A stretch of 64,000 nt of DNA from Chrysoperla carnea (Eukaryota; Arthropoda; Insecta; Neuroptera; Chrysopidae). Below, in pieces: positions 1 through 64,000 of the stretch. The stretch lies in assembly GCF_905475395.1 (NCBI RefSeq), contig NC_058338.1:7082935-7146934 (forward strand). The letters are read 5' to 3'. The stretch's first letter is position 1, and each line of letters begins with the position of its first letter. The notes below the pieces were generated by a model that was not told the origin of the DNA, did not search any database, and worked only from the letters and a program-made list of their open reading frames with translations. A program made the position numbers and the translations under genes.

Positions 1-212
1 TTTAAACACAAGCTTTTACCCTTACCAATATCTGGATCGATCCATTCCTCACAATGTTTATGCTGTTCACGACATAAATTTACACTGACTTTCTTATCGA
101 ATGGGACGGTCCATGAAATACTAAAAATTAACAGATCTTTAAGTTTGAGCATGTAAATTTACTAAAATAACTAAGAAATAATAGTTTATTGTTTAATTTC
201 TGTATACAGGGT

Positions 213-771
213 GTTTTTATACCATGCATATATGTAATATACAAGGTATACTAAGTTTAGTCCCAAGTTTGTAACGCTTAAAAATATTGATGCTATGGAC
301 AAAATTTTGGTATAGGTGTTCATAAAATCACCTAATTAGTCCATTTCCGGTAGTCGGTCCGTCCGACCGCCCGTCTGTGGATACGATAACTCAAAAACGA
401 AAAAAGATGTAAGCTGAAATTTTTACAGCGTACTCAGGACGTAAAAAGTGAGGTCGAGTTCGTAAATGAGCAACATAGGTCAATTGAGTCCTGGATCCGT
501 AGGACCCATCTTGTAATCCGTTAGAGATAGAAAAAAAGTTTAAATGTAAAAAATATTCCTTATAAAAAAATAAACAACTTTTGTTTGAAACATTTCTTCG
601 TAAACATCACTGTTTAGCCGTGGGGGCGCAAATTAGGCGTAAATTTTATGGTCTGTATTAATGGAAATATTGTATGTGTGACATGTATGTATGTGTAATG
701 TGATAGAGTAATCAACACTGTCTATGCATGGTATTTTAACAATTAACTCAGTGAATTGTTTATTTTCACTT
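213..771 (+). repeat. Dispersed repeat family A, near-complete copy (~560 bp)
   Basis: Starts at the palindromic ATACCATGCATATATG-like end and runs to TATTTTCACTT. The internal landmark is the CCATTTCCGG block followed by a CCGTCCG-rich stretch. Other copies lie near 28.0, 33.4 (minus), 34.7 and 38.0 kb (minus). There is no real coding capacity; short ORFs in it are accidental. Class unknown: no clear terminal inverted repeats or target-site duplication, but the 3' end (CACTTG) is constant between copies. Confidence 0.8.
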
Positions 772-3700
772 ATATATAAATTACGCAAAATTACAAGAAA
801 TATGCGCGAAATAATTGTAAATTGTTTACAAAATTTCAAATTACAGAAATTTTCGAAATTTAAGCATGCGCATTAAACAAAATTTATTGTAAAAATTTAA
901 AATTTTATTGTAAAATAAACAATACTTATTGTAAACATTTAAAATTTGTGTAAAAGAATTAATAAAATTTGAGCAATTGAGACAAAAAACAATGGCGATT
1001 AATCCAATTAATTTGCCGGTATCGGTAAAAAAACTTGTTATTACGTATTTATAATTAATTGTAATTATATGTTAGAATAGGTATACTAACTTGTAAACTA
1101 CAATACATTTTTGTACACTATTTAAATAAATATCGCATTTTGTTAAACATAAATTATTAGTAATAAACGTTGATAAATAAATAATTATTAAAGGAAATAT
1201 ATTATAAATATGCATTTTACTTTATTTATGTAAAAACATTATTTAGAAATATAACCTAAATCAACACACACACGATGTTCAAAGTTTCAAACCATTTTTT
1301 TAAATGATAGTTTATGCAGTGTAAGCAACTACATAACTTTAAGTACCATAGACAAAAAAATATTTTTGAATTAAAGGAAGATGAAGATGTTATTGGTTTT
1401 CCCCTTCTAATTTGTAGCTAGAATTCATCATAGGCGTCTATAGTCAAATAAATTAGAAACTAGAATAAAAAAGTTTAACTATCATCGTTCGATTCGAAAA
1501 CTACGACGATGAACTTCAATTTATTGATGCGCTTCAAATATTCTTGGAAGCTCAAATAATAATTGTGTCCTTGAAAAACAAAATCGAAGAATTAATTCCT
1601 CTTCCACCTCCTTCTCACTTTCCACTCTCAGATAAAATGAAATCTTGTCATCTTAATCCGTTATTTAACTCACTTCCAGCCTCTTTATTCTCATGCAACC
1701 TACCGTACCCTTCACTAGAATTCTTCCATCGGATGAAATGTAGTTTTTTTTATTATCAAGTCAAGAAGGCATTTTATATTTTCTGAAACACTGACATTAC
1801 GTAAAAATTTCGCATTTTTAAGGGGACACCCAGTATATTTAATGCAACACTGAAGTAAAATAGAAAAACTTAGCCATATTTCATTATACGGATATGGAGG
1901 GTAGAGATAAGGAGAACTATCTCAAATAGGGGTTAAAGTAAAAGTGTCCAAAATAACAGTCCTAAACTTGAATGGCACTTGTGTAGCAAAATATATTTGA
2001 TGTGAACTTCTATACACTTGTCTAAAAACTTATTTAGTTCTTTATCTTTCTCATATTTGAGCACTTCTTTCAAAGCATAGACTTTTGCTACAGCAGCGCC
2101 ATCCTAATTTGCTGCTTTTCGATGAGTACTTTTTATTTACAGTTCTTCTTATCTCAACCTACTTATATTCGGATATTATATTTTATTATAAATGTTTCAT
2201 CATCTCATATTGTTACTTCTATGATTAGTTTCTGTTTGTGTCGGTAGTACTCTTAGTATAAAGTGATTCAAACTTTACTTATCAAAAGGGATATGTATAG
2301 ATTGCAATACCCAGAATTAGATCAATTTATTGCATGTGATAAGAAAGTTTATTGATTATATTTTTAGCTGTTTTATATTATTATCAAAAAACTATTTGTA
2401 ATTAATAAATGTCCTTCAAATATTTTATAAATGTTATATTTGAATTGATATTGTGTGTGATTGTTTATAAACAAATTCACGGAAAAATAAAATAAAATAT
2501 TGGTCTTATTCAAAATAACAATGGCGGTCGAGTTTTGTACCGGTGATATATTTGAACAAGCCCATTGTATCACATTACTTACCACGACCGTAACAAATTA
2601 ATTAAAGAGTTAAAATAAATACAGGGGCGTAACCCTAAATATTTAAATATTGCTTATTGGCATGCATCACTAACATGATAACTTCATCGTTGAGGGTCTG
2701 ATTAAAAATCTATTTAACTTAATTTTCCTATTAAAATTTTAATTCTTTTGAAAAAGTAGTAAAACACTATAACATAATTATCTGAGACAAATTTACATTA
2801 CCGCAAATGGACGTACATTTCATTTTTGTTTTAAAATATTTAAAACAATCCTGGATACGCCTATGGCAATTGCTTACATAACAGAAATATAAACATCAGC
2901 CACAGATTTGGGTATGCTTACACCTACCTAAACACAACAAAGATTCCATTGTTTTTAATTTATAATTTTACATTCCATTCATATCTAGGATTGCATTCGC
3001 TTTATTACAGTGAAGCGGCGTTAACTTTTAACAGAAAAAATTATAATCTAAATATATTTAACAGTGTGTTTATTTCAAAAGTATCCATTCACTTTTCACA
3101 AGAAAACACGTCGATTGAGATATCGAGGGGAAAGTTCAAAAATGGGAGAATTTTACCTAAATAATTTTAGGTTTTATTCCTTTACCTCCAGCGACCTTCA
3201 CTTGGTAATTTCAAATGGCGCCCCAACCTTGTGATACTTGATTTTAAACGGCATAAAATCTCTCTATTCATCCATGATCAAAAAAGTTGAATGTGTAAAT
3301 TCCAGAATATCGATTAATAATTAGGTTTTCCAAAATCACATCTCAGAGGCTCATCATAAATACATTTTTAACTTTATCTCTGTTCAAGCCTAAAATTCCT
3401 TGACACTACCAGAATCTCATAATTCGTTTGACTTGCAGGGTTTCCCATAAGGGATAGTATTCCCTGACTTGCATGTTTTTCTTTAGAGATAATAACTCGA
3501 TGGGTTTACCGTTAATTTTCATTTGTATATTTTTTGTTATCCTAATCGATTCTGACAAACTTTTTTGATATTTTTAACTTCTTAGATTTACTTGATTATT
3601 GTAAGTAAGTCTAGATCAATGAGTATTATAAAATCGATGTAAATTGAAAGATATATTTATTTTTACTCACACATTCATATAAATAAAAGCGTCTATCTAT

Positions 3701-3935
3701 ACACAAACATTTCTTTTTACTTACACCATCGACTAAGATTACTGATAACTTCGTATACTCAACTCACTTACTCACAGATGACAAGACTATATTTCGCAAT
3801 ATAAATTTTTTTTAAATTCGATTTCTGAAAACAAATAATCAGGCTACAAAGTATGCAGACAGTAAATAACTGAAATAAATTTCTTAAAATTATATAATTA
3901 TAAAACATCTGTATATATATATATAATAATACCAA
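772..3935. other. Intergenic AT-rich DNA, no gene recognised
   Basis: About 3.1 kb left of the RpL5 3' end. Only short unconvincing ORFs occur, with no recognisable domain, and I found no structured repeat. Confidence 0.6.
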
Positions 3936-3941
3936 TTTATT
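3936..3941 (-). promoter_or_regulatory. RpL5 polyadenylation signal (AATAAA)
   Basis: TTTATT on the plus strand reads AATAAA on the RpL5 strand, 36 nt after the stop codon, which suits a short ribosomal-protein 3' UTR. Confidence 0.55.
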
Positions 3942-3976
3942 AAATTAGGTAATTACATAACATAATTACAAAAAAA

Positions 3977-6900
3977 TTATGGTTCTGCTTGACCAACTTC
4001 CATTTTTTGTAAAAATGATGCTTTCTTCTGTGCAACACGATTCTTACGTTCAGATAATGTAAGTTTAGCACGATTCCAGCGTTTCTGTTTATGATCTTTA
4101 GGATATTCTTTCTTGGGTGCTGGTTTAGCAACTGGATCAGCTCGAATTAATTCATGTGCTTTTTTGTATAATGCTTCAACCTGAAAATAATTTAAAAACA
4201 TGTAAAAAATGGTACTTAAGTTAGCGATTTAATATTAGTATACAAGGTCTATGTGTATATTAAGTCCTAGGGTCAGGAGTTGAAATTATTTCAGGCAGGT
4301 TGGAAATTTGTGAAAGGTTGTTGTCAAAGTCATGCCTACCAACTTTTTCCTTTACAATAATTTTTATAGTCGGCGGTTTCTCTCTCTCAGAGGAGCAGAA
4401 CAAGTTTTAATTTCCGGAAATTCAAAGAACAAGAAACTCAATAAAAGCTGGTTCCCTGAATAAAAATTTTTCTCGGTAAAAGTTGTTAGCCTTTGAAGAA
4501 TCTGGCACTGCAAACTCCTGGCCCTTGACTTAATTGAACTGTTTGTAAATGTATAAAATAATTTATTCGAAATACAATAAACTACCTTAATTCATTCACA
4601 GTTTTTAATGTTGTCCAACTGCGGACACGGCAAGAGTATTTAAAACTCAAGCAGTAATTTTTAGTTGGACGTAAACCGACACAGGAATTTTTACGCAAAA
4701 ATATCACAATTTATTTCGTGGAGTCGTGGAATTTTGGATGTTATTCAGTACAAACTTTGAACTGAAGTCATTCATATTAAACTGTCTGAAACTATAATTC
4801 TGACGTACTCAAAGCCCCCAATTTTATAATTAAAAAAAAAACCGTTTAACTTAGTGATTGACTTCGGATTTTTATACCAACTATACACTCTACGGTACAT
4901 GCATACCAAGGGAAGTGAAAAATTGTATATATGATTAAAACTTACTTGATCAGCTGCGATTCCTTTCTTGATATACTGACTGAATTGTTTTTTGAATGCT
5001 TCTGGATCATTCTCTTCTAATTCTTTCATATATTCGGCAACGTGGACACCAAAAATGTGCTTACGGTGTACTTCAGCATTGAATGATTTTGATTCAGCAT
5101 CATAGCCAGGGAAACGTTTTGTTGAATGTGGAATATTTAAACCACCATCAACAGCTCCTTTCATTGCACCGAAAATACGAGCTCCAGTTGTTGTTCGGCT
5201 TAATCCAACATCAAGGTAACACCTATAAAAGTAAACATTTGGATGAAATTTAATAAATTCGGTATATTTTGATTTGAAATTTTTATATTTTGGAGATAAA
5301 TTGATCAGAGACACCTTATAATCAAATAAGTGAATGTTTCGAAATAGAATTTTAGGAAAATAATATCGTAAAACACGATATTATTCCCAGACAATAAAAT
5401 TTCTAATACATTCGATCAGATGACGCGCATGTGTCAAAAAATCATCATATAAATGAATAGAGAAATACACAATAGTAGGCGAGCCCAAGAGGGAATTAGG
5501 GGAGTGGCTTAAGCGCGTCAGATATATGGACGTTCCTTCGATTTTCTTAAGTATCTCCACCAAATATTAGACATACCGACGGACGCAACATTTTTTAAAA
5601 AAAACCATTTTTTTGGAATCAGGGATCCTCAAAACGTATATTTCCGTTGAAAAACCACGATATCGATTTTTTTTTCGATGAATATCGAATAAAAATTATA
5701 GTAAATGGGTCTTTCAAGTGACGTTATAATCGCTTTTGACTGAATATTTTGTTAATTTTAAAGAATTCAAAGCTGAAATTTTAGTTTAAAAAAAATAATG
5801 AAATTACCTGAAAGCAGCTGGACCATTTTCGACTGGTTCGACAATATATTCATCACCAGTAACATCAGTGGTTCCAGTATATAATTTATCCAAACCAAGT
5901 TTCTTCAATAATCTACGTGCTAACAATAAACCGGTACAATATGCAGCTGCATAATTGGTTAAACCAACTTGAATGCCATAACGTGGCAATTCATGCGAAT
6001 ATGCGGCACATAAAATTTTATCACCTTCAATGCGAGAGTAAGCTACCTAGAAATTACAGAAAAATTCATTTTAATATCCAACGAATATTTACATTTGGAA
6101 TTTATGGATTTAAGAGGTTTAATTATCAGAGACACGTTATAATCAAATTGACGAATGTTTCGAAATAGAATCCTTGGATAATAATAACGTAAAACACGAT
6201 ATCATTCCCGTTAATAAAATTTCTAATACATTCGATCAGATGACGCGCATGTGTCAGAATTTACATCATATAAATTTTATAGAAGGTGAAAATCTTTTAC
6301 TTGAAGTTTTTAGTTTAACCTTTTAGCTGTAGTTCTTTTGTCTGTAGAAAAGAATGATTTCGGAATCAAAGATTTTCCACGTTTTTTGCAATTTACTCCA
6401 AAATTATTCATTTTAGAGAAAAAATAGGTTGAGTCCAAGGTTTCGGGCGTAAAAGGACCCCGCAATATAAGATAGGAAAATGACTTTCTGTGAAACTTTT
6501 CTTACCCTTGGATCGTTATTATTTAAAGCTTGCACAGCCACAAAAATACGTTTACATTAAATATTTTGCGCTCAATAAAAACGCAGCACTATCTATATAT
6601 CAGATATACAGAGTGTTCTGTTATTGACTGCAGATCGTCATCTTGCAAAATAAGCTCATAACGACGAAGAAAAAAGTTATTTTCCACTTTTGGATCTGAA
6701 GCCTACTTTGCGAGATAATTAACAAAATAAATTAATATATCTTTATCGAATCACAGTTCAATAAAATTTTGAATGAAACCAATAAAACACTACTTAAAGA
6801 GAGGATGTGTTTTATCATAGTGGAAGGCGTCTCTAAATGCAAAATTATTACCAAAAGAACTCTATTTGGCTACTTATGTTATTATAAAAACTAACCCATT

Positions 6901-7927
6901 AAAACCTACACTGCTTTTTTTTGTAAATTAAGTGTTGTACGCAACCTATCGTGCGATATCACATACCGTAAGCATTAATTTAACAAAACGGACCAATCCA
7001 CACCTACTAATTTAATGAATTTGAAAGGTCTGTGAATTCATAAATCTTTCTATTTCCCATAGCCACATCTTCCGCATCAGGCCTCAAATGGAAATTTGGT
7101 ATAGAGCTTTTCCATTTATCTTGACAAGCTTAATTTAGTGGTACAATTTTCTGCTATCAATAACAGAACACCCTGTATATGGTGGCTCTGCACCACCACA
7201 CGTATTAATTAAAAAAAAAGTTGTATTTTTAAACCATCAAATATATCTGATATAGTGTTGCACTTTTATTGAGCACAAGTGTACATGCTTGTGTACGAAT
7301 AACCTTATTGTAAAAATACTTATATCAAGAAAGATTTTAACTATTATTCGAAGGAACTCATCAATAAATCACTTAACCTAACCTAAATTTAAAAATTATA
7401 AACATGTGCCTTTTGTACATGCACTTTTGGCAAGAACTTTTACGGAAAACTTAAATTTAGCAAAAAGAAAGTTTAGAAAATTTAATACACTATCAACAAA
7501 TACATTTTCACAAAACAAAATGAAATAATAAAGTACTTACTTGGCAGGTGATATCCTTATTTGACAATCGTACAACCAAACGATATTTTGGAGTGTTGTA
7601 TTTGTTCTTGTCTTGCGACGTTAACCTTTTACGAGCATAGTAATCAGTTTTACCTTCACGACGCCTCTTAAACTTAACTTGATAACGTTTGAAATATTGT
7701 TTATTTTTCACTACTTTCACGAAACCCTAGAAAGTAAAAACGAAAAACCTTTTAATTTAAGAAAACAATGTACAACGTTTACAGCATGAAATTAGGTTTT
7801 CAAAAAAAAAATCTATCGGCATCTTAATAATTTAAACATTAATTTCGATGTTAAACATTGTTAATGAATGTATTTAATTATTTTGTAATTAATAATTTTA
7901 ATATTTTTAATGATTTACACTCACCAT
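3977..7927 (-). CDS. RpL5: Ribosomal protein L5 (uL18), five coding exons
   Basis: Large-subunit ribosomal protein that binds 5S rRNA and, with RpL11, forms the 5S RNP. Coding exons on the minus strand: 7925-7927 (ATG only), 7541-7726, 5808-6046, 4946-5222 and 3977-4180, all with GT-AG introns. The conceptual protein is 302 aa, against about 299 in Drosophila. It opens [20 protein letters not shown] and contains the family hallmarks [46 protein letters not shown] and [12 protein letters not shown], then a lysine-rich tail ending VGQAEP. The start codon is followed at once by GTGAGT, so intron 1 directly follows ATG, a layout shared with vertebrate RPL5. Introns 2 and 3 each carry a matching 144-nt element that looks like a snoRNA, and intron 2 also holds a mariner-type MITE. 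Identification is secure. Confidence 0.97.
5305..5448 (-). ncRNA. Candidate box C/D snoRNA, copy 1, in RpL5 intron 3
   Basis: On the RpL5 strand it begins with a perfect C box (ATGATGA, 5442-5448) and ends with a D box (CTGA, 5305-5308) 82 nt before the exon 4 acceptor, the spacing typical of intron-encoded C/D snoRNAs. A D'-like CTGA lies at 5416-5419. The 11 nt just before it, after one spacer base, read CATGCGCGTCA, complementary to the universal 28S rRNA segment TGACGCGCATG. A strong AT-rich hairpin lies between D' and D. A second copy of equal length sits in intron 2 at nearly the same distance from its acceptor. I saw no terminal stem and no clear C' box. Confidence 0.5.
6126..6269 (-). 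ncRNA. Candidate box C/D snoRNA, copy 2, in RpL5 intron 2
   Basis: Paralogue of the intron 3 element. It also spans 144 nt between the C-like box (ATGATGT, 6263-6269, last base off consensus) and the D box CTGA (6126-6129), which is 79 nt before the exon 3 acceptor. The guide-like stretch CATGCGCGTCA and the CTGA after it (6236-6239) are unchanged from copy 1, while the flanks and the internal hairpin differ by scattered substitutions that mostly keep pairing. Only homology, position and motifs support it. Confidence 0.45.
6607..7177. mobile_element. Mariner-type MITE in RpL5 intron 2
   Basis: About 570 bp bounded by inverted ends: TACAGAGTGTTCTGTTATTG at the left and its complement CAATAACAGAACACCCTGTA at the right, with one mismatch. 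TA flanks both sides (6605-6606 and 7178-7179), the target site used by Tc1/mariner elements. No transposase ORF, so non-autonomous. Confidence 0.75.
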
Positions 7928-7960
7928 TGCTCAATATTATGGTATCAAAAATTTATAAGT

Positions 7961-7967
7961 GAAAGAG
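7961..7967 (-). promoter_or_regulatory. Likely RpL5 transcription start with TOP motif
   Basis: On the RpL5 strand the sequence CTCTTTC lies 34 nt upstream of the ATG. A 5' terminal oligopyrimidine tract at the cap site is normal for ribosomal-protein genes and confers growth-dependent translation. Inferred from motif and distance only. Confidence 0.5.
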
Positions 7968-8437
7968 CATTCACTGCCGACTTGATGTCGACAATATGGA
8001 AAAAAGGAAAGAGGTTAGAACAAATGTACAGTTGTACACATGTGCGGATATCAATATAACAGGATATTGATAATTTTGTTTTTACCACAGATGCCTCTAT
8101 TTATCACATTTAGGTTGCTGACTTAACTCTTAATAGGGAATATTCATGAAATTTAAATTTGGTTCAAATATTTTTCTTCCGTAACTTTAATGACTGGACA
8201 TTTCAACTAAACCATTATTTTAGTAATTAATATCTTTTTAATTACTAAAACGGAAATTCAAATTTTTATATGGACGTGACATCAAAGTACGGGCTTGTCA
8301 AAATTGTTGACATACTGTATGGAATTAATTACTTACATATTATATGATATTTCATTAAATTATACTATTCTACGTCTTTTTATTAGAAAACTTAATAATA
8401 ACGAGTGTAAATTTTTTGTTGTAAATTCATTTTTTTA

Positions 8438-8664
8438 AAGTGTAAATTATACATTGAACTGTCACCAATTGACAGATCACGTACTTATACGTCATCAACA
8501 GAGAGCGCCAAAAAACTGCGTTTAAATATCTCAAAATTATAATGTATTTTAAATATTTTTTTACACTTAAATACAGCATTTTTAAGTAGTATTTATATTT
8601 TTTATTTTGTTATAACGGTGTAAACAATGAATTAAAAATATAAAAAAAAATACATGAATATTCC
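8438..8664. repeat. Dispersed repeat family B, copy 1 (~225 bp)
   Basis: Nearly identical to 22078-22302, in the same orientation. It contains the short hairpin CTGTCACCAATTGACAG and the block CAGAGAGCGCCAAAAAACTG. Unclassified and non-coding. It sits between the divergent RpL5 and CENP-K-like genes. Confidence 0.8.
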
Positions 8665-8679
8665 TTCGTATCGAAGGGG

Positions 8680-8990
8680 GAGCAGGTGTCCCCTATGGAC
8701 GTTGACTTACCATGGATTTTGTAAGCTAATTATCGAAATTTCAAAAACGTAATTTTCTAAAAATGAAACCTAACTAGATCGATTTTTCGCCCCAAAAACC
8801 CCCTTCAAACAAACATTCATGAAAATCGTTGGAGCCGTTTTCCGAGATTGCTGATAAAACCTTATAAAATTTCATTTAATGCCTACCCCGGCGCTGAGAT
8901 CTTAAAAATATTCTCGGATAGGTTTTTGTCCTACATTTTTAAAAAAGAGTTTCGGGATTCGAGATAAACATATCATATAAGTCTGTGATG
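8680..8990. repeat. Possible decayed non-LTR element fragment
   Basis: Contains ATGAAAATCGTTGGAGCCGT followed by a TTTTCCGAGAT phrase, wording typical of 3' regions of insect non-LTR elements. No coding frame remains. Weak call. Confidence 0.3.
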
Positions 8991-9138
8991 GACGATGGTA
9001 ATTGCAAAGTTTTTATTACATTATATACGTCTGTGGTAGTAATAACAAGACAACTTCAAACTTAACCACAACATTGGCGGTTGAAAAATGAAAATTCAAA
9101 TTGAAAATTGATTCAGCATTTAGTATCCAAAAAAGAAA

Positions 9139-11996
9139 ATGGAAGAGGTAACAATAAAGTTATAAAATAAACAAAAATTAAAGTATACAAGTAGAATAAT
9201 ATTTTTCTTTTAGAATAATTCAATATCAACATCAACTTACACAGACTTATCACATTTATCTTCGAACGTTGAAAATGTCATAAAGCAAAAAAGAACAAAC
9301 GAAGATGAAATTCGAAAACTCGACACTGTTTTAGATCTATTGGCCGCTGTAAATCGAAATCAAGATCCAGAATCAAAAGTCACACATGAAAATTATAACG
9401 AGTATAAACAAATTTACTATTCCCAGTTAACAAAACAGGTAATTCTTTAGACAGCATTATCAATTAGTGGGACCGATAATCGTAGTTAACCTTAACCCTC
9501 TCTGATTACCTTGTACCCGAAAAAAACTCGTGATGGTCAGAGCTCTATCACTACAGTCACATATTCACCCTCTCATTGTAAGCTTCCTATTTTTAGACGC
9601 TTTTTAACCGACTTCAAACAAAAAAACGAAGTGGCTATCCGCACAATACCGTGGACGGTCTAGACCGTATACGGTATACCGTGGACGGTCTAGACCGTAG
9701 ACGGTATACCGTATAGACGGTATACCGTATAGACGGTATACCGTATAGACGGTATACCGTATAGACGGTATACCGTATAGACGGTATACCGTATAGACGG
9801 TATACCGTATAGACGGTATACCGTATAGACGGTATACCGTATAGACGGTATACCGTATAGACGGTATACCGTATACGGTCTATTTAGACGCGGTATGAAA
9901 TTATTTTTGCCCTTTTATACCGTGGGGCCCTTATACCGTGCACGGTATACTCTTTATGCCGTCGAGCCCTTATACCGTGTGCGGTATAGTCTCGTCCACG
10001 GTATACACAATATAGATTGGAAGGCTTATTTGAAGCAAATGAAATATACCGTGTGCGGTATAGTCTCGTCCACGGTATACATTATACAGATGGGAAAGCG
10101 TATTCTACAGAAATGTAACATACCGTGTGCCGTATACTCTCGTCCACGGTATACACAATACAGATGGGAAAGCGTATTCTACAGAGATTTTTTGCCGTGC
10201 GAGGTTTTTAACCGCACACGGTAAGTTATAACACACGGTATGCGTTTATTCAGAGATTTTCATGCCGTGCGTGTTTTTAACCGCACACGGTAAGCTATAA
10301 CACACGGTATGCGTTTATATTGGGATTATTAAGCCGTGAATGGTTCTGATTAAGCCGACAAGAGGACGAATAACTCAATATCACACCAACCGATTTCGAT
10401 GATTCTTTTTTCAGTGATAAATTAGTTAGTGCACTTCAGGTTCACTAAAAATAACAAAATAAAAAAACTTTTAACAAAAAGAAAACCGACTTCAAAAGAA
10501 AAACTTTTCCAAAACAAATTCAATCAATCAATTTTTGTGTATTATCAGAGAGGGTCGGTCTGACTGTGGGAAGCTTTTAAATCAATTTGTCAAATTTATT
10601 CTGGTATATTTAGGTGAAAGCGAATGAAATACAAACTCCAAATGCGTTTATGCAGATATTAAAAGCATGCGAACAAGCTTTAAGGCAGAAAAATGAAATA
10701 TATTCTTCTTTGAATAAAATTTTACAAGCTAAGCGGGACAAAATGGAAAATGAATCAAACAGGTAATCATGTAATCATAATTTTTTTAAAAAAATACTTT
10801 TTAATAAGGATAACAAATTTCAATGATTCGTATTAAAATTTCCAGTCTTGAAAAGCGTATCGAAATTATGGAACAAATAAAATTGAAAATACTGGCACAA
10901 CACAAGCAAAAAGTAGATTTGAATCGAACTAAAGTCGAAAATGAAATTGATACAAAGATTGCAGAATGTAAACAAGATCTGGTAAGTTATAGGTTTAGAT
11001 CAGGGCCAGGAGCCCTGACACCTATACCAAAATTTTGATCACATCGGGACTTAAATTAGTATACTTTGATAAATATTTCATGTGTACAGGGTGTAAAAAA
11101 AATTGGTTTAATATTATATTTTTTTTATAGAAAGATGTAATGCAAAAATTTTATCCGGGCGATGTCAACATTACAAGTTTGTTACAAGTAAGTTTTTTGG
11201 TCTACTTTTTTTTTTTATGAATAGCTTCCAAGACAGTCGCAGACAAAGTTTAGTGGAGAGGTGAAAGAGAAGAATGGCCATAAATAGGAAAAATCGGTAA
11301 TTATCAGGAAATTTTGAAAGTTGTTATCATTTGACCACCCTCGATAATAACAACACAAAAGAGGGATACCGCAAGTGAGTCCCTAGCACGTAGATCAAGG
11401 GTTCCTTTCCTCCTTGAGAACAACCTGTCTCCCAAAGGCAAGACATTTACGAGTAATGCTATTTTAAGCAGATGAAGGATTTCGTGTAGGTCAATCGCCT
11501 ACTCAGAAAACCAACAGTTTGATGGATTGGTGGATCACAGGATTGATGAAATCAAGGTTTCGGATCCAAATTCCAAACATTCTATACCTGACCCTCTCAA
11601 GGTTTCTGCTTGTGCAAATAACATGCCCTACAAGTGGGATTATCAGAGATTCCCATGTTATTAAGGAGGTCGTTCAATTGACAGTGTCGTCCTGTCAAGA
11701 GACCCACCACCTTCCCAACTGTGGTCTTGTCTCCATCCTGTCCAGCTAAAGTCTGCATGATCCACCCTCTTATTTTCAAACACAAATTGATTCCTTTAAT
11801 TTTATTTTACTTCAATTTTATTAGATTTATTTTATTTTCTCAGCAATTATTTACGGCTCACAGAAAAGGAGGCAGTGCCGGGTATATTAAAATTGACCAT
11901 GCAGATAGTCCGTTAATTTTTATGCTAAAAAGGGAAAAAATAATTGAAAGCAATCCGATAAATTCAATGGAAATCAAATTTACTATATTTTCATAA
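9139..11996 (+). CDS. Coiled-coil protein, CENP-K-like (candidate CCAN kinetochore subunit)
   Basis: Six coding exons: 9139-9147 (codes only MEE), 9214-9438, 10614-10762, 10846-10981, 11131-11187 and 11844-11996, giving 242 aa with every junction in phase. Residues about 15-170 are charged, helical and coiled-coil-like (for example LEKRIEIMEQIKLKILAQHK). The C-terminal part has KFYPGDV and then GYIKIDHADSPLIFMLKREK, ending in MEIKFTIFS. From memory of the family, vertebrate CENP-K ends with a similar pattern: HFP, then YVKI-D-x-P-x-I/V-E-LL, then an R-I-R-L-E-AF strand. Length and layout (about 270 aa, coiled coil, then a small C-terminal domain) also fit. CENP-K partners CENP-H, -I and -M at the inner kinetochore. 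The homology is by eye; another coiled-coil family is possible. Intron 2 carries a palindromic minisatellite, intron 5 a LINE fragment. Confidence 0.5.
9494..10557. repeat. Inverted-repeat-bounded block enclosing a palindromic minisatellite
   Basis: Bounded by ACCCTCTCTGAT (left) and ATCAGAGAGGGT (right), an inverted repeat of at least 12 bp. A second nested pair, ACCGACTTCAAA, occurs inside both ends in direct orientation. The centre is built from TACCGT/ACGGTA units. Lies wholly in intron 2 of the CENP-K-like gene. No clear target-site duplication, so transposon status is inferred. Confidence 0.5.
9645..9890. repeat. 16-bp palindromic minisatellite
   Basis: Head-to-tail copies of ACGGTATACCGTATAG, about a dozen nearly perfect units. 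Each unit holds the perfect palindrome ACGGTATACCGT, so the array can form multiple hairpins. From 9890 to about 10330 the same TACCGT/ACGGTA words go on in longer, less regular units of about 60-75 bp. Confidence 0.9.
11215..11800 (-). mobile_element. 5'-truncated, decayed LINE fragment (ORF2 C-terminal end)
   Basis: The minus strand codes a piece reading VVGLLTGRHCQLNDLLNNMG followed by CRACYLHKQKPE, which matches the end of insect non-LTR ORF2 proteins (the segment after RNase H, then a Cys-rich knuckle). Reading frames beyond it are broken. Lies in intron 5 of the CENP-K-like gene, antisense to it. Confidence 0.65.
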
Positions 11997-12205
11997 TCGA
12001 AACAGGAGTCGATCATATCTAATTTCACATATCGTCTGTTAAAACATGCAATTTTTTTCATTTTTATGAAAAACAAAATGTTATGTAATTTTAAGGTGTT
12101 ACGAAATTTTAAGGAATTTCCATGTATTATTACACATTTTTATTATTCCAATAAAATTTATAATTTTTGATTAACTATGTATACATGTTTTCCTGTTTTT
12201 CATTC

Positions 12206-12243
12206 TTTCGTAAACATCACAGCTTACCTGGAGGGCGAACGAT
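12206..12243 (+). repeat. Short fragment of repeat family A
   Basis: CGTAAACATCACAGCTTACC followed by a GGGCG block matches the region near the 3' third of family A. Too short to say more. Confidence 0.45.
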
Positions 12244-12774
12244 TGACGCGAGTGCTGGCGGATCGTTTCCATAGAAATTAACAGTTTTTTTCCCATAAAA
12301 ATATCATTGATTTTGAAAACATTATTTAGCTATTTAATGTAATATTGACGCATTAATTCGATATTAGCGAAATAATCGATTAATGAACAAATTCAAAAAG
12401 CTTTCTATACTCGAAATTCTAATTTAAATATGAGAAAATCGACAGAAGCGATTAGTTTATAATGGTTTTTTATTTATAATATTTAAAGGTTTTTAATTTG
12501 AAATTTCGATAAAACTGATGTGACATTTAAATAGTTTTAAGGGGTGTCGTTTTCAAATTCGAAATTCTAGTTGGCATATAAATAAATTGTGTAAAAATCG
12601 ATGTAATCGATTATCAAATTTTTGGATATCTACCCCTTATGTAGTTATTCAGGAAATTCTTTTCGGTTCCAATTTAGACAAGAGTGAAAAAAGTGCCGTA
12701 ATCTGTCTCTAATGCTATATTAGACTGATACTCATTTTCTAGATGTCTTTTAAAGGATAACCGATTACCGAATT

Positions 12775-15700
12775 ATGGATGTAAATAAAATCCTTAAAAT
12801 GGAAAATCAAATTCCTTTGACGGAATCAGACGATAATTTGAATTTATCAGAAAATGAAAGTTTAGTTGAGGGGAAAATGAGTGAAGAATGGACAGACGGA
12901 GAGTTAGAGGAAAATGAAATTTTATCTGAAGAAATTTCAAGCTACAATTCAGATTTGGATATTTATGCAAGAGATGTATCCAAATATAGTTTAAAAACAC
13001 CAAGCACAGGATCCTATTTTTATGGATCGCCATATAATATTCGATGTTTGGGTGAAATAGAACTTTCACGTAGTTCGAGATACTTAAATCCTTTTAATTT
13101 TTTCCCACTTGTGGCACTTGATATTGATTTACAGGATCATCTATGGACGCCAGGTACGTATTAAGTAAATTTAACTCAAAGCGGTTATAGTAGGTAGAAG
13201 TTATTTGAATCCTGAAAATATTTATTAACCCGAAGCATTTCACAATAAAATCTTTCTGATATGAAAAATTTGCTATTCCTTGTTGAGAAGTTTTTTGGCT
13301 GTAGATGAGTTGCCATTAATTTCATAAGTTGTCACTTTCCATTTATCGTTTCTTTCGAAACAGAGGAACCACCCATATACGATGACATTGGAGTCGAAAG
13401 GTATCTGGATTTGGTCAAAGAAAATAAAGCGGAAATTGTCCAAGATATTATTAGTCAATTACACACAGAGACGATGAATTTAAAGGTACGTTAAGAAGTA
13501 GTACAATTTCTGCTTTGCGATGTTGAGTAAGCACGAGACCGAGTTATTTAAATTCGAAACTTAATTTTAGTACTATAATGTAAAAAATAATTTTAGTACT
13601 ATGGTTTAAAAAATCGAAGCTATAAGATTCTTCTTGAGGTATTGAAATATAATAAACATATAAAACATTTGGATTTGACCAATAATGTGATCGATTCAGT
13701 GGATGTTGCGAATATTTTTTCAGATATGATTAAACAAAACAACACACTTGAAAGTATAAACTTAACATTTTGCAAGTAATATGTTACATTCGTAGTCAAT
13801 GAGCCAGATAATATTCCGGTAAATGTACGGGAATAATCCGTACGAGATGACTCCGTCGAGATATTTCTGTTATAGATGTCGCCCTAACAGCCGTTCGTCC
13901 AAATGGCAAAATTTATAGTAATGTATTTTAAGAATGATTCATCTTTCGCCTGCACTGTACAAACTCACAAAGAATATTAAAGGTTTATGCCACGGAGACT
14001 AGAGAACGAGACCGATCTCAAGCTCTCTTTTTTTATCTTAGTTTCATTTTGCACGAAACTTAAATTAATTATCTGGCTTAATTGTATGTACCTACCAACT
14101 GGATTTATCTCCCAAAAATTTATATTATAATTGTTCGTAGTGTTGGGCCAGAATATATCAAGATTATTTGTAAACATCTAGGAGCAAACAAAAATATAAA
14201 GGAATTAAATTTATCTCACTGTAATCTTGAGGATGAAGGTGTTAAGGCACTAGCAGAAGAACTTGGGCCAAATACCGGGCTCAGGAAATTGGATATATCT
14301 TATAATAATCTAACCGCAAGTTGTTGTCAAGATCTAGGAGACGCTATTTTTGATAATAACGATTTAATGGACTTAAATCTAAGTGGGAATACTTTCAAAG
14401 AGGGTGAAGCATTATTTATATAAAACTTACATGAATTGGCATACAAATAGCTTTAAATTTTAAAATTTTTTTAAGGATTTGCTATATTAGCAGCTAATTT
14501 AAGAGATAATTTTGCCCAAAAATTACAACGGATTGGTTTTTCTACATGTGGTCTTGGAATACTTAATGATCGCAGTCTAAAAATACTTTTACAAAAAGTT
14601 TCTGGTCTAAAATATTTGGATCTTAGTAAAAATAGGTAATAATTTATAGTTCAGTTTGATGACATAAAAATTAAAGCTGAGCAAGTTCGCCAATCTAGCC
14701 AGGGATAATATAGTTTTTTTTTTTTTTGTGGGTATTAGTTCTTGTGAAAATGAAGAGAACACTGAGATACGTGAGTCCCGTTTGCCGTTTGATAAGGAAT
14801 GTATTAGGAGGATTTTCTTGGCTTGAATGTAGAGCTTGGGGCCTTAGGACAGTTAAGATCTAAGTAAAAATTTGCTCTTAACTCGCCTATTCTTGATGTG
14901 TTATAGAATCCAAGATTCAGCGCTTGAAAGTGTTATATTTGGAATGCGAAGGAATCCCAATCTACTAGAGTTAAATTTAGCATATAATCCTTTAACTTTT
15001 AATGACATGCTTCATGTAATGGAGAATTTAAAAGTTATGAAACCTGGTCGCAAACTAAAAGTTTTAGATTTAACGGACAAGTATATTCCCAAACAATGTC
15101 AAGAGGTACTTAATTTTTTGGATTTGCAATCATATTCTATATAATTTAATCGATCGATATCTTGAAATAGTTGCAAAACTATCTTACCTCTTTTGGGTCC
15201 ACTTTTGAGAGTCGATGCCACCAATTAAAAATTTTTGATTAATAACGCTCTTAAATTTTTGAAAAGAGCGTAAAAAATAATTTTGGAGAGATATATACCG
15301 AAAATATCAGACACACGACTTTCGAGGCAACCTTTTCATGCGTTTTTTCTAGAAATCTAGTCGGCTCTCATATTTTATATAGTCTTTTCGAATATTATTA
15401 ATAAATAATTTTGGTATCGATAGATTGTGGAACAAATCAGTCCTAAAAGGAATATTATTTTTCGAGGTTATCTATGTGATTATTCAATAAAAGGCCCTAA
15501 TATGAAATTACTATTTATTAACCGATTAAAAGCAATGTGTGAGCCGAAGAAGACTAAACCCAAGAATAAGGATAAATTTGGGTAAGTTAGCAAATATTGT
15601 AATGTTTTAACAAAATGCACAATACAGATCACAGAAATGCCAATCTTAATTTGAATAATTTATCATTAATTCCTTTTTACTTTGGTTTAGATCTTTCTTT

Positions 15701-16003
15701 TATGCCATGGAAGAAGATTATGTTAGACAAAGAGATTGGTACAACTTTATAACAGAACTTTGTCAATGTCCCCGATTAACTAGAGATAAAGAATTTATAA
15801 AAGGTTTAGCAAAACAGTTCACAGATGAAACGAAAAAAGTAAATGTTGCCGCATTGCGTGATATGTATCTAGAAACATTTCCAGAAACCAAAAAACCTCC
15901 ATCTCCTAAAGAAGAATTACCACTTTCAGTACCTAAAAAGAAAAAGAAGAAAGAGGGCAAAGAAAAGGGAAAAGTTACCATGAAAAAAGTGAAAAAGCCA
16001 TAA
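12775..16003 (+). CDS. LRRC74-like leucine-rich-repeat protein, tandem copy 1
   Basis: Eight coding exons: 12775-13153, 13364-13485, 13597-13775, 14141-14403, 14476-14635, 14907-15105, 15424-15581 and 15691-16003, coding 590 aa. An acidic N-terminus (residues 1-70) is followed by the conserved block RCLGEIELSRSSRYLNP and by GVERYLDLVKENKAEIVQDI, then ribonuclease-inhibitor-type leucine-rich repeats (KHLDLTNN, KELNLSHCNLEDEGVKALAE, RKLDISYNNL, MDLNLSGN, KYLDLSKN, LELNLAYNPL), and a lysine-rich C-terminus. The order resembles LRRC74A/B, proteins of unknown biochemical role. LRR motifs are certain, the LRRC74 assignment is by eye. The next gene but one is its tandem duplicate. The exon 3 acceptor region is itself duplicated (13563-13601). 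Confidence 0.85.
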
Positions 16004-16652
16004 TTTAATTTAAATTTTTAATAGGATTAGGAACATTTTTTAATCGTAACAGTCAATGATTTAATATTAAAATCTTTTATTGACGATCGTTCTGCAAATG
16101 AACACATTATTGATAAATGGTAAGTAACCTGGTGGTCTAAATTGGAACTACTGGAAAAGCGGCCCACTCCCTGTTCTAATTATTACGATTTTGATTGGCG
16201 ATTAGAAATTGTAAGTACAAGTATTGCCATCTGGTAGTCTAAATAGGAACTAGTAAATCGAGCCCATTTCTTGTTTTAATTAGTACGAATTATTATCGTC
16301 AGTTGGCGGTTTGAAACTCCCAGTTATCAATATTGAAACGATCGTCTACATAATCTAATTAAATTTGAATATTAAATCTGGTTGTTTCGCTTAAAAAAAC
16401 TTTTCTAATCCTAATTGTTAAAAAAAATGAACACTAATAAATTACATTTTTATGTTTATTGTATCTAAAAAAATAATTTAAAGAATAAAAAAGTCAACAG
16501 CTGGGTTCTCTGAATGCAGCCCATTCAGAAAATGTCAAATAATTCGTGAATTTGTTTTCCAGTGAAGAAAACACCAAATTTGAATTATTGTGTTTAAATT
16601 TAGATATAATAATATTAATTAAAGAAGAAATATTAAAAGAAAGTGACACAAA

Positions 16653-17276
16653 ATGGAACAAATACCAATTAAAGAAGAAATATTTGAAGAACCTCTTGCA
16701 ATGGAACATGTTTTAATTAAAGAAGAAATACCAGAAGGAAGAGTTACTATAGAAAATTTATCAATTAAAGAAGAAATAGAACATGAAGGAATTGAACAGT
16801 TTTTCACAGATAAATATGAAAATGTTCAACAACATTTAAACACAGAATTAATAATTAAGAATGAATTTATAAATGAAAGTGTTTTAGAACATGAACCTAA
16901 TTCAAATAGAGGAAAAAGTTTTTCATGTGAATTTTGTGATGAATTATTTACTGAACAAAATAGTTTAATGTTACATAAACGTTCTCACAATGTAAAAAAA
17001 TCATTTTACGGACATCAATATCTTAATATTCATCGACGAGTTCACACTAGAGACAGATCGTACTCGTGTGATGTTTGTGATAAAACATTTATCAGGAAAA
17101 ATTGTTTATTTGATCATAAACGAAACGATCATTCTGGCAAAAAATGTTTTTCATGCAATGTTTGTTATAAAACATTTACTTACGAAAGTAGTTTAACTAT
17201 ACACAAACAAAGCCACAAGGGTAAATCACAATATCTATCATCAAAAATCAAAACTGCAGGTATAAGAGGAAAATAA
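16653..17276 (+). CDS. Small C2H2 zinc-finger ORF, possibly a decaying gene
   Basis: Single ORF of 207 aa between the two LRRC74-like genes. The start is fixed by an in-frame stop just upstream. Residues 1-50 hold three 16-residue repeats built on I-K-E-E, which matches the SUMO-attachment consensus. A fourth, older copy of the repeat lies upstream at 16618 but in another frame. Fingers: CEFCDELFTEQNSLMLHKRS is complete; the next keeps only its His half (LNIHRRVH), its CxxC half having been deleted; then CDVCDKTFIRKNCLFDHKRN and CNVCYKTFTYESSLTIHKQS, both complete. The stop lies two bases before a SINE. Probably a nucleic-acid-binding protein if expressed; broken finger, out-of-frame repeat and short length suggest a degenerate copy or a partial gene with unseen 5' exons. 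Confidence 0.6.
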   Translation: MEQIPIKEEIFEEPLAMEHVLIKEEIPEGRVTIENLSIKEEIEHEGIEQFFTDKYENVQQHLNTELIIKNEFINESVLEHEPNSNRGKSFSCEFCDELFTEQNSLMLHKRSHNVKKSFYGHQYLNIHRRVHTRDRSYSCDVCDKTFIRKNCLFDHKRNDHSGKKCFSCNVCYKTFTYESSLTIHKQSHKGKSQYLSSKIKTAGIRGK

Positions 17277-17278
17277 AG

Positions 17279-17415
17279 GAGCTTAAATGGCCGAGCAGTC
17301 CAAGGCGTCGTCTCGGAACGTTGGACTATTTAGACTCAAGTTGCAGGTTCGAATCCAGGCAGCGGCAGTGTGAAAAATTTATAATTAATGGAAGTGCAGA
17401 ATTGATCACATTGTC
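17279..17415 (+). mobile_element. tRNA-derived SINE (family 1), 3'-truncated copy
   Basis: Head with A-box-like TGGCCGAGC and B box GGTTCGAATCC, then the conserved SINE body GTGCAGAATTGATCACATTG. Similarity to the copies at 26966 and 30185 stops near 17415. The tRNA head resembles class II tRNAs (Leu/Ser type). Confidence 0.8.
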
Positions 17416-17424
17416 GTCGTTTAA

Positions 17425-17605
17425 ATTTTCCCGGAATTGAGAGTGCGAACAGCCGCAGCCAATCAAAAGCAGGCATATTGTTTGAGGCAATCTAAAACCA
17501 TGGATATAGTAATATTAAAATCTAAAACACACGAAATATTATCGTTCTATTTGAATTTCCCGCAAATGAGAGCCGCAGCCAACTAAAAGTAGGCACATTG
17601 CTTCC
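17425..17605. repeat. Direct repeat pair in intergenic DNA
   Basis: A segment with GAACAGCCGCAGCCAATCAA and GCAGGCATATTG near 17450-17480 recurs near 17570-17600 with substitutions. Non-coding, origin unknown. Confidence 0.5.
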
Positions 17606-17981
17606 ATCCTGAGTGATACACCTCCCTCGTCTAAAGTAGGACTTGATACTACATCCCTACTATAATTACTAGATCCGTGGCCACTGCCTATTTCCATCTT
17701 TGGTATCTGTGGTTACAGGATAACTAAACTTTTTTTTTATTATTAAATAAGTTGTTTAATTTCTATTGATGTAGCTTGAAAAGCGATTTTTATTATCCAT
17801 GTAATATAAAATCGAAAAAAAATAAATAATCATTAAAATAAAAAAATCAAATATTTATAAAATATGATAAAAATATTTTTATAATTTTAATTCATTATAA
17901 CATTCAATTAGTTCGCATGACACAATTTTTATGGGGGAAAAAGCTATTCACTGAAAATAAGCAAAATTGAACTTTGACATA

Positions 17982-20900
17982 ATGTCAGAATCAGTGGACG
18001 CCGAATCAGTAATATCAGAGGTAGAAGAACAGTTTTTTGGAAATGAAGGATTTGAGGGAGAGGAATGCGAAGAACTTGATGAAACTGAACTTTTCCATGA
18101 TAGTGAAAATGATTCTGTATATCAAGTAAAACAATTAATTAAATACGATTTAAAATCATCGAGTACATCGTCTCATTTTTTCGAGCCTCCTCATAAAATA
18201 CGCTGTTTGGGTGAAATTCAGTTGTCACGTAGTTCTGCAATTTTAAATCCTTATAGGTATTTTGAAGATATAAAAATCGGAGTTGATTTAAACGATCATT
18301 TGTGGACACCAAGTATGTGGATGTATTTTTAATTAATTTTATTAAAATTATTAGGAACAAATACCGAGCTTACACAGGACGGATTAGCATACGAGATACC
18401 TTTCAATTGTTTCTGTCTGCATTCGACTGTTTACATAAACTCTGAAGTCTGTTATTTTACCGCAGAAAAACCGAGTGAGAATAACACGCGCTTGGTCAGG
18501 TGGGCTGCTAAACTCAATTCGCATAAATAGCCTACATGCCTTATGCTATCCTACTCGCATTGGCAGTAACTCGACATGATATACGTTTACACAATGTTAA
18601 TAACTGTTCCGACATTAGCCATAATAATAAATTTGTTACATTTTTAGAAATAAAGCCCGAGTACGACGATATTGGAGTAGAAAGGTATAAAGATTTGGTT
18701 AAAGAATACAAAGCACCTATTATCCGCGATATTGTTGATCAATTAGGTACAGATACCATGAAATTAAAGGTTTGTAAGTCCAATTACAAGTCTTGTAAGA
18801 CCTTTATACCTCAGCTTAGCGATTGAGCTGTGAACATTTCGCTTGCCCAAACATCGTTTTCTGTTTAACAAGATCATAAGGAATTTTACAGTATTATGGT
18901 TTAAACGATCGAAGCTATAAAATTCTTCTTGAAGTATTGAAATATAATAAACATGTAAAATATTTGGATTTGACCAATAATGTAATGACCTCACTTGATA
19001 CAGCCAGAGCATTTGCAGAAATGATTTTGCACAATAAAACTATTGAAACTATAAACCTAACAAATTGCGAGTATGTCTTCATTAAATAATTCTTAATCAT
19101 CTTTTTTACAAGCATTAAATTTCGCTGTCCTTAAAATTATTAGTATTGGGCCAAAATATATGAAAATTATTAGTGAACGTGTGGGTACTAACAAATTTTT
19201 AAAAGAATTAAACTTATCACATTGTAATATTGGAGATGAAGGATGTATTGCACTAGCAGAAGAACTTGGACCAAATACAGGACTTGAAAAATTGAATTTA
19301 TCTTTTAATAATTTAACGGCAAATTGTTGTCAAGAACTAGGAGACGCTATTTTTGATAATAACAATTTAACGGACTACAATCTAAGCGGGAATAATATTA
19401 AAGAAAATGGTAAAACATTATAATATACTTATTGAATAATTTTTTTAAAATAAAATTTTGAATTTTTCAAGGATTTGGATTATTAGTAAATAATTTAAGA
19501 GATAATTTTACACAAAAGATAGCCCGTTTGAATTTTTCCAAATGTAATCTTGGCGTGGAAAATGATAAAAGTTTAAAAATACTTGCACTTAAAATATCTG
19601 GACTTAAATATCTAGATCTTAGTTTTAATCAGTAAGTCATATGCATTCATAGGCCCTACATAGACATAATCGAGAGAGAGGGGGCGAGTAGTTAAATCAC
19701 GAACAATTAATTTAATAATCCTAATAAGTCGAAATTGTGTATAAAACCCAAGTTGGAATAACCTGAACTTGGAAATTGGTCGGTGTTGCCACCGGAAAGC
19801 ATTTGCGTAGTTATGTGTAAATGGCAAAATATTGATCGCTTAGTGTCAAAAGCACATACAACTATCAAGTTGGACTACTAAATTACTGATAGTGAGCGCT
19901 CACTACCATTCCTGTTTTTTTGCTAAACGCATCGAAAGCGTATATGCTTTCTATAGACTTGTAGGTACTAAATGTAATATTTCAGAATTACTGGTTCGGC
20001 GCTTGAAAGTATTGCCTTTGGGATGCGAAGAAATTCAAATCTTTTAGAACTAAATCTAGGATATAATCCTTTAACTATTGACGATATTATACTGTTAATG
20101 GATACTCTGAGAATGATGAGGCCTGCACGTAAATTAAAAATTTTAGATTTATCGGATAAATATGTGCCAAAACAATGTTCTGAAGTAAGCATATTTATCT
20201 AATCATCTTTTGCTCAAATTTTGAACAAACATGATGCGTTAATCGAGGCTTTTAATCCGATTAGTAAAACGTACATTGAATACTTTTGTACCATAATAGG
20301 TTATAGAGAAAGTAAAAAATAAAAGAAAGGTTATTTTCCGTGGTTATTTATGTAATTATGCAATAAGCGGCCCTGGACTTAAAGAAATGTTTATTAAACG
20401 ATTAAAAGCAATATGTGAATTAAAATCTAAGAAAGCCAAAGACAAAAATAAGTTTGGGTAAGTTTTATAATCTAGATCATGGAGACTAAAGAAGGAGACC
20501 GAACTCCATGTAAACAAATGACCAAAAACAAACAATATGTCATTTGCATCGAAGTAAATATAGTACACTTCGGGACGAAAGGAAAACTAGCGACGCTAGT
20601 TGTACAAATTTTTTCAATTTCAAGTCCAATCATTGAATTGACCTGATTTTTATACTTTTTGGGTCAAAATTACCCCATAGACCGAGTTTCATCAAATTCC
20701 TACAAAAAATTTTTTTTTGCGTTTTTCTCGATTTTTTCAAAGGGGTACCCCTTAAAAAAATTGCAAAAAATCGAGAAATTTTTTTTATCTCCAATTTCGA
20801 TAAAACTCAGTTTATAAGGTACTTTTGACCCAAAAATTACAAAAATCGGGTGCATTTGTTGACTGGTCGAATAGTTTTAGAGATACGGACCAAAATCGAT

Positions 20901-21907
20901 CCAAATATTGCGATATCTCCGAAACTCTGCATCCAATCATTAAATTAACCCGATTTTTATACTTTTTGGGTCAAAATTACCCCATCCACCGAGTTTCATC
21001 AAATTCCTACAACAAAATTTTTTTTGCGTTTTTCTCGATTTTTTCAAAGGGGTACCACTTAAAAAAATTGCAAAAAATCGAAAATTTTTTTTTATCTCCA
21101 ATTTCGATAAAACTTAGTTTATAAGGTAATTTTGACCCAAAAAGTACAAAAATCGGGTGCATTTGTTGACTGGTCGAATAGTTTTAGAGATACAGACCAA
21201 AATCGATCCAAATATTGCGATATCACCGAAACTCTGCATCCAATCATTAAATTAACCCGATTTTTATACTTTTTGGGTCAAAATTACCCCATCCACCGAG
21301 TTTCATCAAATTCCTACAAAAAAATTTTTTTTGCGTTTTTCTCGATTTTTTCAAAGGGGTACCCTTTAAAAAAATTGCAAAAAATCGAAAAATTTTTTTT
21401 ATGTCCAATTTCGATAAAACTCAGTTTATAAGGTACTTTTGACCCAAAAATCGGGTGCATGTGTTGGCTGGTCGAATAGTTTTTGAAATTCGGGCCGAAA
21501 TCGATCCACATATTGCAATATCTCAGAAACGCATCCGGCAAACATACATCGTACATCCATACATTGCAAGTTAAATAAAAGCTTGTAACTTGTAGGAAAT
21601 GAAAATAATTTAATTTTTTAGAGCATTCTTTTACAAAATTAAATCAGAACAATATGTTAAACCATCTGATTTTCCTGGATTTTTCGAAGAAATTTGTGAA
21701 TGTGAAAAATTAATTAAAGACAAAGATTTTCTAAGAGGTTTAGCAAGTACATTTACAGATCAAACGAAAAAAGTGAATGTTGGAATGATACGTGATATGT
21801 TTTTAACGGCTTATCCAGAAACTCCACAACCGCCGCCCCCCGTGGTAGAACAATCACAAGTGCGAAGAAAAGCTAAAGATAAAAAAAAGCTAAAGAAAAA
21901 GAAATAA
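17982..21907 (+). CDS. LRRC74-like leucine-rich-repeat protein, tandem copy 2
   Basis: Eight coding exons: 17982-18312, 18648-18769, 18892-19070, 19144-19409, 19472-19631, 19986-20184, 20300-20457 and 21622-21907, coding 566 aa. Exons 2, 3, 5, 6 and 7 have exactly the same lengths as in copy 1 (122, 179, 160, 199, 158 nt) and all intron phases match, so the two arose by tandem duplication. It has the acidic N-terminus, the RCLGEIQLSRSSAILNPYRY block, GVERYKDLVKEYKAPIIRDI, the same RNI-type LRR series (KELNLSHCNIGDEGCIALAE, LNLSFNNL, YNLSGNNI, KYLDLSFNQ, LNLGYNPL), a proline-rich linker and a shorter lysine-rich tail. N- and C-termini diverge most. The last intron holds a 306-bp satellite-like array. 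A polyadenylation signal lies at about 21987. Confidence 0.85.
20640..21540 (+). repeat. 306-bp satellite-like tandem repeat (family D), array 1
   Basis: About three units of 298-307 bp in the last intron of LRRC74-like copy 2. Each holds AAAAATCGGGTGCATTTGTT, CCAAATATTGCGATATC and the palindrome AAGGGGTACCCCTT (or a near form). Spurious ORFs of 99 aa arise because units repeat in the same frame. An inverted array of the same family lies at 53.9-54.9 kb. Confidence 0.9.
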
Positions 21908-22077
21908 CAAAAAAAAAAATAGCTAAAGCCAAACGAAAGCCAATGAAAAAAAAGTGTTTATAGTTATATTTGTGTTCTAAAATTGCAATAAAATAAATAT
22001 TGATTAATAAAATAGCAATTATTAATTATAAATGCTTCAATCTAGACATCAAATTTAAAATAAAGAAACAACACCAC

Positions 22078-22302
22078 AAGTATAAATTATACATTGAACT
22101 GTCAAAAATTGACAGATCACGTACTTTTACGTCATCAACAGAGAGCGCCAAAAAACTGTGTTTAAATATCTCAAAATTATAATGTATTTTAAATATTTTT
22201 TTATACTTAAATACAGTATTTTTAAGCAGTATTTATAATTTTTACTTTATTATAACGGTGTAAACAATTAATTAAAAATATAAAAAAATACATGAATATT
22301 CC
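22078..22302. repeat. Dispersed repeat family B, copy 2 (~225 bp)
   Basis: Nearly identical to 8438-8664, including the hairpin CTGTCAAAAATTGACAG and the block CAGAGAGCGCCAAAAAACTG. Lies between LRRC74-like copy 2 and HGH1. Confidence 0.8.
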
Positions 22303-22502
22303 CTATTTGCTGTATATGTTGCCAAGTGGTTTCCAATAATACGCCAGAGTACTAGTGATCTATTTTTAATATAAACATCTATGGCTTGGTTGCGTATCCA
22401 AAGACCTTGTGATTCAACGAAGCACATGTTGTCAAGTTATAATTGTAAATTTGGTAAATTTATTTACATGAACGGTAGAACATAAAAACAAATTAAATTA
22501 CG

Positions 22503-24510
22503 ATGAAAAATTTATTAAAAGAATTGGTAAAATTTATGCAATTGGGTGCAAGATTGGATTTAAAAGTGGGAGCGTTGGAAAATATATTAAGTATGTGAAT
22601 TATTTAGATCTAATAATCATTCAATACATACAAAATTATCCACCACAAGTTTAATTTTCTGTCCCCAAATTATAAGCTTTCCGAAATAATTTGACCTTTT
22701 TGAAGTATTAATTAAGTTATTTTGGAAAATTTATTATTTTCACTGCTATTTTTCATACATAATTTACGCAAAAAAGTTATGTAGTCTCGAAATTAAACTT
22801 GTAGTAATTTTTCGTGTATAAGATCAAATTAAATTGTGTGAAATAAATAGAATGTAATTTTCTAGGTTTAACTGGTAGTAACGATGGTTTAGAAGTAGTT
22901 ATCGAATCGGACGATATTTTAAAAGCATTAGTTACATTATCGAACGATTCAGCAGCCGTTATTGCGAAAGATGCATTTTTAACACTAATAAATATTTCAT
23001 CTTTAGATAAAGGTGCATCGAAACTTATTAATTTAAAACTCGAAACAAATTCTCTAATTGAAAAATCCTCTCCAAATATTGTCATTGTTTGTTTACAACA
23101 AATTTCTAATCCGGAATCGGAACTTGCCGATCCGGCATGTATGCTTTTATCAAATTTAACGCGACCCATATCTCTGTGCGATAAAATTGTCGATACTGTA
23201 TTAAGTTCGAACGTAACCTTCGATCAACTGATAAATATTTTTACAAAAAATGAATTTAACAAAAAAGGGCATAAGTTACATTATTTAGGACCAGTTTTAT
23301 CGAACTTGTCACAAAGTTCGTTAGTTCGAAAATATATTTTGGATAGTACAAAATGTGTTATTCAAAGATTGTTACCGTTTACGGAATACAAAGATTCGAT
23401 TGTACGGCGTGGAGGAATCGTCGGCACATTGAAAAATTGTTGTTTCGAAGAGGAGTTTCATAAATGGTTGTTAAGTGAAGATGTAGATATTTTACCGCGA
23501 TTATTATTACCGCTAGCCGGGAATGAACAATTTGATGATGAAGATATGGATAAATTACCATTGGAGTTACAATATCTTCCGGATGATAAAATGAGGGAAG
23601 ATGATCCAGATATTAGGTAAAAAAAATTACTCTTTACAGAACACAAGTCAGTAAATCTAATTTTTTGTTCAGGATGCCCGTAAGTGGGTTTTATCCTTTA
23701 ACTTATGCTTTTATGGAGCATAATTTCAAAAAATTAATGTTTTTTTTTTTTATAGTTTTCTAGAGTAATTGGGACCCAAAAGTCATGAAAAATCCTTAAT
23801 CTGATCCTTATACAGGGTGGGTCATTTCAATCTATAGAGAGTTTGGTGGGGAGGGGGGGGGGCAATATGTTCTGACATCAGATTGAACCTAGTTTTTAGA
23901 GTTTTTTTTAATAGTCAATTTAGGTCCTAAATGGTTAGAGATAGAATAACAATTGAAATTAGAAAGTTGATCCTCATAAAAACTAACATTTTTCAACCAA
24001 ACCATTTTTTCGAAGAACGTAAGAAAATGAAATTTTTAGGTCCTTCCTGAAGAACGTCCTAAACACTGATAATATTATAATATTTAATAGTTTCATTAAA
24101 CAGACTCGTTTTAGAATGGGATTCAATAATTTTTGTTCTTTTTCTGCTTATAGGAAAATGTTAATAGAAGCCATTACTCAATTGTGTTCATTAAAAGAAA
24201 ATCGTGTGTATATACGTGAAAAAAACACTTATGTTATTCTTCGAGAACTCCATAAATGGGAAAAAGATCGTGAAGTTTTACTAGCTTGTGAAAATTTGGT
24301 TGATATATTAATACGGTTTGTTAATAATCTTTTCCTTTTTTGACCATTCCGAAGAGGGAAATAATTTAAAATTTTCTTTTTTTTGTTTATCCCCGAAATA
24401 GAACTGAAGAAGAAATTAATAAAGATAATATTAAAGATGCTGAAGTTCCTGTTGATCTAATTGAAAAGTTCGAGAAAATGGATAAAGAATTTGTAGAAGA
24501 TAGTTCATAA
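22503..24510 (+). CDS. HGH1: HGH1 homologue (FAM203 family, eEF2-folding chaperone)
   Basis: Four coding exons: 22503-22590, 22866-23616, 24154-24315 and 24402-24510, coding 369 aa; yeast and human HGH1 are about 390. It reads as an all-helical armadillo-like protein. Family landmarks: ACMLLSNLTRP, LGPVLSNLSQ, RRGGIVGTLKNCCFE, LPRLLLPLAGNEQFDDEDMD (followed by KLPLELQYL), then RKMLIEAITQLCSLKENRVY and YVILRELHKWEKD. The C-terminus is acidic. HGH1 is a cytosolic adaptor that helps fold elongation factor 2 together with the TRiC chaperonin. Phases agree at all three junctions. Identification is by recognised family motifs and is strong. Confidence 0.92.
23866..24050 (+). repeat. Dispersed repeat, copy 1 of 3
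   Basis: In HGH1 intron 2. Shares GAGATAGAATAACAATTGAA and GAAAGTTGATCCTC with 45530-45670 (same orientation) and, inverted, with 32455-32580. Diverged and non-coding. Confidence 0.6.
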
Positions 24511-25354
24511 AAATTTTATGTAAATAATTTTTTAAGCGAAAGAAAAATGTACATACATATCGTCAAAACCCTACTGACCTAAACGTACGGTCTTATTGTG
24601 TTGTACGTCGTAGCCATTTTATGATACGAACTACCAATAAAAGGAGAACCCATGCTAACTTAACTCAACTGATTATGGCTGAGTTGAGATAATATGGGTT
24701 GATATGGCGTAATTTTGTACGGTTTGATTATTGTACAGGATGTTTTTTTATTAATGGGTGCTTTAAATTAAAATAAAACTAAATTAAATTAAAAATGGTG
24801 TGTATATACTATTTTCCTACTCGACGGAGGCAGCAAGTGGCAACTTCGTGTAGCACAGCGGGATGCAAGTTTACAATTTCTGCCCGGAGGAGAGAAAACA
24901 TCCTTTACATGTATGATGATTGGTCAAGTAAGCTGTATGGAACTCCCTTGGTTCAACATTCCACGAATTAAATATTTACAAAAAACAAAAATTTAATTAA
25001 TCATTTACTTCGTTCCAATTTTTAGTTTTTTTTGGATAGTGACTGGATCGGTTTCTACATACTTAAACGATTTTACATGGAAAACATTTCTGGAAAGTAA
25101 TTATAATACTTTTTTTTTCAAACTTTATTATTTATTTACAATTTAAAAATTTTATTTACATTTGTATTGCTAAGTCTGAACTAAGAGGAACTTTTTATTC
25201 TTTAGGATATTACACTTGATTTTTCGTATTACAAATACATATTATGGCATCAAAAATCTATTTACAATTTTAATTTTCAAGTATCTATTAATGGAGCCGA
25301 CCTCTTGCCCCCCCTTGGAACCTGATGGAAAAAAGGAGCATGAATTCATTACTT
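24511..25354. other. Convergent intergenic gap between HGH1 and the zinc-finger gene
   Basis: 3' UTR sequence of both genes is expected here. I saw no further gene or clear repeat. Confidence 0.5.
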
Positions 25355-26800
25355 TTAATCAAATAAAGTAATTTCAAATTTAGAATTATTAAACATCTGA
25401 ATTTCTTGATTATGCAGTTTTTCAATATGTTTATTTAAATTCGATTGATTCGTAAATGAAAAAAAACATTTATCACATTTATAAATTTTATTCTCGCTTA
25501 AATTTAATTTGAAATACCCGCCATTAGTACTGTCACCTGCATGTGCACCGTTGCCATGTCTATCATTTCGATGTTTATTTAAGTAAGCTTTGCTCGTATA
25601 CGATAAATGACATAATTTACATTGAAATAATTTATCATTATGATAATATTTTTGATGCCTTTTTAAATCATTTTCATTATAAAATGCCTGATTACAAGTT
25701 TCACATACAACTAATTTAAAATGAGCCATACATTGTTGCATAATTAACTCATTATTCTGTTGATTATGTAATAAATTTGTTTCCGTATGTACGTTACAAC
25801 AATGTCGTTGATATTCTTGTAAATTTTGAAAACCTAATTTACATTGTTTACATTTAAATATTTGTAAATGGGTATGTAAACGTTGATGTGTTTTAAGAAA
25901 AGCTCTCGTTGAAAATGTCTCAATACAATGTGTACACTTGTATTGTAAACCATCTGTATGTGTTTTTAAATGGATTTGTAGATTTATTTTACGTTTAAAT
26001 GGTTGTTCACATTCTTTACATATGTACGGAAATTCACCGCTATGGATACGCTGATGATCCATTAATATACCATGTGTGATAAATGTGCGAGCACATAATT
26101 CACATGTGTATGGTAGTTTTTTGGTGTGAACTTGTTTATGAGCAATTAAGTAACATAAGTGAGTGAATGATTTGAAGCATATATCACAAATATGATGGTT
26201 TTTTATATTTATATTCTGGTCCTTTGGGCCGTATAAAGATGATGCATTCTTTTCAGCTGTAAATAAAAAAACAAATTTTAAACTTCAAATAGCCTTTTTC
26301 CTGGGAAGATTAAAAATAAATCCTCTAGATGGCAGGATATATGTGTACCCCCTCTTAGTGTTGCCATCTAGCGGATCTTTTTTCAGTCTTCCCAGAAAAA
26401 GGGCTAATTAAAGCATTATATTTTTTAAATAATACTAATAAAAAATTTTAACTAACTACATAAGACAAATTATAAACATTATCATATTATCATTAAATCC
26501 GGACATACAATAATTGATAATTCCAGGCCTTTTTTCTTTGAAGATTAAAAAACGATCCGTTAGTTGGCAACACTAGGGGGGGGGGTACAAATATATCCTG
26601 CCATCTAGAGGATGTATTTTTAATCTTTGCTAATCTTGGCTTGGATGGCTAATTCAAGCCTTATTTTAATGAATTTTTTCTTTGACGTTGTAAAGAAAAT
26701 TTTCTTGTACCTTTAATGGCCGACGAAATAGTGTGTGATTTGTCCACTGATTTTGGTTTAATTATCACTTTCCAATTTTCATCTTCGTTACTTAACATTT
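25355..26800 (-). CDS. C2H2 zinc-finger protein with eight fingers
   Basis: Two exons recognised: 26711-26800 (ATG at 26796-26798) and 25355-26256, joined in phase (intron 26257-26710), giving 329 aa. Eight C2H2 fingers run almost head to tail from about residue 55: CDICFKSF, CELCARTF, CKECEQPF, CTHCIETF, CKQCKLGF, CETCNQAF, CKLCHLSY and CDKCFFSF, each followed by the HxxxH or HxxxxH pair. Only the second to fourth fingers have TGEKP-like linkers (HSGEFPYIC and similar). Likely a nuclear DNA-binding protein; target unknown. The ATG follows an acceptor-like TTCTAG at once, so a further 5' exon, for instance with a ZAD domain, could exist upstream. The intron contains two fold-back MITEs. Confidence 0.85.
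26290..26412. mobile_element. Fold-back MITE, copy 1 (~120 bp)
   Basis: Almost entirely two inverted arms of about 45-50 bp: GCCTTTTTCCTGGGAAGATT at the left against GTCTTCCCAGAAAAAGGGCT at the right, around a short C-rich loop. In the intron of the eight-finger gene. Confidence 0.7.
26524..26665. mobile_element. Fold-back MITE, copy 2, opposite orientation
   Basis: Same family as 26290-26412, inverted: GGCCTTTTTTCTTTGAAGAT ... AGTTGGCAACACTA, a G-tract, TATCCTGCCATCTAGAGGAT. The two copies together form a larger inverted repeat. Confidence 0.65.
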
Positions 26801-26965
26801 CTAGAAAATAGAAAATAATTATAATTCTCCAAAAAAAATTGAATGAAGCTACGCATTCTTATCCGGTAGGAATATTGTGAAGTTTATTCTCATTATTCCT
26901 ACTATAAGATTTCGAATTGGTAGCAATTTCCTTCTCACTAACAATTGATTCCTAATAATCTTCTT

Positions 26966-27269
26966 GAGCCTAAACGGCCGAGCGGTTTAAGGCGTGTGTC
27001 TTTGACTGTTTGTCAATTTAGACGTAGGTTGCGGGTTCGAATCCAGGCAGTGACAGTGTGAACAATTTATAACTAATGGGAGTGCAGAATTGATCACATT
27101 GTCGTCGCTTGGATAAGAACGTAGTAACCGTCTCCACCCACATCAAAATGTAATTGTAAATATGTTTGTAATTAAATAAATAAAGATTAACAAATAATGA
27201 TATGGGTGGCCTCTGTTATAGGCGTATATGTCAGAGAAACGGAGGTTAAACCCCATTATTATTTTAATT
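26966..27269 (+). mobile_element. tRNA-derived SINE (family 1), full-length copy
   Basis: About 304 bp: tRNA-like head (CGGCCGAGCGG, then B box GGTTCGAATCC), conserved body, and tail ending CAGAGAAACGGAGGTT then CCCCATTATTATT. Flanked by an 8-bp target-site duplication ATCTTCTT (26958-26965 and 27270-27277). Confidence 0.88.
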
Positions 27270-27277
27270 ATCTTCTT

Positions 27278-27990
27278 ACTATGCCTGCGTGTTGGAATTG
27301 TGATAAAAATCCTGAAAAATGTTTAAGCAAATCTTGCTCGAGCTGAAGGGAGTGACTCGAAAACTCGAGTACGATTCGAGTGACGTAATAAACTCACTCG
27401 AGTGATTCGAGTCACAAAATGCTACTCGAGACGCATCACTATGAACGATTATGTTATCAACGCAGTTTCGTCTCAAATTTTTCTGCCGTCGAGGTAGAAG
27501 AGAAACTATATTTTGTCCCTATGTCATGTTCTACTTAATTGTAAGTGGTTTTTTTTTGGCACACTCGCTAGACTACACAAATTTAAATAACTTACTGAAG
27601 CACATTCCGAACAATTTCAATAATAAAAACATTAAAATTTAAAATTGAATTAGACAATAATAATAATATTATTAAAATATAATTACCTAATATTTTTATT
27701 TATTTATAAATATTTATAAACTTGAACAATAAGAACACTTTTAGAACAAACAGCTTAAAGTGTAATAAGTTTGCAAGTATTAAGTACATCATCTACATAC
27801 GAGATACGAACGAATTGAAAATTATAAATATTGTGAGTTATGTAATATTTTTGTTAAATTGTATTTATAAATAGAATTATTATTATATGTATTGTAATAT
27901 TACGCCATATTAATTACTTGTATTTAATAATAAATGTTTTTTAAATATAAACAATTGATAATGATTAAAATGTTTAATGTGTTTTTTTTT
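27278..27990. other. AT-rich intergenic DNA
   Basis: Includes a degenerate CTCGAGT-rich stretch (27335-27435, repeated ACTCGAGTGA-like words). No gene recognised. Confidence 0.5.
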
Positions 27991-28697
27991 TATACCATGT
28001 ATATATGAAATATACATAGTATATTAAGTTTATTCCCAAGTTTGTAACGCTTTAAAGTATTGATGCTACGAAAAAAATTTTGGTATAGGTGTTCATATAG
28101 AATCACCTAATTAGTCCATTTCCGGTTGTCTGGCTGTCTGTCTGTCGTCTGTCTGTCCGTCTGTCATCACGATTACTCAAAAACGAAAAGAGATATCAAG
28201 CTGAAATTTTTATAGCGTGCTGAGGACGTAAAAAGTGAGATCAAGTTCGTAAATGAGCAACATAGGTCAATTGGGATCTTGTAAACCGTTAGAGATAGAA
28301 TCCGGTTGTCTGTCTATCTGTCTGTTGCCTGTCGGTCCGTCGGTCATCACGATTACTCAAAAACGAAAAGAGATATCAAGCTGAAATTTTTTTAGCGTGC
28401 TGAGGACGTAAAAAGTGAGGTCAAGTTCGTAAATGTTATCTTGTAAACCGTTAAAGATAGAACAAAAGTTTAAATGTAAAAAATGTTTCTTATAAAAAAA
28501 TAAACAACTTTTGTTTGAATCATTTTTTCGTAAACATCACTGTTTACCCGCGAGGGCGCAAAAAAGGTGCAAATTGTGTATGGTAATATCAGTTATGCAT
28601 GTGTGACATGTATGTATGCCTAATGTAATAGAGCCATCAACACTGTCTATACATGGTATTTCAACAATTAACTCAGTCAATTGTTTGTTTTCACTTG
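27991..28697 (+). repeat. Dispersed repeat family A, copy with internal duplication
   Basis: Full-length by its ends (TATACCATGTATATATGAAA to TTTTCACTTG) but longer than other copies, because the central block from CCGGTTGTC to GTTAGAGATAGAA occurs twice in tandem (about 28122-28302 and 28303-28460). Confidence 0.85.
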
Positions 28698-29244
28698 TTT
28701 TTTTTTAAATATTGGCATTATAAAATATATTCAGGTTTAGTATAAAGTTTGTAACGCTTAGAAATATTGATGCTATAAACGTTATAGACGAATCGAATGC
28801 CGAACACCGCATTAAAATCCGACTTATCGCTCAAATTTTTCAAATTTCATTGCATCGTTTCTACGATTGTTACATTCTTTTTATGATATACTCGGTAACT
28901 CTAGTACATGGTAAATAAAAATTTATAATTTATAACGTTATTGAAAAGTATAATGCTCTCTGGAGTATATTGACGTCATCATGATAACAAAATAGGTAAG
29001 CATCACCAAATAGTATACGACCCAACGATATATATATTATATACATACATACACAACACATAGAGCGAGCGTAATAGACGCGTGTGTTTCCAATAAGTGG
29101 ATGGCAGACCGTATGCCGCCTCGGCGTCGTCTTGGATTCATATCATGTATACAAAATATAATACACTATGTTTCAAAATTAAGATTCAGTCAGAAATCGT
29201 TTCAGTATCACATAACATTTTCCTTATTTTCCATTTCTCATGCC

Positions 29245-29640
29245 AGGAGAACATGATTATCACCTTTTTTTGTGAAATGTGGAAACCATGATGGTGCATT
29301 TTTGAAAATTTTTTATAATTCGTTAAATTTGATCAAAAATTTGAAAAATATGACCCAAATTTAGTGGGATTACATACTTGGTTGGTCAAAATTGAATAAA
29401 ATTAGGGCGTGATAGAGAAAAATCAAATTTTTGGATTTTGATGACGTCATAGAGTTCAAAAAATTGATTTTTTCGATATTTTGGCCAAATTTGATGCTAT
29501 TTGAATGAGCTTTTTTTTGAAATACACTAATTTGGGATAAAACTTTCGATTTTTGATGCCAGAAAATCGTTAATATCAACTTTTAGGTCAAATGTGGAAA
29601 CCATGATGGTGCATTTTTGAAAATTATTTCCAATACGTTA
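29245..29640 (+). repeat. 316-bp satellite-like repeat (family E), short array
   Basis: GTGGAAACCATGATGGTGCA occurs at about 29278 and again 316 bp later at about 29594. Between them lies one diverged monomer with TATGACCCAAATTTAGT and TTTTGATGACGTCAT. Related to the long array at 38.5-39.96 kb. Confidence 0.75.
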
Positions 29641-30184
29641 GACCAATTTAATTGAAATGAATAATTTACATCCTTCCTTAAATAAAATCGATTCAAATTT
29701 TGGTTCAGACAAAAATGACTTTATTATGTTTATTATGAATTTATTACGAATTCTATAACAAATTGTTACAGAATTCATCTGTTGGGAGTTCCTGCCGGTT
29801 CCACAATTTTACAGTACCCTGTATTCAAGTTAGAAATATTTATGACTGGGTAATAAAAAATGTATATGATTATAAAATATATTCGATACATTTTGGTGTT
29901 GACTTTGAGCACAGTTTAAGAGAAAATTTAGAACTGAATTTAACAAAATTTGTACGCTATAAAGTTTTTTCGTTTCAATATCCATAAATTTATTTAACTA
30001 TGCGTAATAGAAAAAATTTGTTTTATGGAATTTTGGCTCATATTAGGTGTTATGAGCATGTGATTGCATAGTGCCGAATACTGCCTCAAAAATAAAACCG
30101 ATAGGTTTTTCTGTCAATTTCGAAAATAACATTGTTCGTTTGGATTTTAAATTTGAGATCTGTGAAGTTGATATTTAGACAATC

Positions 30185-30493
30185 CTAAAGAGCCTAAATG
30201 GCCGAGCTGTCTAAGGCGTTTGTCTTCGATAGTTTGTCCATTTAGACTTAGGTTGCGGGTTCGAATCCAGGCAGCGGCATTGTGAACAATTTATAATTAA
30301 TGGTAGTGCAGAATTGATTACATTGTCGTCGCTTGGATAAGAACGAAGTAACCGACTCCACCCACATGAAAATGTAATTGTAAATATGTTTGTAATTAAA
30401 TAAATAAATATTAACAAACAATGATGAGGGTGGCCTCTGTTATAGGCGCATATGTCAGAGAAACGGAGGTTGAAACCCCATTATTATTATTTT
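30185..30493 (+). mobile_element. tRNA-derived SINE (family 1), full-length copy with 20-bp duplication
   Basis: Same structure as 26966-27269. Flanked by a perfect 20-bp target-site duplication AAGTTGATATTTAGACAATC (30165-30184 and 30494-30513), typical of LINE-mediated insertion and suggesting a fairly young event. Confidence 0.93.
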
Positions 30494-30513
30494 AAGTTGA
30501 TATTTAGACAATC

Positions 30514-32454
30514 AAAATTCTGAAATGGATTTTCATATTTTGGGCATAGTTTTCGCCAGGTGCAAATTATTCTAAAGAAGAATAGTTTCGAATATTATTC
30601 TATAATTTTTCTTGAAGAATTAAGTAAAATTTTTATCGAATTATGATTTTCTTAAGAGGCAGAGACGTTTCATGTAATTTTTCATCAAAAAATTAGATTA
30701 AAAGAGTTTTAGGTACCTAATTTTGACAAAATAATTCCGAAAATCGAAATTGAATTAGACCGTGGGATAAAAGGGTGCTTTGTAAAATGATTAATACATA
30801 TACACACTTGAAATTTCGTGAGTGGCTTTCTTTTGGCGAGTCGACCACATAGTTTTTTCTACGAATTTCTTCTAAAGTGCTGAGTTCTCAAAGAAGCACG
30901 ATGACATCATATTTAAACTATTTTTATTAAGCAGTTCGATAGCCTCAGACAGTTCGATAATTTTGACAAGAAACAGGTTTTCTGTTTGAAGTATTCGACA
31001 AATGCATGTATATCTGATTCGTCAGTGGAAATGAGTTTTAAAAATGGGTGCGTTTACAGGACTATATTCTTAATTGAAAATTTATGTGGACAGATCCTCA
31101 ATGGGAGGGGTTGGACGTCTAAAACTCCTCCCGTGGGCACTGGCCTGACGGACTATAATTTTTTGCATTCTTATTAACACAATTAATTTTATGTTTGTTT
31201 AAAAACTTTCACGCGTGTGCCCTTTTGTAGCTTCACGCCTGTAGGTACGTGTCCACTTTGCTTTATGGATAATCCACCTCTGGGCTTTTCTTTTTCAGGC
31301 AGGAATGACGAAAATTTTTTTCCAACGTTCAAAAATGTGCATATTGTGTGACCTTGCTTTCGTTGTGTAAAAAAAACGATGTTATCTAGTTTAACTTTTC
31401 CCAGTTCTGTCCTTGGTTAAACAGACCTTGGCCAAAATGATTGGTTATATTTTTTTAAAAAAACATTATATTTTCATTTACAATGTTAATTTAATAATCA
31501 TTTATTTTCATTTCCAGCAATAAATTAATGTTAAACATCAATAATACAAGTTTTTTTTATAGTCAATATCAAAATAAATAAATTGCATCGTACAATAATA
31601 ATTCAAACCTTACAGCAATATTACCATTTTCTATTGAATTTCATCACAACCAGGATCAAAGCAATAAATATTTTCTATAATAGACATTTCCATAAAATTA
31701 TAGGGGAACTCCACACAAAACTGTATATACCTTATAGTAAATTTCCTACTATGGGCATATCGACAGAAAATTCAAAATTTTTGTATATTTATTAAAAATA
31801 TAATAAAATAAAATTTGAAGTCGATTGACCGTCTCTAACTCGAGTTAAATACAATTAAAGTTCGGATAATTAACATGGAGAGCATAAGAAAGGTTCTGTT
31901 TTGTTGTGTTTTGAACAAGTTTCTCTAGAAAAAAACTAGATTTAAGATATTTTCAACAAACTAACTGAACATTCATGAACTTGTGCATGTGAGTTTACAA
32001 AAAAAAACCAAGACTATTGACCGCTTTATTATTGAGATATAGTCACTTAAAGTTATTTAAAATTTTTGTATAAGAGAAACAATTATATTTAGAGTATAGA
32101 AGTGTAAGAGAGATGTCTATTATATACAGAATTACAGATGTTTATTATCATGCTATTATCATACAGAATACGTGATAAATGGACAGTTGAGTTAAAAGCA
32201 TGTTAAAATTAATACTTATTTGAGTGTGCTAAGCATATCTATACGTACATATCACTGCTGTATGATGTAGTACACTATTTTTACAATATTATACAAAAAC
32301 AACCACCTTAATAAGGAAACCAATCGTGATGTGCAAAACTTATTAGAGCATTGCCGAGAAGTTTTAAAGGGAAGGTAGCATTGTAACTTTTCTAAACCTA
32401 GCGTATTCTTTTCCAATTAAATGTAGTAATGACATATTTTAAAGTCGCATTTCC
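30514..32454. other. Intergenic DNA, no gene recognised
   Basis: No domain-bearing ORF. A fragment at about 31205-31295 ends in TAATCCACCTCTG, the terminal motif of the hAT-like MITE near 53.1 kb. Confidence 0.5.
31205..31295 (-). mobile_element. hAT-like MITE fragment
   Basis: Shares GTGTCCACTTTGC and the end TAATCCACCTCTG with the element at 53104-53508. The other end is not clear here. Confidence 0.5.
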
Positions 32455-32580
32455 TTCGAAAGCTGGCGATTTTCGAAAAAATGGTTTAGATGAAAAATGT
32501 TAGGAGGATCAACTTTCTAATTTAAAGTTTTATTCTATCTTTTACCTTCTAGTATCAAAATTGAAATTTAGTATAATATT
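32455..32580 (-). repeat. Dispersed repeat, copy 2 of 3 (inverted)
   Basis: Inverse of the repeat at 23866-24050: GAGGATCAACTTTCTAATTT and a TTATTCTATCTTTTACC-like block. Confidence 0.55.
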
Positions 32581-32619
32581 ATTAATTGCATTATTTAGTA
32601 AAATATTAGTTGATTGTAT

Positions 32620-32812
32620 TATAACTGAGTCACAGCCGGACCAGCTAGTTTCGGATCAACTGATCGAGATAAAAAACTATCCTATTTTACAAGCTAGGTA
32701 TATAAAAAAAAACCTACAAAATTTCATTAAAATCGTTTGAATACTATCGTAGCTTTAGTAGTAACGAACACCGTGACATGAGATTTTTATATAATAAAGA
32801 TATATGATTTGA
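32620..32812 (+). mobile_element. Non-LTR retrotransposon 3' end fragment (probable)
   Basis: GACCAGCTAGTTTCGGATCA, then AAAAAACTATCCTATTTTAC and TTTCATTAAAATCGTTTGAA, followed by TTATATAATAAAGATATA. This word order is common at the 3' ends of RTE-like insect elements. No coding sequence remains. Confidence 0.5.
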
Positions 32813-33324
32813 CCCAGATATATACACTTTTGTACAGAGCTCCCCTATATTCACAACGTAATGGTAACAAAATAGAAAACTAGGTCATGGCTTCTGGGTC
32901 AATTAAAGCATCATCTCTCTTCAAACTTTTGCTCTAACAATTGTTATTATTATTATTATAAATTAACAATAAATTATATAATAATATATCACAAACCGCA
33001 CACATATATAGACTTGAACAAATAATATTCGAAGAAAAATGAGAGATGTGAATATTCGTTCTAAAATGTAACAGTTTGTGAGTTAACTTTGAGTAAAGTA
33101 TATGAATAAAGCTCTTTAAAAAAAGAAAAATAAATTAAAAAATTGAAGCGTAGAATATATATCAAAATTGTATCAAATTTCAATATAAAAATAAATCTGG
33201 AACGTTTCATTGGGAATCATAGATGGTTATTATTATTTTTTTTTTGCATTATATATGTCTATCTTTTTCTATGTACATGAGTACCGGCAGAATAAAAAAA
33301 TTTTATTTTACGCTTCTAATATGG

Positions 33325-33386
33325 AATAGGGTATTATCGTTAGTCAAAAATAAATTATGAAATTTGAAAAAAGTTAAAATTTATGT
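33325..33386 (-). mobile_element. Fragment of MITE family C, interrupted by repeat A
   Basis: AATAGGGTATTATCGTTAGT is the terminal region of family C. The fragment stops exactly where repeat A begins (33391), so A inserted into C. Confidence 0.6.
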
Positions 33387-33390
33387 AAAA

Positions 33391-33931
33391 CAAGTGAAAA
33401 CAAACAATTGACTGAGTTAAATGTTGAAATACCATGCATAGTCAGTGTTGATTTCTTTATCACATTACACATACAAACATGTGACACATACATAACTGAT
33501 AATCAAGTATAGTACATATTATAAAATTTTCGCCTAATTGGCGCCCTCACGGGTAAACAGTGATGTTTACGAAAAAATGTTTCAAACAAAAGTTGTTTAA
33601 TTTTGGATAAGGAACATTTTTTAAATTTAAACTTCTGTTCTATCTCTAACGGTTTACAAGACCCAATTGACCTATGATGCTCATTTACGAACTTGACCTC
33701 ACTTTTTTCGTCCTGAGTACGCTGTAAAAATTTCAGCTCGATATATTTTTTCGTTTTAGAGTTATCGTGCCCACAGACGGACGGACGGACGGACAACCGG
33801 AAATGGACTAATTAGGTGATTTTATGAACACCTATGGCAAAATTTTTTTCCTAGCATCATTATTTTTAAGCGTTACAAACTTTGGACTAAACTTAATATA
33901 CTATGTATATTTCATATATACATGGTATAAA
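33391..33931 (-). repeat. Dispersed repeat family A, inverted full-length copy
   Basis: Runs from CAAGTGAAAACAAACAATTG to CATATATACATGGTATAAAA. Forms a ~550-bp inverted pair with the copy at 34725-35280. A 97-aa ORF in it (33503-33796) is a by-product. Confidence 0.88.
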
Positions 33932-34636
33932 AATTGATTAGGTTGAAAGAAAATTTTGATGAAACCGGTAGAACTGGGTATATTCAACAACGTATAATAT
34001 ACAAAACATATACAATATAAATGTTATTTACAATCCCGGCTACAACTCAACCTGTTGAGCACTGGAGGGTTCAGGGGGGACATATACGAATATATATATA
34101 TATATATATAACCTAACCATCACAACAATAATAGGACCGTATTCAATTACAATCGATTTTTAACTTTTGGGCGCTAATCAAGGAGATGTTATTATTTCTA
34201 ACGACATGAGACTAGGTAGTTTTTAAGGACATAAAGATTTAAAAAAAAAGTAAAAGAATACTAAATTTACAATTCGGTTAGTAAAGATGACACGAATACC
34301 ACGCGGAAATTGGTCTCCAACGTATCTGGTGCCCCCCGGTAAACGGCATCCCGAGATTTCGAAAAATTTGCCATACAATCGGTCCAAACTCGGTCCAAGA
34401 GCTTAACACGAATATCTTGAGAGTATCGTGCACCAGGTACCTAGTGCTCGGAGTACCCACAGTACACTGGTATTTCGGAGATCAGTTCTGTCGCGATATT
34501 CGTGTTCAGCGACTCCAAACACCCTGGAGTAACAAGTTTGGAGTAGGTCATAAAATTTTCTGACGCTCTAATGAATCGAATGCCGACAACTGCATTCATG
34601 TCCGACTTACTGTTCAAATTTTTCGAGCTTTGATCG

Positions 34637-34724
34637 TTTTTAGTGTTTCGTTTTTGCGAAATTTTTTCTTCCTGTTCCAGTTAAAGATAAATTTCTTGAT
34701 AATTCTCGAAAACCAAGAACTTTT
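34637..34724 (+). repeat. Left member of a ~90-bp direct duplication flanking repeat A
   Basis: TAGTGTTTCGTTTTTGCGAA ... CCAGTTAAAGATAAATTTCT ... AAAACCAAGAACTTTTT. The same sequence recurs directly after the repeat A copy, at 35281-35382, where it has an extra ~13 bp (AGGTGAGAATACT). Confidence 0.8.
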
Positions 34725-35280
34725 TATACCATGTATATATGAAATATACATAGTATATTAAGTTTAGTCCCAACTTTGTAACGCTTAAAAATAATGATGC
34801 TAGGAAAAAAATTTTGTCATAGGTGTTCATAAAATCACCTAATTAGTCCATTTCCGGTTGTCCGTCCGTCCGTCCGTCTGTGGACACGATAACTCAAAAA
34901 CGAAAAAAGATATCGAGCTGAAATTACAGCGTACTCAAGACGTAAAAAGTGAGGTCAAGTTCGTAAATGAGCATCATAGGTCAATTGGGTCTTGGGCCCG
35001 TAGGACCCATCTTGTAAACGGTTAGAGATAGAATAAAAGTTTAAATGTAAAAAATGTTCCTTATAAAAAATTAAACAACTTTTGTTTGAAACATTATTTC
35101 GTAAACATCACTGTTTACCCGTGAGGGCGTCAATTAGACGGAAATTTTATAATATGTACTATACTTGATTATCAGTTATGTATGTGTCACATGTTTGTAT
35201 GTGTAATATGATAAAGAAATCAACACTGACTATGCATGGTATTTCAACAATTAACTCAGCCAATTGTTTGTTTTCACTTG
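34725..35280 (+). repeat. Dispersed repeat family A, full-length copy
   Basis: TATACCATGTATATATGAAA to TTTTCACTTG, about 556 bp, lying between two direct copies of a ~90-bp host sequence. Confidence 0.9.
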
Positions 35281-35382
35281 TTAGTGTTTCGTTTTTGCGA
35301 AGTTTTTTCTTTCTGTTCCAGTTAGATCAATTTCTTGATAATTCTCGAGGTGAGAATACTGAAAACCAAGAACTTTTTCTCA
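35281..35382 (+). repeat. Right member of the direct duplication flanking repeat A
   Basis: TAGTGTTTCGTTTTTGCGAA ... ATTTCTTGATAATTCTCGAG ... AAAACCAAGAACTTTTTCTC. Compare 34637-34724. A related sequence also occurs near 55080-55140. Confidence 0.8.
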
Positions 35383-36041
35383 CTGAAACCCAAGAATTAA
35401 AGAAAAAAAATGTTTCTGGAATCCTTCCCTGATACCATAGAACACCACGCTACAGACTATATGCTATATAGCGCCCAGTTAATGCTTTTTCATGCTACAT
35501 ATACATATAAATATATAATATGTAATATATATAAAATGTGTATATTCCGACGCATAACGAAGTCGATGTTACGAAGTTACGAAATTCAGCGTCTGGCAAA
35601 TACTGCAGGATCGGTTGTTGATTTTCTCAACAACACACACGAACATATTATACTCTCTATATCTCGAAAAAAAAAACCATACCATATATATAGTATTTAG
35701 TGTAGCTCTGAATAGACTAAACAGTTTATAACCATCTTATATAGCTCCTCATATTCCATTGGAACTCATAAATTTCCATCAAATTAGTTCACCACACTCA
35801 CAAAATTTTTTTTATTTTTCCCAATTTGATTCTGGTGTGTTTTATCTTCAAATAAATAACAAAAACAGACAACATTTAAGTGAAATGATTTATTGAAAAG
35901 TGCAGCCAAAAAAAATAATGTTCTGTTTTTATTGGAGTTTTGAGTTTGTAATAATGAAAAAATAAAACTTTTTGAGCTTTTTTTTTTGGATTGTGTGTTG
36001 TTATATATTTTATAAATTGATTGTGTGCGGGATTTGAGAAT

Positions 36042-39000
36042 ATGTCGAAAACAAGTACAACGGCTACAACGAATGCTGGTGGAACAACAAATTCAAATAG
36101 TTTAGGTCCAGCCGGATGTTGGGTAACACATAAACGTTTAGAATCATGGGCACGCGTTGCAAAAGAACGTGCTATCAGTTATACATCACCAATTATTATA
36201 CGAAATGGTGGAAGCTCACGCGATACAGGCAGTACAAATAGTTTGGCGGAGGTTTGTGTGAAACATTTATATATATTTTTTTTTTGGATGAATCTTTTGA
36301 ATATATAATTTTTTTTCTGGAACTTTACAATTTTTACCAATTTTATATCTAATAATAGGGTATTCCACTACTTTCCACTAAAAAGTGCTTCAAAATGTTG
36401 ATTTTGCTAATAAAAAGCCATCAAAAATTTATTTCGGAAAAATACTCACGCTTTCTTGCCAAAAACTTAAATTAAATTTTAAACCTTTTTTAAACTGTCA
36501 AAAACGTGGGCATCCAATTTGATGACGTAATATGGGTATCACTATATGAAATAACACAAATAAGTTTGACAGATATATTCATAGACATCTGATTATAATA
36601 AATATAAATACTTATTATCTATGGATATATTATATCCACCTGTCTACACTGAACTAACTGATGATCTATGGCTCATACCGATAGGACATCACAGCAGGGC
36701 TTGCCCGCGTTTTAGGTCGCGTGATATACAGTTTAAAAATTACAATTTTTAATTTTAATATTTTAAAAAACTGTGCTTTTATGACTCGAAATCAGAATAT
36801 TTAAGTATATTTTTACATAAATTATAACTTTTTTCAAATTTCCCGACTTATTTTTGACTAACGCACTTGAAACATAACTAAGAACACTCTCTGTTAAATT
36901 ACCTTTCAAACGAAACAATCAAAATCAAAATCGCTTCTTCCGTTTAGGCGCTACGATGCCACAGACAGACAGACAAACAAACATACACACATAGCAGTCA
37001 AACTTATAATATAACACCCCTGTTTTTAGTTCGGGGGTTAAAAACTGCTAAACCAAAAATATCGATTGATTTTTTGCTTAAAACTTTAATTAGCTTTTGT
37101 AAGTTGAAGATTTTTTGATATTGAACGCCTCAAGCTTTTACAAATAGTCGGGTATACGTGATTTATATATAAAATTATTTTCTACTTTTTAGTACAATAA
37201 AAGCTTGTCGCTTAAAAAGTATTTTGTATTAAAATTTTTTTAATAACTGTATCTTGCAAGGCTTTTGTTGAATACCTTCTTTGTAGAAGTGTAAGAAATT
37301 TTTGAGAACATGTTTGCGGAATAGTAGGTAGAGAACAGGTATTCCATCGATTTGTGTACGTTTTCTATGATTCTTGACGAACTAGGTCCCAAAGTTTAAC
37401 TTTTTACTTTCATTTTTCCTTTTTTTTGTAATGAACGTTATAAATTTCGAGGTTGTCATTATTAAATTGATATAGAGAATACAATTTCCCATCAGAAAAA
37501 GTACTTAGTTTCTTTGATTCGTTTTCAATACACCTTATATAAAACATAAATCTATACTTTTCTATAATCTAATAAAAAAAAAATACAGAAACGAATTAAT
37601 TCTAGAACCTTCTGAATATAAAGAAAGTAATTAAAACATTCGATTATGTTTAAATGATAAAAAAGAACATGTTTTTTTTTATTTATTTATTTATTTAAAA
37701 ACATTTTCCTTGAGGGTAAAAATAAAATAACTTTGTAGGTATTAAACATTTTTCCATATCGATATCAATAAATATAAAATTTGGTTGAAGAATAGCTTTT
37801 TGAACAGAGCTCAATAACTTTCTTATGAAATTAAAAAAATAATTTAAATTTTGTTTGAAAACAATAGTACATGGACAACCAATCTCAAGGTTGCTTGCCT
37901 TCTGATAAGTAAACTTGGTTTTCATATAGTTGCTGTTTTATAGATATTGATATCTGTCAAGAAACCGAAGTATAATCTAAGATCCAGTCCAAAAAAATAA
38001 AAAATAAATAATAACAAGTGAAAACAAACAATTGACTGAGTTAATTGTTGAAATACCATGCATAGTCAGTGTTGATTTCTTTATCACATTACACATACGA
38101 ACATGTGACACATACATAACTGATAATCAAGTATAGTACATATTATAAAATTTCCGCCTAATTGGCGCCCTCACGGGTAAACAGTGATGTTTAGGAAAAA
38201 ACGTTTCAAACAAAAGTAAATAATCGCAGTCAGGTTTTTTATTTTTCTAATTTAAACGTCAAAACGAAAGGATATCACACAATTTTTGTTTTCGATTGTC
38301 GGGATGAAAGCTTTTATCAAGAAAATTAAAACAATATGCTTTTAATATAATATACTTTTAAAAATATAAATTAATAAATCTTCAATTCAAGGAATAATAT
38401 AATAAGCTTTTGCCACATATTTTGTTGTTAATTATAAAATTGTTTTTTTTTTTTTTAAATTAAATAGACCTATCTAGACTGTCAAAAGCAAACATCAAAA
38501 AATGAAACAAACAACAAATTTGAAAAGTATGACCCAATTTTAGTAGGATTCCATATTTGGTTTATCAAAATTGGGTAAAATTTGGGAAAGATAGAGCAAA
38601 ATTAAATTTTTTGGATTTTGATGACGTCATGAAGTTAAAAAATTCAATTTTTTTGATAACAGAGGCATATTTGATCCGATTTTATTGGAATTTCTTTTGA
38701 AACCCACTAATTTTGGCTCAAACTTTTCAGCTTTGATGTCAGTTTTTTGCTAACTATCATTTATGGGCTTAATTTCGGGACCAGGACTATAAATTCTTGA
38801 AATCTATTATAGCAAGGTTAATTTTGACCACAAATTTGAAAAGTATGGCCCAAATTTAGTAGGATTACATATTTGATTTATTAAAATTGGATAAAATTTG
38901 GATATGATAGAGTAAAATTAAATTTTTTGGTTTTTGATGACGTCATCAAGTTAAAAAATTCGATTTTTTGATAACATAGGAAAATTTGATCCGATCTTAA

Positions 39001-40697
39001 TGGTATTTTTTTTAAAACCCACTAATTTTGGGTCATTCTTTTCAGCTGTGATGTCAGTTTTTCGCTAGCTATCACAGATATGGTGTATTCCGGATCCGGG
39101 ACTCCACTTTCTTAAAATCTATTAGAGCTAGGTTAATTTGGATGACAAATTTGAAAAGTATGACCCAAATTTAGTAGGATTACATACTTGGTTTATCAGA
39201 ATTGGACAAAATTTAGATATGATAGAGCAAAATTAAATTTTTTGGTTTTTGATGACGTCATCAAGTTAAAAAATTCGATTTTTTTGATAACATAGGCAAA
39301 TTTGATCCGATCTTAATGAAATTTTTTTTAAAACCCACTAATTTTGGGTCATTCTTTTCAGCTGTGATGTCAGTTTTTCGCTAGCTATCACAGATATGGT
39401 GTATTCCGGATCCGGGACTCCACTTTCTTAAAATCTATTAGAGCTAGGTTAATTTGGATGACAAATTTGAAAAGTATGACCCAAATTTAGTAGGATTACA
39501 TACTTGGTTTATCAGAATTGGACAAAATTTAGATATGATAGAGCAAAATTAAATTTTTTGGTTTTTGATGACGTCATCAAGTTAAAAAATTCGATTTTTT
39601 TGATAACATAGGCAAATTTGATCCGATCTTAATGAAATTTTTTTTAAAACCCACTAATTTTGGGTCATTCTTTTCAGCTGTGATGTCAGTTTTTCGCTAG
39701 CTATCACTGATACGGTTAATTCTGGATCCGGGACTCCACTATCTTAAAATCTATTAGAGCTAGGTTAATTTGGATAACAAATTTGAAAAGTATGACCCAA
39801 ATTAAGTAGGATTACATACTTGGTTTATCAAAATTGGATAAAAATTGGATGTGACAGAGCAAAATGAAATTTTTTGGTTTCTGCTGACGTCATCAAGTTA
39901 AAAAATTCGATTTTTTTGGTAACACAGGCAAATTATAGTGGGACTCGTTTTTCGATAAAATAACTTTAATGTGATGAAATGAATGTCATTTGGTGTTATT
40001 TCTTCTAAATGATTTTCTCTAAGTCTTTATAGGCATCAATATTTCAAAAACTATGGTATATACCGAAAAATATTACTCTTAATTTCTCCAAGTTCTAACA
40101 GAATCCACTCTAAAAATTGGAAACGTAAGTCCCAAATATTTTCATACACTCATTTTTTTGGTAACGTCCTAAAATGATTATATTTTAAGGAGTACAATTA
40201 TAGCTACTCTCCCCTTATTTTCTCAAACGCCCTATTTATACATTAAAGAATTTCACCATTACTTAGACCATGAAAGATAGATACCAATCTTGGACAGAGT
40301 ATTATATAGTGTGTCCCCGAATAGGTAAATATAATTTTCTTATGAATTTGAATCTTGAGTCATAATTGTTAATTGCGAGCAACTTTTTTGAATAACATTT
40401 CGTCAATTTATAAAAAAGAAGGGTAGTTTACCAAAAAGAAAAATGGTGATGTCAATTTTTTGGCTACCCTGTACATTATTTATAAGTTTAAATATGCCTA
40501 CCTACTTTTCAGAATTAGTAAAATTTTTCATAAAAATAATTTTTTTTCTTAAAATGAAAAATAAGAAAATTTACAAGTACAGTTACCTCTATCCAAGGAC
40601 ACACTATATAATAAATCTTGTATGTTATTTTGAAAGCTTTCAAGAACAGAACTCTATACGGTTTGCGGTTTTATCTCTAATAGAATATTATAATACG

Positions 40698-40729
<32 letters not shown>

Positions 40730-43700
40730 TAAATACAGTGCTAGGAAAAAGTTCAACAACGCTCAAATGATCACGTCCAGTAAATTTTTCGATGTACCAA
40801 AGACACGTCGTATCGATTGTAGGGACCAAAAAAATGATTTTTATAATAAAATATGGTGTTTGTCCGTCCTATTTAAAAATACGTGACTTCTCCTTCCTTT
40901 GATGGGTATGGGTATGAGTATGGAGGTTGGCGGGTCATGCTCAAGCATCGGGCCTCGAAGCAATGGTTCAGAGCACCTAGCCAAATTGACCCTTGTCAGG
41001 ATTTGCCTAGCGCTGAGTTTCCTAATTTCTTCTGGTTCGACTATGGCCGGACCAAACCATTTCCTTCGCTGCTGTATGAGCGCCGGGCAGTAACAGAGAA
41101 AGTGGATCGATGTTTCTTCTGAATTTTCTCCGGACATCGGGATCTGTCACACGCGGGAGATTGTCTTTTTCCAATCTGATGTTGGAACTTGTTCAGGTTA
41201 TCATGCCCTGTGAGTAACTCTACGATGACTCTAATATCAGCTCTGTTCAGTTTCAAGATCTCCTCGGCTCTGTTACCGAGCGAGTTTCCTTCACCCAACA
41301 GGCTTTTGGCGATTCGCCCTTCCTCGTAGCTGGTCCATGCCTTTAATTGTTGGTTTTTCAGATTATCTCCTAATCTGTTAAGACCTTCTTAGTATGGCAT
41401 CCTCGCAAGCTTTTCTTGAGTGGGAGCCATGGTCCTTTGACTCCTTCCTTTGACACTCTGTAGGGTTTTTTGTAAGCGGTATTGTCGTAAAAAACATACG
41501 TAATATAGTCCATCCTCTTAAACTCATAAAAATTTCAGCCGTTTATCTTGAAGCGTTTGGAGATAATTAACAGGTTGCTGAACTTTTTTCCCAGCACTGT
41601 ATATACTTAGAATTATAATAGTTAGTTCAATTTGATTTTACAGCTTCGCATAGTTTACTTGTTGGTTGAAGTCTGACGTAATATCAATAAATTAATATCG
41701 TAGAGAACTGCTCTTTATGCAGAATGTCAAGTTATTAGGAGCTAGATAAAGTCCAAAATAAATGTTTGCTCCTTGGAGTAGACCACATATAATAGAATCT
41801 TAAAGTGTTTCAATACCAAAACGAAAGTGCTACCAAAAAACTGCAAAAATTTTGTAAGCAAGTGGAAACAAGCAATTGACTGTATTAATTGTTGAAATAC
41901 CATGTATAGAATTATAGCGGGCCTTTCGGCTGCCATTTATAGAAAATGTTTTTGAACATTAATATTGAATATAAGGTATTTTGATATCAAAAAATGATAA
42001 AAAAATTAGAAATTTTATTGGTCAATTAATCAACCTTTTATACGTCTTTCGTGAAAAATTTATATAGATTCTCTGTACGTAAAAAAATTTTTTCATTTTT
42101 ATGCAACAGTTCTTAATTTTAGTATGCTTTTAAAGCTTAAAACTTGAGGAATATTGGTAAAAGTTTTTATGAAACATTTTTACTTTAATCATGTATACGA
42201 TATTTATTTACATCATGGTCTCTCGATTATAATTGATGTTTTTAATATATGATACATACAGCGTAAACTAAATATTGACAAATATCTTGTCTAGTAATCT
42301 TAATTTAAGATAATTGAAAAAAAAAATTGCACTCGAACTAGAACTCGAACCCGGACAACGATTCCATGTCAATGAATTCATTGTCAATGAATCCAAGAAG
42401 TCCGGGTTCGAGTCCTGGTTCGAGAGTAATTTTTTCAATTCTCTTTAATTTTTAAAAGCATTTATTGATTAAAAAACCAACATTTAATAAGACTTTTTCT
42501 TAAATACCACCATGTAAAAAATAATTAATTTATCGTAAATACTCATTATTTGACACTTCTTAATTTAAGTTTTTTGGTAACAAAAATTTAACTTTTGGTA
42601 TCGAAGTACCTGCTGTAAAAATTTTAAAATCAACTAATTTCAATTAAAATTGATCATTAGTTCTATCAAAGAGGGTAATCATCTTAGTAATGTCGATATT
42701 TTTTTTTCTCGTTAATTTTTTTTTTTGCAATGTCTCCTATTTTTTTTCTGCACAACGAATGTGAACGATGAATAAAAGAAGTGAAACCTTTTCAATATAT
42801 TGAATTGAAATTTAATCAAAGAAAATTAAAAAAAAAAAGGGCATGTATGAAGTCATACATAGTTGTTGATATAAGGCACATTATTTTATATTAATTTATC
42901 AGTTGGATGCTGGAAAAAATTGTCTACCAATCCTAACCGATATATTTTTACCCCGCCGGCGACGACGGTTTTATGTTTGACTTATCGTATCGTTGAAGGC
43001 GTCTTGATCGTCCGCTGGTTATAACCGATGGGACGAAAAATTGAATATAGTGCCCTTTAAAGAACATAAAGTCAACTAAAAAAAATGTGCATTTATTTTA
43101 ACTTTTGAAAATAATCCCTTCGAGCGACATGGAAGAGGGATAGGTGAGATAAAGAGAGGCGGAGGCTACAGAGCGTTGGTTTTTTCTGTTAAGACCATTG
43201 AAGCGGGCGATTATCAAGCTAATACATCTATAATGTAGACTAGGGGGGGAGCAAATATATGCACAGCACAATAAAATGTAAAATGAAATAGGTATCTTTT
43301 GTCTTTTCAGTCAATGAAAAGAATGATTTACATTTTTTTACTCGTGGCGCTGGCGTCTTAGCGTTAAAACCCCATATGAACGAACCGAACGGTTGATATG
43401 CAGATATGTTTTTGTAAAATTCTTTCAAATGAAAATATTTAAAACAACTGAGTTTTGTTTTTGTATTTATGTAAATTCCAGCAAAACAATAACAATACAT
43501 GTATATATAATTATTTCTCATTTGGGTTACGCGATGACGTCAACCCAGAGGATATAAGACGTGGTGGTGTACGTATGTACGTGGTAGCGTCTCCACTATG
43601 GAGAGTTCAAGTTAGTATCACTGCTTCTTGTGTCTAAATATTATTTTATTAACTTTTTGTTAAGCAGTTATTGATTTTCCCTCGAAAATCGAAAACTTTG

Positions 43701-46700
43701 ATATCTTAACGTTTGCGGATCTTATATATGTATCTCACAAATCGATCTTTTTCGATCAAAGAGCGATTGTACAAACCTTACAGAAAATGACTCTTAGTTA
43801 AATTGTCATCATTTTTGAAATGTTGTAATTCTAAGCTTTCTGATACCGAGACCCAGGGACATTCCAGGAATTTGTGAAGCCGACGAGCTTGCCAGAAATG
43901 GCACAATGCTGCCGGACACAAGCATCAATAAATTCCCGGGAGTTCCAATTGCGAACTGCAAGTTACTCCTGAAAGAGGATATCCTGAAAAAGGCCAATCT
44001 TAGATGGAGGGAAGAACGTACTTGTGGTACTACAAGACAAATATGGTCTGAGTACAATCGTAGGCGTTCCGAAGTTCTCATATCACTTCCAAGGGCCTCT
44101 GTTCGCAAAGTTGTTGCGGCTATCGCAAGACACTGGTTGGCGATAAGCATGCTGAACGCTAAGACCTGGCAGTGGTGATGAGGAGTAAGCAATGTATCAG
44201 CTTCTTTGCCAATGCCCAGTTCTTGTCATGAGTCGATGGACTTACTTGAGCCAGCCTCTCTTTGACGACCTCTCCGACCTAAAGTCAGTCGACGTCAAAG
44301 TCCTCCTGCTGTTCTTAAACAGTTCCAAATGGTTCATGGAGTAGTTTCCGGGGATGGGCCAACCCATTTACGGTATCACAACGGACCCTATGGTCTAAGT
44401 GTGTCCCATCCCAGGACAGCCACTCTAACCTAACCTAAGCTTTCTGATAAATGACAATCCTCTTTTTAGTCGAGGGTAAAAAATAAGATAGTTAGTGATG
44501 TGACCGTTAAAGATGTAATCACCACATTAAGGGCTGATTTTATTTCATGTTAAAACAAACTGGTGTTTTGATAACGTTAATTATCTTGAACAAATTTTTA
44601 ATTAAAAAATAATTTTTTTCCAAAGTTCCTATAAAGAAGACGACGATAACGCTACTGCTGTAATGTTACCTTTTATCTACCTGAAGGTATCTTGTCTTGG
44701 TTATATCTCTCTTCTGAATCATTTATGAGATGAAGAATTTGTTATTATATTATGGAAGAAGCAAAATGTACTGTTTTAAATAAATTATTAGATTAAAATT
44801 GAGTTTTAGAAAGATGCAGGATAAACGATTTATAATGAAACTTCATACAAAAAAAATTAACGAACAAGCATAAAAGGTTCTTGTACTATCATTGTTCCTT
44901 ATTATATTCTATTAACTACATCCAGTGTGTTCAGGGATAGATCCAACAAAATATATGCTAATGATACTAACCAGGCCCGTGCGCACGAATTGTGCAAGGG
45001 AGGGGTTCAAACTTCTGTTCGCCATGTTAGATCATAAAGTCAATAAAAACAAGACATTCTCTTTTCCAGTAAGAATGTGGTTAGTTAATTTTGCGAGGTA
45101 TAAAAGAAAACTTTTCCAAAACTCTGTGTACAGCGGTCGTCTACATCGCGAAGTATATTGTGCGAGGATTAAACCGTTTAGCCGACCTTAAAACACTTTC
45201 GATCTAAGGTATTCCTTGAGACGACGCGAGGTTAAAAAGGAGCGTTCATTCATCGCTGTTGTCACAGGCAAAACTGCCAGAACGCAAAGCATTTACTAAA
45301 AATTCAGAAACGCATCGTTATTTCAAATATCGAGTGCTTCGAGAGAATTTTTGTCACACCGTCCGGCAATGTAATTTTGCCAAGTTCAGCAAGCTAGTTC
45401 AAAAAGTCGAGCAATAGTTTTCATCAAAATTTTTCATTTTATTGAGAAATACACAAGCTAAATTTGATATTGCGGTATTTCAAAATTCGATCTATAATAT
45501 TCAAAGTTGTAGATATTGATGGGGGTATCATGTTCTGACATCAGATTCTATCTAATTCTTTAGGTTGCTTTACTAGCCAATTTAGATTCTAAACGTTAAG
45601 AGATAGAATAACACTTGATGTTAGAAAATTGATCCTCTTAAAAATGATTGTAGTTCAAAGAAATGTAAATATAGAAAAATTAATTTTCATTAACTTTGCT
45701 GATTATAAAATTTTAAATTTTGGAAATCATCGGATTCAAAAACTGCAAAATAACTTGTTGATTGTAAATTCGATGTAGAATTTCGCAGATGTTAATTCTA
45801 TCTGAAGTAATCACGATTACAATTTTTATTTCAATTAAAATACCAACTCAATCATATTCAGATATAATTATATATATTTCATAGACATAATAATATTTAG
45901 ATGTGTTTTTTCAATCAGAAAAACGTGATAGGAAAACTTTATTATTTCGATTTAAGCAGCCTCCGCATTTAGACAGTATACAGTGTGTTCAATTAAGTCG
46001 AGCGCCAAATGGAAAATTTTTTTATTATTTATTATATTAAAAAAAATATTTTTGATAAAAAGTGCGTCATATTTCTGATCTAGTAGTCAACCCAACATGT
46101 GCGAGCATTACATTTGGTTTTATCAGATTACTTATTATGACATAACATAAAATTTCCTTGTACGCATTTTAAAGTATCTCTATTATCTTTAACTTCTGAT
46201 GACTCACTTTCACAACTCATTGTTTAAAATGAAAAATTATAAAAAAATATTTTTGCATATTTTCAAATTTATGGCAAGTTGATTGAAAAATTTTTAGATT
46301 CCTAGGTGACCTAAGTGAAAATGGTCAGTTTTGTGTGTCGTTTTTTATGTTACACTTTTCTCGGTTTTACATTCCAACCCGCAATCAAATCAGAACGATA
46401 ACGAGCGATAAAGAACATAAAATAACCACTAATTTCGTTGTAGATGGATAATTTTCAATCAAGATTAACTACTCTCAATAAATCTAGCCAAAAGTGTAAA
46501 AATTAAAGACGCTTGGGTAAAATTTGCAATTTTCCAAAAATCTCGTATACGAATGCAACAAATTGATATCTGTTTATTTCATATTGCCATGCTAAACTTT
46601 TCTAAGCCATGCGGGACTTTAATTAATCTCTATATATTATAAATGCGAAAGTAAGCATGTTTGTTTGTTTGTTACGCTTTTACGCTAAAACCAGTGAATG

Positions 46701-49700
46701 ATTTTTAATGAAACTGTACAGCAATATAGCTGATATATCAGAATAACACATGAGATATAATTTATAAAGATGTATTAATAAAAAATTAAAAAATTAATTT
46801 AATTTGACATTACCATAAATTAGAGATTTCTGTAAAAGTAGTAATTTGACAATACCATAAATTACAGATTTCTGTAAAAATAGTCAATATAAAATATTTC
46901 ACGGCCATCTTCTCTGATATACTCAATGTATAATTACTATTATACATTTAAAAAATAGAAAACCATACATATATTTTACCTGTGTAAAACAATCCTTACC
47001 ATTATATCGAGTGTTATAGAAAGGGGATAAGCGAGAGCAATCTTTATCAATCTTTTAAACCCAGCGAAGCGGGTGGGTATCACTCTAGTCAATAATTTTT
47101 AAGTTTTCCATATGGTGCCGACTTAATTGAACACACTGTATAAACGTATTACATCAGTTCAACGAACTATATATATAAAATATATATATATATTATACCA
47201 TTTTATAAACAATTGGAAATATAATTATATTTTCACATCTCACGTACGAGTAATATTATATCATCCGAACGTATATCTACGAATAGACATGGTACTCGAA
47301 ACTTAGTGATTCTGGGTATACGGTTGATCTGTTTTCGAAAATCATATTATATACAGATTGTCTCGTAATGCCATGTACATAGCTTAAGAGCTTATATTCT
47401 TTAGACAATTTTAAGTTAATTATACTTTTATTATACAGTGCCCCCCCTCCCCCCCTCGGATAGAGGTAGCTATACTTGTAAATTTTCTTATTTTGCATTT
47501 TTAGAAAAAAGTCATTCGTTATAAAAAATTTCGCTTATTCTGAAAATTACTTGATATTTTGTATAGAGTCGTAATTGTTAATTGCGAGTAACTTCTCTGA
47601 ATAACATATTGTCAACTTATAAAAAGAAAGGGTAGTTTACCAAAATTTTCTGGCTAACCTGTACATTATTTAGAAGTTTTAAATATCCCTACATACTTTT
47701 CAGAATAAGCAAAATTTTTTATAAAGAATGACTTTTTTTCTTAAAATGAAAAATACGAAAATTTACAAGTATAGTTACCTTTATCAGGGGACACACTATA
47801 TATTATTGCTCTAGTACCCTATTACGGAATTTTGCACGGGTTGTGCTAGTACATTTTTAAATAACATTTATTATAATATGTTAGAGTGGAATAAACAGAT
47901 TTAGATGTAATCATTTATATTAATTAAAAACAATAAAATTATAATTGATAAAATAATTATTAATTAATAATTTAATAATAATAATTATTATTAAAATATA
48001 ATAATATTTAAAAATAATTTTAATAAATAGACATTAAGGATGTATGAGCACGTTAATGGGCGTACAAGTTAAAAAAAATATATTTTTTAAATTTTGATCG
48101 TGAATTATGTTATAATTTGACGGTATAAGACTAGAAGTAAGACACAAATTTTTCGATATCTGCCGTAATTTTCAAAATATCGAAAATTGAAAATTTTCTT
48201 TAATTATTCATCTTTCGATATTTCGAAAACCAAGGCACATATCGAAAAATTTTATTCTTATTTTTCGTCTACATTCATGAAGTTATAACAAAATTCATCA
48301 TCAAAGTTGAAAATATTATAAAAATAATTTCAACCCTAAATCTACCCTGCTCTTACATTCCTTATATGGACGGAGACACTTCGTTTTTTTTCTGTTCTAT
48401 GCCATTGCTTATATGTTTGCTTTCTATAAACAAGTTTTTTAAAAATTTGTTTTCATTCATTCCAAGTGAAAATTATCAAAAACATTCAAAATAAGTCATT
48501 TTTTGAGATTCCTCCATAAGAGCCAATGTATTTTATATCGATTTTCAAGAACTTTTTTCTTAAAAATTTGCATGGATACCTATGCTGAAATTTTAACCAC
48601 ATATTCTTTGAGTAAAAATGTGCCTATAGAAAAATTTGGAGCCTTTAACTCAAACATTGTTGTCATGCTTATACATGCTTAATCAAAATGTATATACACG
48701 ATTTAAAGATGATCCTAAGAAAACTTATTTTTTTTAGGAATGTCTTTAATATCTTATAGCAGGTAGTACACCCAGTACCTACCATCATATAGTGTAGTGT
48801 TAAGTGTTGTATGTCATTAAAGTTATACCTTTGACGCTTTGACCTTTAATTAATAACATTCATATTAAAATGTCATCATTCTGTTATGCTTCGTTCTCTT
48901 ATTTACTATACCTACCTAAATATAATTATAATTATAGGTAAAAAGGAAAATTGTACTTAAAAATATGGTTTTTTTAATGAAATCATAATTAATTTTTTTG
49001 TGTAGGTACTCTTTTGTGTCTAATAAATAAATAGGTTAAAGGCTTTTTCGACCATATATGTCAAAGGTGTTTTGGTTACTAGAACAAAAGTTATTTTTAA
49101 ATTAATTAAACGTATTGTGTAACGTGAATTAGTTGGTGAAGTACTGAAATAAATAGGGTATTCCACTAAAAAGTATTTCAAAATGTTGATTTTGCTAAAA
49201 AAAAGCCACAAAAAATATATTTCGGAAAAATACACACGCTTTCTTGCCAAAAACTTTGAATTAAATTTTGAACCTTTTTTAAGCTATCAAAAACGCGGAG
49301 ATCCAATTTGATGACGTAATACGGGTATCATTATACGAAATAACACAAATAATTTTGAATAATTTTTGATATTTTATGAATCTGACTGTAAAGCCAACAT
49401 TTTCATTCCGTTCAGTCTCTGAAATTATTCCGCATTGAATCTAATTATTCCGAAATTGTCCTTTTCATTTCAATTACGATTCATTACTGTTTCGGACACA
49501 CAGTTATAAGTTGGACAAAGACCCAAGATATTTGTTATTCATTTTATTACATTAGTTTTTTAAGAAACTGTCCGAAACAAACTCTGTCTTTTTTTCTAAA
49601 CCATCCCTGAACTATAGCGAACAAAACAAAAAAAATTTTTGTAAATCGGTCCAGCCGTTTTTGAGTTTTAGCGAGACTAACGCACAGCAATTTATTTTTA

Positions 49701-52700
49701 TATATACAGATATGAAATATACATAGTATATTAAGTTTTATCCCAAGTTTGTAACGCTTAAAAATATTGATGCTACGAAAAAAATTTTGGTTTAGTTTTA
49801 AAAATTTAGATATATTCATAGACATCTGGTTATAATATAAATATAATTACTTATCAATGTATATGTTATACCCTACTGTCTACACTGAACTAACTGATGG
49901 TCTATGACTCATACCGCTATGTCATCACTGTAGGGCTTACCCGCGTTTTAGGTTGCGTGATATACAGTTTAAAAATTACGATTTTTAATTTTAATATTTT
50001 AAAAGAAAAATGTGCTTTTATGACTCGAAATTAGAATATTTAAATATATTTTTACATAAATTTTACTAGTTTTGACTAGAAGCGTCAGTCAAAACTACTT
50101 TTACACTCAAAAGCAAAGCAAATTTACAGTCAAAAGCACTATTAACCAATAATTTTCAGCCAAAACTACTATTAACCAACCTGTGTCGTCATAAGTACTT
50201 TCTTTGGATTGATTTTTTTAAAAGTAGTTTTGACCGGCTAAGAACTTTGACTGTAACATTTATAAAAACACTGTAATTGTACACTATCAAGTGTAAACTG
50301 TAAACTTGTTCACATTTCAACACACCATTCACACTTTAACAGTTTATTTTTCTATTATTCTATTACTACTAGAAAAAATAATATACAGGGTGCCCAAGAG
50401 AAACAGACTTCTCTGGTTGTATCAGATAGTAAATAATATTCTAAGGCGAAAAGTCCTCTTCGTTTTTTTTGATCCGATGCACGGATAATTAGTTATTGAT
50501 TAAAATAGGCAACTAATCAGAGGCACGTGGCAAGACAGTGGGAACGGGGGGGGGTGAAATATAAGAAACTTTGAGAGTTTGACGCGTGTGTAGTGTGTGA
50601 ATGTGTAAGCAGGGGCGGATGTAAGTGCGCCGGATAAAAAAATGAAAGAGAAGTTTTCGTCTTAGAATTTTACATCCTACCTGATGAAACAAGGGCACAT
50701 GTTACTCCTGGGACAGCTTTAGGGTGAGTATATTGCTTTATTTCAATTTATAGGCAATTTTATTACAGAAATGATATACAAATTACATAATGAACAAAAT
50801 TAATCTTAATATTATTTCTCTGGCCTGGTGCAGTGATGATAATTGCCTCAATGTTTCACATGTTCATAGTTAAAATAAGTGAAGTCGAAGAATATATTTG
50901 ACTTTCTTTTTCCTGATTCCTATGTCAAAATCGGTTCATCCGTTTAAGAGCAGACAGGTTCCCATAGTGAAACTCAAACTTATAAAACGCCACCCCTTCG
51001 AGGGTTAAATATCGAGGGCACAATTTTTTAATAGATAAACTTTTTCATATGTATTATTAGCTGAACATTCTATACATTTTTTTTATTTTCCATTCATTAT
51101 CTCGGATATCCGAACCTTTTATGTTTTAAATACTCCAAGAGTTCCACTTATACGTAGTGAACACAGTCGTAAACACAGTCTTATACTTTCAACTAGTGTT
51201 ATAGTCAGCTTTATCCTAAGTAGTTTGCTTTGAACAACATTCAATCTACAGGTGAAGGAGAATAATGAATGTTCATCATAAGTTTTTCTACTTTTTTAAT
51301 GTCCATTATCTATCTATCTAAAGTATAGATAAAAAAAAAACCTTTTAACCATATCAAATATTTATGAATCACTCTATTCGTATATAGGCAACTTATTATA
51401 CAATGCGAGTAAGATTCACTAATATTAGTAAAATAAATCTTCAGAAATAGGGTATTTCACTATTTTTGAAAAAGTACTTTGCTAATAAAAAGCCACCAAA
51501 AATTTATTTCGGAAAAATACACACGCTTTCTTGCCAAAAACTTAAATTAAATTTTAAACCTTTTTTAAACTGTCAAAAACGCGGGCATCCAATTTGATGA
51601 CGTAATATCGGTATCATTATAAGAAATAACACAAATAAGTTTGACAGATATATTCATAGACATCTGCTTATAATAAATATAAATATTTATTATCTATGTA
51701 TATATTATACCCAGCTGTCTACACTGAACTAACTGATGGTCTATGGCTCATACCGATATGACATCACAGCAGACCTTACCCGCGTTTTAGGTCACGTGAT
51801 ATACAGTTTAAAAATTACGATTTTTAATTTTAATATTATAAAAGAAAAATGTGCTTTTATGACTCGAAATCAGAATATTTCAGTATATTTTTACATAAAT
51901 TTTAAACTTTTTTCAAATTTCATGATTTTGATTTATTTTTCACTAACGATAATACCCTATTTGGTAGATCTACCCAACTAAGAAGGCAATGTACATTTTT
52001 CTTCAACCATTCTGTATTTTTATTTTTGCCAGTTTGTGTTTTATAGCAAATAAAACTTTAACTTAAATTGTTTCAATATAATATATATTTTTTTCAATAT
52101 AAAGGAAAATAGCAGATGTAGAAGATACCTACTTTATCCACTTTTTATATTTGTAAGGTCAAGGTTCATTTATTTTGAGATTGTTTTAGAAAATACGAAA
52201 GATAAGGTACTTAGCTTGTTTTTATTACCTATCAAAGTTTAAATATAATTCCTGTGATAAAATCGTTGTGCGCCCCCCGAATAAAAAGTGCCTGTTCAAA
52301 GAGTGAGTGATTCACAATATTTCTTTATAAATTTGAAAGAAAATTGTTATAAATATGAGTAATATACTAGATGACCCGGCTAGGCGTTGCTGTGGCATAG
52401 CAATTTAATTTAAGTACAGTTGAGGTTCGATAATCGCGACTCAAAAATAACCAGGAGTGTTTATAATAAATGTAAATAATTATTATCTATGTATATATTA
52501 TATCCAGCTGTCTACACTGAACTAACTGATGGTCTATGACTCATACCGATATGACATCACAGTAAGACTTGCTCGCGTTTTAGGTCACGTGATATACAGT
52601 TTAAAAATTTCGATTTTTAATTTTAATACTTTAAAAGAAAAAAGTGCTTTTATGACTCGAAATCAGAATATTTAAGTATATTTTTTTTACATAAATTTTA

Positions 52701-55700
52701 ACTTTTCTCAAATTTCATGATTTATTTTTGACTAGCGATAATACCCTATTTTTTTTTTTTTTTTTTTTTTAATGAATAAATCCACTTTTAAAGTGTCAAA
52801 TGATAAAAAGAATATTGTTTTTAATCAAACAAACATATTAATTTTAGTAGGTGTTAATCAATATGTATTAAAAAAGAGCCAATATCGATACCGCTCACTC
52901 GATATATATATGCGCTATGATAATAAAATATCGCTTCATAAAATAACACTTCAATTAATGACAATATTAATAAATATATTGATGGCAATAAATACTTAAA
53001 TAAAAACAGATGGTCTGTCACTGTCAATCAATAATCGATTAATTCTATGAAAAAAATATTGTTTTAATTCATAGACATATTATTTATTATCTATATTCTA
53101 AGACAGAGGTGGATTAAGAAATTTTGCGCACGTATGTAGTTTCACTAGTCGTCTTATTAGCACAGTTGGTTAAGGCATAACCAACTCCGTCCGCGTTATG
53201 CTTAGGGTAGCGGGTTCGATTCCCGCCATCACAACAAAATTAATTTAATTAATAGTTGTGATGGGCTGGTGTAGTGCATGGTATATGTATGAAGAAGGTG
53301 CACTCAACCTCTGAAATTGAGGAGCTGATAAATGAAATTATCGCGGAAAGGTGGTAAAACACATATAGGGTGTCACAATGGGCACTATAGCCTAAGCGTG
53401 TCCTTCGTGGACAGCCAATATAACCTAATCTAACCTAAGTAGTTTCAAAAAAGTGTCTACTTTGCGTTATTGGTAATCCTCCTCTGATTCGAAATTAGAC
53501 CATAGCACACTTTAAAATCCAAGGATTGTGACAGGTATTATTTTCGCTTTTCTCTTTCGAAGAAGGCTGCTAAAAATAAAAATTTTGACTAAAGTTTGTA
53601 AAGTTTTCAATTGACTTGGGGAGTGGGTAATTTCAATTTGTTTTTGAGAGAGAAACTTTAATTTACTACTATTATAAAATAGGCCACTTACATTACTAAA
53701 GACTCATAAAATTGCCTAAACGAATAAAAATTGGATAAGAGAGTAGTTTGAACTAGTCCTTGATAAAATTACAAAAGGATGCATTTTACAAGTCTATGAA
53801 AGCTTCAATAAAAGCTCTCATATATAAAATATGATATAATAATCATGATTACATATCATATAAGAGAGAGTGTAGTACCAGTGTTTGCATACCCTGTATA
53901 TATGAAATATATATCAAGGTACACTAGTTGATTTTTGTTTTGCAATTTGATGAAACTCGGTGGATGGATATCGCAATATTTGGATCGATTTTAGCCCGTA
54001 TCTCAAAAACTATTCGACCAGTCAACAAATGCACCCGATTTTTGTACTTTTTGGGTCAAAATTACCTTATATACTGAGTTTTATCGAAATTGGAGATAAC
54101 AAAATTTTTTCGATTTTTTGCAATTTTTTTAAGGGGTACCCCTTTGAAAAAATCGAGAAAATCGGAAAAAAAATTTTGTTTTGGAATCTGATGAAACTCG
54201 GTGGATGGGGTAATTTTGATCCAAAAAGTATAAAAATCTGGTTACTTTAACGATTGGATGCACAGTTTCTGAGATATCGCAATATTTGGATCGATTTTAG
54301 CCCGTATCTCAAAAACTATTCAACCAGTCAACAAATGCACCCGATTTTTGTACTTTTTGGGTCAAAATTACCTTATATACTGAGTTTTATCGAAATTGGA
54401 GATAAAAAAACATTTTCAATTTTTTGCAATTTTTTTAAGGGGTACCCCTTTGAAAAAATCGAGAAAATCGCAAAAAAAATTTTGTTTTAGAATTTGATGA
54501 AACTCAGTAGGTGGGGTTATTTTGTTCCAAAAATTATAAAAATCGGGTTAATTTAATGATTGGATGCAAAGTTTCTGAGATATCGCAATATTTGGATCGA
54601 TTTTAGTCCGTATCTCAAAAACTATTAGACCAGTCAGCAAATGCACCCGATTTTTGTTCTTTTTGGGTCAAAATTACCTTAGATACTGAGTTTTATCGAA
54701 ATTGGAGATAAAAAAAATTTTTCGATTTTTTGCGATTTTTTTAAGGGGTACCCCTTTGAAAAAATCGAGAAAATCGCAAAATAAAATTTTTTTTTGGAAT
54801 TTGATGAAACTCGGTGGAATGGGTAATTTTGATCCAAAAAGTATAAAAATCGGATTAATTTAATGATTAGACCTATAGAAAGTATCATGGGCCAAAAAGT
54901 TAGAGTTCCCCACCAAAAACTTAGAATCCATAAAATTGTGAACAAAAGGGAGAATAAGTGAGGGCTATAACGTGATAGTCTTTGTTTTAAAGGAGAAATT
55001 ACCCAGAAAAGAGGGCGGATATCTGCTAGTAATATATAAATTTGAAAACCGCATTCAAATCCGACATACTGTTGAAATTTGTCGAACTTTGACCATTTTT
55101 AGTGTTTCGTTTCTGCGACTAATATCAGTTCCTCTAAGTTCCATACTAGTAATTCAATGTACCTTGCATTCGTGGCACTACACATTACCTCACTTTATTA
55201 TCATCAAAAAAACCATATATTTATATTTTTTCTATTATTAATGCAGGAATTAAATAATGATAACAGCACATCGAGTACCAGCAACAGTCCACATCATAGT
55301 ACGAATTCAACTTCATCCTCAACGCACACATCCTTTGCAATGGAATTAATGCGTGGTGTAGTCTCATCCACATTAGAGCAGAATAGTATGTCATCGATGC
55401 CCACATCAAGTGGGCCACCGTTACAACATCAATCGAAATCGTATCCAAGTGGTTGTCAGCCACGATTAGTTCGTACACCAAGTGTATCGTCACAGGGAAG
55501 TTTTGATGGGAATTTTTCTAGACAGGTATGCTATAAAAATTTCTGGCTTTAATTTATCTTTAAAATAAAAGCTTTCCTGCAAAATTATTTAAATTGCCAT
55601 AGAGTTTTTCGGGCAAAGCTAGAATATCTTATTTGAAATTCCAAGTAGAAAGAGCACTATTTATACTGGGATACATTAATTTGTTGGCTCAACTTATCTT

Positions 55701-58439
55701 ACAGAAAATTTGTCCTTAGTGGAAAGTCAGATATTTCTGAGCGAATCGTTGTTCGAACATTAGGGGAGACAATATCCTTAAGAGAATCCTTAAGAAAAAG
55801 ACTAAAGTTTATGAGTGGGAGTGGTTTTTTGGGTGATATGGGTGATATGTCCAGCATATTCACATATGCTGGACAAATTTGTGGCTCAATTTGGCACATT
55901 CTTTGTAAATGTGAAGAGAAAAATTGCATGGATATGTTGACCCAAAAATTGTCAACTCATCTAAAGCAATTTGTTCATTTCTTTGTTATATTTTCGGCCT
56001 CATAGCTTTTAAGATACCAATCACAAACAGAGTAAAATTAAGATTTTAGCTCCTTTAAGGGAATCTAAAGTGCTGGAATAATATTTTCCAAGGTTCACTT
56101 ATGGTTCGTAAGTGGTCGTTTGGCGAACCTAACCCTAGCTTTTAACTTCCTACTTTCGTTGGAAAGATATTTGTAAATTTCTTACATGAAAATCAAATTT
56201 GATAGTTATTTCCTAAAAATGTTTTTTAACGGAACCTCAAAAGCGACTATATAGCCGCCCATCAAAGATGCCAGCACTATTGCATATCTTCCCCTTTTGT
56301 TTTTCGTAAAACAAGGTTTAATTGATCTAAAACATTTAATATCTCCAGAGTCATCGTGGATCATCACCACAAATTCGAACTTATGGACCTGATGGTCGAA
56401 CACAATCAACCGCCCATGCAACAAATTTTCAACCAAGTAGTCGTTCCCCGTCACCGCATCGAACCGTCTCACTAGATATTCGTTGTACATCACCCGGCTC
56501 ATCAAATGGTGGCCCCGGCAGTGGTGGAGGTGGTGATTTTCGTGGATGTATGTCACCATCCCAAACGAGTTTAGTCTCTTTAACAGGAAGTCAAGGTTCG
56601 ACACCACCACAATCGTCATCGTCACGTGGCTCCGTTGGACGATGTTTATCGCCGTTGTTAATACCACAAAAACACTATTCGATGGATTGTGGTCCATTAC
56701 CACCAGCGAGTCCTTTGGGTGCATTACAACCAGATTTATATAATAAACGTGATGGTCCGTTATTTTTGAATAATCCATCAAGGAGTGGACCAACAATGGG
56801 ACGGTTACATTTACGTTTGAAATATGATTTTGATCGAAGTGACTTAGCAGTTCATTTAATTGAAGGTAAGATATAAATCTTTTACCCATAATATCCCATA
56901 ATTCTTTCATTCGACTTTCGTTATTGCTCCAGTACTTTTTCCCTTATTGATTTCATTGGTTTTTTAGCTCACGATTTATCAACAAGTGATCAAGGTGGTT
57001 TCAATGATCCATACGTTCGTGTCTCGATGTCACCATGCGTTGATAATCGTAAACGTCAGACAACCATTCATCGTAACAATCCGAATCCATTTTTTGATCA
57101 ACAATTTAAATTTCCTGTTTCGCATGAAGATTTACAAGATAAAACATTAATCTTACAAGTATTCGACGGTGATCGATTCTCGCGTAATGATGTCGCCGGG
57201 GAAGTGCGTATGTCAATGGAAGATTTGGATGTAACATCAAGTATTGAAGTATGGGGGGAGGTAACCAAAACGAAAAAACCACCAGAAGAAATGCAAGAAG
57301 TATTGTTGTCATTGAGCTATTTACCATCAGCGGAGCGATTAACGGTTGTTGTTATAAAGGCTAGGAATTTATTTATACCAGAAGATAAAGAAAGTGTGGG
57401 TAAGTATTCGATTGAAATTTTATAGGAGAGTTTTATGAGCATTTCTCGCTTCTTCGCCGGAGTACCTATATCAATTTTGACCTGAATGTGGAATGTATTT
57501 CTGGATATTTTGCGTGTATACCGAAAACTTTAATTTTTATTTGTCTTCTTAATCATAGTGACTGTCATTTTTACTGAATTTTAAGACAGAACCTAGGCTT
57601 GGGAAACGAGATGCATTGGTGTTGCAAATTGGGTTGAAATAAGGATCTAGTTTTCAATGAATAGTTTGACAGAAATTGAGTGCATAAGTTTCTCGAACAG
57701 TTGATTTTCTATATGTTGATTTTTTAGATCCATTCGTAAAAGTAAATCTTATTGTGAATGGTAAACGAGTCAAGAAAAAGAAAACTGCGTCAAGAAAATT
57801 CACCAGCGATCCAGTTTGGAATGAAGCTATGACCTTTAGCATATCTTCATCAAACTTGAATCAGGCAGCAATTGAGGTGAGTTTTCCTAATTTTAATATA
57901 TTTATTTCCGCACTTTCAGTGGTGAAAAGATTCTGAACAGGATTAAGGGTTTTAAATTTGGACCATTTGCTGCTCATATCTGGAGAAAATTCAGGACGGA
58001 TTTTAGCCACCACTGATATTCAACACAGTCAATAACAGATATTTCGACAATTAACTCAGTCAGATTTTTATTTTCACTTTTTTTAAGATATTACGGGAAT
58101 TATTTCATTGATTTTGAGACCTCTTTCAAAAAAAATGTAAGATGAAATTGAAAAAAAAAAAATATTATGAAATCTTCCGTTTTATAATTTTTACGTTTTA
58201 GGAGAACTTTTGCTCGATTTTTTCTTTCAAATGTTTTGTATAATAGTTTAATGGAATTTATTATTCAATTTTAATTTTAGATTTGTGTTATGGATCAAAA
58301 TACAGAATTTATTGGCAGTAATCCATTATTGGGCTGTTGTTTAATCGGTTCACGAGAAGAAGGCCCTGAACGTGCTCATTGGTTAGATATGATACAAAGT
58401 CCAAGAAAAGCTGTATCACAATGGCATATACTACGGTAA
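36042..58439 (+). CDS. Synaptotagmin-family protein with two C2 domains (possibly Syt12-type)
   Basis: Six coding exons: 36042-36251, 55247-55525, 56349-56865, 56968-57399, 57728-57876 and 58281-58439, coding 581 aa; all junctions keep frame. Residues 1-320 are Ser/Gly/Pro-rich and disordered. C2A starts at GRLHLRLKYDFDRSDLAVHL and keeps the Asp ligands of loop 1 (STSDQGGFNDPYVRV) and loop 3 (FDGDRFSRND), so Ca2+ binding is plausible. C2B has VDPFVKVNLIVNGKRVKKKK, including the basic strand, but loop 3 reads MDQNTEFIGSN, with one Asp replaced, so Ca2+ binding there is doubtful. It ends with the synaptotagmin-type HWLDMIQSPRKAVSQWHILR. Such proteins act in vesicle trafficking and exocytosis. 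No membrane segment is visible in these exons; an unseen 5' exon or alternative promoter may supply one. The first intron is about 19 kb of repeats. Exact subtype uncertain. Confidence 0.85.
36353..36862 (+). mobile_element. MITE family C, copy 1 (3' end worn)
   Basis: Starts AATAGGGTATTCC and matches the complete copy at 51445-51962 through CTACACTGAACTAACTGATG and TTATGACTCGAAATCAGAAT to TTTTTGACTAACG. Its 3' inverted repeat is lost where the next element begins. Confidence 0.8.
36863..37048 (+). mobile_element. Non-LTR 3' end fragment (ACAGACAGAC type)
   Basis: TTCCGTTTAGGCGCTACGAT, GCCACAGACAGACAGAC, AGTCAAACTTATAATATAAC, then CGGGGGTTAAAAACT. A similar end lies at 50900-51010. This is a common insect retroelement tail; exact family not assigned. 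Confidence 0.55.
38015..38217 (-). repeat. Dispersed repeat family A, truncated inverted copy
   Basis: CAAGTGAAAACAAACAATTG through AACAGTGATGTTTAGG to TTTCAAACAAAAGT: only the 3' ~200 bp of the family. Confidence 0.85.
38500..39955 (+). repeat. 316-bp satellite-like tandem array (family E), about 4.6 units
   Basis: The phrase TTTGAAAAGTATG starts near 38519, 38835, 39150, 39466 and 39782: spacing 315-316 bp. Every unit carries TGATGACGTCATC (or a close form), a cAMP-response-element-like palindrome, and most carry TTTTTCGCTAGCTATCAC. The third and fourth units are almost identical, indicating recent amplification. Lies in the Syt gene's first intron. Confidence 0.93.
40305..40610. mobile_element. 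TATAGTGTGTCC-ended MITE, copy 1 (~306 bp)
   Basis: Inverted ends TATAGTGTGTCC (left) and GGACACACTATA (right). The body contains AATTGTTAATTGCGAGCAAC and CTGTACATTATTTATAAGTT. Homologous to 47560-47802. Confidence 0.8.
40736..41599. mobile_element. Mariner-type TIR element, split by a LINE insertion
   Basis: Inverted ends CAGTGCTAGGAAAAAGTTCA and TGAACTTTTTTCCCAGCACTG, one flanked by TA at 40734-40735 and the other by TA at 41600-41601. Without the LINE inside and its duplicated target, the element is about 310 bp. No transposase remains. Confidence 0.8.
40903..41440 (-). mobile_element. 5'-truncated LINE, ORF2 C-terminal end, with 13-bp target duplication
   Basis: The minus strand codes LKAWTSYEEGRIAKSLLGEG, RADIRVIVELLTGHDNLNKF and a Cys/His-rich motif (SIHFLCYCPAL), the end of a jockey/R1-type ORF2 beyond RNase H. 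One frameshift splits it near 41130 and a stop codon interrupts the upstream part. Flanked by CTCCTTCCTTTGA at 40890-40902 and 41441-41453. The 3' tail is a short CCATAC-like repeat rather than poly(A). Confidence 0.85.
41859..41911 (-). repeat. Short fragment of repeat family A
   Basis: CAAGTGGAAACAAGCAATTG to AAATACCATGTATAG: terminal ~50 bp only. Confidence 0.7.
42312..42443. repeat. ~130-bp palindrome with tRNA B-box-like arms
   Basis: Left arm has CTCGAACTAGAACTCGAACC and CGGA; the right arm is its near-perfect complement, ending GGTTCGAGTCCTGGTTCGAG. The outer flanks (ATTGAAAAAA / TTTTTTCAAT) continue the pairing. The loop centres on GAATTC near 42378 with a direct repeat TGTCAATGAAT. 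GGTTCGAGTCC fits the B box of a Pol III promoter, so it may derive from two tRNA-like halves in inverted orientation. Confidence 0.7.
43846..44435 (+). mobile_element. 5'-truncated LINE (RNase H end of ORF2) with 14-bp target duplication
   Basis: Codes from its first base: GICEADELARNGT (end of the RNase H motif seen in jockey/I/R1-type ORF2), then LPDTSINKFPGVPIANCKLL and onward to ARHWLAISMLNAKTW. A stop at about 44176 and a frame change follow; DLKSVDVKVLLLFLNSSKWF then ends the ORF. The 3' tail is a short stretch of CTAACCTAACC. Flanked by TAAGCTTTCTGATA at 43832-43845 and 44436-44449. Confidence 0.92.
44925..45330 (+). mobile_element. Possible hAT-like transposon fragment
   Basis: Contains CCAGGCCCGTGCGCACGAAT, wording typical of one end of hAT-type elements, followed by sequence with scattered ORF remains. 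The other end was not found. Weak. Confidence 0.3.
45530..45670 (+). repeat. Dispersed repeat, copy 3 of 3
   Basis: TGTTCTGACATCAGATTCTA, GAGATAGAATAACACTTGAT, AAATTGATCCTC: related to 23866-24050. Confidence 0.6.
45979..47140. mobile_element. Mariner-type TIR element interrupted by a Helitron
   Basis: Inverted ends TACAGTGTGTTCAATTAAGT (left) and its complement at 47121-47140, flanked by TA on both sides. The inner part of the ends also pairs (TGGAAAA/TTTTCCA). Without the Helitron it is about 700 bp. Its minus strand has a short coding-like segment, MSCESESSEVKDNRDTLKCV then QGNFMLCHNK and a stop. The same segment occurs at 59.37-59.48 kb. Confidence 0.85.
46627..47088 (+). mobile_element. 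Non-autonomous Helitron (462 bp)
   Basis: Begins TCTCTATATATTATAAATGC just after an A, ends CACTCTAG just before a T, with the GC-rich hairpin ACCCAGCGAAGCGGGT 11 nt upstream of the end. TC start, CTAG end, subterminal hairpin and A/T insertion site are the Helitron signature. No Rep/helicase ORF. Confidence 0.85.
47451..47802. mobile_element. TATAGTGTGTCC-ended MITE, copy 2, fold-back form
   Basis: 47560-47802 matches copy 1 (TTGTTAATTGCGAGTAACTT, CTGTACATTATTTAGAAGTT, ACTTTTCAGAATAAGC, GGACACACTATA). 47451-47545 is an inverted copy of its last ~95 bp (GGATAGAGGTAGCTATACTT). So the 3' end has been duplicated head-on. A C-tract precedes it. Confidence 0.75.
49640..49706 (+). mobile_element. 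Non-LTR 3' end fragment inside MITE C copy 2
   Basis: GTAAATCGGTCCAGCCGTTT then TATTTTTATATATACAGAT, the usual 3' terminal wording of RTE-like elements. Confidence 0.5.
49707..49795 (+). repeat. 5' fragment of repeat family A
   Basis: GATATGAAATATACATAGTA to AAAAATTTTGGTTTA, only the first ~85 bp of the family. Confidence 0.75.
50080..50265. repeat. Short degenerate repeat of AGTCAAAAGTACT-like words
   Basis: GTCAGTCAAAACTACTTTTA, CAGTCAAAAGCACTATTAAC, CAGCCAAAACTACTATTAAC, and inverted AAAAGTAGTTTTGACCGGC. Mixed direct and inverted units of about 45-50 bp. Confidence 0.6.
50900..51010 (+). mobile_element. Non-LTR 3' end fragment
   Basis: AAAATCGGTTCATCCGTTTA, AAACTCAAACTTATAAAACG, CCCCTTCGAGGGTTAAAT. 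Same tail type as 36863-37048. Confidence 0.5.
51445..51962 (+). mobile_element. MITE family C, complete copy (~518 bp)
   Basis: Perfect 12-bp terminal inverted repeats AAATAGGGTATT and AATACCCTATTT. Body shared with copies at 36.35, 49.15 and 52.46 kb. No ORF with transposase features. Confidence 0.9.
52455..52756 (+). mobile_element. MITE family C, 5'-truncated copy
   Basis: From TTTATAATAAATGTAAATAA to the end GATAATACCCTATTT, followed by a long T-tract (52751-52771). Confidence 0.85.
53104..53508. mobile_element. hAT-like MITE containing a SINE insertion
   Basis: Ends CAGAGGTGGATTAAG (left) and TAATCCTCCTCTG (right), a 13-bp inverted repeat with one mismatch. After removing the SINE and its duplicated target the element is only about 100 bp. 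Confidence 0.7.
53145..53438 (+). mobile_element. tRNA-derived SINE (family 2), full-length, 294 bp
   Basis: tRNA-like head with A box TTAGCACAGTTGG and B box GGGTTCGATTCCC, a body, and a tail GGTGTCACAATGGGCACTAT ... CCTAAGCGTGTCC ... ACCTAATCTAACCTAA. Flanked by a 9-bp duplication GTAGTTTCA (53136-53144 and 53439-53447). The tail matches the LINE 3' end at 44360-44435. Confidence 0.9.
53882..53926 (+). repeat. Tiny fragment resembling the 5' end of repeat family A
   Basis: ATACCCTGTATATATGAAAT then ATATATCAAGGTACACTAG, close to the family A start. Confidence 0.4.
53935..54880 (-). repeat. 306-bp satellite-like tandem repeat (family D), array 2, inverted
   Basis: Repeat phrase TGATGAAACTCGGTGGATGG (or close variants) at about 53949, 54189, 54495 and 54801: spacing 240, 306, 306. 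Complementary in orientation to the array at 20.6-21.5 kb. Each complete unit holds AAGGGGTACCCCTT. Located just before Syt exon 2. Confidence 0.92.
58020..58081 (+). repeat. 3' fragment of repeat family A in the last Syt intron
   Basis: TTTCGACAATTAACTCAGTC then TTTTATTTTCACTTTT. Confidence 0.6.
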
Positions 58440-59250
58440 ATAATTTAAAAGTAAATAAAAAAATATTTAAAATAAAAATTATACAATCATTAAATAAAAA
58501 AAAAATAATAATAAAAAATTATATATATTATAAATGTCTCCAAAAAAAAAATATTCAACGGGATCAAGATTTATTATTTATATTTATAAAAAATAAAATA
58601 AAAATTTATGAATTAAAAAAATTTAATAATTAAATTTTAAAAAAATTTGCATATGCGAAATGTAGACACCAATCTATATCAGGAGTTATTTAAAAGAAAT
58701 AAAAGTATTATTTATTTAAAAAAAAAATATATTTGAAATATTATATATGAAATATTGAAAATATTATTGATTAATTATAGATTTTTAGGAGAATAATTAT
58801 TTATTATTTGTTTCATGTTCGATATTAATATTTTATCGATTATTTCTGGTATATATAAATATTTGTAATATAAATGTTTATAACAAAAAAATGTTTATAA
58901 AATTATTGTTAATATTAAATTAATTATTATCAAAAAACAATTATTAGTATTTAGAAATGGTTTAATTTTTTACATGAATTTTCAGAATACTTCAATTTTG
59001 TTTCATTGAATCTTTAAGGACAATTGAGAAGCCGGGTGAAAAAAGGGCGTAAGTATATTTACACCCTTTTTGCTCCGATTGATTCTTTTAGATTACTTTA
59101 GTGTTATTACCAATTATTTGATTACGTCACGGCCAAAATTGAGGTAGTCTAAGGTCCGACGGTATAAGGTCTGTCACCCATATCCACCATCTGATAGCTT
59201 GTCTATTGACAAGCGTTCATGACAATTTATAATTAAATTAAATTAAATTA
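58440..59250. other. Syt 3' flank, very AT-rich
   Basis: Presumed 3' UTR, with multiple AATAAA-like hexamers among A/T runs. No gene or clear repeat seen. Confidence 0.5.
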
Positions 59251-59254
59251 ATTT

Positions 59255-59520
59255 TTGGAATTATGTTGCTTATCGCACGTTATCTTCCTTATCTGTTTGC
59301 GAGTTGGCAGGTTAAACCAAAAAAATTGTATCCAATTAAAACGACACCATAAATCGAGAAAGTTATCAGAAGTTAAAGATAATAGAGATAGTTTAAAGTG
59401 CGTACAAGGAAATTTTATGTTATGTCATAATAAATATCCTGATCAAACTCAATGTAACGTACGCACATTTTGGGCTGACTACTAAATCAGCAGTTTGTCT
59501 TTTTTAAACTAATATTACAA
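59255..59520 (-). mobile_element. Decayed copy of the 45.98-kb TIR element
   Basis: Shares CTTATCGCACGTTATC, GAAGTTAAAGATAATAGAGA, GTGCGTACAAGGAAATTTTA, TGTTATGTCATAATAA and GACTACTAAATCAG with the minus strand of 46080-46420, but is internally deleted and lacks recognisable ends. It reads SEVKDNRDSLKCVQGNFMLC without the stop codon of the other copy, ending FWADY. Confidence 0.65.
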
Positions 59521-62400
59521 TTAATTCATACAGTAAAAAATAAAAGTAGCTATAAAATTAAATTTTTTAAAGAATAAAACAAGTATTTGACTTCTTAAAT
59601 TAATCCCTTAAAAAGAAAAATATCTTGTAAAAATAAAGGAGGTCGCTAAATTTATAATGTACGAAGGCACGAAAGGAACATAATTCCTACCGGATGCCCT
59701 CGACACTCGTTCTCGTTCTTTTGGCAAGTCTATACCAATTTTTTTCGTAATTAATTTATCTTTCTTCTAATACCAATATCGATTGTTTAACAGATCGATT
59801 TATTGGCATGTTACTTATATTGGCTTACCTGTTCATACCATAAGTCTCGAGGCATAATAAACAATTTTCGAAATGTTTTTTAGAGATACCACAAATTAAC
59901 TTGCCCATTTTTCCTACCTGTCCTCATGCATTTATAATGTCAGTTGGGCAATTTAAACAGCATTGTATAAAAATTTGAGTAGTTGTTGGTACTCAACCGA
60001 TTCCTTCTGAATTATTCTAGCTGATTTCGGGATTAGTCCAATAGTTATGATTTAAACAAAACTGATTTCATGTAAATATTAAAAAAAACATTTCTAAATA
60101 ATATAAATTGAGAAAAACGTAAGAATAGTTGGTGATTTCGTTTATACCAGAACGAGAATTTCCTATGTTAAAAAAACCGTCAAATAAATTACTCGAATCC
60201 AACAAATAAATTGTAACGTTAAGTGTCTTAATGGATTGTTAAATGTCTACTATCAAATTATTTTCGTTCTGCATCTCCCATAATAATATTTTTCGACGTC
60301 GTCTCCAGAATGCATCGGCCTAATGTGTTTTTTAAAGCTATAATGTAATTGCATTTAAATGTCATGGATTTCGGTAGTAATGTTAACGGGTGTTACATTT
60401 TTTTTTGGCCAAGTGGAAATTATCAACTATTTTTAATTATGGACGTTATTATTTTGAAATATCTAAGACTTATTTACTTAAAGATTGTAAGTAAGAATGC
60501 TTGTAATAGAGATGTACTTGCAAATAAAAATATGGCTAAATACACATTCATGCATATTTGACAAGCATACTTGTACTCTTTTTGATCAGTGGAGCATCCA
60601 TATACCATGTGACCCGGTTAAGAGAGGGGTGGTTTAGTTCAAAAGCTACGCTGAGCTACAACAGGGGAAGGGGGCAATGAAGTCAAGCTACGTAATTTTC
60701 TTGATATATTTTATTGCAATTTAAACTTTGGCATATTTTTACCCGACTGTTCAACGCAAAGGAGTGTTAATGTGTTTATTAGTCTAGTGTGTCGAGTGTG
60801 ATCCAATGTGGCATACTAGAGACCAAAGGTGTGGCCCAATTTTGATTATTTTTACGTCAATGGTTTAGTTTTAATCTTGGGTATGCCAGCAAACGGTCAT
60901 ATTGAGGGTTGCCAGTCTAAATGTTAGAGCAGGATTTTATGACGTAATATTTTAGTCTGTACTAGGAGAACATATCAAAATATCACAAAATTTAATAAAC
61001 ATATCAAAAATTGGGTGACCATAATTTGATGAGCATAGCTTAAGAGCGTATTCTTTGGACAATTTTAAATCGAAAGTGATTTATATACTTTTACCCAAAA
61101 CCCAATAGTTAAGGAATTATGGGCACTATTGAATTTAACCAATAAAGTAAACACATTGGAAAGTAGTTTAATGTTTTTTCTTGATGTACAGGACGTCCTG
61201 CATCAGCTTTAGAAAAATGAAATTTTTCTGCCAAGTGACGCTCTTGCATTTCCGTCACGATATCAACAAATAAAGTGAATATCGGTGTTTTCTTGATTTG
61301 TAATCATAGCATTACAACTTAAAACGCTATAAACAATCCAATGTCACCATAACAAAAATATGGCAAAACAATTACATGACTATTATCTTTGGGGAACTTA
61401 CTAATGCACATAACTCCTCAACTCTTGGGCTTCGGACAAGATTATTTGAGGCACTTTTGACATAAAACTGTCCAAAAAAATACGTTCTTAAGCTATTTCC
61501 ATTTAGGGACGTGACACCCTGTAAAATTCCTTCACATATCATTTTAAATGATCGACAAATGTTTTTATCCAAACCTTTTACATATCAGATTATATTAGTC
61601 TTTCTAATTTCAGCTGGTTATCCTATAATATTCGACCGTAATAGCAAATTCAGCGCAAATAATTCCAAAAGAATCCGGAACCGTATTTAGTCGAACTAGA
61701 AAAAGCGAAAGGGAAAAAGTCCTTAACATTCAGATTTTCGTAATAATAATGTCCACTAATACGCCAACACCAACGTTAAAAATATTGTTAAAAAAATTAT
61801 TATATACATTATAAAAAAAAAAAAGAATTAACCATTGCCTAAAAAAACTTAATTTTGTAAATTTCAAAACTAACCTAAACTAACCCTAATTATAAATATT
61901 ATATAAATGGAAAAACAAACTTAATGGCCTCCAAAATCAAGCAACAAAAATAACTTTTATCTGTTTGAAAAACTGTAAAAATAAAAAAATAAATAAAATG
62001 CATGTTTAAAAATAATTGTAAAATATATTTATATTAGAATAAAAATTGAGCAATAGAATTTAAGTAAAAATATGTTAATCATTTAACATAGCTCGGTTGA
62101 TGTTTTTTTTCGAAGAAATGTTTAAAGTTTAGATTTTGTTTGGCAGACTGTCATAGAAAACTTGTCTACCAACTTGAATTATCCTATCAAAGACCATATA
62201 CTGCCAATTGTCTCTCTAGGGGTGCTAATATAATGCAGGTATACTTATAAGGGGCTTAAAGTAGCTGTTCGATTAATAAGACGGTTAGTTTTTGAGTTTC
62301 AATACCTGAGAAATTTGTTGATCAATCACACAATTAACTAGATTTTCATGTTTTACAATATTTAATATAATCAAAAGCCAGAAAAACATATACAATTCTG
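59521..62400. other. Intergenic DNA, no gene recognised
   Basis: ORFs of 66-76 aa here show no domain or coding bias I can support. No structured repeat stood out. Confidence 0.5.
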
Positions 62401-63370
62401 CGCATTTGACGATAAGATGAATATTTTCGAAATCTCTAGACTCCGAAATAAAAGGTTTTCAAACAGGATCTAAAGCATTATCTCAAAAACTACTCTTTCA
62501 ACTTTTAAATGAACCTGAAATTACTCTAAATATCATGTTTTATCGAATTTATCGGAAACTAAAAATTTTTGTTCTTCTTAAAGAAAGAAAATCGAGGAAA
62601 TGTTTTTGTCTCTGAGTAATATTTGATCGAATCAATCAAAAAATTTGGCAATGATTGGACATCTCATCATCTTTCAGAGAAATTTCAGCCAAGTCTCATA
62701 AACTTAAAAGGCAAACAGACTTACGTTTAAAAAGCCAAATGAATTTTTTTTTGTTTCTTTCACTGCGAAATAAAGGCTTTTCGAACAGGATTTCGAAAAT
62801 ACTCATTCAATCGTTAAATGAAGTCGATTTATATATATTTTTCGTCAAAGTAGTCCTAACTATCAAGTTTCATCATATTCCCAAACAAAAAATTTTTCGT
62901 GATTTTCTAAAGGGGATTAATTTTCTTGTCTCCAATTTTCTTTTATCCAATAAATCATAAAATCGGGACCATTTAAAGGTTGTACGTAAAGTTTTTGAGA
63001 TGTGACCTAAAATCGTATACGAAGGGCGATCGTTCGGAGAAATTTCAGTCGCCTCGGAGAAATTTTGTCATTTAATCCCAAAATGGAGCAGATTTTTTGG
63101 GTATTTTAGATTATTAAGAGCATTAAGTAGCCAAAACAAAATTCAGCGCACAGAAAAGCTTTTCGAATTGGATTTTGTGTCTTATCTCAAAAAATACTCA
63201 TCCAATGGTTAAATTAATCCGAAAAATTTGGTTTACTTTCGATTTGGGGGAAATATTTTTTTCTAGAGTTATTTTGATCCAACAAATCCAAACACCGGGA
63301 CCAATTAATGGTTGAACGTGCAATTTCTTAGACCGCCCAAAAAAATATTTTGATTTAGAAGTGATCTCGT
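62400..63370 (+). repeat. Old, diverged tandem repeat, about 2.5 units
   Basis: Phrases recur at about 62456, 62776 and 63157: a TTTTCRAAYAGGAT-like start, then CTCAAAAAYTACTCWTYCAA-like text and GTTAAATKAA, with unit length about 320-380 bp. It also contains AAAATCGGGACCATTTAAAG and GAGATGTGACC, which echo family D, so it may be an ancient relative. Confidence 0.5.
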
Positions 63371-64000
63371 AGATCGAAAGCTAGAAGAACATTTTTCGAA
63401 ACATCAACGAGTATGTTCAAGAATAATTTCCAGATATATATACAGTACCATTTTGAATTACTATACAAAACTTTATCTTTTCGAATTTTCGAGCATATTT
63501 GACTGATTTTAAATATAGAATTTTTTTATGTATAAATCAACAAAAATTGAAAAAAATCAGTTTCGATTCTTCTATGTAATTTTTACAGGGTAAAATAATT
63601 TTAGTACTAGATTTTTTTAATCCAATACTGTATTTTCTTACTTCTCGACTTTTAACTTTTTTATCACAGAAATAAATCAAAAAAATTTCTTTTTTGAAAT
63701 CTTCTACTAAGTATATTTATTATACACAAAAAATTAAAAAGTAAAGCCCTAGATGTTTAAAATATATATAAAAAAAAAAATGTTATATGTAAAATTTAAT
63801 TTTTAAATATCTACGCTCAAAAATAATGTCTTATGGTTCTATTATCAAAAAAAAAAAGAACTTTCGAATTAGTTTTGTAAGTGATATTTTTCTAATCAAT
63901 TTCGTCTTCTTCCAAACAAATATTGTATATTTGTAGTCAAATGATTTTATTGTATATCTCAAGAAATTAGAAACAATTTAGGTACAAAGGGGCGTCTTTA

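Follow-up and report, generated by a model that had tools for sequence, protein, structure and literature searches.

A duplicated, SNORD10-like box C/D snoRNA candidate in two introns of an insect RpL5 gene, with a predicted target in 28S rRNA

Two consecutive introns of the RpL5 gene of Chrysoperla carnea each hold a related 144-nt element that starts at a C box and ends at CTGA, which raises the question of whether the two are copies of one small nucleolar RNA and, if so, which position of which RNA they would guide. The window, by which we mean the whole stretch of 64,000 nucleotides analysed here, is part of a 559-Mb assembly, and the host gene lies on its minus strand. Translation and a Pfam search place the five coding exons of RpL5 at 7925-7927, 7541-7726, 5808-6046, 4946-5222 and 3975-4180 (span 3975..7927), encoding a protein of 302 aa with a Ribosomal_L5e match at an E-value of 1.9e-86; among the solved chains listed for this product, the top one is the 60S L5 of 4v6w, which we take to be the Drosophila ribosome. 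Element A (5305..5448) sits in intron 3 (5223-5807) and element B (6126..6269) in intron 2 (6047-7540), both on the minus strand and hence in the sense orientation within a ribosomal-protein gene.

The two elements share one layout. In A, the C box ATGATGA (5442..5448, 7/7 against RTGATGA) precedes a 12-nt guide, CATGCGCGTCAT (5420..5431), a D' box CTGA (5416..5419), a long imperfect hairpin (5332..5413), a possible C' box TTGATTA (5319..5325) and the terminal D box CTGA (5305..5308). Element B, the second copy, repeats the series with a C box ATGATGT (6263..6269, 6/7), the same guide (6240..6251), a D' box CTGA (6236..6239), a long hairpin weaker than that of A (6153..6233), a possible C' box TTGATTA (6140..6146) and a D box CTGA (6126..6129). 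Both copies therefore show the box features of the class, with a C box close to the 5′ end and CUGA as the D box close to the 3′ end. The C' box, recognized by eye, is poor in both (5/7), as is often the case for this box in C/D snoRNAs. A preliminary description of this DNA had given the coordinates, the strand, the lengths of 144 nt each, the C boxes and the internal and terminal CTGA motifs correctly, and it had also correctly placed CATGCGCGTCA one base ahead of the internal CTGA in both elements and the D boxes of A and B at 82 and 79 nt, respectively, from their acceptors.

Box C/D snoRNAs are described as carrying 10-21 nt of antisense directly upstream of D or D', with the target nucleotide at D+5 (a passage of PMC11542601). 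In A and B alike, the 12 nt before D' pair unbroken with 28S GTGACGCGCATG, through 11 Watson-Crick pairs plus a G-U at D'+1, which puts the D+5 position on the C of GTGAC. This site, which had been assumed in the preliminary description to be universal, is indeed present in the insect's own 28S, where a 31-nt 28S pattern matches exactly at 20 places in the genome. How far the match exceeds chance depends on the measure. When pairs with the insect rRNA are counted, 11 of the window's 335 CTGA boxes, the two elements included, score at least as high as A and B, four of them higher, and by base-pair count alone the match does not go beyond chance. When the same 335 boxes are ranked by duplex energy, A and B come first and second (-20.4 kcal/mol; the next box reaches -17.9), which is more than chance. 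Both rankings cover 18S, 5.8S and 28S to 41 nt past the target C, within rough boundaries that include ITS2.

In pattern searches of the whole genome, the guide followed by its box, ATGCGCGTCAN{0,3}CTGA, occurs at two places, which are A and B, against 2.3 expected from the composition of the window and none in the reversed control; with a C box added in front, the same two places are found against 0.06 expected, again with none in the reversed control, and these two count as one event if they are duplicates. The figures bear on the simplest alternative, that there is no snoRNA at this locus and that a piece of intron with a chance stretch of 28S antisense was duplicated. The box motifs are short, the pair count of A and B is reached by other CTGA boxes, guide and box together occur about as often as composition predicts, and neither copy shows a terminal stem, all of which speaks for such an accident. 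Against it stand a C box, guide and D' at an expectation of 0.06 in the sense strand of a ribosomal-protein gene, a D+5 position that lies exactly on a site methylated in human, and a guide block that matches the human guide for that very site, and we consider it very unlikely. The reading with the best support is a box C/D guide, duplicated, whose target is the 28S C of GTGAC.

To name the target position, we superimposed 12 human modified positions (3701 to 3841, from a passage of PMC5597630) as a rigid constellation on the insect 28S. All 12 fit when the target is 3808, while the next register fits 9 of 12 and 200 shuffles fit 8.9 on average and 11 at most. Seven yeast positions (from a passage of PMC5199042) fit 7/7 with the target at 2304, and since shuffles also reach 7 only the human set discriminates. 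The predicted target of A and B is thus the 28S C equivalent to human C3808. A guide of the SNORD88/snR76 kind, which acts at 28S Cm3701, was considered and rejected, as the human constellation puts the target at 3808 and not at 3701; the yeast positions concur (2304), which is weak on its own. In human 28S, Cm3808 (old number 3787) has a methylation score of 0.9 and is assigned to SNORD10 (PMC5597630). Cm2304 does not appear in the yeast 25S table passage of PMC5199042. The passage of PMC11542601 that tabulates plant sites, and gives yeast and human sites only where they are shared with plants, likewise contains no Arabidopsis equivalent.

The stretch before the terminal D differs between the copies (AAGGTGTCT and AACGTGTCT), and a scan against U6 and 7202 nt of rDNA (from 18S to 51 nt past the target, with spacers and a few insertion bases) found no rRNA pairing near D common to A and B among the top four pairings per box. 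Within the same top four, the best pairings differ between copies, and the two that are common to both start at D+8 and D+10, farther from D than a normal guide would lie. Near the target, candidate accessory pairing besides the guide is limited to 8-nt runs, one of which, 72 nt upstream of the target C in 28S, is common to both copies and includes G-U pairs. As a separate observation, the two 28S copies that we examined (L016 and L018) break off 43-45 nt past the target C, each at a foreign sequence that differs from the one in the other copy. We take this break point to be approximately the insertion site of R1-type elements, in which case the methylation target would presumably sit between the R2 and R1 insertion sites.

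Since the human position belongs to SNORD10, we compared the elements with the Rfam family (RF01290). Scanned alone, both elements have SNORD10 as the family with the lowest E-value (A, 0.058, among 16 weak rows; B, 0.39, among 4), but at 17.5 bits for A and 14.2 for B they stay far from the gathering cut-off of 37, and the window holds no match at the gathering score. By bits, SNORD10 comes top for B and is outscored by three families for A, and over the 4.1 kb searched the E-values are 1.4 and 9.7, which is not significant. A genome-wide search with RF01290 returned three other weak places (best, 22.2 bits) and listed neither A nor B, with 132 of 4383 candidates scored, and 12 of 14 control prokaryotes also gave weak matches; for these reasons the Rfam score taken by itself is not significant. 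What carries weight is the content of the match, namely the guide block, the 5′ layout, the length of the model and the documented 28S target. The Rfam consensus CAUGCGUGUCAUCUGA and the corresponding CAUGCGCGUCAUCUGA of the elements are identical in 15 of 16 positions of guide and D' box, and the guide block and the 5′ layout are the only parts that can be aligned. In the literature searched, we recognized no report of an insect counterpart of this guide at the level of titles and the first lines of abstracts.

The single difference in the block is informative when U6 is considered. Human U6 Cm77 is also assigned to SNORD10 (a passage of PMC7960923), and the insect U6 keeps ATGACACGCAA in the one copy examined (L007, of 16 matches). 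At the differing position the SNORD10 guide has a U, which pairs with G in 28S and with A in U6, whereas A and B have a C, which pairs only with G. The guide of A and B consequently reaches -21.8 kcal/mol with 28S and -12.2 kcal/mol with U6, the latter interrupted by a mismatch inside the duplex, while the SNORD10 guide reaches -20.9 with 28S and an unbroken -16.1 kcal/mol with U6. As the C leaves the duplex with 28S complete and breaks the one with U6, the version in A and B most likely serves 28S only. The same interruption, together with the Rfam score, is why we do not file the two elements as members of the SNORD10 family. It could still be argued that they serve U6 C77 too, or even mainly, as the U6 site is intact in the copy examined and a pairing of five bases from D'+1 to D'+5 with four more beyond the one mismatch can form; weighed against the loss from -16.1 to -12.2 kcal/mol caused by the guide base, this seems improbable. 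A separate guide for U6 C77 was sought with the genome pattern TGCGTGTCAN{0,3}CTGA, within whose reach guides with a degenerate D box or more mismatches do not fall; it gave 6 places, where the reversed control gave 3 and base composition predicts 15. No C box lies in the 130 nt upstream of any of the 6, and none of them is a convincing other U6 guide. As a tentative history, rather less probable than even, a SNORD10-type guide may have moved to RpL5 or arisen there, been duplicated and become a 28S-only guide by one base, with the methylation of U6 C77 being absent or made in some other way.

At their lowest energy, A and B fold with 41 pairs apiece, of which 34 are common. The hairpin that separates D' from the possible C' accounts for 25 of these; 4 others take up part of the guide, which these folds bury, and 5 form a GACAC/GTGTC helix. 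This last helix (5431-5435 with 5310-5314 in A, and the same bases in B) lies just inside the C and D boxes, an unusual place for a C/D snoRNA. None of the 34 common pairs has changed on both sides in a compensatory way, and each fold has 7 pairs that the other lacks. The fold of the whole element has a z-score of -3.33 in A (0 of 200 shuffles as good) and -1.74 in B (13 of 200); for the 3′ 109 nt the values are -4.29 (0 of 200) and -0.95 (32 of 200). The oddities pointed out in the preliminary description, the length, the hairpin and the lack of a terminal stem, are real: pairing between the 30 nt before and the 40 nt after the elements is not above chance, with 60% and 69% of 300 shuffles doing equally well. 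A terminal stem that closes C and D is usual in this class without being universal, since external intronic stems exist; one may lie farther out in the intron here.

Two alternatives draw on this structure. One takes A and B to be mainly cis-acting intron structure that affects the splicing of RpL5, to which a long hairpin close to the acceptors in two introns would lend itself; it leaves the kept C and D boxes and the 28S match unexplained, and we find it highly improbable. The other is a variant compatible with two copies of one snoRNA, in which only one copy, more likely A, is working and B is a decaying duplicate that keeps its guide. The full C box of A and its stronger fold point that way, while B retains guide, D' and D and leaves 32 of the 34 common base pairs unchanged, the other two being still paired as G-U. 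Such a decay of B is a real possibility, if an unlikely one.

That A and B are copies is clear from their alignment, in which 127 of 143 aligned bases are identical over 145 columns, including an identical block of 44 nt within which lie the guide, D' and the first part of the hairpin. The preliminary description had the guide unchanged although its surroundings differ, which holds only in part, given this block and the overall identity. The flanks on the 3′ side, up to the acceptor, are related as well (score 58.5, against a mean of 37.0 and a maximum of 57.0 in 300 shuffles), whereas no relation shows in the 100 nt on the 5′ side (25.5; mean of 300 shuffles, 27.3). What was duplicated most likely extended from the element in the direction of the intron end, and the similar distances to the acceptors would accordingly be inherited; the two distances had been put forward as a sign of intronic snoRNAs, and the figures stand while their value as independent evidence does not. 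A BLAST search of A against the 559-Mb genome, which skips very common words, returned A and B only, so that the sequence is not seen as an ordinary repeat scattered over unrelated loci. The initial interpretation as a duplicated C/D snoRNA is supported by these results; the link to SNORD10, the lost U6 pairing and the related 3′ flanks formed no part of it.

The introns of RpL5 hold other structures besides. Intron 2 contains nested inverted repeats between window positions 6566 and 7278, whose arms pair 6604-6634 with 7150-7180 (90%) and 6566-6592 with 7252-7278 (85%). A MITE-like repeat dispersed in the genome forms the inner part; it has at least 88 match rows, the window itself included and 40 of 2727 candidates scored, and many of these rows end at query positions 45-46 and 619-621 and are often split in two; the outer arms may be part of an older element. 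In intron 4, a stretch on the minus strand (4534-4679) forms a double hairpin that resembles an H/ACA snoRNA, in which ACATTA may be the hinge and an ACA stands at the end, both recognized by eye. It is single copy in the genome by BLAST, the fold of 4520-4700 has a z-score of -2.75 (3 of 200 shuffles as good), and it gives a weak full-length match to the Rfam family snopsi18S-1854 (21.9 bits, E 2.9, cut-off 40), for which a genome-wide family search listed nothing with 45 of 117055 candidates scored. The insect 18S reads TTGAATGATTTAGT, with a G at the place of the U that we take to be the target of this family, which counts against that identity.

Taken together, we put at about 0.8 the probability that a single intronic box C/D snoRNA is present here in two copies, A and B, and that it guides the equivalent of 28S C3808, is SNORD10-like and most likely serves 28S only. 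The spliced introns of RpL5 would be trimmed to RNAs of about 144 nt, which would assemble with fibrillarin, the long hairpin between D' and C' bringing the distant boxes together. The antisense stretch before D' would then pair with its 28S site, and the C that faces the fifth base ahead of D' would be 2'-O-methylated. The guide module would be that of SNORD10, possibly through common descent, with C for U fitting 28S and disrupting U6. If this is true, the locus provides an insect guide for a 28S position methylated in human, where the guide of the same position also serves the spliceosome; one guide base would part a two-target from a one-target guide, and the evolution of shared rRNA/snRNA guides becomes testable.

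Finally, we compared A and B with known systems. SNORD88 and yeast snR76 (28S Cm3701 and 25S Cm2197) are likewise C/D guides acting in the same region of 28S, but in human numbering they act 107 nt upstream of the predicted target. Box C/D snoRNAs are typically of 70-100 nt. In D. melanogaster, snoRNAs are hosted by 27 cytoplasmic ribosomal-protein genes (a passage of PMC2246290), the same kind of host as here; compared with those intronic snoRNAs, the length of A and B and their internal hairpin are unusual. The closest of the known systems is SNORD10 (mgU6-77, RF01290). Human SNORD10 sits in EIF4A1, unlike the insect elements, which are present in two copies in RpL5. A and B further differ from it in a guide base that gives away good pairing with U6 and in the rest of their sequence, which cannot be convincingly aligned; their score stays far under the cut-off, and no terminal stem was found. 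They resemble it in the block CAUGCG(U/C)GUCAU-CUGA, in having the guide at D', close to the 5′ end and following the C box, in length (139 model positions against 144 nt) and in the 28S target predicted for them, which is the position of human Cm3808.
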